Below, piece after piece: positions 1 through 49,483 of a stretch of 49,483 nucleotides of DNA; position 1 is the stretch's first letter; each line of letters begins with the position of its first letter. The DNA comes from Desulfurobacteriaceae bacterium (GTDB lineage: Bacteria; Aquificota; Aquificia; Desulfurobacteriales; Desulfurobacteriaceae): positions 11,851 through 61,333 of the forward strand of contig JBDOLX010000093.1 of assembly GCA_039832905.1 (NCBI GenBank), read 5' to 3'. A program made the position numbers and the translations under genes. The notes under the pieces are model-generated. The model did no database searches. It was given only the letters and a program-made list of their open reading frames with translations, and was not told the origin of the DNA.

Positions 1-1
1 T

Positions 2-82
2 AAAGATGGTAAACTTTCCGCTCATTTTGAACACGATATTGCTATTACTGAAGATGGGACTATAATTATGTCCGCAATTTAA
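2..82 (+). CDS. map: Methionine aminopeptidase, C-terminal end (partial)
   Basis: Only the last 26 codons are in the window; the frame is open from base 2 and ends at TAA. The peptide contains SAHFEHDIAITEDG, which matches the conserved end of type I methionine aminopeptidases, where the Glu of FEH is a metal ligand. The enzyme removes the initiator Met from nascent proteins. Position directly before infA and the alpha operon is the order found in many bacteria (secY-adk-map-infA), which supports the call. The remainder lies upstream of the window. Confidence 0.82.
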   Translation, partial: KDGKLSAHFEHDIAITEDGTIIMSAI

Positions 83-109
83 ATTTTACAAAACTTTTTT
101 GGGGAAAAG

Positions 110-328
110 ATGGCGAAAGAAAAAGGAATTCAGGTTGAAGGTAAAGTAGTAGAAGCTCTTCCTAACGCGTACTTTAAGGTTGAACTTGATAACGGTCATC
201 AAGTTCTAGCTCATGCTTCAGGAAAAATGAGGGTCCACTTCATTAGGATACTGCCAGGCGACCGTGTGGTCGTTGAGCTTAGTCCTTATGACCTTACAAG
301 AGGAAGAATTGTTTACAGAAAAGGATAA
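110..328 (+). CDS. infA: Translation initiation factor IF-1
   Basis: This 72-residue protein has the standard IF-1 length and a single OB fold. It carries the family signatures [17 protein letters not shown] and [21 protein letters not shown]-1 binds the A site of the 30S subunit during initiation. The ATG follows a GGGGAAAAG ribosome-binding site. It sits 27 bases after map and 63 bases before rpmJ, so it is probably cotranscribed with the ribosomal-protein genes that follow. No oddities were seen. Confidence 0.97.
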
Positions 329-391
329 TCCCTTCCTTATAAGAAACCGCGGCTGATGGCACACTGAAAAATTTATGAGGAGAGGAGAAAG

Positions 392-508
392 ATGAAGGTA
401 AGGCCATCTGTAAAAAAGATTTGTCCTAAGTGTAAGATCATTAGAAGAAAAGGCGTAGTAAGGGTAATTTGCGAAAACCCAAAGCACAAACAAAGACAGG
501 GTAAGTAA
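392..508 (+). CDS. rpmJ: 50S ribosomal protein L36 (bL36)
   Basis: This 38-codon gene starts at ATG 392 after the strong site GAGGAGAGG. The product begins [15 protein letters not shown] and ends KHKQRQGK, matching the bL36 family. The zinc-ribbon ligands are present: the CPKC pair, then a third Cys in VICENP and the His in PKH. This is therefore the zinc-binding (C+) form. It lies between infA and rpsM, the usual place in the alpha operon. Confidence 0.96.
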
Positions 509-519
509 GGAGGCTAGAG

Positions 520-900
520 GTGGCTAGAATAGCAGGAGTAGACATTCCAGATAATAGGAAAGTTCCATATTCACTTGCTTACATTTACGGTATCGGAATC
601 AAAACTGGATTTAAGATCTGTGAAAAAGCAGGAATTGACCCTGAAAAAAGAGTAAAGCAACTTACAGAAGAGGAAATTGCAAAGATTAGAAAGATTATCG
701 AGAACGAGTACAAAGTGGAAGGTGATCTTAGAAAAGAAATTGCAATGAACATTAAAAGACTTATTGAAATTGGATGTTACAGAGGAGTTCGTCATAGACT
801 TGGTCTTCCTGTTAGAGGACAAAGAACCAGAACTAATGCGAGAACTAGAAAGGGTCCAAGAAAGACTGTTGCTAATAAGAAGAAGGCTCCTAAGAAGTAA
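520..900 (+). CDS. rpsM: 30S ribosomal protein S13 (uS13)
   Basis: The 126-residue product begins [15 protein letters not shown] and contains [16 protein letters not shown], both diagnostic of S13. The basic tail ([14 protein letters not shown]) contacts tRNA and rRNA in the small-subunit head. The start codon is GTG at 520, preceded by AAGGAGGCTAGAG, so the non-ATG start is supported by a good ribosome-binding site. Gene order rpmJ-rpsM-rpsK-rpsD-rpoA-rplQ is canonical. Confidence 0.97.
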
Positions 901-931
901 TTTAATTAACTAGGTTTTTGGGAGGTTATTA

Positions 932-1324
932 ATGGCAAGAGCCAGAAAAGGTGGTAAAAAGAAGCAGAAGAGAACTGTAGGTTTTGCTATTGCTCATATA
1001 CAGACAACGTTCAACAACACAATAGTTACTTTTACAGATAAAGATGGAAATACTCTTTGTTGGGAAAGTGGTGGAACTGTAGGTTTTAAAGGAACTAGAA
1101 AAAGTACACCATACGCTGCTCAGCTTGCAGCGACAAAAGCTGCAGAAAGAGCTATGAAAGAGTTTGGAGTAAAGGACGTTGAAATAAGAATTAAAGGAAA
1201 TGGTGGTGGTAGAGAAACTGCTATAAAAGCTATTGCTGCTGCTGGGTTAAATGTTAAGGCTATCAAAGATGTTACTCCAATTCCACACGATGGATGTAGA
1301 CCACCAAAAAGAAGAAGGGTTTAA
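932..1324 (+). CDS. rpsK: 30S ribosomal protein S11 (uS11)
   Basis: This 130-residue protein contains the S11 core [29 protein letters not shown] and the conserved C-terminus [19 protein letters not shown]11 lies on the 30S platform near the mRNA exit. The N-terminal ten residues are very basic, as usual. The ATG follows GGGAGGTTATTA. It is a normal member of the alpha operon. Confidence 0.97.
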
Positions 1325-1336
1325 TGGAGGTAATAG

Positions 1337-1963
1337 ATGGGAAGATATACAGGTCCAAAGTGGCGTATTGCTAGACGTCTTGGAGTTAACATATACGTTG
1401 GAGAGGAAAAGACACAAAAAGGAAAGTCTATTCTTGATAGACGACCATATCCACCGGGACAGCACGGCCGTACACGTAGAAAGATCTCCTACTACGGTCG
1501 TCAGCTTATGGAGAAGCAAAAGGTTAAGTATTACTACGGTATAAGAGAAAGACAGTTTAGGCGTTTCTATGAAATGGCTGAAAGAATGAGAGGTCAAACC
1601 GGTGAAAACCTTTTAAAGCTTCTTGAAAGTAGACTTGACAACGTAGTTTACAGACTCGGTTTTGGTAAGTCCCATAGACACGCAAGACAGCTCGTTGTTC
1701 ACGGGCACATCTTGGTAAACGGAAAGAAGGTAGATAGACCTTCTTACCTTGTGAAGCCTGGAGATGTTATTGAGGTTAAAGAAAAGAGTAGAGACATTCC
1801 TCAAATTAAAGAAGGTATAGAGCTTGCTCAAAAGCGTGGAATTCCTTCTTGGCTTGAACTTGACGCCGAAAACTTCAAGGGAGTTGTTAAGGCAGAACCA
1901 ACAAGAGAAGAAATAGGGATACCAGTTGAGGAACACCTAATTGTAGAGCTCTACTCTAAGTAA
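1337..1963 (+). CDS. rpsD: 30S ribosomal protein S4 (uS4)
   Basis: The 208-residue protein starts [16 protein letters not shown]. It has the S4 N-terminal domain followed by an S4 RNA-binding domain around residues 98-160 ([32 protein letters not shown]). S4 nucleates 30S assembly and in many bacteria represses its own alpha operon. The N-terminal segment has no Cys quartet, so this is a zinc-free S4. It is spaced 12 bases from rpsK with AATGGAGGTAATAG before the ATG. Confidence 0.97.
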
Positions 1964-1989
1964 GCTTTAAGCGTTTAGTGGAGGAAATA

Positions 1990-2955
1990 ATGGTTGAATT
2001 TATTACTCCTGACAAGTTTGTCTGGGAGGAACACACTCCTACCTACGGAAGATTCGTAGTTGAACCTCTCGAAAAAGGATACGGTGTTACTATTGGGAAT
2101 GCTTTAAGGAGAGTTCTTCTATCATCCATCGAAGGATCAGCTCCGACTGCCGTGAAGTTTGAAGGGGCTTACCACGAGTTTACAACTCTTCCTGGCGTTG
2201 TTGAAGATGTAACGGAGATAGTTCTTAACATAAAGCAACTAAGATTTGTTCTCCATGGAGATGGTCCTGTTTTTATAGAGCTTAAAAAGAAAGGACCAGG
2301 CGTTGTTTACGCTAAGGACTTTGATCTTCCTTCACAAGTTGAACTTCTAACTCCAGACCAAGAAATAGCAACTCTTGACAATGAGAATTCTGAGATAGAG
2401 ATACACCTTAGAATAGACAAAGGAAAAGGATTCGTCTTATCCGAAGATATCCAACAAATTTTTGAGATTACTACTATTGGATGGATCCCTCTCGATGCAG
2501 ACTTTTCTCCTATCAAGAAAGTAGCTTTCAGAGTAGAAGATACTAGAGTTGGTGGAAGAACAGACTATAATAAGTTAACAATGGAAATTTGGACTGACGG
2601 AAGCATTACTCCAAAGGATGCTGTTGTTAGAGCTACCAATATCCTAATTGAACACTTCTCTATGGTAAGAGACAAGTTAGTTGAGGCTCTTTTTGCTACT
2701 TCCAAAGCAGAATCTGGAGTTGAGGAACAAGAAGTATCCGAAATTTACACTAAATCCTTAGAAGAAGCAGGACTAAAGGGTAGAGCTTTAAAAGTACTGA
2801 CTGAAAACGGAATTCAGACCGTGGGAGATCTTCTCAAATTAACAAAGAAAGATCTTGATTCTATGAAGGGACTTGGTAAGAAGTCTATTGCAGAAATAGA
2901 GAAATTTGTAGCTTCTCTTGGATTTGAGCTTGGAGGTGTGAAAGATGAGACATAG
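1990..2955 (+). CDS. rpoA: RNA polymerase alpha subunit
   Basis: The 321-residue product has the alpha N-terminal dimerisation domain (about 1-230; RFVVEPLEKGYGVTIGNALR, VLLSSIEG) and the alpha C-terminal helix-hairpin-helix domain (about 255-321; GLKGRALKVL, DLDSMKGLGKKSIAEIE). An in-frame GTG at 1978 exists. The GGAGG at 1980-1984 lies five bases before the ATG at 1990, so the ATG was chosen. Its end overlaps rplQ by 11 bases, which suggests translational coupling. Confidence 0.96.
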   Translation: MVEFITPDKFVWEEHTPTYGRFVVEPLEKGYGVTIGNALRRVLLSSIEGSAPTAVKFEGAYHEFTTLPGVVEDVTEIVLNIKQLRFVLHGDGPVFIELKKKGPGVVYAKDFDLPSQVELLTPDQEIATLDNENSEIEIHLRIDKGKGFVLSEDIQQIFEITTIGWIPLDADFSPIKKVAFRVEDTRVGGRTDYNKLTMEIWTDGSITPKDAVVRATNILIEHFSMVRDKLVEALFATSKAESGVEEQEVSEIYTKSLEEAGLKGRALKVLTENGIQTVGDLLKLTKKDLDSMKGLGKKSIAEIEKFVASLGFELGGVKDET

Positions 2956-3322
2956 AGTGAAGGGAAAAAAGCTAGGAAGGCCAACTGAACATAGATTGTT
3001 AATGCTTAGGAACCTCGTTACTGATTTAATGGAGCATGGAAAGGTAGTTACAACTATTGCAAGAGCAAAAGAACTTAGAAGACTTGCAGATAAAGTAATA
3101 AACAAGGCCAAGCAAGAAGATAAAGTGAAAGCTATAAGAGATGTTTTAACAATAGTTACAAGAAAGGAAGTTGCGTATAAGCTTGTTAATGAAATTGCTC
3201 CAAAGTATCAAGATAGAAATAGCGGATATACAAGACTTTTACACTACAGCTTTAGAAAAGGAGACGCTGCTCCAACAGCTATAGTTATGCTCGTTGAACC
3301 AAAGGAAGCATCTGAGGAATAG
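2945..3322 (+). CDS. rplQ: 50S ribosomal protein L17 (bL17)
   Basis: This 125-residue protein begins MRHRVKGKKLGRPTEHR and has TRKEVAYKLVNEIAPKYQDRNSGYTR, both typical of L17. It is the last gene of the alpha operon. The start overlaps the rpoA stop, and its ribosome-binding site (TTGGAGGTG) lies inside rpoA. A strong Rho-independent terminator begins 28 bases after its stop. Confidence 0.97.
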   Translation: MRHRVKGKKLGRPTEHRLLMLRNLVTDLMEHGKVVTTIARAKELRRLADKVINKAKQEDKVKAIRDVLTIVTRKEVAYKLVNEIAPKYQDRNSGYTRLLHYSFRKGDAAPTAIVMLVEPKEASEE

Positions 3323-3349
3323 TTAAGAATAAGTTTCTTCGAAGAATAT

Positions 3350-3371
3350 GCCCCCGAAAGGGGGCTTTTTT
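3350..3371 (+). terminator. Rho-independent terminator of the alpha operon
   Basis: The hairpin GCCCCC-GAAA-GGGGGC is followed at once by a run of six T. A 6-bp all-GC stem with a GNRA-type GAAA tetraloop is very stable, suitable for a thermophile. It lies between the convergent rplQ and minE genes; the run of T is on the rplQ side, so it serves the plus strand. The minE stop codon overlaps the T-run. Confidence 0.93.
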
Positions 3372-3612
3372 ATTTTGAAGCCTTCACAGGAACTTCTATC
3401 TCTATTTTCTCAAGATCATCATGAGAAATGTTTATAGATATAGCTTCTGCTTCTATAAAAGGAAACTTTTTCAGGGCATCAAGGATTGCGTTTTTTATTT
3501 CTTCCACTGCATTCGGGGGAATTCCAGTTCTATCGTATTTTAGAACTAACTTAAGTCTTTGTTTTGCAATTTCTTTACTGGGAGGCTTCTTATTAAAAGG
3601 CCAAAAGTCCAT
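3370..3612 (-). CDS. minE: Cell division topological specificity factor MinE
   Basis: The 80-residue protein begins MDFWPFNKKPPSKEIAKQRLKLVL and has the C-terminal stretch ISHDDLEKIEIEVPV, matching MinE. The N-terminal amphipathic and MinD-binding region includes AKQRLKLVLKYDRTG; the C-terminal half is the dimerisation domain. MinE stimulates the MinD ATPase and drives the oscillation that keeps the Z-ring at midcell. It is the last gene of minC-minD-minE, four bases after minD, with GGAGG upstream. Confidence 0.93.
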   Translation of the reverse strand: MDFWPFNKKPPSKEIAKQRLKLVLKYDRTGIPPNAVEEIKNAILDALKKFPFIEAEAISINISHDDLEKIEIEVPVKASK

Positions 3613-3616
3613 TTTT

Positions 3617-4414
3617 CTATTCTCCTCCTAACAATTTCTTCAGCTTGTCTAGAAAACTTTCGTTGTAGTCAAGTTTTAGGAACGGTACATTTTTTCCTAA
3701 AAGTCTCTCACTTATGTTTCGTAAAGCTTTTCCAGCGATAGAGTCTTCAAACAAGACAGCAGGTTCTCCTTTATTAATGTAAGAAACCATATTTTTATCT
3801 TCAGGAACTGTTCCTATAAGTTCTAAACCTAATATTTCCACTACCTCATCAGCATCAAGCATATCTCCTCTTGCAACTTTTTTAGGATCAAGCCTGTTAA
3901 CTATTAGTTTAGGTTCACCTTTACCCATGTTTTCACACAATCCTACAACCCTGTCAGCATCTCTAATAGATGCCATTTCTGGGTTAGTAACTATTAAGAC
4001 TCTGTCTGCAGGTGCAACTGCAGTCTTAAAACCATCTTCTATTCCAGCTGGTGAATCTATAAAGATGAAATCAAACTTTTTCCTTAATTCCTCTACTATT
4101 TTAACCAAGTCTTCAGGTTTTACAGCACTTTTATCTTTGGTTTGAGCAGCTGGTAAAAGGTAAAGGTTTTTAGTCTTTTTATCTTTTACTAAAGCTTTTT
4201 CAACAGTACAGGCACCTTCTATTACGTGGACAATATCATAGACAATTCTATTTTCTAAACCTAAAATAAGATCTAAATTTCTTAAACCTATATCCGCATC
4301 AATGGCTACCACTTTATATCCTTTAGAAGCTAAAGCTGTAGCAAGGTTACCCGTAACTGTACTTTTACCAACTCCACCCTTTCCAGAGGTAATGCAAAAT
4401 ACTTTGTCCGCCAT
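3617..4414 (-). CDS. minD: Septum site-determining ATPase MinD
   Basis: This 265-residue ParA/MinD-type ATPase has the deviant Walker A motif GKGGVGKST at residues 10-18, IDADIGLRNLD (Walker A' region) and DFIFIDSPAGIE (Walker B). The C-terminal helix ESFLDKLKKLLGG is the membrane-targeting amphipathic helix. MinD recruits MinC to the membrane. Its ATG shares a base with the minC stop (TAATG), so the two are probably translationally coupled. Confidence 0.96.
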   Translation of the reverse strand: MADKVFCITSGKGGVGKSTVTGNLATALASKGYKVVAIDADIGLRNLDLILGLENRIVYDIVHVIEGACTVEKALVKDKKTKNLYLLPAAQTKDKSAVKPEDLVKIVEELRKKFDFIFIDSPAGIEDGFKTAVAPADRVLIVTNPEMASIRDADRVVGLCENMGKGEPKLIVNRLDPKKVARGDMLDADEVVEILGLELIGTVPEDKNMVSYINKGEPAVLFEDSIAGKALRNISERLLGKNVPFLKLDYNESFLDKLKKLLGGE

Positions 4415-5064
4415 TATCTCCCCTTTTCAAGAAATTCTATTTTTAAATTTCCAGCTTTAACCTTAGCTCTAAAGTTTAAATAAGCTTCCTTTCTATCAAA
4501 AACTTTTTCTACATTTGCAATTTCTATTCTAGGAGCTTCAAAGTAAAGGGATCTAACTTCTCCTTCGCTTTTCCCTATTCCTGCCTTAACTATGCCCCTT
4601 AAGCTTCCCATAACGTAAACGTTACCACCTGCTTCTATTTCAGCTCCAGGATTTACGTCGCCAAGGATTACCAAATCTCCTGTTGAGGTAATCTTCTCTC
4701 CAGAACGAACCGTTTTCCTTAGGAACTTAACCTCTTCTACTTCTGAACGTTCCTTCTCCTTGGCTGTTTGCATATTAAACAGATCACACGGAATGCCTAC
4801 TGAAAGACAAATATCTCTATTCTCTTTGATATTAGTTTTAAATCCACAGAACGTCAATCCTTCAATGGACTCTATGAAGTCTTTAAGATCAAGAATTTCT
4901 TTGCGTGTAAGGAAATAGTCTTCTACAGAAACAACTATTCTTGATCCTTTTAGTAGAGAGTTTTTTCCCAAGATGAAACTTTTTATTCCTTCTATCGAAA
5001 AATTCTCTTTATTTACTAAAATCTCTATTCCTATTACGTTAGTTCCTCTAAGCTTGAAATTCAT
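4414..5064 (-). CDS. minC: Septum site-determining protein MinC
   Basis: The start is placed at ATG 5064 (216 residues), giving MNFKLRGTNVIGIEI, which aligns with the beta-strand start of MinC N-domains and follows AAGGACAAAAGG. An in-frame GTG at 5115 adds 17 residues but lacks a ribosome-binding site and would leave only 11 bases to the divergent speB. The C-terminal domain (about 110-216) is the right-handed beta-helix (STGDLVILGDVNPGAEIEAG) that binds MinD and FtsZ. It inhibits FtsZ assembly away from midcell. Confidence 0.92.
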   Translation of the reverse strand: MNFKLRGTNVIGIEILVNKENFSIEGIKSFILGKNSLLKGSRIVVSVEDYFLTRKEILDLKDFIESIEGLTFCGFKTNIKENRDICLSVGIPCDLFNMQTAKEKERSEVEEVKFLRKTVRSGEKITSTGDLVILGDVNPGAEIEAGGNVYVMGSLRGIVKAGIGKSEGEVRSLYFEAPRIEIANVEKVFDRKEAYLNFRAKVKAGNLKIEFLEKGR

Positions 5065-5126
5065 CCTTTTGTCCTTATTGAATTGGATTAAAATTTCCTC
5101 TTGAAATTCTATCACAGAGGAGATGA

Positions 5127-5939
5127 ATGAAATTCTTGAGCGCTAAGGATAGTGGAAGGATTTCTATCTTTGGAATTCCTTACGACTCGACAACTTGTTT
5201 TAGGGCAGGAACTAGATTTGGACCTTCAGGAGTTCGGAATTTTTCTGAAAATTTGGAAACTTATAGTCCAGCATTAAAAAGGGATTTGGAAGATTTAGAT
5301 TTTGTGGATTTGGGAGACATAGAAATTTCTGTTTCTCCCGAAAAAATGATAAAGGAAGTGGAGGAGTTCTTAACCGAAAAGAAGGTAGGAACACCCGTAA
5401 TGATAGGAGGAGATCACTCTGTTAGTTACCCTGTAATTAAGTATCTAACAGAAAAGTATGGAAAGCTTACAGTTGTCCAATTTGATGCTCATGCGGACTT
5501 AAGGGACGAATATACAGGGACAAAGTTTTCTCATGCTTGTGTTATGAAAAGAGCTTTAGAACTAGGGTGTGATTTAATTCAGGTTGGAATTAGAAGTGGA
5601 ACGAAGGAAGAATTTGAATTAATGGAAGACTCTAAAAGCATTATCTACTTACCGACTCCTGACAATCTTCCTAAGGTATTGGAGGAAGTAGAAACACCTG
5701 TTTATATTACTATCGACATAGATTTCTTTGACCCTTCGTTTGCACCGGGAACGGGAACTCCGGAGCATTGCGGTTTTTCACCTGTTGAATTCTTTGAAAC
5801 TATTTATAAATTACCGCCTGTTAATATTGTTGGTTTTGATGTTGTAGAAATTTCTCCACCTTACGATCCGTCAGGTATTACTCAAGCCCTTGGGGCAAAG
5901 ATTATTCGTGAGCTTATGCTCTTTTTCTGGGGGAAATAA
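5127..5939 (+). CDS. speB: Agmatinase / aminopropylagmatine ureohydrolase-type enzyme
   Basis: The 270-residue ureohydrolase has all Mn ligands of the arginase/agmatinase family: H97 in GGDHS, D120/H122/D124 in DAHAD, and D197/D199 in DIDFFDP. It releases urea from agmatine to give putrescine, or from N1-aminopropylagmatine to give spermidine as described in Thermus; sequence alone does not separate these. It is the first gene of a speB-speE-bpsA operon and overlaps speE by TAATG. ATG 5127 follows GAGGAG at 5117-5122. Confidence 0.9.
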   Translation: MKFLSAKDSGRISIFGIPYDSTTCFRAGTRFGPSGVRNFSENLETYSPALKRDLEDLDFVDLGDIEISVSPEKMIKEVEEFLTEKKVGTPVMIGGDHSVSYPVIKYLTEKYGKLTVVQFDAHADLRDEYTGTKFSHACVMKRALELGCDLIQVGIRSGTKEEFELMEDSKSIIYLPTPDNLPKVLEEVETPVYITIDIDFFDPSFAPGTGTPEHCGFSPVEFFETIYKLPPVNIVGFDVVEISPPYDPSGITQALGAKIIRELMLFFWGK

Positions 5940-6802
5940 TGCTCTGGTTTACAGAATTTTACGAAGGCGAAGGAATGGATTTACAGGGAACAGGTCTTAC
6001 TGTAAAGGTAAGAAAGGCTATAACTAAGAAAACACCCTTTCAAGAAGTTATACTGCTTGATACTGTAGATTTTGGAAAAATGCTTGTTCTTGACGGGGCT
6101 ATACAGACGACGGAAAAAGATGAGTTTATCTATCACGAAATGATAGTTCACCCTGCACTTTTCACACTTGATAGGAAACCGGAAAAGGTTTTAGTAATAG
6201 GTGGAGGAGATGGAGGAACTGTTAGAGAAGTTCTAAAACACGAACCTAAAAAGGTTGAGATGGTTGAAATAGATAAAGATGTAGTAGAGTTTGCCAAAAG
6301 GGAGCTCCCTACAATATCTTGTGGCTTAAATGATGAAAGAGTAGAACTTATTTTTGATGATGGAAGAGAGTATATAAGAAATAAAGAAAACATTTACGAT
6401 GTTATTATAGTGGACTGTTCAGATCCTATTGGCCCTTCAAAAGTTCTTTATGAAGAGGAGTTTTATAAAGATGCTTTTAAAGCTTTAAAGGAAGATGGAA
6501 TCTTTGTTACCCAATCAGAATCTCCGTTTGCTCAAAGGAGAGTTTACGTAAAAGTTGTAAAAGAACTTCAGAAAGTTTTTCCTATAGTAAGGCCGTATCT
6601 GGCTTTCATTCCTACTTATCCTTCAGGAATGTGGAGTTTTACCATAGCTTCTAAGAAAAAAGATCCTCTTTCCTTAGAAAGAAACGTTCTTTTAAGACAA
6701 ATTCAGGAACTTGAAAGAAAAACTCAAAAGCTTAAATACTATAACTCTCAAATTCACTTTGGAGCTTTTGCAATACCAAACTTTGTTTACAGGGAGGAGT
6801 AG
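5939..6802 (+). CDS. speE: Polyamine aminopropyltransferase (spermidine synthase family)
   Basis: The 287-residue enzyme has VIGGGDGGTVREVLKH (decarboxylated SAM binding), MVEIDKDVV, DDGREYI and IIVDCSDPIGP, which carries the catalytic Asp. It transfers aminopropyl groups from decarboxylated S-adenosylmethionine. The substrate may be putrescine or agmatine depending on what speB does. A basic tail after residue 245 (ERKTQKLKYYNSQIHFGAF) is common in thermophile enzymes. It is translationally coupled to speB and two bases from bpsA. Confidence 0.94.
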   Translation: MLWFTEFYEGEGMDLQGTGLTVKVRKAITKKTPFQEVILLDTVDFGKMLVLDGAIQTTEKDEFIYHEMIVHPALFTLDRKPEKVLVIGGGDGGTVREVLKHEPKKVEMVEIDKDVVEFAKRELPTISCGLNDERVELIFDDGREYIRNKENIYDVIIVDCSDPIGPSKVLYEEEFYKDAFKALKEDGIFVTQSESPFAQRRVYVKVVKELQKVFPIVRPYLAFIPTYPSGMWSFTIASKKKDPLSLERNVLLRQIQELERKTQKLKYYNSQIHFGAFAIPNFVYREE

Positions 6803-6804
6803 AA

Positions 6805-7857
6805 ATGGAAATACTTGAAAGAATCGCTCAGGAAGCAGAACAGAACACCCAAGTCCCTGCTTACCCAAGAAGTGTTGAAAAAGTTATCGCAGCAATAAGA
6901 TCTACTTCTAACTTTTGGAAAATCGTAGATCTGTCTGATGAACCACTACCTCTTGTAGCTGAAATCTTAAAGCTTCTTAACAGAGAAGGACTTATTGCAT
7001 TTGAAGGAACTCAAATTTTACTTACAGAAAAGGGTGCTGAGCTTGTAGAAAAGCTTGGAATTGAAAGTTTTGTTTCCCACAAGTGCCCAACCTGTAATGG
7101 AAGAAGCGTTGTTATTACAGACCTAAAAGAAGCGTTTGAGAAGTTTCTCAAAATCCAAGAAAACAGACCTCCTGCTATCCACCAGTACGACCAAGGTTAT
7201 GTAACTCCTGAAAATACTTTTGCAAGAGTTGCTCTTGCAGATAGCAGAGGAGATTTAAGAGGAAAGAATGTAGTTGTTCTTGGTGATGATGACCTTATGA
7301 GTATTGCACTTGCTTTAACAGGACTTCCAAAGAAAGTTACAATCCTTGAAATAGATGAAAGACTTATTGACTTTATAAAGAAAGTTTCTGAAGAGTATAA
7401 CCTTAACATCGATGCAAGAGTTCACGACCTAAGACAGCCTCTTCCAGAAGACGTTGTTGGAGCTTACGATACATTCTTCACAGATCCACCAGAAACTGTA
7501 GAAGCTATTAAGGCTTTCGTAGGAAGAGGAGTTGCTACACTTAAAGGACCAAGATGTGCTGGATACTTTGGGGTAACAAGAAGAGAATCTTCCCTTGATA
7601 AGTGGGCAAGAATCCAGAAAGTTCTCCTTGATATGGGACTTGTAATTACAGACCTTCTACACAACTTCAACGAGTATGTAAACTGGGATTACTATCAAGA
7701 AATGAGAGGATGGCAGCTTACACCTGTTAAAGAACCTCCAAAGGAAATCTGGTACAAGTCCACACAGTTTAGAGTTGAAACTGTTAGAGGATTCAAAGGA
7801 TTTAACGATCCTATTGTTGGAGATATCTACAACGACGCTGAAAGTTCTACTACTTAA
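6805..7857 (+). CDS. bpsA: N4-bis(aminopropyl)spermidine synthase (branched polyamine)
   Basis: This 350-residue protein matches the BpsA/DUF43 family described in hyperthermophiles such as Thermococcus kodakarensis. Visible parts are an N-terminal winged-helix-like segment (about 20-85), a CPTC pair at 94-97, the SAM-like site VVVLGDDDLMS with the acidic GDDD at 160-163, and FTDPPETVEA with DPPE at 227-230. The enzyme adds two aminopropyl groups to spermidine, giving a quaternary branched polyamine linked to nucleic-acid stability at high temperature. It is the last gene of the polyamine operon and is followed by a terminator. Confidence 0.91.
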   Translation: MEILERIAQEAEQNTQVPAYPRSVEKVIAAIRSTSNFWKIVDLSDEPLPLVAEILKLLNREGLIAFEGTQILLTEKGAELVEKLGIESFVSHKCPTCNGRSVVITDLKEAFEKFLKIQENRPPAIHQYDQGYVTPENTFARVALADSRGDLRGKNVVVLGDDDLMSIALALTGLPKKVTILEIDERLIDFIKKVSEEYNLNIDARVHDLRQPLPEDVVGAYDTFFTDPPETVEAIKAFVGRGVATLKGPRCAGYFGVTRRESSLDKWARIQKVLLDMGLVITDLLHNFNEYVNWDYYQEMRGWQLTPVKEPPKEIWYKSTQFRVETVRGFKGFNDPIVGDIYNDAESSTT

Positions 7858-8257
7858 AACTTTCTTGAGGGTGGGAACTCCCCACCCTACTTATTTTTGT
7901 AATGATAAGGGAGACAGGCAAGTATTTTACTTTAATAATTTCATTTTCTCGGAAGCTTCTAATAGTTAGTCTATCTATTAAGACTTCTCCATTCCTGCAC
8001 GTAATTCTTTTCTCGTAAAGGAAATTTCTAACTCTTGATACTTCGCAAGTAGTGCTTTGTAGATAGCTTTCTCCTCTTTTAGGAAACTGAAAAACATCTT
8101 CTGTAATTTCCAAAGATGTCGTTATTCCAACAAAAAGTAAGATTGTAAGAGGAACCATCAGTTCTAAGTGGTCTTTCCTTAATAGGAGTTGGAAAAGAAT
8201 AATTAGAAGGTAAATGGACAGCACTATAAGTGATAGAGAAAATAAAAGATTTTTCAC
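7850..8257 (-). CDS. Small two-helix membrane protein, unknown
   Basis: This 135-residue frame follows the K+ channel gene by 51 bases. It has two hydrophobic helices (about 4-25 and 34-50) and a soluble C-terminal half with two Cys (STTCEVSR, RITCRNGEV). I recognise no family. The GTG start at 8257 has no clear ribosome-binding site, so the start is unsure. Its last 25 bases run through the bpsA terminator hairpin, and the stop overlaps the bpsA end by eight bases. Confidence 0.6.
   Translation of the reverse strand: MKNLLFSLSLIVLSIYLLIILFQLLLRKDHLELMVPLTILLFVGITTSLEITEDVFQFPKRGESYLQSTTCEVSRVRNFLYEKRITCRNGEVLIDRLTIRSFRENEIIKVKYLPVSLIITKISRVGSSHPQESFK
7868..7897 (+). terminator. Terminator of the speB-speE-bpsA operon
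   Basis: An 8-bp stem AGGGTGGG / CCCACCCT with loop AACTC is followed by ACTTATTTTT. The T tract begins a few bases after the stem, so it is slightly imperfect, but the GC-rich stem and position ten bases after the bpsA stop fit an intrinsic terminator. On the minus strand the hairpin lies inside the coding sequence of the small membrane protein. Confidence 0.75.
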
Positions 8258-8308
8258 GAGGATAAGTATTACACCTACTTTTAAATCTATCCTTTCCTCC
8301 GAAAAGAG

Positions 8309-9658
8309 TTAAAAAACTACAAAAACATTATCCCCATCCTCTAACTTTTCTTCATCGGGAGGATTCAGTATTACCTCTTCTTTTCTCTCTATTGCTATCG
8401 GTAAGGCTTTATACCTTCTGAGATATCTTATAAGTTCGCCGAAAGTTTCAAAGTTACCTACCTCTTTTATTTTTACTTTCTTTATAGTACCTTCATTTGT
8501 TAAAAGTTTTTCCATTAGCTTCGCAGATCCAGGAGTGACAATACTATTAAACATTAATCTTCCAATGACTTTACCGTACATAAAAACTCCGTTTACTCCT
8601 AGTCTTTTCTCAAAAACTTCTGCGTTCTCATCGTGAAGAACTTCAACGTAAATCTTAGCTTTTGGATTCATTGTCTTTACAAGCATTGCTGTTAGTGCTG
8701 TTCTTGCATCTACGTTTCTGTCAGATAAACCTTCTTTTCTTTCACCCAAAATAACAACCTCAGATGCGTTTTGAATAGAAACTTCAACCAAAATCTGTTC
8801 TTTTGTAAAGTCTCCTTTTTTATAAAGAATGTACTTGCTTATATCCACTCCAAGTTCAGATTTCTCAAGTTCTGTAACTAAAACAACAGGTTTTTCCTTG
8901 TCCAGTCCAGTTCTTATTATTTCCTCTACAAGCTCTTCACCGCTTTCACTCCACCCACAAATAACAAGATGATTCTTTAATTTATCCATCTTTAGTCCTT
9001 CTCCTTTAAGAATGTTCATTCTGTTTATAAGGGTTGCTGAGAAAGTAGCAGTTAATGCTGATACAAGAACTATTCCCCCACTTATTAGCAAAGATGCCAA
9101 GAATTTTCCTTCTTTTGTGACTGGAGTAATATCTCCGTAGCCGACTGTTGAGATCGTTACAATTCCCCAGTATATGGCTTCAAAAACGGAGTGGAATGCT
9201 TTGTTCCCAGCGTTATATTCGTAGATGTATACAGTTAACGAAATTGTCACTATCCAGAGTACTAATGTGATAACTATAAATGAGATTATAGGAGCTTCTT
9301 CCTTTATCGCTAAAAAAAGACTTCTTAAAGCGTAAGTGTATCTAAATATTTTTAAAAGTCTTAAAAGTCTAAGTATTCTGAGCGTTCTAAATGGTCTAAA
9401 AATTGGAAGTATTGCAAGAAGGTCTATTATCGAGTAGGGCTTTACCATCCATTTCAGTTTAGGCTCTAGTGCTATAAAGAACGCCTTTATATAGCTTCCT
9501 GTATTTGACAGACCTTCTCTAAAATCATCTATAAAGTCGGATATGACCCAGAACCTTAAAATGTACTCAACAACAAAGAAAAGAAGGGATATTTCCTCGT
9601 AGTCGTCAAACAGTCTTTGAAGATCTGGAGGTAAAGGAATATCTATCCACAGTTCCAA
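8309..9658 (-). CDS. Voltage-gated-type potassium channel with RCK/TrkA-N domain
   Basis: A six-helix K+ channel. Visible are S2 (LLFFVVEYILR), an arginine-rich S4 (RTLRILRLLRLLKIFR), a pore loop with selectivity filter TVGYGD, S6, then a cytoplasmic RCK/TrkA-N Rossmann domain (LVICGWSESGEELVEE). The last 60 residues look like a TrkA-C-type domain. The given start is TTG 9658, but the frame is open to 9838. The upstream part encodes the missing S1 helix (LLYDTFALFIVV, then PIVLEL) with no ATG, GTG or TTG. The true start is probably a rare codon such as ATT 9814, overlapping the cimA end. The gene follows cimA. Confidence 0.88.
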   Translation of the reverse strand: MELWIDIPLPPDLQRLFDDYEEISLLFFVVEYILRFWVISDFIDDFREGLSNTGSYIKAFFIALEPKLKWMVKPYSIIDLLAILPIFRPFRTLRILRLLRLLKIFRYTYALRSLFLAIKEEAPIISFIVITLVLWIVTISLTVYIYEYNAGNKAFHSVFEAIYWGIVTISTVGYGDITPVTKEGKFLASLLISGGIVLVSALTATFSATLINRMNILKGEGLKMDKLKNHLVICGWSESGEELVEEIIRTGLDKEKPVVLVTELEKSELGVDISKYILYKKGDFTKEQILVEVSIQNASEVVILGERKEGLSDRNVDARTALTAMLVKTMNPKAKIYVEVLHDENAEVFEKRLGVNGVFMYGKVIGRLMFNSIVTPGSAKLMEKLLTNEGTIKKVKIKEVGNFETFGELIRYLRRYKALPIAIERKEEVILNPPDEEKLEDGDNVFVVF

Positions 9659-9806
9659 AACAATAGGAACAGAAGAAGTAACAACTATAAAAAGAGCAAA
9701 AGTATCATAAAGAAGGCGATAAGGTCCTGTATCACTCTCAAGAAGGTTGTATAGCCATATTTTTACTTTTTTTAGTCTTGTTAGAATTTTTTTGGAGAAA
9801 CTTTCT

Positions 9807-11417
9807 TTAAGAATTTTTCCCTTCCTCTTCTTCGTCTTTCATTAGTTTGTATTTTAACGCATCTACAAGGGCTATCCAAGATGCTTCTATCACGTTAGGT
9901 GAAACCCCAACCGTTCCCCACTTTCTCTTACCGTCGGTTGATTCTATTAAAACTCTTGGGGAAGAAGCTGTTCCGCTAGCTTCATTTAAGATTCTAACTT
10001 TGTAGTCAGTAAGCTTTACTTCTTTTATTGAAGGGTAAAACTTCTCAAGAGCTTTCCTTAATGCCTTATCAAGAGCTTCTACTGGTCCTCTACCTTCAGC
10101 AGCTGTATGCTCTACTCTGTCTTTTATACCTTTTTCTCTCGCTATTTCTTCAGGAATCTCTACCTTTATGGTAGCTTCTGCATAGGCTTCTTCGTTTTCA
10201 GATCTCTTTTCTGTGAAAACTCTAAAACCTTTTAACTCAAAGTATTTTTTAGTAAGCCCTAAAGTTTCTTTTAAAAGAAGCTCAAAGGAGGCGTCTGCTC
10301 CTTCAAAATGATAACCTTGAGCTTCAAGATTCTTAATCTTGGAGAGAACTTTTTTAACCTCTTCAGAGTTCTTTTCAAGTTCTATTCCAAGTTCTTTTGC
10401 TTTGTTTACTATATTGCTTCTTCCAGAAAGTTCAGAGACCATAATTCTTCTTCTATTTCCAACAAGGCTTGGGTCTATATGCTCGTAAGTTCTTGGATTC
10501 TTTTCTACTGCTGATACATGAACGCCAGCTTTGTGGGCAAAGGCGTTATCACCAACAAATGGAAGGTTTACAGGATGAGGTCTATTGGAAAGTTCAGAAA
10601 CAAGCCTTGAAACAGAATAGAGTTTCTTAAGGCTCTCTTTTGGTATGGACTCATATCCCATTTTTAGAACAAGGTTAGGGATTATTGAACAAAGATTTGC
10701 ATTTCCACATCTTTCACCAAGACCGTTAATTGTTCCTTGAATCTGGATAGCACCCTTTTTAACTGCTATTAAAGAATTTATAACTGCCATATCTGAATCA
10801 TTGTGGGCATGAATTCCAAGAGGAGCTTTTACCTCTTTTATAACATCATCAAATATTTTTTCTGCTTCATACCACAAAGTTCCACCGTTTGTATCACAAA
10901 GAACTAAACAATCTGCACCAGCACTCTCGGCAGCTTTTAAAGTTTTCATAGCATATTCAGGATTCTCTTTGTATCCATCAAAAAAGTGTTCTGCATCGAA
11001 AAAAACTTCATCAAAGTATTTCTTAAGGTACGTTATTGTTTCATAGATTAGTTCAAGGTTTTCTTCAAGACTTATCTTTAAAGCTTCTGTTACGTGTAAG
11101 TCCCAAGATTTCCCAAAAACCGTTACTGCAGGGACTTCTGTCTTTACAAGCTGCTGTATATTTGCGTCATCCTCAATCTTTATTCCTTTTCTCTTTGTTG
11201 AACTGAAAGCAACAATTTTGGAGTTTTTTAGGTCAAGACCTTTTACTGTTTCAAAGTAAGCCAGATCTTTTGGATTTGATCCCGGCCATCCACCCTCTAT
11301 GTAATGAACTCCAAGTTCATCAAGAGCTTGAGTAATTCTCAGCTTATCCTCAAGAGAAAAAGAAATCCCCCTTGTCTGGGCACCATCTCGTAAAGTCGTA
11401 TCGTATATATAGACCAT
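9807..11417 (-). CDS. cimA: (R)-citramalate synthase
   Basis: The 536-residue HMGL-family enzyme begins [17 protein letters not shown] (DTTLRDG catalytic loop). It has the metal-binding [12 protein letters not shown] and [11 protein letters not shown] motifs and a C-terminal LeuA-type regulatory domain (about 390-520). Length and the opening residues favour CimA over LeuA or homocitrate synthase, though these are close relatives. Citramalate synthase condenses pyruvate and acetyl-CoA, opening a threonine-independent route to isoleucine. It lies 15 bases after lysC, probably in one operon with it. Confidence 0.88.
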
Positions 11418-11432
11418 TGCCTTACCTCATTC

Positions 11433-12659
11433 CTAGGCTTGTTCACTCTTATCAAGTCCAAAAGCCTCGTGGAGAACTCTTACAGCGAGCTCTGTAAACT
11501 TCTCGTCTATGATACAGGATATCTTTATTTCGGAAGTTGAAATCATCACAATGTTTATTCCATAATTTGCAAGAGTTTCAAAAACTTTTCCAGCTACTCC
11601 AGCGTGGCTTCTCATTCCGAGTCCAACGACAGAAACTTTCGCAATTTTGTCATCTCTTATTACGTTCTTTGCTCCAATCTCTTTTGCAACCTCTTTTGTT
11701 ATTCTTTCGGCCTTGGCTGCATCGTTTTTCTCTACTGTAAAGGAAATATCTGTGTAGCCATCAACAGAAACATTCTGAACTATCATGTCAACCGGAATGT
11801 TGGCATCAGCAAGAGCATCAAAAATTTTTGCAGCAATACCAGGCTTATCTGGAACTCTTTCTACTGTAATTCTTGCTTCATTCTTGTTATGGGCAATTCC
11901 TCTTACTACAACTCTTTCCATTGTTTCGTCTTCCTCCTTAATAAGCGTTCCTTCGTCCTTTGTAAAAGTACTTCTAACTCTTAGAGGAACTTTATACTTC
12001 ATTGCGAACTCTACTGACCTTATCTGAAGAACTTTTGCACCTAAAGATGCAAGTTCAAGCATTTCTTCATAGGATAGAACGTCAATTTTCTTGGCTTCTG
12101 GAACTATTCTTGGGTCGGCTGTATAAACTCCATCCACATCGGTATAGATATCGCACCTTTCAGCCTTCAAAGCGGCAGCAAGGGCAACGGCAGAAGTGTC
12201 TGATCCACCCCTTCCAAGGGTTGTAATATCGCCTTTTTCTGTTATTCCTTGAAAACCGGTAATTATGACAATTTTTCCTTCTTTAAGGTGTTTTTTTATT
12301 CTTTCAACATCTATGTCAAGAATCCTTGCTTTTGTAAAGGCTTCGTCCGTTTTTATTCCTGCTTGCCAACCTGTTAAAGAGATAGCAGGATGTCCCATAC
12401 TGTTTAAAACAATGGAAAGAAGTCCTGCAGATACCTGTTCTCCAGTAGAAACTACAAAGTCCATATCCCTTTCGTTTGGTTCAGGAGTTATTTCTTTTAC
12501 AAGGTTTATTAGCCTATCTGTTTCTCCAGCCATTGCAGAGACAACAACAACAACATCGTTTCCTCTTTCTTTCTCCTCTAAAACCCTTGTCGCAACGTGC
12601 TTTATTCTATCTATTGATCCCATAGATGTTCCACCAAACTTTTGAACAACGAGAGCCAT
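11433..12659 (-). CDS. lysC: Aspartate kinase
   Basis: The 408-residue protein has the aspartokinase signature [12 protein letters not shown] at the N-terminus, [20 protein letters not shown] and the [15 protein letters not shown] motif. Two ACT domains follow (about 265-335 and 345-405; [20 protein letters not shown]), the usual binding site for lysine or threonine feedback. It phosphorylates aspartate at the head of the Lys/Met/Thr pathway; asd, the next enzyme, is at 19341-20357. The ATG has GGAGGCGAATTA upstream. It sits between gltB and cimA. Confidence 0.95.
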
Positions 12660-12728
12660 TAATTCGCCTCCTATAATAGTTAAAAGGTGTAAAGCTTAAT
12701 TATCTTTAAAAATTTATGTTATTTAAAG

Positions 12729-15700
12729 TTAAGCTGGTAGCTTATCCATCCCAGAAAGTTTTATTTCAAGCTCTTTAACACCTATAGGAACTACTTTTCT
12801 AATGGATTCTAAAAGGAATCTATTTTCAAGGACTTTAGCAGCCAGTTTACTCCTTGTGAATTTGTAGTGTTTGGAAAGTAGCGACTTTAAAACTTCGTAG
12901 TCTTCAGTTGTAAGTTTTCGTACCTCAACGTAGTCTTTGTTAATCTTCTCTTCTATTTCGTCATCAAGGACAAATGCTGTTCCTCCGGTCATTCCAGCTC
13001 CAAAGTTCTTTCCAACTTTTCCTAAAATAACAACTATTCCTTTTACCATATACTCACAGGCGTGTTGACCAGCTCCTTCAACAACAGCAATCGCACCACT
13101 ATTTCTGACTGCAAACCTTTCTCCAACAACTCCTCCTGCAAAGAGAGCTCCTCCTGTTGCTCCATAAAGAAGAGTATTTCCGGCTATTATGTTCTCATGA
13201 GGCTCTCCTTTAAACTCTTCAGGAAATCTTAAAACTATTGTTCCACCGCCAAGCCCTTTTCCGACATAATCGTTAGCTTCTCCTACAAGCTCTAAGGTTA
13301 CTCCCTTTGGTAAAAATGCCCCAAAACTTTGTCCAGCAACCCCACGAAATCTTAAGTGGATAAACTCCTTTTCAATTTCTTCTTCTTTAAGAAGTTTAAC
13401 TATGTGGTAAGCAAGTGAAACCCCAACACTCCTGTCAGTATTCTTGATTTCGTACTCTTTAAATACTTTTTCTCTCTTTTCTATAAATTGAAGAACATCC
13501 CTTACAATCTTTTCGTTTAGTGGTGATTCTACAGGAGTGTAAGGTAATTCTTTTCTCTTTAGTTTATAAATAGGATTTTGGGTGATAAAACTTAAATCCA
13601 AGTTCTTTGCATATCTAAACTTATCTTTTAACTCTCCGTTTTCGCTAAGTAAGTCATATCTTCCGATTATTTCGTCTAAGCTTCTATAACCCATTTGGGC
13701 TAATATGTACCTTACATCTTCTGCTACTAGCTTAAAGTAGTTGACAACAGTTTCAACGCTTCCTCTGAACTTACAGATTCTATTTTTATCCTGAGTGGCT
13801 ATCCCAACGGGACAAATATTGGTATGGCAGTCTCTATCCATTACGCAGCCTTCAGCTATCATTGCGGCTGTTCCAAATCCAAACTCTTCAGCTCCCATTA
13901 ATGCTGCTATTACAACGTCTTTTCCTGTTTTAAACCCTCCGTCTACTCTTAAAACAACTTTTTCTCGCAAGTTATTTTCAACTAAGTCTTTTTGGGTCTC
14001 TGGAAGACCTATTTCCCAAGGGAGACCTGCTCCTTTTATTGAGGAAAGAGGAGATGCTCCTGTTCCACCACAGGCACCGCTAATTTGAATTATGTCGGCT
14101 TTTGCCTTTGCAACTCCGGATGCTACTGTTCCTACTCCACTTTCAGCAACAAGCTTTACGGTTATTCTTGCCTTTGGGTTAGCAAGTTTTAAGTCATAAA
14201 TAAGTTGTGCTAAGTCCTCAATTGAGTAGATATCATGGTGAGGAGGAGGAGATATTAAAGCTACGCCTGGAACAGAATATCTTAAAGATGCTATGTAAGA
14301 TGTAACTTTATGTCCCGGTAGATGACCACCTTCTCCAGGCTTTGCTCCTTGGGCAATTTTTATTTCTATCTCTTCAGCAGATGCTAAGTAAGAGGGGGTT
14401 ACTCCAAACCTTCCAGAAGCTACCTGCTTAATCTTGCTGTTTTTGTTGGTGTTGTAACGGACTGGATCTTCTCCACCTTCTCCACTACAGCTTTTTGCTC
14501 CCAAAATGTTCATAGCTTCTGCTATTACTTCGTGGGCAACTTTTGAAAGAGCTCCTACTGACATTCCGGGAACAATAAATCTTTTAACGATGGAAGAAAC
14601 CGGCTCAACTTCTTCTACAGGGATTGGTTTTCTATCCGACTTTATGGTAAGTAAATCTCTTAAATGGGTAGGTCTTTTCTCTACAGCTTTTACTACTTCC
14701 TTGAAGTCTTCGTACTTTCCACTCTTTGAAGCTTTAAATATGTTTCTTATAACTTCTGGACTCCAAGAGTGGTGAATACCGTTTGGACGAGATTTTAGTT
14801 CTCCACTGTATTCTGGCTCTTCTACCTTTTCGGCTAACTTGACCCTTTCCTTAACTATTTCTTCTATATCTTCTAAGGTTATACCACCAATAGGTGAGAA
14901 GGTGTTAGGGAAGTATTTGTCAACAACTTCTTTGGAGATTCCTACAATGTCAAAAAGACAGGATCTATGGTAAGAAGCAAGGACAGAAATTCCCATTTTG
15001 GACATTATCTTTAGGATACCTGTTTCAATAGCTTTCTTGTAATTCTTCTCAAGTTCTGAGTACGGCAGGTTAAGGTCTATTTCTTTTGATTTTAGATACT
15101 CAAAAACAAGGTATGGATGGACTGCTGAGGCTCCAAAAGCTATAAGAGCTGCTACCTGATGGGTATCTCTTGCTTCTCCTGTTTCAACAATTATTGATAC
15201 CTGATGTAAAAGTCTTTCCCTTTCAAGGAATGCAGTAAGTCCAGAAACGGCTAATATTGAAGGAATTGGATACTTAGTGTCTCTATCGGATAGGATAATA
15301 AGTTCTGTTCCTTTTTCTAAAATAGACTTTTTAACTTCTTCAAATAGTTTATTTAAGCCTTCTTTAAGTGAAGTATCAAATTCCATTTTAAAGGTGTCAA
15401 CCTTTAAGATGTTGGTGTCCTTCAGTTCTTTAAATTCTGAAGGAGTAAGTAGTGGAGAGTGGAGTTCTAATCTCCTTAGAACTTTTCCCTCAAGGTTTAA
15501 AAAGTTGACCTTTGCTCCAAGTCTTATACTTAAAGACATTACAGCTTTTTCTCTTATTGGATCTATCGGAGGATTTGTAACTTGGGCAAACTTTTGCTTA
15601 AAGTGTTTAAATAGTAAGTAGGGTTTATCTAAAAGGTTAGGAATTGGAGTGTCATCTCCCATTGAAAAGACTGGTTCCTTTCCCATTTCAGCCATGTACT

Positions 15701-17066
15701 CAATAACTTCTTCTAAATCTTCTCTTGAGTAGCAAAACTTTACAAGTTCTTTGTTTAGGTTTTCCCGTGTCTTAGGTTCTATCTTTTCGGTTCTTTTGAG
15801 GTTAAAGAGTTTTCTTCTAACCTCTCTTTCTAAACGGAAAGAAGAAGCTATTCTTTCTAAAACATCCTCATTCTTCTTTACTGTCTTGTTTTCGGTATCA
15901 ACAACAATGGTTTCTCCAGGCATTAACCTTCCAAACTCTTTTACTCCTTTTTCTGGAACGTCAATCATTCCAACTTCTGAGCCAAATATTACTTCGCCAC
16001 ATTCGGTAATAACGTACCTTGCAGGTCTTAGACCGTTCCTATCAAGCTTTCCACCTATCACTTTACCATCGGTGAAAGCTATGGCAGCAGGGCCATCCCA
16101 AGGTTTCATAAGAAGAGAAGTAAATTTAAAGAAAGCTTTCACCTCATCCTTAACGTTGTTTAAAAGCTCGTAAGCAGGAGGAACAAGAATGTTTATTGCT
16201 ATTCTTGGATCTATTCCACAAACAATCATTAATTCAAAAACTCTATCTAAAGAAGCAGAATCGCTTTCATCAAATTCAACCAAGGGTAAGATGGTTTCTA
16301 CTTTTTCTTTTATTTTCGGATGGTTTAATATCGGTTCTACAGCCTTTATAAAGTTTCTGTTTGCTGTAATAGTGTTTATTTCACCGTTGTGAGCTATAAG
16401 TCTTAACGGCTGAGCCAATCTCCACTCAGGGTTTGTATTGGTAGAATACCTTTGGTGGAATATTGCAAGAGAGCTCTTTATTTCCTCGTTCTGAAGATCT
16501 AAATAAAATTTTCTAAGATCTGGAGCTAAGAGCATTCCTTTGTAGGCCACTAGTCTATCTGAAAAGGAAACAACGTAGTTGTCAGGCGAAATAGCTTTCA
16601 GTAGCTTTTCAAGTTTTCTTCTTAATACGTAAATTTCCAAAAGGCTTTTGTTTGCTGGAGCTATTACTTGAATAATTTCTGGAAGTGCTTTCCTTGCTAT
16701 CTCTCCACATTCTTTAGTATCAATAGGAACATCCCTAAAAATGCAAAATCTAAGAGTTTCTTTAACTTCCTTTTCTATAATTTCCTTGGCTTTGTCTACG
16801 TTTCCTTTTAAGAAAAAGACACCAACAGCTACTTTATCAGCTTTAAAATCTCTGTCTATTTTTTTGGCTTCGTTTATAAAGAACTCGTGAGGAACCTGAA
16901 AGAGAATACCTGAACCGTCTCCTGTTTTTCCGTCTGCAAGAGTTGCTCCTCTATGAGTAAGGTTGGCTACTGCCCTTAATCCTTTATCTATTATTGAATA
17001 AGATTTTTCTCCGTTAATGTTTGCTATAAATCCTACTCCACAGGAGTCTTTAAATTTTATTGCCAT
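12729..17066 (-). CDS. gltB: Glutamate synthase, large subunit
   Basis: A full-length 1445-residue GltB. It has an N-terminal Ntn glutaminase domain in which an eight-residue propeptide precedes the nucleophile Cys9 in DSCGVGF, a central domain, an FMN-binding synthase domain (EGGEDPVRYN, GAKPGEGGHLPG), the Cys cluster motif CVMDRDCHTNICP near residue 1080 for the [3Fe-4S] centre, and a GXGXG beta-helix end. It converts glutamine and 2-oxoglutarate to two glutamates. No gltD small subunit is in the window. Start ATG 17066 follows AAGGAGTTGCA. Confidence 0.96.
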   Translation of the reverse strand: MAIKFKDSCGVGFIANINGEKSYSIIDKGLRAVANLTHRGATLADGKTGDGSGILFQVPHEFFINEAKKIDRDFKADKVAVGVFFLKGNVDKAKEIIEKEVKETLRFCIFRDVPIDTKECGEIARKALPEIIQVIAPANKSLLEIYVLRRKLEKLLKAISPDNYVVSFSDRLVAYKGMLLAPDLRKFYLDLQNEEIKSSLAIFHQRYSTNTNPEWRLAQPLRLIAHNGEINTITANRNFIKAVEPILNHPKIKEKVETILPLVEFDESDSASLDRVFELMIVCGIDPRIAINILVPPAYELLNNVKDEVKAFFKFTSLLMKPWDGPAAIAFTDGKVIGGKLDRNGLRPARYVITECGEVIFGSEVGMIDVPEKGVKEFGRLMPGETIVVDTENKTVKKNEDVLERIASSFRLEREVRRKLFNLKRTEKIEPKTRENLNKELVKFCYSREDLEEVIEYMAEMGKEPVFSMGDDTPIPNLLDKPYLLFKHFKQKFAQVTNPPIDPIREKAVMSLSIRLGAKVNFLNLEGKVLRRLELHSPLLTPSEFKELKDTNILKVDTFKMEFDTSLKEGLNKLFEEVKKSILEKGTELIILSDRDTKYPIPSILAVSGLTAFLERERLLHQVSIIVETGEARDTHQVAALIAFGASAVHPYLVFEYLKSKEIDLNLPYSELEKNYKKAIETGILKIMSKMGISVLASYHRSCLFDIVGISKEVVDKYFPNTFSPIGGITLEDIEEIVKERVKLAEKVEEPEYSGELKSRPNGIHHSWSPEVIRNIFKASKSGKYEDFKEVVKAVEKRPTHLRDLLTIKSDRKPIPVEEVEPVSSIVKRFIVPGMSVGALSKVAHEVIAEAMNILGAKSCSGEGGEDPVRYNTNKNSKIKQVASGRFGVTPSYLASAEEIEIKIAQGAKPGEGGHLPGHKVTSYIASLRYSVPGVALISPPPHHDIYSIEDLAQLIYDLKLANPKARITVKLVAESGVGTVASGVAKAKADIIQISGACGGTGASPLSSIKGAGLPWEIGLPETQKDLVENNLREKVVLRVDGGFKTGKDVVIAALMGAEEFGFGTAAMIAEGCVMDRDCHTNICPVGIATQDKNRICKFRGSVETVVNYFKLVAEDVRYILAQMGYRSLDEIIGRYDLLSENGELKDKFRYAKNLDLSFITQNPIYKLKRKELPYTPVESPLNEKIVRDVLQFIEKREKVFKEYEIKNTDRSVGVSLAYHIVKLLKEEEIEKEFIHLRFRGVAGQSFGAFLPKGVTLELVGEANDYVGKGLGGGTIVLRFPEEFKGEPHENIIAGNTLLYGATGGALFAGGVVGERFAVRNSGAIAVVEGAGQHACEYMVKGIVVILGKVGKNFGAGMTGGTAFVLDDEIEEKINKDYVEVRKLTTEDYEVLKSLLSKHYKFTRSKLAAKVLENRFLLESIRKVVPIGVKELEIKLSGMDKLPA

Positions 17067-17101
17067 TGCAACTCCTTCTCTTTATTAAGGTTAAAATGGA
17101 A

Positions 17102-17130
17102 AATAATTCTACCAAAGAGAAGATGGTCAA
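17102..17130 (-). promoter_or_regulatory. Candidate sigma70-type promoter for gltB
   Basis: On the minus strand, TTGACC (17125-17130) and ATTATT (17102-17107) are separated by 17 bases and lie just upstream of the gltB ribosome-binding site. The -10 box is one base from TATTAT-like consensus at best, so this is a prediction only. It would diverge from the tRNA promoter. Confidence 0.4.
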
Positions 17131-17148
17131 AAATTCCATTTTTCCCCC

Positions 17149-17176
17149 TTGACACTTTTTAAGTTCTACCTATATT
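17149..17176 (+). promoter_or_regulatory. Promoter of the tRNA-Thr-Tyr-Gly-fMet cluster
   Basis: A perfect -35 TTGACA (17149-17154) and a -10 TATATT (17171-17176) are separated by 16 bases, and the first tRNA starts about 19 bases beyond the -10 box. The same TTGACA-16-TATATTAT arrangement precedes tRNA-Glu at 40091-40118 on the other strand, which strengthens both. Confidence 0.78.
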
Positions 17177-17194
17177 ATTCAGCGTCCACGATGT

Positions 17195-17270
17195 GCCGGC
17201 TTAGCTCAGCTGGCAGAGCGGGTGACTTGTAATCACCAGGTCGGGGGTTCGACTCCCTCAGCCGGCACCA
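17195..17270 (+). tRNA. tRNA-Thr (UGU)
   Basis: The cloverleaf has acceptor stem GCCGGCT / AGCCGGC, a D-arm with GCTCAGCTGGCAGAGC, anticodon stem GGTGA / TCACC around loop CTTGTAA (anticodon TGT, reads ACA) and a T-arm GGTTCGACTCC. The CCA end is encoded at 17268-17270. It is first in a four-tRNA cluster. Confidence 0.97.
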
Positions 17271-17275
17271 TACGT

Positions 17276-17361
17276 GGAGGGGTGGCCGAGCGGTCAAAGG
17301 CACCGGACTGTAAATCCGGCGGCGGAAGCCTACGCAGGTTCGAATCCTGCCCCCTCCACCA
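17276..17361 (+). tRNA. tRNA-Tyr (GUA)
   Basis: This class II tRNA of 86 nt has a long variable arm (GGCGGAAGCC). The acceptor stem is GGAGGGG / CCCCTCC, the anticodon stem CCGGA / TCCGG, the loop CTGTAAA with anticodon GTA, and a T-loop TTCGAATC. Discriminator A and an encoded CCA are present. Confidence 0.97.
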
Positions 17362-17368
17362 CTAAAGG

Positions 17369-17445
17369 GCGGGCGTAGCTCAGCTGGCTAGAGCATCAGC
17401 CTTCCAAGCTGAGGGTCGCGGGTTCGAATCCCGTCGCCCGCTCCA
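17369..17445 (+). tRNA. tRNA-Gly (UCC)
   Basis: The acceptor stem is GCGGGCG / CGCCCGC with discriminator T and encoded CCA. The anticodon stem TCAGC / GCTGA encloses CTTCCAA, anticodon TCC, reading GGA. The T-arm is GCGGGTTCGAATCCCG. It lies seven bases after tRNA-Tyr. Confidence 0.97.
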
Positions 17446-17452
17446 CTATAGA

Positions 17453-17529
<77 letters not shown>

Positions 17530-17730
17530 ATTTTCTTCTCCCATCCCTTCCTTCATCTTCCCTAAATACTTCCTTTATATTCTCTCCATTCAAATTAACC
17601 CTTCCTACTTTTGTATCTTTTCCATTTCTTCTTGATGACAAGGAATCTCAAGCCATTTTCTTTTGTTTTTTCTACGTTTTTACTGGTATAATTCCCTTTG
17701 ACCTTGGACACAAAAATTAAGGAGGAAAAA
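17530..17730 (+). other. Pyrimidine-rich tRNA-to-leuD spacer
   Basis: The 201 bases after tRNA-fMet are strongly pyrimidine-rich on the plus strand up to about 17690 (runs such as TTCTTCTCCCATCCCTTCC). They hold no convincing open frame and no hairpin terminator. A -10-like TATAAT at 17688-17693 and the leuD ribosome-binding site lie at the right end. An unstructured C/T-rich transcript like this could be a Rho-type termination region, but that is inference. Confidence 0.4.
17664..17693 (+). promoter_or_regulatory. Candidate promoter for leuD-leuB-asd
   Basis: A consensus -10 TATAAT (17688-17693) lies 37 bases before the leuD ATG. The best -35 is a weak TTGTTT (17664-17669) with an 18-base spacer. 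The short leader has no room for a leucine attenuator peptide. Confidence 0.45.
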
Positions 17731-18234
17731 ATGTCTGATATTTTAAAAGGAAGAGCTTTTAAGTTTGGAGATGATATTAACACTGATGAAATTATTCCTG
17801 CAAGATATCTAAATACGTCTGACCCTTCTGAACTTGCTAAACACGTTATGGAGGATGCTGATCCAGAGTTTCCAAAGAAAGTTCAAAAGGGAGATATTAT
17901 AGTTGCAGGAAAGAACTTTGGATGTGGTTCTTCAAGAGAACACGCTCCAATAGCTATAAAAGCAGCTGGGGTATCTGCAGTTATTGCTAAGTCCTTTGCA
18001 AGAATCTTCTATAGAAATGCAATAAACATTGGACTTCCAATTTTTGAGTCTCCAGAAGCTGTTGAAGGAATAGAAGAAGGGGATATTGTTGAGATAAATC
18101 AAGAAACTGGCGTTATTAAGAACTTAACAAAAGGAACAGAGTTTAAAGCAAATCCTATTCCACCTGATATTAGAAAAATCATGGAAGCTGGTGGTTTAAT
18201 GGAATACGCTAAGCAAAAGCTAGGATTAAAGTAA
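17731..18234 (+). CDS. leuD: 3-isopropylmalate dehydratase small subunit
   Basis: The 167-residue protein belongs to the short, archaeal/thermophile type of LeuD/aconitase swivel domain. It has [15 protein letters not shown] and the substrate-loop motif [14 protein letters not shown]. It works with a LeuC [4Fe-4S] subunit, which is not in this window. In organisms using citramalate the same enzyme often handles citraconate for isoleucine. ATG 17731 follows AAGGAGGAAAAA; an upstream in-frame TTG at 17698 is rejected. leuB follows after 14 bases. Confidence 0.93.
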
Positions 18235-18248
18235 AAAGTAGGAGGTGA

Positions 18249-19331
18249 ATGTTGAAAAAGTTTAAGATAGCTGTTCTTCCAGGTGATGGTATTGGGCCTG
18301 AGATTGTAAAGCAAGCTGTGAAAGTAATGGATGCTGTTTCTGAAAAGTTTGATATAAAGCTTGAATATGATTATGCACTAATAGGTGGTGCTGCAATTGA
18401 TGAATGTGGAGTTCCTTTCCCAGAGGAAACAAAAGAGAAAATTCTTTCATCAGATGCTGTTCTTCTTGGAGCTGTAGGTGGTCCTAAGTGGGATAATCTT
18501 CCATTTGAGATAAGACCAGAACGTGCACTTTTAGGAATGAGAAAGCTTTTAAATGCTTTTGCAAACCTTAGACCTGCAAAACTCTATGAAGAGCTTATTG
18601 ATGCCTCTACCTTAAAGCCTGAAGTTGTTAGCGGCGTTGACATAATGGTTATTAGAGAGCTAACAAGTGGTATCTATTTTGGAATTCCGAAAGGCATTTT
18701 TGAAGACGATGGAGAGAGAGTAGGTATAAATACTTTAAGGTATAGAGAAAGTGAAGTTGAAAGAATTGCAAAAGTTGCTTTTGAAGTAGCAAGAAAGAGA
18801 AACAAGAAAGTAACAAGCGTTGATAAGGCGAACGTTCTTGAGGCAACCGTTTTATGGAGAGAAGTAGTAGAAAGAGTTCATAAAGAATATGAGGACGTTG
18901 AACTTAACCATATGTATGTTGATAATGCAGCAATGCAGATAATCAGATGGCCTAAGCAATTTGATGTTATAGTCACAACAAATATGTTTGGAGATATTCT
19001 CTCTGATGCTTGTGCAATGCTTACAGGTTCTCTTGGAATGCTTCCATCTGCAAGTATTGGTGGAAAAATTGGACTTTACGAGCCAATCCACGGTTCTGCT
19101 CCAGATATTGCAGAACAAAATATTGCTAACCCAATAGCTACTATAAATTCTGTCGGAATGATGTTTACATACTCTTTTGATATGCCAGAAGTTGAAAAAG
19201 CTATTGATGAAGCAGTTAAAAGAGTTCTCGCAAAAGGATATAGAACAAGAGACATTTATTCTGAAGGAACAAAAGTTGTGTCTACAGAGGAAATGGGTGA
19301 TTTAATCGCCGAAGAGATAAAGAAGATGTAG
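18249..19331 (+). CDS. leuB: 3-isopropylmalate dehydrogenase
   Basis: The 360-residue protein begins [20 protein letters not shown]. It has [18 protein letters not shown]-type substrate residues in [25 protein letters not shown] and the NAD site [16 protein letters not shown]. It oxidises and decarboxylates 3-isopropylmalate (and probably methylmalate for isoleucine). ATG 18249 is only three bases from GGAGG; the adjacent in-frame TTG 18252 is better spaced, so the exact start is uncertain by one codon. Confidence 0.95.
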
Positions 19332-19340
19332 GGGTAAAGA

Positions 19341-20357
19341 ATGAAGGGTTATAGGGTTGCTGTTGTTGGTGCAACAGGAGCTGTTGGGCAAGAAATGTTA
19401 AAAGTTTTAGAACAGAGAAATTTCCCTGTTGCTGATCTAAAGCTTCTTGCATCAAAAAAGTCAGCAGGAAAAAAGCTCTGTTTTAAGGGAGAAGAAATCA
19501 CTGTTGAGGAGTTAAAACCTGAGAGTTTTGAAGGTATAGACATAGCTCTATTTTCAGCTGGGGGAGATAGAAGTAAAGAATTTGCTCCAGAAGCTGTAAA
19601 GAGAGGGGCTGTCGTAATAGACAATAGCTCTGCTTTTAGGATGGAACCTGATGTCCCTCTTGTTGTTCCTGAGGTTAACCCAGAAGATGTGGACTGGCAC
19701 AAGGGGATAATAGCCAATCCTAACTGTTCTACCATTCAAATGGTAGTTGTTTTAAAACCTCTCTACGATATTTCAAGAATAAAAAGAGTAGTTGTTGCTA
19801 CTTATCAAGCAGTTTCTGGAGCTGGAGCACAGGCTGTTGAGGAGCTAAAAGAACAGACAAAGGCTATTTTGGAAGGAAAAGAAGTTCCTCCTCCTAATAA
19901 AATTCCAAAGCAGATAGCCTTTAACTGTGTTCCTCACATTGATAAGTTCTTTGAGGATGGATATACAAGAGAAGAACATAAAATGATAAACGAAACGAAG
20001 AAAATAATGCACGACGATGAGATTAAAGTCTCTCCAACCTGTGTAAGAGTACCTGTCTTTGTAGGACATTCAGAAGCGGTAAACATTGAATTTGAAAGCC
20101 CAATTTCTGTTGAAGAAGCAAGAGAGGCTCTAAGTAAAGCTAAAGGTGTTAAGGTTGTAGATGATTTTGAGAACTTCATTTATCCAACCCCAATAGATGT
20201 AGCAGGAAAGGATGAAGTTTTGGTTGGTAGAATTAGAAAGGATGATACAATAGAAAATGGTTTGAACTTGTGGATTGTTGGAGATAATTTAAGGAAAGGA
20301 GCTGCTTTGAACGCCGTTCAGATAGCAGAACTTTTAGTTGAAAGGAACTTAATATAG
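19341..20357 (+). CDS. asd: Aspartate-semialdehyde dehydrogenase
   Basis: The 338-residue enzyme has the NADP-binding VAVVGATGAVGQEML at the N-terminus, the catalytic Cys in IIANPNCSTIQM and the later conserved segment VRVPVFVGHSEAVNIEF. It reduces aspartyl phosphate, the product of LysC (11433-12659), to aspartate semialdehyde for Lys, Thr and Met. It lies nine bases after leuB with AGGGGTAAAGA before the ATG. Confidence 0.96.
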   Translation: MKGYRVAVVGATGAVGQEMLKVLEQRNFPVADLKLLASKKSAGKKLCFKGEEITVEELKPESFEGIDIALFSAGGDRSKEFAPEAVKRGAVVIDNSSAFRMEPDVPLVVPEVNPEDVDWHKGIIANPNCSTIQMVVVLKPLYDISRIKRVVVATYQAVSGAGAQAVEELKEQTKAILEGKEVPPPNKIPKQIAFNCVPHIDKFFEDGYTREEHKMINETKKIMHDDEIKVSPTCVRVPVFVGHSEAVNIEFESPISVEEAREALSKAKGVKVVDDFENFIYPTPIDVAGKDEVLVGRIRKDDTIENGLNLWIVGDNLRKGAALNAVQIAELLVERNLI

Positions 20358-20369
20358 TAGGGTATAGCT

Positions 20370-20729
20370 ATGGAAAGAAGATTCAAGGAAATTGTGAACT
20401 CCCTTCCTGAGATTGATTCAATAGCTATTGTTGATGAGGAGGGGTTTATCGTTTACAGGTACGATAAACCAAACCTTGATGTAGATCCTGAGGAAATTTC
20501 TGTTCACCTTGTAAATCCCGTTAATAAGATTTTAGAAATGACAGAAGATATTTATCAGGGAGAAAATTCTTTAGAAGAGATTGTTCTGTTTACTGAAAAA
20601 CACGTTATACTGGTTTACAAGCTTGTTAATGATACTTTCTTAGTTGTTCTTGCAAAGAGAACACCACTTTATGGAAAAGTGAGATTTAAAATTCGTAGTA
20701 AGCTAAATGAGATTAAGGCAGCTCTTTAA
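20370..20729 (+). CDS. Roadblock/LC7 domain protein (MglB-like)
   Basis: This 119-residue protein has the Roadblock/LC7 pattern: an N-terminal helix, INSIAIVDEEGFIVY-like strands (here IDSIAIVDEEGFIVY), a central helix, then strands EEIVLFTEKHVILVYKL and DTFLVVLAKR. Bacterial members regulate small Ras-like GTPases such as MglA. No GTPase gene is adjacent. It sits 12 bases after asd and 11 before the UPF0173 hydrolase. The partner is unknown. Confidence 0.75.
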   Translation: MERRFKEIVNSLPEIDSIAIVDEEGFIVYRYDKPNLDVDPEEISVHLVNPVNKILEMTEDIYQGENSLEEIVLFTEKHVILVYKLVNDTFLVVLAKRTPLYGKVRFKIRSKLNEIKAAL

Positions 20730-20740
20730 AGGGGGGAGAA

Positions 20741-21430
20741 ATGGCAAAACTTTGGTATCTTGGACATGCTGCGTTTTATCTTGAAGGAGAAGGAATAAAA
20801 GCTTTGATAGATCCCTTCTTAACAGGAAATCCTTGGGGAATTGCAAAACCTGAAGACTTTAAGGAACTTGACTATATATTTGTAACCCACGGACACGGGG
20901 ACCACTTAGGAGATGCTGTAGATATAGCTAAAAATACTGGAGCTACTATCGTTAGTATTTTTGAGGTTGCTCAGTATTGTCAGGCAAAAGGGGCAAATGT
21001 TCATGCAATGCACATTGGAGGAAGCTATAAGTTTCCTTTTGGTAGAGTTAAGTTAGTTCCAGCTTCCCATGGAAGTTCTGTAATAGAAGATGATAAGGTT
21101 GTTACTTTAGGCTCCCCATGTGGAGTAATAATTGAGGTTGAAGGAAAGAACGTTTACCACGCTGGGGACACTGGGCTCATTGCTGATATGGAACTTATTG
21201 GAAGATATGAAGATATAGAAGTTGCTCTCTTACCAATTGGTGGAAACTTTACGATGGATGTAAAAGATGCCTCTATAGCTGCAGAACTTATAAAACCAAA
21301 AGTGGCAGTACCAATCCACTTTAAGACTTGGCCGATAATTGATGCAGATCCTGAAGAATTTAAGAAGGTAACAGAGTCAAGAGGAATAAAAGTTCAGGTT
21401 CTTAATCCGGGAGAAGAGTTGGAGTTCTAA
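20741..21430 (+). CDS. UPF0173 metal-dependent hydrolase (metallo-beta-lactamase fold)
   Basis: The 229-residue protein has the zinc-binding motif THGHGDH (about residues 50-56), plus LVPASHGS, YHAGDTGL and PIHFKTWP. This set and the opening MAKLWYLGHAAFYLE are typical of the UPF0173 (YtkL-like) family, whose substrate is not established. AAAGGGGGGAGAA precedes the ATG. Its stop shares bases with the patatin start (TAATG). Confidence 0.9.
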   Translation: MAKLWYLGHAAFYLEGEGIKALIDPFLTGNPWGIAKPEDFKELDYIFVTHGHGDHLGDAVDIAKNTGATIVSIFEVAQYCQAKGANVHAMHIGGSYKFPFGRVKLVPASHGSSVIEDDKVVTLGSPCGVIIEVEGKNVYHAGDTGLIADMELIGRYEDIEVALLPIGGNFTMDVKDASIAAELIKPKVAVPIHFKTWPIIDADPEEFKKVTESRGIKVQVLNPGEELEF

Positions 21431-22179
21431 TGAAATTAGGACTTACCCTTTCGGGCGGCTTCGTAAAGGGAGTCGCCCATGCAGGCCTTCTTAAAGCTTT
21501 AGAATATAAAGGAATTTCTCCTTCCTTTATTGCTGGTTCAAGTGCTGGTGCTCTTGTTGGTGTCCTTTACTGTGCAGGTTTTTCTCCAGATGAGATAAAG
21601 AAACTTTCTAAAACCATTTCTTGGAAGAAACTCGTAAAGCCCACCTTTAAAGGAGGTATTTTTTCTCTAGAAGGATTAAGAAATAAGCTTTTAAACCTCT
21701 TAGGAGATATTGAGTTTAGGGATCTAAAAATTCCTTTTGGTCTTTCTGTGGTTAATCTTAAAACATTAAAGCCAGAGTTTATAACCGAAGGAAAAGTTGT
21801 TGATTGGGTTATTGCTTCATGTTCTGCGTCTCCAGTATTTGTTCCGTGTAAAATAGGTAGAAACTATTACGTTGATGGTGGGATTAGAAACTGTCTTCCT
21901 GCTGAAATGCCAAAAGTGTTTGGCTGTTCAATAAATATCTGTTCGAATGTTAACATTTTGCCTCCTAAGTTTAATCCAAACTCTATTGTTGATGTTGCAG
22001 TAAGAGTAAGTTTTGCTAGTATTATTGAAAATCAAGAGAAAAGATTCCAATATTGTGATATCCTTGTAAATCATGAAATAGAAGGTTCTCGTTTTGATTT
22101 TGATAACGTAGAAAAGTTTTTCGAGATTGGTTTTGAAAACGGTTTAAAGGCAATAGAAAGATTAGAGGAAGTTTTATGA
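21430..22179 (+). CDS. Patatin-like phospholipase (RssA/YchK type)
   Basis: The 249-residue patatin-fold hydrolase has the oxyanion segment GLTLSGGFVKG, the nucleophile motif GSSAG (about residues 37-41) and the catalytic Asp in YVDGGIRN. No signal peptide is present, so it is cytoplasmic or peripheral. The family hydrolyses phospholipid or lysophospholipid ester bonds. It is translationally coupled to the hydrolase before it and overlaps acyP by ATGA. Confidence 0.88.
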   Translation: MKLGLTLSGGFVKGVAHAGLLKALEYKGISPSFIAGSSAGALVGVLYCAGFSPDEIKKLSKTISWKKLVKPTFKGGIFSLEGLRNKLLNLLGDIEFRDLKIPFGLSVVNLKTLKPEFITEGKVVDWVIASCSASPVFVPCKIGRNYYVDGGIRNCLPAEMPKVFGCSINICSNVNILPPKFNPNSIVDVAVRVSFASIIENQEKRFQYCDILVNHEIEGSRFDFDNVEKFFEIGFENGLKAIERLEEVL

Positions 22180-22454
22180 GTATAAAGGCTTTTCATGCCT
22201 TTGTTAGCGGTAGAGTTCAAGGAGTTGGCTATAGAGCTTTTACAAAGAGGAAGGCAGAAAAGCTTGGATTAAAAGGATTTGTTAGAAACTTACCAGATGG
22301 TAGAGTTGAAGTTTATGCTGAAGGTGAGGAAGAAAAGCTCCAAGAGCTTCTTTTACAACTTAAAAAAGGGCCAATTCTAGCGAAAGTTGAGAAGATTGAT
22401 TTTGAGTTTACAGAAACAAGGGGTAATTATGAAGATTTTGATATTCTTTATTAG
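22176..22454 (+). CDS. acyP: Acylphosphatase
   Basis: The 92-residue protein has the acylphosphatase signature AFVSGRVQGVGYRAFTKR (catalytic Arg) and the second motif GFVRNLPDGRVEV, which holds the catalytic Asn. It hydrolyses acyl phosphates such as carbamoyl phosphate. The start overlaps the patatin stop by four bases (ATGA). The last 26 bases overlap the next gene. Confidence 0.95.
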   Translation: MSIKAFHAFVSGRVQGVGYRAFTKRKAEKLGLKGFVRNLPDGRVEVYAEGEEEKLQELLLQLKKGPILAKVEKIDFEFTETRGNYEDFDILY

Positions 22455-23457
22455 CTTTCTCCTTTCTTTTTCTTCGGCTTTTGCAGATGTTATTTATAAA
22501 GTGAGAAAGGGAGACAACTTATCAAAGATTGCAAAGAGATTTGGTGTTTCTGTAAGAGATTTAATCAGGGCTAACGATTTAAAAAAGCCATACATAATTA
22601 GAGTTGGTCAAAGACTAAAGATACCAACGAAAGAGAGAAAAGCTTTTGTTCTATATGAGGTCAAAAAAGGAGATTCCATTCTAAAAATCGCTAAAAGGTT
22701 TGGTGTTTCCGTTGACGAAATTATAAAGGTTAACAATTTAAAGAAACCGTATATCATACGGGTAGGTCAGAAACTAAAAGTTCCTGTAAAAAGTACAAAG
22801 AGAGGAAAAAAACTTTCAAGAACCCGTAAGAAGAAAAACGATAATTTCATCTCTGCACAGCAAGCCCTTAGAAGGTCTTTGTTTAGAAAAGTTCCAGTTT
22901 ATAAGTACTATCGAGTTAGAAAAGGAGATTCTATTCTGAAAATTGCTAAGAAGTTTGGTGTTTCTGCTAAAAGCATAATTAGGGTTAATCACATTAAGAA
23001 ACCTTACATTATAAGACCCGGACAAAAACTAAAGATACTTGTTGGTTATAGGGATATCCTGAAACTTGATAGACCTATTCAGTTTCGCTTTCCTATTGAT
23101 GGTAGAGTTGACCCAACGGTTAGAGAAAAAGGATACCCAGGGATTTTCTTTCTTAGTCCTGTCGGAGAAAAGGTTAAGGCTGCAGAAACAGGAATTGTTA
23201 AGTTTGCCGGAAAAGATGACCACTTACTTAAAGCTTACGGCAATTTCATTGTCATAGAACATCCAGAAGGATATCAAACGGTTTACAGTAACCTTGATAA
23301 GATTTTGGTAAAGCCAAAGCAGGTTGTTAAAAGAGGACAAGTTATAGGAACTGCTGGAATTTCTGGTGATTGGGGACGTAGTGGAATTTACTTTGAGATA
23401 AATAAGGTTTACGGTGGGAAAGTTTATCAGATAAATCCTTTGGAAGTTCTTAAATAA
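22429..23457 (+). CDS. Secreted LysM-M23 envelope protein (NlpD/EnvC-like)
   Basis: The start at ATG 22429 gives a 342-residue protein with signal peptide MKILIFFISFLLSFSSAFA and a good ribosome-binding site AGGGGTAATT; an upstream TTG at 22387 is rejected. Three LysM repeats follow (about 20-66, 72-118, 160-206; each with VRKGDN/S.L.KIAKRFGVS), then an M23-type domain (about 225-342). The M23 domain lacks the zinc ligands: no HxxxD in the first motif, and the usual HxH is replaced in TVYSNL. It is probably a non-catalytic amidase activator or peptidoglycan-binding factor. Confidence 0.85.
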   Translation: MKILIFFISFLLSFSSAFADVIYKVRKGDNLSKIAKRFGVSVRDLIRANDLKKPYIIRVGQRLKIPTKERKAFVLYEVKKGDSILKIAKRFGVSVDEIIKVNNLKKPYIIRVGQKLKVPVKSTKRGKKLSRTRKKKNDNFISAQQALRRSLFRKVPVYKYYRVRKGDSILKIAKKFGVSAKSIIRVNHIKKPYIIRPGQKLKILVGYRDILKLDRPIQFRFPIDGRVDPTVREKGYPGIFFLSPVGEKVKAAETGIVKFAGKDDHLLKAYGNFIVIEHPEGYQTVYSNLDKILVKPKQVVKRGQVIGTAGISGDWGRSGIYFEINKVYGGKVYQINPLEVLK

Positions 23458-23466
23458 TTATAGTAA

Positions 23467-23634
23467 TTACCTTTTTTTCTCTACTACTTTTATAACAGGT
23501 TTTTCTTCCTCGCCTTCCAGGCCCTTTTTGAACTCCTTTTTAGCTTCAAAGAAGGCCTTAAAGAGATTTATAATCTTATCCCATCCAAAGATTACTCCAA
23601 CGACAACAAATAGGAGAATAATTTTCGTTATCAA
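23467..23634 (-). CDS. Small TatA/E-like protein
   Basis: This 55-residue frame starts at TTG 23634, with GAGG at a normal spacing upstream. It begins with a short hydrophobic helix (about 5-16, ending VGVIFGW), followed by an amphipathic helix and a charged tail. The FG after the helix and the EFKKGLEGEEE segment match the TatA/TatE pattern of twin-arginine translocation subunits. The usual hinge residues after FG (KKLPEL) are replaced by WDKIINL, so the role is tentative. No tatC is nearby. It is convergent with the LysM gene. Confidence 0.68.
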   Translation of the reverse strand: MITKIILLFVVVGVIFGWDKIINLFKAFFEAKKEFKKGLEGEEEKPVIKVVEKKR

Positions 23635-23663
23635 CTTTCACCTCGAGGATAATCTTAAACTTT

Positions 23664-23694
23664 ATTATATAAAAAGGGGCAAACTGCCCCTCAA
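23664..23694 (-). promoter_or_regulatory. Possible promoter overlapping a terminator, upstream of the TatA-like gene
   Basis: On the minus strand TTGAGG (23689-23694) and TATATA (23666-23671) are 17 bases apart; an alternative TATAAT lies two bases on. The spacer is the terminator hairpin of the upstream zinc-ribbon gene. It would supply the TatA-like gene, which otherwise lies behind a terminator. Confidence 0.3.
23671..23690 (-). terminator. Terminator of the zinc-ribbon gene
   Basis: Read on the minus strand, GGGGCA-GTT-TGCCCC is followed directly by TTTTT, a compact intrinsic terminator 12 bases after the stop codon of the zinc-ribbon gene. Confidence 0.88.
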
Positions 23695-23702
23695 TATTAG
23701 CC

Positions 23703-23858
23703 TCAGCCAAATGGAGAACAGGCATTAACGATGTCAATTACTTCACCATCTTCAGAGTTACAAAAGGGACACTTGACTTCCATAAGTTGGAGAGGTGTAT
23801 AAATTGCTTCTTCAAACTCAGCCCCGCAGCTGTTACACTGGAAGACGTAGATGTTCAT
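23703..23858 (-). CDS. Small zinc-ribbon protein
   Basis: This 51-residue protein starts at ATG 23858, five bases after GGAGG. It has two CxxC knuckles (C8/C11 in FQCNSCG and C30/C33 in VKCPFCN) and an extra C47 near the end. The opening MNIYVFQCNSCGAEFEE resembles the FmdB-type regulatory zinc-ribbon family, though the Ser-rich tail of that family is absent. Its function is unknown. It has its own terminator and is divergent from the gene at 23998. Confidence 0.82.
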   Translation of the reverse strand: MNIYVFQCNSCGAEFEEAIYTPLQLMEVKCPFCNSEDGEVIDIVNACSPFG

Positions 23859-23997
23859 ATTTACCTCCAAAAATTAATATCATTGTGTATTCCTAAATTT
23901 AGGAGTTTTTTTAGAAAATGAAAAGCCAATCTTGATTTGTTGGTATGTAGAAATGGATTAAATTTCCCTTGGCAACTTCTTAAGGAGGTTTTCCAAG

Positions 23998-24618
23998 ATG
24001 TCGCAGGATAAAAGAAGGAGAATGAAAGTAAGGATAGATGGAAGATATCACGAGATAGAGGTAAAGGATAGCTTTCCAAAAACAACAAGTAGCATTCTTA
24101 GACTTATTGAATATAGATATTTGTTTCCAGAACGTTCAATAAAGTATGTTGAAAAAGATGGAGAAGTTTTACATCCTACAAAAATTGATGAGGTTAAAGA
24201 TCTAGAGGATTTAAATATAATTACAGAACCTTCAGTTAATATGATAAAGAAGCAGATAGAACTCGCTTTGATGGCCCTTGACGCAATGAGTGTTTCTTTA
24301 AACCAAATAGTTAGAGACTTTGAAACCAAGGGGGAACTTGCAAAACTCTACCTTAACAATCTTTTAGATTCTTTAGAGTGGACTGTAAAGGTTGTTGAAA
24401 ATGGTTCAAAGATCCTACCGATTTACGATGGACTTGACGAAGCTATAGTTAGACTGGAAGACAAAATACTTAAGTTGGATGACTTAATGTATGAAGGAAA
24501 TGAAGAAAGAACTATAGAAGTTCTGTCTAAGGAACTACCCGCAGCTATTGAAGAGTGGAAGAGTTTTCTAAAGGAGATGGTAAGATTTATAAAGTCAGCA
24601 TCTGACGAGGTTCATTAA
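23998..24618 (+). CDS. Unknown protein, beta-rich N-terminus with helical C-terminus
   Basis: This 206-residue protein follows AAGGAGG. I do not recognise the family. Residues 8-78 look beta-rich with a single helix (KVRIDGRYHEIEV at the start, LEDLNIITEP at the end), an outline that could be a ubiquitin-like or ThiS-like fold. Residues 80-206 are predicted alpha-helical with regular leucines. There is no signal peptide. It ends one base before the prepilin peptidase start, so a link with type IV pili is possible but unproven. An alternative start is ATG 24022. Confidence 0.75.
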   Translation: MSQDKRRRMKVRIDGRYHEIEVKDSFPKTTSSILRLIEYRYLFPERSIKYVEKDGEVLHPTKIDEVKDLEDLNIITEPSVNMIKKQIELALMALDAMSVSLNQIVRDFETKGELAKLYLNNLLDSLEWTVKVVENGSKILPIYDGLDEAIVRLEDKILKLDDLMYEGNEERTIEVLSKELPAAIEEWKSFLKEMVRFIKSASDEVH

Positions 24619-24619
24619 T

Positions 24620-25375
24620 ATGGAATATTTTTTAGCTTTTGTCATAGGAGCTATAGTCGGAAGTTTTCTAAATGTTTGTATCTATAGAATACCTTTAGGT
24701 AAGTCTTTAATTTTTCCTCCATCTTCCTGTCCAAGTTGTGGTAGAGAGATAAAATGGTACGACAACATTCCAATCATTAGTTATCTTATCTTGAGAGGAA
24801 GATGTAGGAACTGTAAGGAAAAGATTTCTGTCCAGTATCCTATCATTGAGTTTCTAACAGGATTATTAACTTTACTTGTTTTTGCAAAATATGGAATTTC
24901 TTTAAGCACTTTTTACTTTTTGATTCTTACATACGTTTTAATTGTGGTTGCTACCATTGACATTAAAACAATGCTTGTGTCTGTTAAGTTATGCTACTTT
25001 ACAATGCTTATAGGAATACTACTTTCTCCTTTCGTTTCTGTTGTTTCTTTTAAGGACTCAATCCTTGGAGCCTCTTTTGGAGCAGGAGTTATTCTGTTCG
25101 TTATTGAAACGTATTATATACTAACGGGAAAAGAAGGTATGGGATACGGTGATGCTAATATAATGGCTGTAATAGGAGCATTTTTAGGATGGCAGAAAGT
25201 TCTTCTAGTTGTATTTTTAGCTTCGCTTGTAGGTGCAATTGTAGGTATTTTCTTTATGATTATTAAAGGAAAGGATACAAAGTTTGCTTTGCCTTTTGGG
25301 CCTTTCTTAGCTATAGGAGCTTATATCACAATGCTTTTTGGAGAGGAAATAATAAACTGGTACTTGGGGTGCTGA
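24620..25375 (+). CDS. pilD: Prepilin peptidase (type IV leader peptidase/N-methylase)
   Basis: The 251-residue polytopic membrane enzyme has the N-terminal methylase region with the four-Cys zinc site (CPSCG and CRNCK) and the A24 aspartyl peptidase part with catalytic Asp residues in VVATIDIKT and GMGYGDANIM. It cleaves and methylates type IV prepilins or type II secretion pseudopilins at the inner membrane. No pilin or pilus-assembly genes are in the window. Confidence 0.93.
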   Translation: MEYFLAFVIGAIVGSFLNVCIYRIPLGKSLIFPPSSCPSCGREIKWYDNIPIISYLILRGRCRNCKEKISVQYPIIEFLTGLLTLLVFAKYGISLSTFYFLILTYVLIVVATIDIKTMLVSVKLCYFTMLIGILLSPFVSVVSFKDSILGASFGAGVILFVIETYYILTGKEGMGYGDANIMAVIGAFLGWQKVLLVVFLASLVGAIVGIFFMIIKGKDTKFALPFGPFLAIGAYITMLFGEEIINWYLGC

Positions 25376-25376
25376 A

Positions 25377-26027
25377 ATGATATTTCAAAAGAAAGTGGAG
25401 AATTTCTTATTAAAACTTTCGGAAATTTTCTTAACAGCTATTACGGTATCTCTGCTTATTATTTCTTTTGTTCTCTTTTGTGAATTCCTGGTAATGTCTC
25501 CACACTTCTTTCACTTGGAGGAAATAATCTTCTCTGGACACATTAAAGATGCAACTGAAAGTCTAAAAGAAATTATTTCCCCTCTCTTAATGTTTGTAAT
25601 CGTTATAGAACTCATTATCATGCTCATAAAACACCAACCAAGGATTGTTTTCGATGTTCTTTTGATAGCAATAGCAAGAGAAATAATCATTTCTGGACAC
25701 AACTTTAAAAATGTTTTGCTTGGAGCGTTATCACTGCTTATTTTGTTTTTCATTAGGAGATTTTTAACCTTTAAGAGTGTTCCTCCTGGAACGGCGGTTA
25801 TTATAGATCCTTACATTACTGTTGAGTCTTTAAATGATATGCTTGATGTTCATATTCCATTTGAAGAAGAGAAGTATCTTGTTGACCTTATAGAAAAAGT
25901 GGCAAAAGATAGAGGAATTGCTCTTGAAAGGAGTAAAACAATAGATATTGCTAACGTTAAGATTGAAATACTTGACGTTGATGAGAAAGGGAAGCCTATC
26001 TTAGTAAGAGTTATTAAGACTGCGTAG
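25377..26027 (+). CDS. PsiE-like membrane protein with added C-terminal domain
   Basis: Residues 1-130 of this 216-residue protein contain four hydrophobic helices in the pattern of the phosphate-starvation-inducible PsiE family (LLMFVIVIELIIMLIKH, DVLLIAIAREIII). Residues 130-216 form a soluble domain (PPGTAVIIDPYI through VDEKGKPILVRVI) that I cannot place. The start is one base after the pilD stop. PsiE's function is not established. Confidence 0.65.
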   Translation: MIFQKKVENFLLKLSEIFLTAITVSLLIISFVLFCEFLVMSPHFFHLEEIIFSGHIKDATESLKEIISPLLMFVIVIELIIMLIKHQPRIVFDVLLIAIAREIIISGHNFKNVLLGALSLLILFFIRRFLTFKSVPPGTAVIIDPYITVESLNDMLDVHIPFEEEKYLVDLIEKVAKDRGIALERSKTIDIANVKIEILDVDEKGKPILVRVIKTA

Positions 26028-26036
26028 GGTAAAGGT

Positions 26037-26675
26037 GTGTTAGTTTTAGGTATAGATCTTTCCATTTTTGAAGGAAGTGTTTCTTTGGCAAGAGATGGTG
26101 AAGTATTATCGGTTTCTATGTGGAACCAACCAAGGAAACATGCTGAAAAGGTCTTTATAGAAATAGAAAAACTTTTAAGAGATTTCAATCTTTCTAAAGA
26201 TGATATAGACCTTACAGTAGTAACTTCTGGGCCGGGATCTTTTACCGGTGTAAGGCTTTCTATAACCGTAGGTAAGTCTTTAAAAGTTTTGGGATTTGAT
26301 GTTAAGGCTGTATCCACTTTAGAGCTTATAGGATTAAATCTTGTGAAGTTGGGAGTAAAAACCGTTTCCCTTATTTCAGGTAGAAAAGGAAGATTCTACA
26401 CTTTGTTAAGAGAAAGTTTAGAAAGTCCTCTCAATGTTATGGATCTAACAGAAGAGGAGGTTCTGTATTTACTTGGAAATAACGAAGAGTGCGTGGTGGC
26501 ATACAAAGGAGAAATTCCAAAGAAGATCAAGGAAAACTCTAGGACTTTTCATGAAACTACTCCTTTGGGAGTTTACTGTTCCCTTTTACCCTTTGAACAT
26601 CCTTTCCTTTTGAAACCTCTCCATTTCTACTACGTAAGAGATCACGATGCAAGACCTTCTTGTAAGGGAATGTAG
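26037..26675 (+). CDS. tsaB: tRNA t6A biosynthesis protein TsaB
   Basis: The 212-residue protein has the ASKHA-fold start LGIDLSIFEGSVSLA and the TsaB signature VTSGPGSFTGVRLSITVGKSL. TsaB is the non-catalytic partner of TsaD and TsaE in making t6A37 on ANN-reading tRNAs. The start is GTG 26037 after GTAAAGGT. Its last 29 bases overlap rimI, a common tsaB-rimI arrangement. Confidence 0.92.
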   Translation: MLVLGIDLSIFEGSVSLARDGEVLSVSMWNQPRKHAEKVFIEIEKLLRDFNLSKDDIDLTVVTSGPGSFTGVRLSITVGKSLKVLGFDVKAVSTLELIGLNLVKLGVKTVSLISGRKGRFYTLLRESLESPLNVMDLTEEEVLYLLGNNEECVVAYKGEIPKKIKENSRTFHETTPLGVYCSLLPFEHPFLLKPLHFYYVRDHDARPSCKGM

Positions 26676-27105
26676 GGAAGAAGATATAGGTGATATACTA
26701 AAAATAGAAAGAGAATCCTTTTCTGATTGCTGGAGCAAGGAAACTTTGGAAAAAGAACTCTCCTTACCTTTTTCCTATTTCTTAGTAGCTGAAGTTAACA
26801 AAGAAGTGGTTGGTTATTTGATATCGTGGATAATTGATGAGGTTTGTGAGTTAAACAGAATAGCAGTGTCAAAGCGTTTTAGAGGAAAAGGAATTGGAAA
26901 AAAACTTATTACAAGTTTAATAAATTTTTGCTTTGAAAAAAGTGTAAAGGGAATCTTACTTGAGGTTAGAGAATCAAACTTTGCAGCCATAAGGTTCTAC
27001 GAAAGTTTTGGTTTTAAAAAAATTTCTACAAGAAAAAACTATTACGGTAATGAGACGGCTCTTATCTACAAACTTTTTTTAGGAGGCAGACATGTTAAGG
27101 GATGA
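26647..27105 (+). CDS. rimI: Ribosomal-protein-alanine N-acetyltransferase RimI-type
   Basis: The 152-residue GNAT protein has the acetyl-CoA loop RFRGKGIGKKL, the ELNRIAVS strand and the end EVRESNFAAIRFYESFGFKK, which are typical of RimI. RimI acetylates the N-terminus of ribosomal protein S18. It overlaps tsaB upstream and the DUF465-type gene downstream (14 bases). Confidence 0.9.
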   Translation: MQDLLVRECREEDIGDILKIERESFSDCWSKETLEKELSLPFSYFLVAEVNKEVVGYLISWIIDEVCELNRIAVSKRFRGKGIGKKLITSLINFCFEKSVKGILLEVRESNFAAIRFYESFGFKKISTRKNYYGNETALIYKLFLGGRHVKG

Positions 27106-27328
27106 GAATCTGAAGGCCCTAGCGAGAGAAAAGTTTCACTACTTTAAAACTCTCGAAATGAAACACCAAGAACTTGATGATCTAATTGATAAGATGGAAA
27201 AGAAAGCTGTTTTAACTCCTTCTGAAGAAGCAGAACTTAAAAAGCTAAAAGCTGAACGTCTTCGCTTAAGGGATGAAATGCTCTTTCTATTAAAGAAGGT
27301 AGAGGAGGAGTTAAAGAATGAGAAGTGA
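27092..27328 (+). CDS. DUF465 / YdcH-type small helical protein
   Basis: The 78-residue, highly charged, all-helical protein contains [21 protein letters not shown] and [23 protein letters not shown], which fit the DUF465 (YdcH) pattern of a short coiled-coil hairpin. Its function is unknown. AGGAGGCAGAC gives a good ribosome-binding site inside rimI. Its end overlaps ilvD by 11 bases. Confidence 0.78.
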
Positions 27329-28970
27329 TATTTTTAGAACTTTTGAGAAAATGCCAGCCCGTGCCTTAATGATGGCAACAGGACTCCAGAGGAAGGATAT
27401 AGATAAGCCTTTAATTGGAATTATTTCAAGTTGGACTGACCTTGTTCCTGGCCATGTAGATATGTTTTCCTTGGAAAGATTTATCGAAAGAGGAATAGCT
27501 GCTGCAGGTGGAACTCCTTTTGTTGTTCGTGTTCCTGCCGTTTGTGATGGTATTGCTATGGGACATGAAGGAATGAGGTTTTCTTTACCTTTGAGAGAAC
27601 TTATAGCGGATGCTGTTGAAGATGTTGTAACTGCTCACCAGCTTGATGGAATAGTTCTTCTAACTGCTTGCGATAAGATTACTCCAGGAATGCTAATGGG
27701 TGCAGCAAGGGTAAACATTCCTGCCATCGTTGTTACTGCCGGCCCAATGCTTGCAGGAAGGAGAGGAAAGGAAAGATTAGACCTTGTTACCCATACCTTT
27801 GAGGCTATTGGTCGCTACAAAAAAGGAGAGCTTACCTTAGAAGATTTAAAAGAGTTTGAAGCTTCCGCTTGTCCTTCTTCTGGGGCTTGTCAAGGTATGT
27901 TTACAGCAAATACTATGGCGTGTCTTACAGAAGCTTTAGGACTCTCTTTGCCTTTCTGTGGAACGTCTCCTGCACCTTTAGCGGAGAAAAAAAGGATAGC
28001 CGAAGCTTCTGGAGAGAAGATAGTTGAACTTGTAAGAAAAGGAATAAAAGCAAGGGACATTTTGACTCCTGCTGCTTTTAGGAATGCAATAAGGGTAGAT
28101 CTTGCTCTTGGAGGTTCTACCAACACTGTTCTTCACCTTCCTGCAATAGCCCATGAAGCAGGAATTCCTTTTGAGATAAAACTTTTTGACGATTTAAGTA
28201 GAGAAACTCCAAAGATTTGTAGCATGAGACCCGGTGGAAAATATCTAATGGAAGATCTCCATTACGCCGGTGGAATTCCCGGAGTTCTAAAAAGACTTCA
28301 CGACCTTTTAGAAGACAATCCGACAGTTTCTGGGGTTTCCATCAAACAGATTGCAATGAGTGCAAAGATTTGGGATGAAGATGTAATAAGACCTATTGGT
28401 AATCCTTATAGCAAAGAGGGTGGAATAGCTATTCTTTATGGAAATCTTGCCCCAGACGGAGCTGTCGTTAAGCAAGGGGCTATGTCTGAAAAAATGAAAG
28501 TCTTTACGGGAACTGCAAGAGTGTTTGACTGTGAAGAAGATGCAATGAAAGCAGTAATGGAAGGTAAGATAAAAGATGGAGACGTTATCGTGATAAGGTA
28601 TGAAGGACCAAAAGGTGGTCCTGGAATGAGAGAAATGCTAGCAGTAACTTCTGCAGTTATGGGAATGGGACTTGGTGAGTCTGTAGCACTTATTACCGAT
28701 GGAAGGTTTTCGGGTGGAACCCACGGCCCTTGTATTGGACACATATCTCCAGAGGCAGCCGAAGGAGGACCTATCGGTGTTGTTAAAGAAGGTGATAAGA
28801 TTCACATAAACATTCCTGAAAGAAAGCTTGAGTTGCTAATTTCTCAAGAGGAACTGGAAAAGAGGCTTTCTGAATTTAAGCCTAAGCAAAAAGAGGTAAA
28901 ATCCAAACTTCTTAGAAAGTATGCAAAACTTGTAACCTCTGCTGCAAAAGGAGCAATTCAAGATGTTTAA
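27318..28970 (+). CDS. ilvD: Dihydroxy-acid dehydratase
   Basis: The 550-residue enzyme has the family cysteines in [22 protein letters not shown] and [17 protein letters not shown], which carry the Fe-S cluster, and the C-terminal [21 protein letters not shown]. It makes the 2-oxo acid precursors of valine and isoleucine. With cimA, leuD and leuB elsewhere in the window, much of the citramalate route is represented. It overlaps the preceding small gene by 11 bases. Confidence 0.97.
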
Positions 28971-28995
28971 GGGGCTTTTGCCCCTAATTTCTTGA
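28970..28995 (+). terminator. Weak terminator or processing hairpin between ilvD and argD
   Basis: The stem AGGGGC-TTTT-GCCCCT begins at the last base of the ilvD stop codon and is followed by AATTTCTTG, a poor T tract. It may attenuate or stabilise rather than fully terminate, since argD starts 40 bases on with no clear promoter. Confidence 0.5.
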
Positions 28996-29010
28996 TAAAG
29001 GGGTAGATAA

Positions 29011-30198
29011 ATGAACGTTTTTGAAAAGACAGAAAAGTTTGTTATGAAAACTTACAACCGTTTTCCTGTTTCCTTTGTAAAAGGGGAAGGCTGTTGGCTT
29101 TTTGATGAAGACGGGAAAAAATACTTAGATATGCTTGCTGGAATTGCTGTTTGTAATCTTGGACATTGTCATCCCGCAGTTTCCGAAGCTATTTGTGATC
29201 AAGCAAAAAAACTTTTACACGTTTCTAACCTTTTTCACATAGAGCCGCAGGCAACTTTAGCAGAACTTATCTGTAAAAACTCTTTTGGAGAGAAGGTTTT
29301 CTTTTGTAACAGTGGAGCTGAGGCAAACGAAGGTGCTATAAAACTTGCAAGAAGGTATGGAACAGAAAAAGATCCTGAAAAGTATGAAATTATAGCTTTT
29401 AAGGGTTCTTTTCATGGAAGAACAATGGCTGCTGTTTCAATAACAGGACAGGGGAAGTATAGTCAAGGTTTTGGTCCGACACTTGAAGGGGTCAAGTTCG
29501 CCGAGTTCAACAATATAGACTCTGTAAAAAAGGTTATCTCAGAAAAAACTGCAGGAATAATAGTAGAACCAATTCAGGGAGAAGGTGGTATAGTTCCAGC
29601 AGAAAAAGAGTTTTTAAAAAGCTTGCGGGATCTAGCGGATGAAGTAGATGCGGTTTTGATTTTTGATGAGGTTCAGACAGGGGTAGGAAGAACAGGAAAA
29701 CTTTTTGCCTATGAACACTACGAAGTTGAACCTGATGTTATGACTCTTGCGAAAGCTCTTGGAAACGGTGTCCCAATAGGGGCAATTGTTGCTAAAGGAA
29801 AAGCTAAGGACGTCCTAAAGCCGGGACTTCATGCATCAACTTTTGGAGGAAACCTTCTTGCTACAAGGGCAGGAATAGAAGTTCTAAAAATTGTTTCAAA
29901 TGAGGACTTTCTAAAAGAAGTGGAAAAGAAAGGAGAGTATCTCAAGAAAAAGCTAAATGAGTTGAAGGAAAAGTATCCAAATCTTATTGATCACGTTAGA
30001 GGGAAAGGATTAATGATAGGAATGGTTTGCAAAGTTCCTTGTAAAGATATCGTAAAGTCTTGTCTAGAGAAAGGTCTTATTATTAACTGTACGGCACAAA
30101 ACGTGCTAAGGTTTGTTCCACCTCTTATTATAAAAGAAGAGGAAATAGATCTTGGTGTGGAAATCTTAGATGGAGTTTTAAAGGAGTATGAAAGTTAA
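29011..30198 (+). CDS. argD: Acetylornithine aminotransferase
   Basis: The 395-residue class III aminotransferase has CNSGAEANEGAIKLARR, FKGSFHGRTMAAVS, LIFDEVQTGVGRTG and the PLP lysine in MTLAKALGNGVPIGA. Length and motifs fit ArgD; some thermophile versions also act on succinyldiaminopimelate or LysW-linked substrates. The ATG follows AAGGGGTAGATAA. It overlaps the next gene by 11 bases. Confidence 0.93.
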   Translation: MNVFEKTEKFVMKTYNRFPVSFVKGEGCWLFDEDGKKYLDMLAGIAVCNLGHCHPAVSEAICDQAKKLLHVSNLFHIEPQATLAELICKNSFGEKVFFCNSGAEANEGAIKLARRYGTEKDPEKYEIIAFKGSFHGRTMAAVSITGQGKYSQGFGPTLEGVKFAEFNNIDSVKKVISEKTAGIIVEPIQGEGGIVPAEKEFLKSLRDLADEVDAVLIFDEVQTGVGRTGKLFAYEHYEVEPDVMTLAKALGNGVPIGAIVAKGKAKDVLKPGLHASTFGGNLLATRAGIEVLKIVSNEDFLKEVEKKGEYLKKKLNELKEKYPNLIDHVRGKGLMIGMVCKVPCKDIVKSCLEKGLIINCTAQNVLRFVPPLIIKEEEIDLGVEILDGVLKEYES

Positions 30199-31909
30199 AG
30201 AAGCTGTTCCTTCTTTACTGTTTGAAACAGAAAGCTTGAGACAGGAAGTTGTAGTTGACGCTCTTGATTTCTTTATAGAGAAGATAAAGAAACTCGGTGT
30301 TTCTATAAATGCCATTTATCCTGCTGATCCTCTTTCCCTTCCTTTTTGTATGTACCTTTCTAATAAATTATCTACACCAATAAAAACTGAAAGGTTTTTA
30401 TCAAGTTCAGATAAGGTCCTAGTTGTTTTCTCTTATCTTCCTCATAGGTATATTACGAAAAAGTTCATTAGCGAGAAGCTAAAAATCTTCAGGAAAAACT
30501 TTCCAAATTCTCCTTCATTACTTATTGCTTCTTCTGAAAAATCTAACCTTGTTGATTTTCAGCTACTTAAAGTTAAGGAACTTAATAGAGTAAACTCTTT
30601 TAGATTTCTACTAGAAGCTTTCAAAAACTTTTTTTACCCTGTTGAAAGTGAATTTACATACTTTCCGAGAACTCTTTGGGAAGCAGCCAAAAACGAAATA
30701 AAAACCTTTGAAAAGGCAAAACGAATAAGAGATAACATTAGAAAGTATACGGAGGAAGAGGAAAGTTCTCTTATTCTTAGGGAAGATTATTTAGAGATAG
30801 CTATATGGGAACGATTTAAAAAGAACATACTAGTTGTTCCAACCTTTTCTCAAGATAAGGAGGAATTTTCACAAATAACTTTTGAAAAACTCATAGAGGT
30901 TGAAAATAAAGTTTACAACTCAGTAATTACATCTCTTTTGGAATTTCTTTCCCAAAAACTTGAGTATTCTTTTCCTACTTACTTAGCATATTCAAGCTTT
31001 GAAGTGGTTGATAAGAAAGGTGTGGTAATTGTTCCCAAAGCAAAGGAAGTTCTTGATGGAGTAGATTTAAATATTGAAATTATTTTGAGGAGTAATAGCT
31101 TTACAAGGGATTTTCAAAAACTAAACAAAATACTGGACGGTTTTTTTGTTTCTTTAACAGGTAGCATTTTTGAAAAAGATGCCTTTAAGCCAAGTTTAGA
31201 GTTTGTTGTGGAAAAAGAAATAAAGAAAGCTTCTGTCTATATTAGTTGGTTCTTAGATAGAAGTATGCTACTGAAACTTTACAAAAAAGTAAATAAAAAA
31301 TGGTTGCTTTCAAGGCTTCTTTCTCGCAAAGAATTAAAACTAAAGATAAAGGAACTTTTTAAGTTCTTGGAAGAGTTCTCTTTTTCACCGGAAAATTTGG
31401 AGTGGGTGTTTTCTGAACTTAACGCTATTTTAAGGAAAAGCCCCTCTTTCATGAAACTGTATGAAGAAAGAATAAAGGAAGTTTTGGACAAGAAAAACTT
31501 ATGGGCGATAGTTGGAGCTTTTGGAAGTTTCTTGGTTGATGATTCAGATGAAGCGCTAAAGTTTCTCCTATCTTTGAAAGGATACGAAAACTTACATGAG
31601 TTTTTAGCAAAGGAGGATAGGTATTTTATTCCTATAAGAACAAAAAGAATTTACAGAGAAAATATAGAAAGGGTGATAGAAAAGAATTTAAGAATTTACC
31701 TTAAAGCTGAACCCTTAAATCCTGATTCTCCAACAACTTACGTTGTTCATTCCGAAGATGGTAGTTTTTTAGGAACTATACCTCAAATCTTTTCTCATTA
31801 CATTTTTGCAAAGGAATCTTCTGGAAAGAAGATAGTTTGTAAAAAACTTTACTTTGATAGCTTAATTTTCTCAGGAAAATCCTACTGGGTAGAAGTGGAA
31901 TGTCTTTAA
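30188..31909 (+). CDS. Orphan 573-residue protein, possible HIRAN-like C-terminus
   Basis: I do not recognise this soluble protein as a whole. Residues about 35-85 (AIYPADPLSLPFCMYLSNKL, then KVLVVFSYLP) distantly suggest a nucleotide- or phosphoribosyl-type Rossmann fold; this is weak. Residues 170-500 are charged and mainly helical. Residues 502-573 resemble a HIRAN module, with AEPLNPDSPTTYVV, GSFLGTIPQ and a final beta-rich stretch; HIRAN domains bind DNA ends in repair and helicase proteins. It overlaps argD and the ABC ATPase gene, so it is probably coexpressed with both. Confidence 0.72.
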   Translation: MKVKEAVPSLLFETESLRQEVVVDALDFFIEKIKKLGVSINAIYPADPLSLPFCMYLSNKLSTPIKTERFLSSSDKVLVVFSYLPHRYITKKFISEKLKIFRKNFPNSPSLLIASSEKSNLVDFQLLKVKELNRVNSFRFLLEAFKNFFYPVESEFTYFPRTLWEAAKNEIKTFEKAKRIRDNIRKYTEEEESSLILREDYLEIAIWERFKKNILVVPTFSQDKEEFSQITFEKLIEVENKVYNSVITSLLEFLSQKLEYSFPTYLAYSSFEVVDKKGVVIVPKAKEVLDGVDLNIEIILRSNSFTRDFQKLNKILDGFFVSLTGSIFEKDAFKPSLEFVVEKEIKKASVYISWFLDRSMLLKLYKKVNKKWLLSRLLSRKELKLKIKELFKFLEEFSFSPENLEWVFSELNAILRKSPSFMKLYEERIKEVLDKKNLWAIVGAFGSFLVDDSDEALKFLLSLKGYENLHEFLAKEDRYFIPIRTKRIYRENIERVIEKNLRIYLKAEPLNPDSPTTYVVHSEDGSFLGTIPQIFSHYIFAKESSGKKIVCKKLYFDSLIFSGKSYWVEVECL

Positions 31910-32826
31910 AGGTAGAAAATCTTTCCATTTCGACCAAAGGATTCAAGATAGTAAAAGATGCTTTTTTAGAAGTAAAAAAAGGGGAAAAAGTTGCACTCGT
32001 TGGAGAAAGTGGAAGTGGGAAATCCCTAACAGCGTTTTCCATTTTGAAGCTTTTACCCAAGGATTTAGAGGCTAAGGGAAAAATAGAAGTTGATGGAATA
32101 GATGTTCTTTCACTAAAAGGAAAAGACCTCCTTTCTTTTCGCTGGGAAAAAGTTTCAATGGTTTTTCAAGATCCTTCTGCTTCTTTAAATCCTTTAATGA
32201 AGATAAAAGACCAGATAGCAGAGGCTATACTCTACCATAGGAAAGGAAATAAGAAAGAAATAGAAAAAAAAATTTTAAACCTTCTCAGACTAGCAAAAAT
32301 TCCAAGACCTAAAGAAATAGCCAACGCTTATCCTCACCACCTTTCAGGAGGTCTAAAACAGAGGGTAGCAATAGCCATGGCTTTGGCTTGCGAACCTGAC
32401 TACATCTTGGCAGATGAACCGACCACTGCCCTTGATTTAACGGTTCAGGCTGGTATCTTGGGACTTTTAAAAAGTGCTGAAGCCGGAGTATTGCTAATTA
32501 CTCACGATATGGGAGTAGTTGCCGAATTTTCAGAGAAAGTTTTTGTTATGTATGCTGGACATACTGTGGAGTATGGAGAAACAAATGAAATTCTAAAAAA
32601 TCCTCTACATCCTTACACGGAAGGACTTCTTAAGTGTTCTTTAACTTCTTTGAGCAAGGAGAAAGGAAAGCTTTTTTCTATTCCAGGAACTATTCCAGAA
32701 CCTTCTCAAAAAATAAAAGGCTGCCCTTTTCATCCTCGCTGTCCAAAGGTAAAGGAAATTTGTAAAAGGAAAATGCCCCCTACAGTGGAAGTAGGGGACA
32801 GAACGGTAAGGTGTTTCCTCTACTGA
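31900..32826 (+). CDS. Peptide/nickel-type ABC transporter ATPase (OppD/DppD family)
   Basis: The 308-residue ATPase has Walker A GESGSGKS (about 35-42), Q-loop VFQDPSASLNP, signature LSGGLKQR (usually LSGGM), Walker B YILADEPT, and H-loop LITHDMG. The C-terminal extension CPFHPRCPKVKEIC with a last Cys in TVRC is the OppD/DppD-type domain, which holds a [4Fe-4S] cluster in a thermophile DppD structure. No permease, binding protein or OppF partner is in the window. It overlaps convergently with the lipase gene by seven bases. Confidence 0.9.
   Translation: MSLKVENLSISTKGFKIVKDAFLEVKKGEKVALVGESGSGKSLTAFSILKLLPKDLEAKGKIEVDGIDVLSLKGKDLLSFRWEKVSMVFQDPSASLNPLMKIKDQIAEAILYHRKGNKKEIEKKILNLLRLAKIPRPKEIANAYPHHLSGGLKQRVAIAMALACEPDYILADEPTTALDLTVQAGILGLLKSAEAGVLLITHDMGVVAEFSEKVFVMYAGHTVEYGETNEILKNPLHPYTEGLLKCSLTSLSKEKGKLFSIPGTIPEPSQKIKGCPFHPRCPKVKEICKRKMPPTVEVGDRTVRCFLY
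32764..32797 (-). terminator. Possible lipase terminator inside the ABC ATPase gene
   Basis: Read on the minus strand, CCCCTAC-TTCCACT-GTAGGGG is followed by GCATTTTCCTTTT. It lies 23 bases beyond the lipase stop, within the 3' end of the convergent ATPase gene. The T tract is broken, so the call is moderate. Confidence 0.42.
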
Positions 32827-34652
32827 CTAAAGAAACTGTTTATCTGTTCTCTTGCTGTTTTCTGAGCATTTTCAACAAATTGAGGATCAAGCTTTCCTTC
32901 GGCTTCTGGATATTTATCTATTTCTGTGTGGAGGAGGAATCCGTGGTGAACCCAGTTTTCTTCGTTTCCAAAGATGTACCAACCGGAAGAAGACGCTGGT
33001 GGATTTAGAGGGTCTGGGGTTTCTACAAGGGTAGCGTTATCAAAACCAACCCTTTTTGCCAAAGCTTCGTTTGAAATATTTGGCACTACTGTATCTCCAT
33101 ACGCGTTTTGAACTAATGTTTTTGTAGAGTTTGTTGTTGCAAGATATACGGGATCGGCTGGATCAAGAATAGTTTGGAATATTCCGAGTAAAAACGCATA
33201 AGCGTTTGTGTTTTTCTTTACTCCAGTGGCCTCTAAAAGGGCTTTTATTGTTTCATTCTCTGCTGTATCAACAATTGAGATAAGGTTTGCCCCTCCGACA
33301 TTTAAAACAACTTTGTCAGGATTTCCATAGTTTGCGTAAATGGAACCTGTGATGGATCCCATAGATATACCGAGGAAATAGACATTTGAGGGTTTATCGT
33401 TAGTTCCATCGCCATCAATATCGTAAAAGCCATTTCTTAGAAGTTCTTCTAGCAACCTTAGATTAAAAACAGCCTGATAAATATTAAACCTATTTTGTAT
33501 CACGTTTGAAGTTAAGAAACATCCTAAACATTCAGTAGGGTTGTTTTCTGTTAGTTTCGTATAGTCTCCATGGAAAGGAAGATCTATAGCTACAACAGGA
33601 AGGTTTACATCAGAGAGAAGATTTCCTGCCTGATCTTTACTTCCTCCGAGACCATGTTGGAAGATGTAAACTGTGCCATTGTAAGAGTCTTGATTACCAA
33701 AGTAAACAGGAATGAACTTAACATAATCTCCTAAGTCAAATGGTTCTCCATTTTGGACTTTTTGAAAGAGTTCTGCTAGTTTCGTTATATCGAATGCGGG
33801 GAACGTTCCGTTACTTATAGCGTTTTTTATCTCGTTTGAGTTGTTTATAAGATCTAGAACATTTGCTATTGCGAAATCAAAACTTTCGTAATCGCTACTT
33901 AGGTTATCGTAGGAAAGGCCTTTTATTTCTAATGGAATAGGATCTCCACTTTCAAGAGATGAAAGGTAAGCTTTAATAACTCCAATGTCTTGAGATGATA
34001 GAGTTTTATTTGCCGTTGAGAAAGTAAAGGCTTCTGCTACTTCCTCTTTACTAAGTCCTAGGCTCTGATATAGAGCGTCGTAGTATCCTTCTTCTTCAAG
34101 TGAATTGAAAGCTTGAGGTGATAAAAGAGGATTTCCATTAATATCCTTAATTCCTTCAAGAAGAATAAAAGCATACTGGTGTCCTGCCTCTAAAGGTTTT
34201 ACAGGATAAAACTTAAGGTATCTTCCATCCTGTTTGAAAGAAAGTCTATCTGCGTGATTTTCCCCAGAGGCTAAGTCAATTAAGAGATACTTCCCTATAA
34301 GAGAAGACTGGTCAATTGGTATGTCATTAATCAAGGGAATGATAATAGGAGTATTGGGACTAAAACCTTTTATTTGAAGTTTATTTATAGCTTCGTATAA
34401 AACTTTCTTTGCAGGATCTTCTACGGCTGATGTATCAAGGTATAGATAGCCGCTTGTTTCCTTCCAAAGAAGGTCATTTGGGAAAGGTATTCCCAATGGT
34501 GCATCTGCGTCTTTTATAAGTGGATCAAACACTAGTCCATTCCTCTCAAAAGAAGTTGTTACAACCTCTGGAACAGAACTATTTTCTTGAAGATTTGCTT
34601 CGCATGAAAACATTATCAAACAAGCAGCTAATAATCCAGAGATCTTTTTCAT
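32820..34652 (-). CDS. Surface lipoprotein lipase (VolA / bacterial lipase-N type)
   Basis: The 610-residue protein has a lipoprotein signal peptide with likely lipidated C17 (IMFSC). A beta-rich N-terminal domain spans about 35-180 (FDPLIKDADAPLGIPFPND, then YPVKPLEAGHQYAFIL), as in the VolA-like lipase family. The alpha/beta-hydrolase part has HG at 333-334, nucleophile S430 in GISMGS and a late His in WVHHGF; DIDGDGTND at 411-419 looks like a calcium loop. VolA releases fatty acids from lysophospholipids for FadL uptake. The gene upstream in the same operon is FadL-like, 10 bases away. Confidence 0.85.
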   Translation of the reverse strand: MKKISGLLAACLIMFSCEANLQENSSVPEVVTTSFERNGLVFDPLIKDADAPLGIPFPNDLLWKETSGYLYLDTSAVEDPAKKVLYEAINKLQIKGFSPNTPIIIPLINDIPIDQSSLIGKYLLIDLASGENHADRLSFKQDGRYLKFYPVKPLEAGHQYAFILLEGIKDINGNPLLSPQAFNSLEEEGYYDALYQSLGLSKEEVAEAFTFSTANKTLSSQDIGVIKAYLSSLESGDPIPLEIKGLSYDNLSSDYESFDFAIANVLDLINNSNEIKNAISNGTFPAFDITKLAELFQKVQNGEPFDLGDYVKFIPVYFGNQDSYNGTVYIFQHGLGGSKDQAGNLLSDVNLPVVAIDLPFHGDYTKLTENNPTECLGCFLTSNVIQNRFNIYQAVFNLRLLEELLRNGFYDIDGDGTNDKPSNVYFLGISMGSITGSIYANYGNPDKVVLNVGGANLISIVDTAENETIKALLEATGVKKNTNAYAFLLGIFQTILDPADPVYLATTNSTKTLVQNAYGDTVVPNISNEALAKRVGFDNATLVETPDPLNPPASSSGWYIFGNEENWVHHGFLLHTEIDKYPEAEGKLDPQFVENAQKTAREQINSFFSQ

Positions 34653-34662
34653 TTTATCCCCC

Positions 34663-35949
34663 TTAGAACCTGTAATTAACGGTTATACCGTAACCCCAAA
34701 GATATCCATCTGCAGACATAGCAACCGTTCCAGGTTCTCCTCTGGATCCCTCGTAAGTACTGTTAAGTTCTACGCTTTCACCCCCAATTTCTCTTTCGTA
34801 CTCTGTTACGATATATTGAATGACGGTATCAACAGTAATTTTTCCAAAGTTTAATCCCAGACCAAGGGAGTAGGTTTTCTTATCCGCATCTGGCCAAAGC
34901 ATATCAAAGGTTGAATCTGGAATAGGAGATGGATCGTAGAAATATCCTCCTCTTAAAGTAACGATCTTATTTAGTTTATACTCAAGGCCTATTCTTATTT
35001 GACGAGTATCTTTCCAGTTTCTTGGAAAATATTCTTCAGTTTTTCCAAGTAGTTCTTGGTCAAATTTAACTGTGTAATCTTTAATAATGCTCCAGTTTGT
35101 CCATACAACATCAGCGGTTAAGGTTAGCTTCTTGTTTGGTTTATACGTGACACCAGCTTGCAATTGTTCTGGATGGTCAATCTCTGTTGTTGCATGTACC
35201 TTATCAACGCCAACAACTTCCACTGTTCCTTCAAAGTTTGTTTGTGTTCTTGACCTGTAGGTAATACCGAAGGAAAGGTTATCGTAAGGTGTGTAGAGAA
35301 CACCAACATTAAAAGAAACATTAAAATCATCACTTAGTTCACTTTTTATTACTCTGTTATGAAGGCTGGGTATTGTTGGGGAATAAATTCTTTTTTGAGT
35401 GCCAGCTTCGGATCTACCGAAAGAAATTCCAAAACCTGCAGATAAGTTGTCGGTTAGCTTTATGGCTACTGTTGGTGTTACTACTCCCCTTATGTAATAA
35501 GATTCAAAACTGTTATAGGCTGCAGGATTCTCTGCTGTATCTGAGTTCCATTTAATATGGAGACCATAAGGAACATAGGTAGCTATTCCAAAGTAAACGT
35601 TTTTAAATAGATGGGTTGCATAACCTATGTGAGGAACAAAAAGGCTATCGGAAGTGTCTGTGAAGGAAACATTATATGGGGCAATCTTTACTCCGTCTCC
35701 ATCTATCGCTTTGAAATTGTGAACCTTTAGGGTAGGATTAAGGTATTCTCCTCCTATAGAAATCATTGGAGTGTCTATCTGTGTAAGACCCGCAGGGTTG
35801 TAATAAACAGCAAAAGGGTCATCAGCATAAGCTGAAAAAGCTCCTCCCAGTGCTGTTGCCTTTGAACCAATTCCAAAAGTGTCAACGTTTCCTGCTTTGG
35901 TAACTAGAGGGAAAAGAACGATGGTAAGAAGAGATAAGAACTTTTTCAT
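34663..35949 (-). CDS. FadL/OmpP1/TodX family outer-membrane transporter
   Basis: Start at ATG 35949 (428 residues) gives MKKFLSLLTIVLFPLVTKA, a clean signal peptide, with GGAGG eight bases upstream; an in-frame ATG at 35964 is less likely. The mature start GNVDTFGIGSKATALGGAF and YYNPAGLTQID are FadL signatures, followed by a beta-barrel ending in an aromatic residue (TVNYRF). FadL channels move long-chain fatty acids or hydrophobic compounds across the outer membrane. Pairing with the lipase suggests exogenous lipid uptake. Confidence 0.92.
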   Translation of the reverse strand: MKKFLSLLTIVLFPLVTKAGNVDTFGIGSKATALGGAFSAYADDPFAVYYNPAGLTQIDTPMISIGGEYLNPTLKVHNFKAIDGDGVKIAPYNVSFTDTSDSLFVPHIGYATHLFKNVYFGIATYVPYGLHIKWNSDTAENPAAYNSFESYYIRGVVTPTVAIKLTDNLSAGFGISFGRSEAGTQKRIYSPTIPSLHNRVIKSELSDDFNVSFNVGVLYTPYDNLSFGITYRSRTQTNFEGTVEVVGVDKVHATTEIDHPEQLQAGVTYKPNKKLTLTADVVWTNWSIIKDYTVKFDQELLGKTEEYFPRNWKDTRQIRIGLEYKLNKIVTLRGGYFYDPSPIPDSTFDMLWPDADKKTYSLGLGLNFGKITVDTVIQYIVTEYEREIGGESVELNSTYEGSRGEPGTVAMSADGYLWGYGITVNYRF

Positions 35950-35969
35950 AGTTCTGACCTCCACTTGAG

Positions 35970-36257
35970 TTAAAGTATCTCCTTATAGTAGTTCGTAACT
36001 TTTCCCGGGTAGAGATCTTCTATAAAGAGAACAACCTTTTCCAGTGTTGCGTCGACCACTTTTTGACTTGTTCCTATCGTAACGATGCCTATTACAGCAG
36101 ATTGCCATTTATTTTGGTCTCCTACCTCACTTACCGAAACGTTGAATTTGTTTTTTAGCCTCTCGATTATTCTTTTTACAACGCTTCTTTTTTCTTTGAG
36201 AGAATGGGCTTCGGAAATTAGGAGATGTACTTCTAAAAAACCGATTATTGCTGCCAT
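35970..36257 (-). CDS. DUF503 family protein
   Basis: The 95-residue protein has IGFLEVHLLISEAHSLKEKR and NVSVSEVGDQNKWQSAVIGI, the pattern of DUF503 (YlxP-like) proteins, small ferredoxin-fold proteins often near translation and ribosome genes. Function is unsettled. Start ATG 36257 follows GAAGGAGGACCA. It is upstream of fadL by 20 bases and divergent from rubredoxin. Confidence 0.9.
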   Translation of the reverse strand: MAAIIGFLEVHLLISEAHSLKEKRSVVKRIIERLKNKFNVSVSEVGDQNKWQSAVIGIVTIGTSQKVVDATLEKVVLFIEDLYPGKVTNYYKEIL

Positions 36258-36341
36258 TGGTCCTCCTTCAGAAATAGTCTCCGTTTCTCTAGGATTTTTG
36301 ATATATTAATCGAAGTATTTTAATTCAGGCGGAGAGTAAAA

Positions 36342-36515
36342 ATGGAAATTAAGCACCAACTTTGGAGATGTACAGTTTGTGGATACATTTATAGCGTTGA
36401 GGAAGGGGATCCAAAAAGTAACATTCCTCCGGGAACTTCCTTTGAGGATTTACCTGATGACTGGGTCTGTCCAATTTGTGGAGTTGGAAAGGAAAAATTT
36501 GAACCTGTAGACTAA
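36342..36515 (+). CDS. Rubredoxin
   Basis: This 57-residue protein starts at ATG 36342 after GGCGGAGAGTAAAA. The iron site is C10/C13 in WRCTVCGY and C43/C46 in VCPICGVG. The loop [19 protein letters not shown] is the usual rubredoxin middle. It is a one-electron carrier that in anaerobes serves oxygen or peroxide reductases; none is in the window. Its stop overlaps the heptosyltransferase start as TAATG. Confidence 0.95.
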
Positions 36516-37501
36516 TGAAAATACTAATTGTTAGGTTATCTTCATTAGGAGATGTAATTTTAACGAGTTCTGTTTTAAGCCCCTTGAGAAAAGAGGGGAT
36601 AGAGATAGACTTTTTAACCCTTAAGCCTTTTGGGGAAATTTTTAGATTTGACAAAAGACTTAGAAAAGTTTTCGAGGTAGAAAAAGAAACTTTTAAATCT
36701 CTTTCTTCTATCAGAAACTTAGCTAAAAGTCTTGAAAAAGAAAAATATGATTACGTCTTTGACCTTCATGGTGTGCTTAAAACCTTTATCTTTGGAAAGT
36801 TTCTTCCCTTTCCAGTTTACAGATACAAGAAGAAAACTCTCTTGAGAAGATTGATGGTTGTCTTTAAACCGTTTAAAGCCAAACCTCTGTTTGTTCCAGA
36901 ACTTTACGCTGAAGTTTTTAAAAAAATAGGAATAGAAATAGGAAATCCTCGTCCTTCTCTTTTTTTAACCCAAGAAGAAAAAGAAAGAGTGAAAAAGTTT
37001 TTACCATTCGAGGAGTTTGTTGCTATAGCTCCTGGAGCAAGGTGGAAAACAAAACAGTATCCCATAGAAAAGTTTAAAAAGATTGTTGAACTTTTAGCCT
37101 CTAAAGGTAAAAAAGTTGTGGTTATCGGAGGGAAAGAAGAAAGGGAACTTGGGGACTTTTTAGCAAGTGGAAATAGCGTTATCAACTTTTGCGGAAAATT
37201 ATCTATTAGAGAAAGCCTTTCTGTTATTTCTCTTTCCCAAGGAGTTATATCCAACGACTCTGCAGTTGTCCATATGGCAAGGGCTGTTAAAAAATTTGTG
37301 GTTGCTATTTTTGGACCAACCCATCCATCTTTCGGATTTGCACCAGCGGAAGATGAAGGAATAACTATAACTAGAAACTTACCCTGTTCTCCTTGTTCCC
37401 TCCACGGAAAGACAAAGTGCGAAAATAGGGAGTGTTTTGAGATTCCACCTGAAGAAATAATAGAAGTTTTTCTTGATAGAATTTCACAGGAAAATTTCTA
37501 A
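36515..37501 (+). CDS. Glycosyltransferase family 9 (heptosyltransferase-like)
   Basis: The 328-residue GT-B protein starts [18 protein letters not shown], has APGARWKTKQYP, VISNDSAVVHMA and the family C-terminal segment IFGPTHPSFGFAP with LPCSPCSLHGKTKC. GT9 enzymes add heptose to the LPS inner core at the cytoplasmic face. It is coupled to rubredoxin by an overlapping stop/start, an odd pairing. The DUF475 gene starts 16 bases on. Confidence 0.9.
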   Translation: MKILIVRLSSLGDVILTSSVLSPLRKEGIEIDFLTLKPFGEIFRFDKRLRKVFEVEKETFKSLSSIRNLAKSLEKEKYDYVFDLHGVLKTFIFGKFLPFPVYRYKKKTLLRRLMVVFKPFKAKPLFVPELYAEVFKKIGIEIGNPRPSLFLTQEEKERVKKFLPFEEFVAIAPGARWKTKQYPIEKFKKIVELLASKGKKVVVIGGKEERELGDFLASGNSVINFCGKLSIRESLSVISLSQGVISNDSAVVHMARAVKKFVVAIFGPTHPSFGFAPAEDEGITITRNLPCSPCSLHGKTKCENRECFEIPPEEIIEVFLDRISQENF

Positions 37502-37517
37502 AAGAGGAAACTTTAAA

Positions 37518-38513
37518 ATGACACCTAAGAAACTTTCTCTGGAAATCCTTGTCGTCTTCCTTATTAGCTGGATTATTGAGTTTCTTTACTTAGGAATAAA
37601 AGGAGTTTTTGAAGGAACAACTTTATCTCTTTTGGAGATTTCTCTCTCCTTTGATAATGCTGTTATGAATGCAGTTATTCTGACTGGTATGTCAAAAGTA
37701 TGGAGAAGAAGATTTCTAACGTGGGGTATGGTTATAGCTGTTTTCGGTATGAGGTTTCTCTTTCCGGTTCTTATAGTATCAATAACTGCTGGTATAGGTG
37801 TAAGTAAAGTTGTGAATATCGCTTTTAGAGAACCTGAAGTTTATGCCCATTACCTTGAAAAAGCAGAACCTCTAATTCTTTCTTTTGGTGGAGCTTTCCT
37901 TCTTATGGTCTTTATAAACTGGTTGTTTGATGCAGGAAAGGATATTTATTGGATTAAGTTTTTAGAAGAAAAGGCTGCGAAATTGGCAAAACTGGGTGAA
38001 ATAAAACTAATTGCCGCTTTAATGGTTGTTTTTATAATTGGTTTCTTGAAAAAAGACCCTAATGTGATTCTTGCTATGATCTTAGGAATCTTGCTTTTTG
38101 AGGTGGTGCACTTTATAAAAAGTTCTATGGAATATTTCGACAGGAACGGTATCGCTGCTGGAGGGCTTGGAGGATTTATATACCTTGAACTTTTAGATGC
38201 TTCGTGTTCTTTGGATGGAACAGTTGGAGCGTTTGCTATCAGCCAAAATTTGATTATTATCACTTTAGGTCTATCGGTAGGTGCCTTTATCTTACGTTCT
38301 TTAACAATCTATTTCGTTGAATCCGGAAAACTTAAACAACTTCCATACCTTGAACATGGAGCTCACTGGGGTATAGGTGGACTTGGAATAATGATGTTAA
38401 TTCAGCTCTTCCACCACATTCCGGAACCTATAATAAGTGGAATCGCATTATTCTTTATTTTATCTTCTCTCTATTCTTCTATAAGGAGAACGGAAGGTCT
38501 ACTTAAAGATTGA
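37518..38513 (+). CDS. DUF475 / TerC-like integral membrane protein
   Basis: Start at ATG 37518 (331 residues) after AGAGGAAACTTTAAA; an in-frame TTG at 37473 is rejected. About eight or nine membrane helices are visible. The acidic intramembrane motif SFDNAVMNAVIL and later EPLILSFGG and LDASCSLDGTVGAFAI fit DUF475, a relative of the TerC/Alx metal-ion transporter group. A metal-export role is inference. Its end overlaps the convergent phosphorylase gene by 11 bases. Confidence 0.85.
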   Translation: MTPKKLSLEILVVFLISWIIEFLYLGIKGVFEGTTLSLLEISLSFDNAVMNAVILTGMSKVWRRRFLTWGMVIAVFGMRFLFPVLIVSITAGIGVSKVVNIAFREPEVYAHYLEKAEPLILSFGGAFLLMVFINWLFDAGKDIYWIKFLEEKAAKLAKLGEIKLIAALMVVFIIGFLKKDPNVILAMILGILLFEVVHFIKSSMEYFDRNGIAAGGLGGFIYLELLDASCSLDGTVGAFAISQNLIIITLGLSVGAFILRSLTIYFVESGKLKQLPYLEHGAHWGIGGLGIMMLIQLFHHIPEPIISGIALFFILSSLYSSIRRTEGLLKD

Positions 38514-39375
38514 ATATCCATTCTTTCCAGTCTTCCCCTATCTTTCCTTTTCTTCTATACCTTTCTAAGAAATTCTTGCAAGGGCAATTCCTTTCTAACC
38601 TTTCAAGTTCTTCAACAACATGCTTTAGAATTTCAGGAAATCTTTCTACTGCAAGGTCAACAAGTTTTTTCTGTTCCTCTGGTAGCATTCCTTCAAAGAG
38701 AATGCCAGCTTTAAATTTGTAAGGTTTTATGCTTTCAGCGTAGTTTGTGATATAGCAGATGGCACCATAACAGATTTCAAGTTCTTTAGCTAAAAAGATT
38801 TCGGGAGATAATGTCATTCCAACAAGATCACCTCCTAAAAGTTTAAAAGCTTTAATCTCTGCTGGTGTTTCGAGCCTTGGTCCTTCGGTACAAGTATATG
38901 TCGCTCCAAATTTGAAAGGAAATCCAAGACGTTCTAAGGTGTTTTTTAGAACAGTGCTAATTTCTGGACAGAAAACGGGGTTTTGTCTTACAAAACCAAG
39001 CCCACCATTTTCAAAAAATGTATGTTTTCTTCCTTTTGTGAAGTCTAGAATATCGTCTGGAATAACGTAGTCTCCTGGCTTTAATTCTTCCCTTAAAGAT
39101 CCAGGTCCTGTCCAAGCAACTATTCTTTTAACTCCTAAGAGCTTAGCAGCGTATATGTTGGCTCTGTAGTTTACAAAAGGAGCTGTAGTGTCGTAATCTT
39201 TTTCTCCGTGTCGGGATAAAAAGAGAAATTCAAAACCGTTTTCGTGTCTTAGCTTGTATATTGGATTTGATAATCCAAAAGGGGTATCTACTTGTTTCTT
39301 TTCTAGGACTTTTCCGAATGATTCTTTTTCTAAAAAATAAGCTCCACTTCCCCCTATTATGAGGACTTTAGCCAC
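38503..39375 (-). CDS. MTA/MTI phosphorylase family (purine nucleoside phosphorylase class II)
   Basis: The 290-residue protein starts AKVLIIGGSGAYF, has the phosphate-binding SRHGEKDYD and NYRANIYAAKLLGVKRI, TCTEGPRLETPAEI and GMTLSPEIFLAKEL. These define the MTAP/PNP-II group, which cleaves methylthioadenosine, methylthioinosine or inosine; substrate is not certain. It could recycle methylthioadenosine made by SpeE and BpsA (5939-7857). A C-terminal extension has a CPC pair. It overlaps queF by eight bases. Confidence 0.87.
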   Translation of the reverse strand: MAKVLIIGGSGAYFLEKESFGKVLEKKQVDTPFGLSNPIYKLRHENGFEFLFLSRHGEKDYDTTAPFVNYRANIYAAKLLGVKRIVAWTGPGSLREELKPGDYVIPDDILDFTKGRKHTFFENGGLGFVRQNPVFCPEISTVLKNTLERLGFPFKFGATYTCTEGPRLETPAEIKAFKLLGGDLVGMTLSPEIFLAKELEICYGAICYITNYAESIKPYKFKAGILFEGMLPEEQKKLVDLAVERFPEILKHVVEELERLERNCPCKNFLERYRRKGKIGEDWKEWIFNL

Positions 39376-39859
39376 GGTTTCTCCCTATCTTTGGAGGGGT
39401 TATTCTATGTAGTTTAAATCTTTCCTTTGCTAAATCTACTACCCAGCCTATCTCTTGATACCTTTGGACAAAAGGATCTATTGATATGCCACCTCTTGGG
39501 TTAAACTCTCCGTAGACTTCTATATAGAAGGGATTTAACAGCTTGAAAAGATCATCAGCTATTAAGTTAACTGTATCCTCGTGAAAGCCACGAGAATTTC
39601 TAAAAGAAAAAAGGTAGAGTTTTAAGGACTTACTCTCTACAAGCCACTTGTCCGGTATGTACTGAATATAAATAGTTGCAAAATCTGGCTGACCTGTAAT
39701 GGGACACAAGGTAGTAAATTCAGGACAGTTAAACGATACCCAGTAGATTCTGTCTGGGAATTTGTTTGGGAATTTTTCTAAGATTTCTGGTGAGTAATCG
39801 AATATGTATTCTGTTTTTTTTCCCAGTTTTGAAACAGTTCCAAAATCTTTTCTTTCCAT
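39368..39859 (-). CDS. queF: preQ0 reductase QueF (NADPH-dependent)
   Basis: The 163-residue protein is a short, unimodular QueF. The catalytic Cys52 is in TTLCPITGQPDFA, with D59 conserved, and the substrate-binding ESKSLKLYLFSFRN follows. It reduces the nitrile of preQ0 to the amine of preQ1 in queuosine synthesis. AAAGGTGTTCCA precedes the ATG. No preQ1 riboswitch was recognised upstream. It lies downstream of the tRNA-Glu terminator. Confidence 0.94.
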   Translation of the reverse strand: MERKDFGTVSKLGKKTEYIFDYSPEILEKFPNKFPDRIYWVSFNCPEFTTLCPITGQPDFATIYIQYIPDKWLVESKSLKLYLFSFRNSRGFHEDTVNLIADDLFKLLNPFYIEVYGEFNPRGGISIDPFVQRYQEIGWVVDLAKERFKLHRITPPKIGRNRG

Positions 39860-39889
39860 TGGAACACCTTTGGCGGAGGATAGTTAAAT

Positions 39890-39919
39890 AAAAAAAGGGT
39901 GACGCCACGTGGCGCCACC
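39890..39919 (-). terminator. Terminator of the tRNA-Glu transcript
   Basis: On the minus strand GGTGGCGCCA-CG-TGGCGTCACC is followed by CTTTTTTT. The stem has one G-U pair in RNA read this way and an A-C mismatch on the other strand, which supports minus-strand use. It stands 78 bases beyond tRNA-Glu and 30 bases before the queF start. Confidence 0.88.
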
Positions 39920-39930
39920 TTTCTCCTAAT

Positions 39931-39985
39931 GAGGGGAGGGAGGGGGAAAAGGGGGGGATTATGAAGACAGTATAAACCTCCCCTC
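39931..39985. repeat. Inverted repeat with G-runs (possible G-quadruplex)
   Basis: GAGGGGAGG at 39931-39939 is the exact complement of CCTCCCCTC at 39977-39985. Within it, 39933-39957 on the plus strand has four runs of three or more G with loops of 1, 1 and 4 bases, fitting the G-quadruplex rule. Such runs stand out in this AT-rich DNA. Confidence 0.7.
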
Positions 39986-39997
39986 TACAAAATATAA

Positions 39998-40075
<78 letters not shown>

Positions 40076-40090
40076 GCTTGGTATGACCAT

Positions 40091-40118
40091 AATATAGGCC
40101 ACCATTAAGAATTGTCAA
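40091..40118 (-). promoter_or_regulatory. Promoter of tRNA-Glu
   Basis: On the minus strand, TTGACA (40113-40118) and TATATT (40091-40096) are separated by 16 bases, and the tRNA starts about 15 bases after the -10 box. The arrangement matches the other tRNA promoter at 17149-17176. Confidence 0.78.
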
Positions 40119-40183
40119 CAGGTTTTAGTAAACTGTTGCACTGAAAAAAAGCTTTACTGTAACCTTCTCATAGACATAAAGTT

Positions 40184-40189
40184 TATAAT
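40184..40189 (+). promoter_or_regulatory. Candidate -10 box for purC-trpS
   Basis: TATAAT lies 50 bases before the purC ATG in an AT-rich leader. No good -35 was found at the correct distance, so the promoter is tentative. Confidence 0.35.
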
Positions 40190-40239
40190 TTCTATACAAC
40201 CTTATATCAATTATTAATTTTTGTTAGGAGGAATAAGAA

Positions 40240-40965
40240 ATGGAAAAGAAGGAGAAGCTTTATGAAGGAAAAGCCAAGATTTTGTATAAGACAGATAGCA
40301 ATAATTTGCTTGTCCAATACTTTAAAGACGACACAACAGCTTTTGATGGCGTAAAGAAAGAAGTTCTTGAAGACAAAGGTGTAATTAACTGTGCTATTTC
40401 AACCGTGATATTTGAGTATCTTGAAAAGCACGGTATTAAGACCCATTTCGTTGAAAGACTTTCTCCAAGAGAAATGCTTGTTAAGAAGTGTGAAATTATT
40501 CCTGTGGAAGTTGTTGTTAGAAACATTGCTGCTGGAAGTTTCTGTAAAAGGTATGGAGTAGAACAAGGAAAACCTTTACCTGAACCCCTTGTTGAATACT
40601 TCTATAAGTCTGATGAACTTCATGACCCAATGGTATGTCCAAACCACGTTTACCTTTTTGGATGGGCTACAAGAGAAGAACTTGCCCACATGACAAAAGA
40701 GGCTTTAAAAATAAACGAGCTTTTAAAGAAGTTCTTTGACGAAATAGATATTATCCTGGTTGACTTTAAGCTTGAATTTGGAAGACACAACGGAGAAGTA
40801 ATCTTAGCTGACGAAATTACTCCGGATGCTTGTAGACTTTGGGATAAATCAACAAAGGAGGTTCTTGACAAGGATAGATTTAGAAAAGACATGGGTAAGG
40901 TAGTAGAAAGCTACAAAGAGGTTTATAGAAGAATTATGGAAAGATACGAAAGAGTTGAGGAGTAA
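40240..40965 (+). CDS. purC: SAICAR synthetase
   Basis: The 241-residue enzyme starts KKEKLYEGKAKILYKT, and has FKDDTTAFDGVKK, VEVVVRNIAAGSFCKRYG, LVDFKLEFG and ADEITPDACRLW, all typical of PurC. It joins aspartate to CAIR in purine synthesis. TTAGGAGGAATAAGAA precedes the ATG. Its stop shares bases with the trpS start (TAATG). Confidence 0.97.
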   Translation: MEKKEKLYEGKAKILYKTDSNNLLVQYFKDDTTAFDGVKKEVLEDKGVINCAISTVIFEYLEKHGIKTHFVERLSPREMLVKKCEIIPVEVVVRNIAAGSFCKRYGVEQGKPLPEPLVEYFYKSDELHDPMVCPNHVYLFGWATREELAHMTKEALKINELLKKFFDEIDIILVDFKLEFGRHNGEVILADEITPDACRLWDKSTKEVLDKDRFRKDMGKVVESYKEVYRRIMERYERVEE

Positions 40966-42020
40966 TGATGCTCATAAGCAATGTTGATAAAGAAATGAAA
41001 ATTGCACTTGAAAAGTACGAGAAACCCAAAGATATAAAACGTGTCCTTTCCGGTATGCGTCCGACCGGAAAAATTCACCTTGGAAACTATTTTGGAGCAT
41101 TAAAGACATGGCTGGAACTTCAGGATAAAGCTGAGTGCTTTTTCTTTATTGCCGATTGGCACGCGATAACAACCTCTTATCACGATACTAAAAGTTTAGC
41201 CGATAATACCCTTGAAATGATGGCAGACTGGGTTGCTGCCGGCTTAGATCCTGAAAAATCGGTTTTGTTTGTTCAGTCATCTGTAAAAGAGCATGCTGAG
41301 CTTCATCTCCTTTTAAGTATGATTACTCCTGTTAGGTGGCTTGAAAGGAATCCAACTTACAAAGAAATGATGGAAAACCTAAAGGATAGAGAACTTGCAA
41401 CTTACGGATTTCTCGGATATCCTGTTCTCCAAACCGCAGATATAGTTCTTTATAAGGCAGATACAGTCCCTGTCGGAATAGACCAAATTCCCCACTTAGA
41501 ACTTTCTCGAGAAATTGCTCGTAGATTTAATAGATTTTTTGGAAAGCTTTTTCCTGAACCTCGTCCTTACCTTTCCGAAGCGCCAAAGCTTCCCGGACTT
41601 GACGGTAGAAAAATGAGCAAGTCTTACGGAAACTGCATATACTTAGCAGATACTGAAGAAGAAGTAAACAAAAAGGTAATGTCAATGGTTACTGACCCTT
41701 CAAGGGTCAGGAAAACCGATCCTGGACATCCTGAGGTTTGCTCTGTTTTTGCTTATCACAAGATATTCACTTCACTAGATAAGACTAAAGAGCTTGAAGA
41801 GGCTTGTAAGAAAGGAAAAATTGGTTGTGTTCAGTGCAAAAAAGAACTTGCTAAAAACTTAAATAATTTCTTAAAGCCAATTAGAGAAAAGAGACAGAAC
41901 TTGCTTTCTAAACCTGAAAGTCTCATTGAAACTTTTGCTGAAGGTTCTAAGAAAGCAAGAGAAATTGCTAAAGTTACGATGGAGGAAGTAAGAGAGGCTG
42001 TGAACTTTTTAAAAGTTTAG
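40965..42020 (+). CDS. trpS: Tryptophanyl-tRNA synthetase
   Basis: The 351-residue class I synthetase has the HIGH-type motif in GKIHLGNYFG, the KMSKS motif in DGRKMSKSYGN, and LQTADIVLYKADTVPVGIDQ for Trp-AMP binding. The first 25 residues before VLSGMRPTG are longer than usual. Near the C-terminus CKKGKIGCVQCKKE groups three Cys, possibly structural. The start overlaps purC and begins ATGATG, so the second ATG is an alternative. Confidence 0.96.
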   Translation: MMLISNVDKEMKIALEKYEKPKDIKRVLSGMRPTGKIHLGNYFGALKTWLELQDKAECFFFIADWHAITTSYHDTKSLADNTLEMMADWVAAGLDPEKSVLFVQSSVKEHAELHLLLSMITPVRWLERNPTYKEMMENLKDRELATYGFLGYPVLQTADIVLYKADTVPVGIDQIPHLELSREIARRFNRFFGKLFPEPRPYLSEAPKLPGLDGRKMSKSYGNCIYLADTEEEVNKKVMSMVTDPSRVRKTDPGHPEVCSVFAYHKIFTSLDKTKELEEACKKGKIGCVQCKKELAKNLNNFLKPIREKRQNLLSKPESLIETFAEGSKKAREIAKVTMEEVREAVNFLKV

Positions 42021-42083
42021 ATTGTCTTTTTTTTCTCCCTTTCTTACTTTTTTCCTTATAACCTTATTTTCAAGGTTTAACAA

Positions 42084-43175
42084 GTGATGATTACAGACGA
42101 AAAATTCATGAAGCTTGCTATCAAGGAAGCCTACAAAGCAAAAGGAAAAACCCTTCCTAATCCGGCAGTTGGTGCCGTTATAGTTAAAGATGGCAAAGTA
42201 ATAGCAACAGGTTATCATGAAAAGGTAGGACTTCCCCATGCTGAAAGAATAGCGATAGAGAAAGCAGGAGAAAATGCTAAAGGATCTATACTTTACGTAA
42301 CCCTTGAACCTTGTAACCATTATGGAAAGACCCCTCCCTGTTCAGAAAAAATAATAAATGCTGGAATAAAGAAAGTAGTGGTCGGAATTAGAGATCCTAA
42401 CCCTGTAGCGAGAGGGGGAGTTGAAAGGCTAAAAAGTGCAGGAATAGAGGTAAAAGTTGGAGTTCTTGAAAAGGAGTGTTTTGAGCTTATAGACGACTTT
42501 ATTGTTAACTTGAAGGAAGATCGTCCTTTTATTTCTTTAAAGCTCGCAGCAACACTTGATGGGAAAATTGCAGATTATAAAGGAAATTCCAAGTGGATAA
42601 CTTCTAAAGAGTCCCGCAAACTTGTTCATCTTTTAAGAAGCTACCATAATGCTGTAATGGTAGGAATAGGAACTGTCCTAAAAGATGACCCACTTTTAAA
42701 TGTGAGAGAAGTAGAAACAAACTTTCAGCCTAAAGCAATAGTTGTTGATCCCCACTTAAAAATTCCTTTAGATTGCCGATTAATAAAAAGTAGAAGTGAA
42801 GACTTGATAATCATTACTACAAGGAAAAGTATGACTTCTGAGAAGAGTTTATTTTTAAGAGAGAGAGGAGTTAAACTACTAGAAGCAGGTAAAAGTTCTA
42901 TTGAACTTAAGACTGTTTTGGGAAGGCTAAGAAAAGAGTTCGGTATTTATTCAATTATGTGTGAAGGTGGCTCAAAGTTGGCAGGTAGCTTATTGGAGGA
43001 GAATTTAATTGATAAGTTCTACCTATTCTATGCACCTAAAGTCTTAGGTGGAAAGGGAATGTCAATGTTTGAAGGAGGTTTTTTGATAGAAGATGCTCAT
43101 CCAATTAGGATCTTTTCAATCAATAGTATAGGTAATGATTTACTAATTAAGGCTTATAGAATAGAGGCAATATAA
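42084..43175 (+). CDS. ribD: Bifunctional riboflavin biosynthesis deaminase/reductase
   Basis: The 363-residue RibD has an N-terminal zinc deaminase (LPHAERIA and EPCNHYGKTPPC, with LPNPAVGAVIV) and a C-terminal NADPH reductase from about residue 145 (RPFISLKLAATLDGKIAD, MVGIGTVLKDDPLL, CEGGSKLAGSLL). It performs the second and third steps of riboflavin synthesis. The start is GTG 42084, eight bases from AAGG; ATG 42087 is possible. The stop overlaps the methyltransferase start (TAATG). Confidence 0.96.
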   Translation: MMITDEKFMKLAIKEAYKAKGKTLPNPAVGAVIVKDGKVIATGYHEKVGLPHAERIAIEKAGENAKGSILYVTLEPCNHYGKTPPCSEKIINAGIKKVVVGIRDPNPVARGGVERLKSAGIEVKVGVLEKECFELIDDFIVNLKEDRPFISLKLAATLDGKIADYKGNSKWITSKESRKLVHLLRSYHNAVMVGIGTVLKDDPLLNVREVETNFQPKAIVVDPHLKIPLDCRLIKSRSEDLIIITTRKSMTSEKSLFLRERGVKLLEAGKSSIELKTVLGRLRKEFGIYSIMCEGGSKLAGSLLEENLIDKFYLFYAPKVLGGKGMSMFEGGFLIEDAHPIRIFSINSIGNDLLIKAYRIEAI

Positions 43176-43987
43176 TGAAACTGGGTACTATAGGAAATGC
43201 TGAAAGAAATTTGCTTTATATTCCTAAGAATATAAAAAGAATAGAAGAAAAAAAATACAGTTTAGGAAGAGAACTTTTAAAAGACGGTATTCCTAGAGGG
43301 ACTACCTACTTTATTGCTGCGGAAAGAATAAAAGATGAAAGTAAAGTTTTAGAAGTAGGATGTTCTTATGGTTATTTTGGTAAGCAACTAAAGAATTTAA
43401 AACAGGTAAATATAGTTGGAATAGATATTGATAAAGAAGCTTTAACTGAAGCTAAAGAAACAGGTGCCTATGATACATTGTTAGAGATGAACTTAGAATC
43501 TTCTCAATCTCTCTATGAGTTAAAAAAAAGATACTATGAAAGTTTCGATACTATTTTATGTTTGGATGTTTTAGAACATATAAGAAATATAAATGAACTT
43601 TTTTTAACTTTAATTTCTTTGCTGAAACCTGAAGGAGAACTAGTAGTAAGTATTCCTAACATAGGGCATTTAGATATTATTTACAATCTATTAATTGGAA
43701 GATTTAATTATTCTCTTCTGGGAATACTTGATAACACTCATCTAAGGTTCTTTACTGAAGATTCTTTTAGGGACTGGATTCAGATTATATCTGAAGATAA
43801 CAAGTTGAATTTACAAGTAGAGTTGATTGGACAAACTTTTTCAGATCGGATAGAACTGTCTGGAGAGTTGGATAATAATCTACAAGAATATGTAATAAAG
43901 AAGCTGATTTTAATGAGTAAAAAAGTAAACAATAGAAATTTATTTGTCGTTCAAAATTTGTTCTCAGTTAGGAGATATAATGGGTAA
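43175..43987 (+). CDS. SAM-dependent methyltransferase (class I)
   Basis: The 270-residue protein has motif I VLEVGCSYGYFG (about 64-75), the acidic residue after strand 2 in VGIDIDKEA, and motif LCLDVLEHIRN. This is the Methyltransf_23 pattern, often acting on sugars or lipids in surface-glycan clusters. It overlaps ribD by TAATG and the glycosyltransferase gene by eight bases, so it is probably the first gene of the glycan cluster in expression terms. The substrate is unknown. Confidence 0.82.
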   Translation: MKLGTIGNAERNLLYIPKNIKRIEEKKYSLGRELLKDGIPRGTTYFIAAERIKDESKVLEVGCSYGYFGKQLKNLKQVNIVGIDIDKEALTEAKETGAYDTLLEMNLESSQSLYELKKRYYESFDTILCLDVLEHIRNINELFLTLISLLKPEGELVVSIPNIGHLDIIYNLLIGRFNYSLLGILDNTHLRFFTEDSFRDWIQIISEDNKLNLQVELIGQTFSDRIELSGELDNNLQEYVIKKLILMSKKVNNRNLFVVQNLFSVRRYNG

Positions 43988-46850
43988 TAAAAAGGGAATA
44001 AGTTTGTTAATTCCTACTTATAACCGGCCTTACTTTCTTCGTAGAGCTCTTATTTCTGTCTTGAATCAAACTAGACTACCGGATGAAATAATAATTTCTG
44101 ATGATAATCCCTCTTCTAATGAAAACTTTGTAGCTATTAAAGATTTGGTTGAAAAACATAAAGGGCTGATAAGATATAGGAAAAATAGTGAAAGGCTAGG
44201 GGTAGAAAAAAATTACTCCAAATTATTAGAAGAAGCAAATTATGAATATGTAAAGTTTCTTGCAGATGATGATTGGTTGCATCCAGAAACTTTAGAATTA
44301 ATGGAAAAAGTCCTTGATCGATATGAAGAGGTTGTCCTTGTTTCTTCTCAAAGAATTCCTGTTAATGAAGAAGAGGAGCTTGTTTACGGTGTAGAAGCCA
44401 CGAAACCTTTATGTAGTGAAGATCAAATATTGAATGGAAAAGAGGTAATAAGGAAATCCTTAACTGATTTAAAAAACTACGTAGGAAAATTTTCAACCTA
44501 TATGTTTAGGAAATCTCATTTAGATATAAATCCTTTTCAGTTTTGTGGTTTAAACTTTAGAGCCAATGCAGACTGGGTTTTATGGATGTATTTGCTATCT
44601 AAGGGAAATCTTTTCTATTTTTCTCGTCCTTTGTCTTTTTTTACTGTTCATTCTGGACAAGATCAAATTAGTTTGAGTGATCAAATCTCTGGGGTTAAAG
44701 AACGTATAGAACTCATTTTTAATGAGAGAGTTCATAAAACTTTTGGTATTCAACTAACTTCTGAAGAAAAAGCACAAGCGGTTGAAAACTTAGCGTTAGA
44801 TTTAGGTTATTTAAAATTAAAGCTTCCTAAGAACAAAACTGAAGAACTAATAGAGATCCTTTTAGAAAAGTATCAAAAAGATCTGTTAAAAATAATGAAG
44901 GAAGAATATGATCGTTCTCCCTTTTCTATTATAGTTGTTACCTATAACTCTTCTTCGACTATAGAAAAACTCCTTGAATCCCTGAACGCTTCTATAAGAG
45001 AAGATGACGAAGTAATAATTATTGATAATGCTTCACACGATGATACTTTCTCTATAATTGAAGAATTTTTAAGAAAAAAAGAACTCACAAATTATAAGGT
45101 TGTTAAGTTAAATGAGAATATTGGTTATGCTGCTGCAGTAAATGAAGGAGTAAAGTTATCCAGGAATGACTATCTCGCTTTTGTTAATCCGGATACAGTT
45201 CTTCCTGTTAATTGGAGTAAAGTTGTTTACGAAAATTTGAAAAAGACAGAAGTTGGAGCAGTAGGAGCAATTTCTAACTATGCTATTGATTTACAAGATG
45301 TTAAAAGATTTTCCTCCTTTGCCGAGGTTCTGGAAGAAGAAACCTTCTGCAAGTATGTAAACTTAGTTAATGAGCACTTGGGTAATTTATACGGGAAAAG
45401 CAGTGAAGAAAAGAAATTTCTTGTAGGTTTCTTTTTAGCAACGAAAAAGGAGGTCTTTGAAAAGGTAGGGGGCTTTGATAAAGAACTTTTTTTAGGAATG
45501 GATGACCTAGATTACTCTCTAAAATTAAGAGAGCACGGTTTTAAACTTCTTCTTCCTAAGAATCTTTTTGTTTACCATGAAGGACATGTTTCGTTTAAGA
45601 ATAGCAAAGGAAGTGAAAAACTTAGAGAGTTGACGGAAAATGTTTTTGCCGAGAAATTAATAAAGAAGTATGGTTTCGGCAATGTACCTACACCTGAAGA
45701 TCTTTGGGCAGATAAGGGGGCAATTTACTTTGCAACTTTTTTACCCGCAGATCCTAAATATAGGTTTATGTTTAAGTTCTCAGATGGAAAAGTGGATTTT
45801 AGGCATGTAGCGAAGGAGATTGTAAGAAAGCCAAAAGTAGGAATCATTACAGTTTCTTATTTTTCGTCAGAAGAAATATATCTCATGGCAAGGAGTTTAT
45901 CCAATTTATCCTATACTAATTTTCATTGGTACATAATAGATCATTCTGAAGACGAAAAAGAAATAGATCTTTTAAGATCTGCTACATTAGTTTTACCTGA
46001 CCATAAGGTAACAATTATAGGTAGAGAAAATCTTGGCTATGCAGCAGGAGTAAATTTTGGTGTTGAATTAGCCCTTAAGGATGATTGTGAGTATTTATGG
46101 ATTTTAAATCCAGATGTAGAAGTAGAGTCTAACACACTTATTGAATTACTAAGAACGGTTCTATTTACCGGGGTTCCTGTTGTAACCTGTAAGATTAGAG
46201 ATTCTGTTGAAAGAGATAAACTCCAATATGATGGATTTAGAGCTAGTTATAAGCCTTTTCTGGACTATCCTCAGCGAATACATAGAGTTTTATTTTTGTC
46301 TGGAGCTAATATATTTTTAAAGGCAGAAATTTTTAAAAATGTGAAATTTGAAGAATCGTACTTTCTCTATTTTGAGGATAATGATTTTTATGAAAAACTC
46401 TTAGGTTGTGGACTGTATCCTTTATATACTCCTTATGTTAGTGTTTATCATAAAAATAAAAGCGGTAAATTTTTATCTTCACCAGTAGAGATTTATTATT
46501 TTTTCAGAAATCTCATTTTCTTTTTTAAAGGAAGAGATATTTCATTTATTATCGAAAAGGTTTTTGAAGTTTACAAAAATATTTTTTCAAACAAGAAAAA
46601 GCTTAGATCACTAATAGCTGCTATTTACGATGGAGTATTTGATAAACTAGGAAAAAGTGACCTTTCTTTCCTTTCTTCCCTTCCTAAAGATCGAAACAAA
46701 AAGAAACTTCTAAAAAGCTATCTGGACCTAAGAAGAGTTAGTAAAGTTCTAGCAATGGAAAAAGGAAGAGAGTATCTGCTTTTAAATCCAAGGGATAGGG
46801 ATGTATTCTATAAATACTTTAGGGACGCTATAATCTTGATGGAGAGGTGA
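43980..46850 (+). CDS. Triple-module GT2 glycosyltransferase
   Basis: Start at ATG 43980 after TTAGGAGATATA gives 956 residues; an upstream in-frame start at 43944 is rejected. Three GT-A modules are visible: module 1 about 6-230 (LIPTYNRPYFLRRAL, LADDDW), module 2 about 312-520 (IIVVTYNSSSTIEKLL, FVNPDTVLP, GFFLATKKEVFEKVGGFD) and module 3 about 617-850 (VGIITVSYFSSEE, LGYAAGVNFG, ILNPDVEVE). Modules 2 and 3 resemble rhamnosyltransferase-type GT2. Several linked enzymes suggest assembly of a repeating or multi-sugar glycan at the membrane. Confidence 0.9.
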   Translation: MGNKKGISLLIPTYNRPYFLRRALISVLNQTRLPDEIIISDDNPSSNENFVAIKDLVEKHKGLIRYRKNSERLGVEKNYSKLLEEANYEYVKFLADDDWLHPETLELMEKVLDRYEEVVLVSSQRIPVNEEEELVYGVEATKPLCSEDQILNGKEVIRKSLTDLKNYVGKFSTYMFRKSHLDINPFQFCGLNFRANADWVLWMYLLSKGNLFYFSRPLSFFTVHSGQDQISLSDQISGVKERIELIFNERVHKTFGIQLTSEEKAQAVENLALDLGYLKLKLPKNKTEELIEILLEKYQKDLLKIMKEEYDRSPFSIIVVTYNSSSTIEKLLESLNASIREDDEVIIIDNASHDDTFSIIEEFLRKKELTNYKVVKLNENIGYAAAVNEGVKLSRNDYLAFVNPDTVLPVNWSKVVYENLKKTEVGAVGAISNYAIDLQDVKRFSSFAEVLEEETFCKYVNLVNEHLGNLYGKSSEEKKFLVGFFLATKKEVFEKVGGFDKELFLGMDDLDYSLKLREHGFKLLLPKNLFVYHEGHVSFKNSKGSEKLRELTENVFAEKLIKKYGFGNVPTPEDLWADKGAIYFATFLPADPKYRFMFKFSDGKVDFRHVAKEIVRKPKVGIITVSYFSSEEIYLMARSLSNLSYTNFHWYIIDHSEDEKEIDLLRSATLVLPDHKVTIIGRENLGYAAGVNFGVELALKDDCEYLWILNPDVEVESNTLIELLRTVLFTGVPVVTCKIRDSVERDKLQYDGFRASYKPFLDYPQRIHRVLFLSGANIFLKAEIFKNVKFEESYFLYFEDNDFYEKLLGCGLYPLYTPYVSVYHKNKSGKFLSSPVEIYYFFRNLIFFFKGRDISFIIEKVFEVYKNIFSNKKKLRSLIAAIYDGVFDKLGKSDLSFLSSLPKDRNKKKLLKSYLDLRRVSKVLAMEKGREYLLLNPRDRDVFYKYFRDAIILMER

Positions 46851-46853
46851 GAA

Positions 46854-48110
46854 GTGGAAGAGAAAGTAAGTGTTTTAGTGATTTCAACTGGTAAATTTAA
46901 TGAGGAATTGGTCACTTCACTGGAAGAAAATAGAGACTATATTAAGGAAGTTTTTATCTCAGGTGATACAAGTTCTCTTCCTGAAGGAATCAAGGATCTT
47001 CAAATTCCTTTGATTTATTTGGATATCCAAACTTTTAATAAAGCTGTCATAAGGAATAAGTTTTTAGAGTCCTCTTCGTCAGAATTGGTTCTTTTCCTTA
47101 GTTCTGAATGTTCTTTAGAAGATTCAACAATTGAAGAACTCGTTGCAGATATGGAGGATTTTGGGGCAGATATTGTTTATCCTAACTTAATAGTGCAACT
47201 TGGGGAGGAAGAAAAAATAAGAAACTTTGACGATTTTTATGGAAAAGAAGTTGAGATTGTGAAAAGTCTTTCCATAGAAAAACTTATTCCTGAATGGGGA
47301 ATACTTGCTAGAAAGTCAAAAATAGAAAGTTTAAATCGTTTTGATGAAAAGTTTGCAGATTACGAATTTTATGAATTTTTGTACAGAAACCTCAGAAATC
47401 TAAGACTGAAGCTTTCTGAGCTTAGTTATGTAACTTACTCGATAGGCAATACTTTTATAGATACATCATATAGAAGTTTGGTTATACGAAACAACGTACT
47501 AAAAAATTATGATTGGAAGTCAGAGATTTTTCCCTTTCTCTCATGGGAAGAAAAACCGGAAGTAGCTGAAGCAACTGCCCTCACGATAGTAGGTAGAACT
47601 CTTTCAGACTATTATGATTACTTTAACGCATCAGATTTCTTTAGAAAAGCTTTACTTACATTTCACAACCAGGTAACCTTGCAGGAATTAATAAAAATCT
47701 ATTTAAATATGGGATTATTTAGAGAAGCAAAAGACTTAATTAGTGATTTACAAGGAGTATCTAAAGAAGATCAGGAGAAATTAAACTTTTATACTGAAAA
47801 AGTGGAATCTTTAGTTAAAGAGCTTGAAAAGGGAGTAGAAGAAGGGAAGGTTTTTGAGGTCTTTACTGCTATTCAGGATGTGGCAACATTTTACGAGGGA
47901 GCACCTATTCATAATATTCTCGGAGTTATTAATTGGATACAAGGTAATAAGGAAGAGGCTTATAAATTTTTCTTTAAGGCAGTAACGATGAATCCTTTGG
48001 ATAATGACTATCTCTACAATCTTGCAGAAGTGGCAAAGGATCTCAATAGAAAAGAAGAAGTAAAAAACCTTATTGAGAGACTGGTTAGTATCGAGAGGAA
48101 AAATGGTTAA
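46854..48110 (+). CDS. Degenerate GT-A-like domain with TPR repeats
   Basis: This 418-residue protein starts with GTG 46854. Residues 1-200 have a GT2-like layout (VSVLVISTGKFNEEL, AVIRNKFLESSSSELVLFLSS, then DFGADIVYPNLIV) but no clear DxD, so activity is doubtful. Residues about 240-410 are helical repeats, with at least one good TPR unit (HNILGVINWIQGNKEEAYKF). It may be a scaffold for the neighbouring enzymes. It overlaps the sulfotransferase start by eight bases. Confidence 0.75.
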   Translation: MEEKVSVLVISTGKFNEELVTSLEENRDYIKEVFISGDTSSLPEGIKDLQIPLIYLDIQTFNKAVIRNKFLESSSSELVLFLSSECSLEDSTIEELVADMEDFGADIVYPNLIVQLGEEEKIRNFDDFYGKEVEIVKSLSIEKLIPEWGILARKSKIESLNRFDEKFADYEFYEFLYRNLRNLRLKLSELSYVTYSIGNTFIDTSYRSLVIRNNVLKNYDWKSEIFPFLSWEEKPEVAEATALTIVGRTLSDYYDYFNASDFFRKALLTFHNQVTLQELIKIYLNMGLFREAKDLISDLQGVSKEDQEKLNFYTEKVESLVKELEKGVEEGKVFEVFTAIQDVATFYEGAPIHNILGVINWIQGNKEEAYKFFFKAVTMNPLDNDYLYNLAEVAKDLNRKEEVKNLIERLVSIERKNG

Positions 48111-48972
48111 AAAAAATAAATCAAGAGATGAAAATTATTGGAAAGTTTTAAATTCCTTGAAAGAAAGAGAATTTTTTAAAGATACATTAAAACAGCTAAA
48201 ATCTAAGAGGTTGATATTCACGGTAACAACTGGGCGCAGTGGGACAGGATATCTGGCAAAGATGTTATCTTTATTCCCTTCTATTTACGCTTTTCACGAA
48301 CCGGAGCCTGATTTTGTAGATGTCATGAGAAAAGCAATAGAAAAACCAGAATTGGCTGTTAAGTTTTGGGTTTTCAAAAAGTTGCCGGTTATAGCAAAGC
48401 TTTTAAAGAATATTTACTGTGAAACGAGCCATTTATTCTGTAAAGGGTTTTTCTATCCTTTACTTGACTTAGGCATTCTTCCTGAGCTGATCATTTTAAG
48501 GAGGGAGAGAAGAAAAGTAGCAAAGAGTTTATTTGAATTAGATACTATTCCTGGTAGAACACCATTAGCTATCTTTTACTACTTGAAACCTGATGACAGA
48601 GGAGTCTATTTACCTTTAGCAAATTGGCAAAAGCTTCATGACTATCAACTATGTTATTGGTATTGTTTAGAAATAGAAAAAAGAATGGAAATTTATAGAG
48701 AAGAAGTACTAAAAAGAGGTGGCAAAGTATACGAGGCAGAATTTTCATCACTTCTTAGTCTTGAAGGCTTTATTTCTTTTGTCGATAAGATGGGAATACT
48801 TCCTTCACATCCTGAAAACATTATTGAAAAACTTAAGCAACAAATAGGAAAGAAGATTAACGAGAAAAGGGAAGAAAAAGTTAGGAAACTTGAAAAGGAA
48901 CTTTCCACTTCTCAGATAGAGGAACTAGAGAGGGAAGTGGAAAACTTGGTGGGGTATTCGGGGTACAAATGA
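48103..48972 (+). CDS. Sulfotransferase family protein
   Basis: Start at ATG 48103 after GAGAGGAAAA gives 289 residues; an earlier in-frame GTG/ATG context at 48073 is rejected. The PAPS 5'-phosphosulfate loop is TTGRSGTGYLAKML (about 42-55), followed by FHEPEPDF and the second binding motif ELIILRRERRKVAKSL (about 138-153). The C-terminal 50 residues are charged and coiled-coil-like. It may sulfate a surface glycan. Its stop overlaps the next gene (ATGA). Confidence 0.82.
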   Translation: MVKKNKSRDENYWKVLNSLKEREFFKDTLKQLKSKRLIFTVTTGRSGTGYLAKMLSLFPSIYAFHEPEPDFVDVMRKAIEKPELAVKFWVFKKLPVIAKLLKNIYCETSHLFCKGFFYPLLDLGILPELIILRRERRKVAKSLFELDTIPGRTPLAIFYYLKPDDRGVYLPLANWQKLHDYQLCYWYCLEIEKRMEIYREEVLKRGGKVYEAEFSSLLSLEGFISFVDKMGILPSHPENIIEKLKQQIGKKINEKREEKVRKLEKELSTSQIEELEREVENLVGYSGYK

Positions 48973-49483
48973 AAATTTCTGCTTGCATAATAGCGAAGAA
49001 CGAGGAAAAAAATCTTCCTAGACTTCTTAAGAGCCTTAGGGGAAAGTTTGAAGAGATAATACTTGTTGATACAGGATCAGAAGATAGAACAGTAGAGATA
49101 GCAAAGGAATATGGTTGTAAAGTTGTAAAACACGAGTGGAATGGTTTTGCAGATGCAAGAAATAGAGCTATAGCAGAAGCAACTGGTGATTGGATATGGC
49201 ACTTTGATGCCGATTTCGAGCTTGAAGAAGAGGAGTATAAGAAAGCTTTGGTTTATTTAAAAAACGTTCCTGATTCTGTAGATGCAGTCTTAATAGGAGT
49301 AAAGAACTTTGATAAGTTTGGAAAGGTAAAAAGTATATCCTCTCACATTTTTATTCATCGAAATAAACCTAAGATTAAATGGGTTGGAAAGATCCATGAG
49401 ACCCCAAATGTAGAGTTTGCAATAGGTATTCCTATATTTGTGAACCACTATGGTTATGCAGATGAGAAAATACAGATAGAGAA
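48969..49483 (+). CDS. GT2 glycosyltransferase, WaaE/KdtX-like (partial, cut by window end)
   Basis: The first 171 codons are visible, starting at ATG 48969 within an ATGA overlap. The N-terminus MKISACIIAKNEEKNLPRLL, EIILVDTGSEDRTVEIA, FADARNRAIAEATGDW and the metal motif FDADF are the pattern of LPS core glucosyltransferases of the WaaE/KdtX type. WVGKIHETP also fits that family. The remaining C-terminal part lies beyond the window. Confidence 0.88.
   Translation, partial: MKISACIIAKNEEKNLPRLLKSLRGKFEEIILVDTGSEDRTVEIAKEYGCKVVKHEWNGFADARNRAIAEATGDWIWHFDADFELEEEEYKKALVYLKNVPDSVDAVLIGVKNFDKFGKVKSISSHIFIHRNKPKIKWVGKIHETPNVEFAIGIPIFVNHYGYADEKIQIE

Follow-up and report, generated by a model that had tools for sequence, protein, structure and literature searches.

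The run of five genes that closes the window, by which is meant the whole 49,483-nucleotide stretch of DNA analysed, probably encodes a flagellin glycosylation system that includes a sulfation step. Its most likely product is a methylated, sulfated oligosaccharide added to flagellin by cytoplasmic O-glycosylation; we infer the sulfate ester itself, the acceptor of each enzyme and the order of the steps. In the proposed mechanism, a SunS-like GT2-TPR enzyme would attach the first sugar to Ser/Thr of a short flagellin in the cytoplasm, a triple GT2 enzyme would elongate the glycan by up to three further sugars, a methyltransferase would O-methylate it, and a sulfotransferase-like protein (ST) would sulfate a sugar hydroxyl using PAPS, which Sat and CysC would make and whose by-product PAP would be cleared by CysQ. 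A pseudo-GT/TPR protein may hold flagellin or the enzymes, and the decorated flagellin would then be exported via the flagellar secretion system. A preliminary description of this DNA had suggested a methylated, possibly sulfated glycan, an idea supported by the fit of GT2 enzymes, methyltransferase and PAPS-type sulfotransferase. Its interpretation stands only in part. It considered sulfated glycans rare among such bacteria, which is doubtful given strong APS kinase matches in 10 of the 22 family genomes.

Organization of the gene cluster

Open reading frames and Pfam searches bore out the cluster as it had been described (methyltransferase, triple GT2, GT-A/TPR protein, ST and GT2), with all five genes on the + strand. 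A SAM-dependent methyltransferase of 270 aa (43175..43987; Methyltransf_23, 1.1e-16) is followed by a triple GT2 glycosyltransferase with three GT-A modules (43980..46850; three stretches matching Glycos_transf_2, 9e-58), which in the ORF list has 956 aa counted from ATG and 968 aa from a TTG further upstream. Next come a pseudo-GT-A domain with a TPR tail (418 aa, 46854..48110; a weak match to GT2 plus TPR in Pfam), ST, a P-loop protein of 289 aa (48103..48972) recognized by its predicted fold and conserved residues, and a SunS-like GT2 (48969..49483; PF00535, 7.3e-29). The latter is cut after 171 codons because the contig stops where the window stops; its full-length counterpart in G002, the nearest relative, with a closed genome on one contig, has 477 aa and a long C-terminal part. 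That the five genes overlap is nearly exact, as three of the four junctions in the ORF list overlap by 4–8 nt and the remaining one leaves 3 nt between the genes. The cluster is syntenic with that of G002 at 64–94% identity, and chance was therefore excluded. No membrane-type segment was found in any window protein, which fits the expectation for cytoplasmic modification. A single one-mismatch sigma-28 site upstream of the methyltransferase (42757, inside ribD, spacer 14) was not claimed, because a rough hand estimate gave about one such site per window by chance.

Flagellin as the probable target

Flagellin is very probably the target of the cluster, judging by gene order in relatives. In four relatives (G002, G008, G009 and G013), ST and the GT2-TPR gene run directly into fliC-flaG-fliD-fliS (Pfam on G002), so that glycosyltransferase genes adjoin the flagellin gene as expected of a flagellin glycosylation island; the contig of the window ends before fliC. 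A GT2-TPR gene was found upstream of fliC in all 14 short-flagellin genomes of the family and in none of the three long-flagellin genomes, and the SunS-like GT2 gene stands immediately before fliC in most short-flagellin relatives. The pseudo-GT/TPR gene was also present in 13 of 13 readable short-flagellin genomes, and a triple GT2 homologue (63%) lies in the fliC locus of G006, on the opposite strand. Where the preliminary description had left surface polysaccharide, flagellin or pili as candidates, these gene orders favour flagellin, and the neighbours in relatives are flagellar genes, not genes of an unrelated role.

Some observations count against this assignment. The fliC gene belonging to the cluster itself was not seen, as the contig breaks inside the GT2 gene, and in two genomes (G015 and G018) ST lies away from fliC, beside SixA/ppk-like genes; the fliC loci of both were read and hold no ST, and their ST contigs end shortly past ST. 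The only flagellins found in the window's own genome are divergent ones on contig C117 (28–31% to G002 FliC), and their assignment as the cluster's own fliC was unsupported. A reading based on Maf and nonulosonic acid was ruled out, as neither Maf nor NeuB is encoded among the five window genes; both do occur in G004, a long-flagellin genome.

Predicted fold and conserved residues of ST

From its modelled fold and conserved residues, ST is predicted to be a PAPS sulfotransferase, with sulfate transfer as its putative activity. The protein contains no Pfam family, leaving the Sulfotransfer_1 and Sulfotransfer_3 profiles unmatched, and matches no NCBIfam sulfotransferase model; homologues from loci L145, L101 (second copy) and L113 likewise gave no Pfam Sulfotransfer_1 or Sulfotransfer_3 match. 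A phmmer search against PDB sequences returned nothing up to E 10, tblastn against plasmids gave no match, and a scan of viral contigs found no relative. The best structural matches of the AlphaFold model (pLDDT 86) were sulfotransferases, with 4gbm at Z 12.7 (rmsd 4.0, 205 residues) and 8w5z as best Foldseek match (1.2e-4). Tyrosylprotein and curacin-type sulfotransferases share the ST fold and cofactor motifs, at 11–18% identity over the aligned part.

The TTGRSGTGY motif from which a PAPS-type sulfotransferase had been proposed is present, within a sulfotransferase-type fold. The P-loop (5'-phosphosulfate-binding) motif TVTTGRSGT occupies codons 40–48 (48220..48246, + strand) and is invariant in seven of seven family homologues. 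Across an alignment of 59 rows, comprising only hits better than 1e-10, R45, H65, E66, R134 and S142 are kept in 57–58 rows: within the GRSGT loop, G44 and R45 in 57 and G47 in 58, and within the Arg-X7-Ser motif, R134 and S142 in 58 each. The latter two would correspond to the 3'-phosphate Arg and Ser of PAPS-dependent sulfotransferases. The putative PAPS-contact residues, on which the proposed activity had been made to depend, are conserved.

It is very unlikely that the protein is instead a P-loop enzyme or binding protein without sulfate transfer, for example a kinase-like or inactive one. Such a protein would agree with the unmatched Pfam and NCBIfam sulfotransferase models, and adenylate kinases do align to the model, at Z about 10; these alignments, however, cover only ~170 residues, compared with 205–217 for the sulfotransferases that fill the top rows. 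The Arg-X7-Ser motif and the HE pair, both kept almost throughout the alignment, and the occurrence of APS kinase near ST in two Gammaproteobacteria also argue for a sulfotransferase.

Tyrosylprotein sulfotransferases sulfate Tyr, and the main rival to sulfation of a sugar, although an unlikely one, is that ST sulfates the flagellin polypeptide itself, on Tyr or Ser/Thr. The best structural matches of ST include the human and tick tyrosylprotein sulfotransferases, and the strand preceding the conserved DVT/NVT contains a Tyr in each of the four flagellins that could be read next to an ST. The curacin-synthesis sulfotransferase domain, however, ties with TPST (Z 12.7 vs 12.6), and half of the flagellins that lack a linked ST (6 of 12) have this Tyr as well (Fisher p 0.12). 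Furthermore, G015 and G018, in which ST lies elsewhere, have Phe in place of that Tyr, and ST at fliC is always accompanied by sugar enzymes, which favours a sugar as the acceptor of sulfate.

PAPS supply

The PAPS pathway that a sulfated glycan would call for is present in the window's own genome, where CysQ, CysC and Sat were found above the NCBIfam cut-offs. A strong CysC was found in six of seven ST-bearing genomes and in 4 of 15 other genomes of the family (Fisher p 0.015, uncorrected for kinship); G018, which bears ST without a strong CysC, counts against the link. Neither a PAPS reductase nor a Sulfotransfer_1/3 protein was found in the window's own genome, whose PAPS_reduct hits were rejected as evidence of sulfate assimilation, the best being DndC and the others resembling tRNA thiolation enzymes. 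The genome of G002 likewise yielded no PAPS reductase, its hits being TilS and a TtuA-like protein, and no Sulfotransfer_1/3 match. Against an exclusive role for ST, a true PAPS reductase is present in G013 and other sulfotransferases, as detected with PF13469 and PF00685 only (22 genomes, 14 of them in the family), are present in G008, G009 and G013, and PAPS therefore has other uses there. In several genomes of the family, APS kinase lies within a flippase/GT cluster together with another sulfotransferase.

Methyltransferase and glycosyltransferases

Orthologues of the methyltransferase occupy the same position in G002 (94%) and in G013 and G008 (46%). Acidic motifs are retained in all three modules of the triple GT2, whose counterpart in G002 is two ORFs of 270 and 694 aa: ADDD around residue 95, then NPD around 402 and DDLDY at 509 in module two, and NPD around 711 and EDNDF at 800 in module three. 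The GT-A/TPR protein had rightly been called degenerate, as an aligned DxD is absent from 14 of 14 homologues. Its model (pLDDT 92) aligned with GT-A folds at Z 21 to 16, with SunS ranking first in Foldseek (1e-9). By analogy, and given the lack of DxD, a role as scaffold or flagellin-binding adaptor is plausible: FlmG of Caulobacter (PMC7591256) is described as a TPR and glycosyltransferase protein acting on flagellin, the TPR part of which binds flagellins. FlmG is a GT-B enzyme in one chain, whereas in the present system the GT-A enzymes have helical tails and the inactive-looking GT-A/TPR protein is a chain of its own.

The terminal GT2 carries an HFDADF motif that is invariant in 12 of 12 sequences. 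It matched the SunS model TIGR04195 (4.3e-18) at 65.9 bits, the NCBIfam cut-off of 350 not being reached, and the SunS/ThuS peptide S-glycosyltransferases are its best named relatives as well as the first Foldseek match of the pseudo-GT. This sequence likeness suggests only how the enzyme may work. The acceptor of SunS/ThuS is a bacteriocin, whereas that expected of the terminal GT2 is flagellin.

The ST family in other lineages

Among 121 genomes of the family Halomonadaceae, all six that bear ST carry it in flagellin loci. The ST family was found in flagellar loci of Halomonadaceae and Microbulbifer, where two named loci have APS kinase nearby, and in those of one Rhodospirillales and one Neomarinimicrobiota MAG, in the last of which ST adjoins a GT2-methyltransferase-Sulfotransfer_3-GT2-GT2-TPR fusion. 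Counting against a flagellar role, 43 of 51 named loci in other phyla had no nearby flagellar gene, and several lie in GT-rich clusters; the 8 of 51 with such a gene, found by BLAST with a small reference set, are a lower bound.

Such clusters would agree with an accidental position next to fliC of genes for a surface polysaccharide (capsule, EPS or LPS), as would the separate flippase/sulfotransferase clusters that exist in the family. This alternative is very unlikely: the five genes include no flippase, polymerase or priming transferase, and their products no membrane segment; GT2-TPR is kept at fliC throughout the short-flagellin genomes while other members of the cluster vary; and Gammaproteobacteria repeat the same ST beside fliC with a different gene set.

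A single clade of all flagellar STs was rejected (AU p 5e-71), which suggests more than one origin of the flagellar association. The first ST tree had 54 rows, L137, L147, L148 and L149 having been dropped as partial or distant; the clade test used a quick tree of 49 rows, from which five further long-branch rows had been dropped. On balance, we lean towards the view that several lineages independently recruited one undescribed sulfotransferase family for sulfated flagellar sugars, which would parallel, in bacteria, the sulfated archaella of halophilic archaea.

Relation to known systems and significance

Flagellin glycosylation islands have been surveyed in Geobacillus (PMC5109656) and Enterobacteriaceae (PMC4875605). 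They combine, as here, sugar-modifying genes with a flagellin gene and include glycosyltransferases of type GT2 or GT41 together with methyltransferases or acetyltransferases; the flagellin decorations named in one survey are methyl, acetyl, formyl and lipoyl groups. Words beginning with 'sulf' are found in the main text of neither, whereas in the present system a predicted sulfotransferase goes together with a PAPS supply. Searches of an open-licence library for sulfated flagellin in bacteria gave no such report, only archaeal cases, tyrosine sulfation of plant peptides and unrelated work. In Halobacterium salinarum (PMC11980604), archaellin N-glycans are sulfated, with sulfotransferases acting on the glycan of the swimming filament; that system is archaeal and N-linked, and is likened to the ST locus by function, not sequence.

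If the proposed reading is true, sulfate would be a new decoration of bacterial flagellin, a sulfotransferase family beyond Pfam coverage would be added, and a testable parallel with sulfated archaella would be available. It would also explain why a PAPS pathway is kept by thermophiles without a detectable PAPS reductase. The negative charge of the sulfates may also, in species from marine and hydrothermal habitats, hold filaments apart or keep them stable in salty, hot water.

Organization of the Cluster and Flagellin Loci of Relatives

The five-gene glycan cluster proposed in the preliminary description was borne out by ORF listing and Pfam searches. The window forms the end of C93, one of 120 contigs in a 1.66 Mb genome, and the cluster encodes a methyltransferase, a triple GT2 enzyme (956 aa), a pseudo-GT/TPR protein, a P-loop sulfotransferase-like protein (ST; 289 aa, 48103..48972, + strand) and a terminal GT2 (the GT2-TPR gene), the last being cut short where the contig stops. 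The methyltransferase gene starts at the final base of ribD and overlaps the triple GT2 gene by 8 nt; a 3 nt gap separates the latter from the pseudo-GT/TPR gene, which overlaps the ST gene by 8 nt, and the ST and terminal GT2 genes overlap by 4 nt.

In G002, a single-contig genome of the same genus, the cluster genes run on into a 477-aa GT2, the full-length counterpart of the truncated terminal one, and then into FliC, FlaG, FliD and FliS. All five cluster genes are also kept ahead of the fliC region in G013 and G008, where FliC and its neighbours were identified by position, size and BLAST, while only the pseudo-GT/TPR, ST and GT2 genes are kept in G009. The main flagellin locus was visible in 17 of the 22 Desulfurobacteriaceae genomes; the source genome of the window is among the other five, its fliC being hidden by the contig break. 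A short flagellin (about 285 aa) was found in 14 genomes, with the GT2-TPR gene upstream in every case (14/14) and the pseudo-GT/TPR gene present in all 13 readable loci. Three genomes carry a long flagellin (about 505 aa) and neither gene (0/3); in one of these, G004, Maf-like and NeuB genes take their place. Outside the family, both genes accompany the short flagellin of G024, and neither is found with the 299-aa flagellin of G025.

A sigma-28-like promoter (TAAA-N14-16-GCCGATAA, with up to two mismatches, a pattern matched by 2.5% of random stretches) precedes all 20 fliC genes tested, 32-41 nt from the start codon. The promoter of G002 (L012 18760-18829) reaches into the end of the GT2-TPR coding sequence, an overlap that may account for the recurrent Ser-Asp-Asn tail of the GT2-TPR protein.

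A second, divergent flagellin set, comprising two flagellin-like ORFs with FliD-like and FliS-like genes, was observed elsewhere in the source genome (contig C117, L079 4324-8051); in front of it lies the gene for a 692-aa protein that weakly matches UDP-GlcNAc 2-epimerase. Separately, in G015 (L020 16765-17613) and G018 (L021 3285-4133) the ST follows ppx/ppk/SixA-like genes away from fliC, and each of the two contigs stops no more than about 350 nt from the ST.

The Sulfotransferase-like Protein and PAPS Supply

The ST gave no match to Pfam, NCBIfam or PDB sequences. Six homologues in Desulfurobacteriaceae share 51-70% identity with it and the invariant motif TVTTGRSGT. The preliminary description named absence of the catalytic Arg/Lys/Ser residues for PAPS as counting against its glycan reading; R45, R134 and S142 are each kept, as are H65 and E66, in 57-58 of 59 aligned rows from many phyla. 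The best structural matches of its AlphaFold model (pLDDT 86) were sulfotransferases, namely the curacin domain (Z 12.7) and human TPST1 (Z 12.6), ahead of adenylate kinases (Z about 10). H65/E66 would presumably lie at the place of the TPST catalytic Glu.

PAPS synthesis genes, which the preliminary description had left to be checked, are present on contig C33 of the source genome (L038, 136-7513), where CysQ, a CitMHS/TrkA-C type permease, CysC and Sat are followed further on by a flippase. A strong APS kinase match was obtained in 10 of the 22 family genomes, all ten also having Sat, and in six of the seven ST-bearing genomes, the remaining one (G018) being a 120-contig draft. In G007, G009 and G017 the CysQ-permease-CysC-Sat row runs on into other sulfotransferases and GT-like genes, which suggests a sulfated surface polysaccharide in addition.

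A PF01507 profile search revealed no PAPS/APS reductase in the source genome, where it matched DndC, a TtuA-like protein and a ThiI/MnmA-like protein, or in G002, where it matched TilS and a TtuA-like protein; the reductase search was also negative in G009, and G013 has a true CysH. The DndC, of DNA phosphorothioation (contig C114, L001), scored above the NCBIfam cut-off. Sulfotransfer_1 and Sulfotransfer_3 profiles matched proteins of G007, G008, G009 and G013 and none in the source genome or G002, and the cluster ST is therefore the sole sulfotransferase found by these searches in the single-contig G002.

The ST Family in Other Lineages

Among 84,980 scanned species genomes, 51 named ST loci were detected, eight with flagellar genes within the fetched flank and 43 with none by the same test. 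Six of the eight belong to Halomonadaceae/Microbulbifer and combine FliC, a 950-1000 aa protein (TPR-GT41 by Pfam in the Chromohalobacter locus L145), a hexapeptide acetyltransferase and the ST. An APS kinase gene lies inside the flagellin locus, immediately following the ST or one ORF further along, in Halomonas (L143, 10169-10807) and Chromohalobacter (L145, 9839-10438). In the family of Chromohalobacter the ST occurs in 6 of 121 genomes, accompanied in all six by flagellin, a GT41-type protein and an acetyltransferase. In a Rhodospirillales MAG, genes for hook and filament stand together with TPR-GT41, a probable methyltransferase, the ST and FliC. In a Neomarinimicrobiota MAG (L113), FlgH, FlgI, FlgK, a flagellin/FlgL-type protein, FliW and the ST are followed by a 1504-aa protein (7393-11907), a TPR protein and a GT2; with its GT2, Methyltransf_24, Sulfotransfer_3, GT2, GT2 and TPR domains, this one chain holds the inventory spread over separate genes in the window. 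A single clade of flagellar STs was rejected (AU p 5e-71), and starred branches of the tree force at least three changes; recruitment of the ST into flagellar loci therefore seems to have been repeated.

Proposed Pathway

Caulobacter FlmG binds flagellins through its TPR part (PMC7591256). Two flagellin-island surveys (PMC5109656, PMC4875605) cover methylation, and one of them acetylation, formylation and lipoylation as well; neither main text contains a word starting 'sulf'. Sulfated N-glycans are described for Halobacterium archaellins (PMC11980604); no report of sulfated bacterial flagellin was found in the open-licence literature searched.

The pseudo-GT/TPR protein is predicted to consist of GT-A and helical repeats (pLDDT 92) and lacks an aligned DxD in 14/14 homologues; HFDADF of the terminal GT2 is kept in 12/12. 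From these features and the FlmG precedent, we infer the acceptors and order of the enzyme steps as follows: the terminal GT2 would attach a sugar to flagellin, the TPR proteins would serve in binding, the triple GT2 would extend the chain, and the methyltransferase and ST would finish the glycan. All steps would take place in the cytoplasm, in keeping with the lack of membrane segments in the cluster proteins. For the ST, sulfation of the flagellin glycan is the likeliest role and a reasonably probable one; that the cluster is a real flagellin-glycosylation locus can be held with high confidence.
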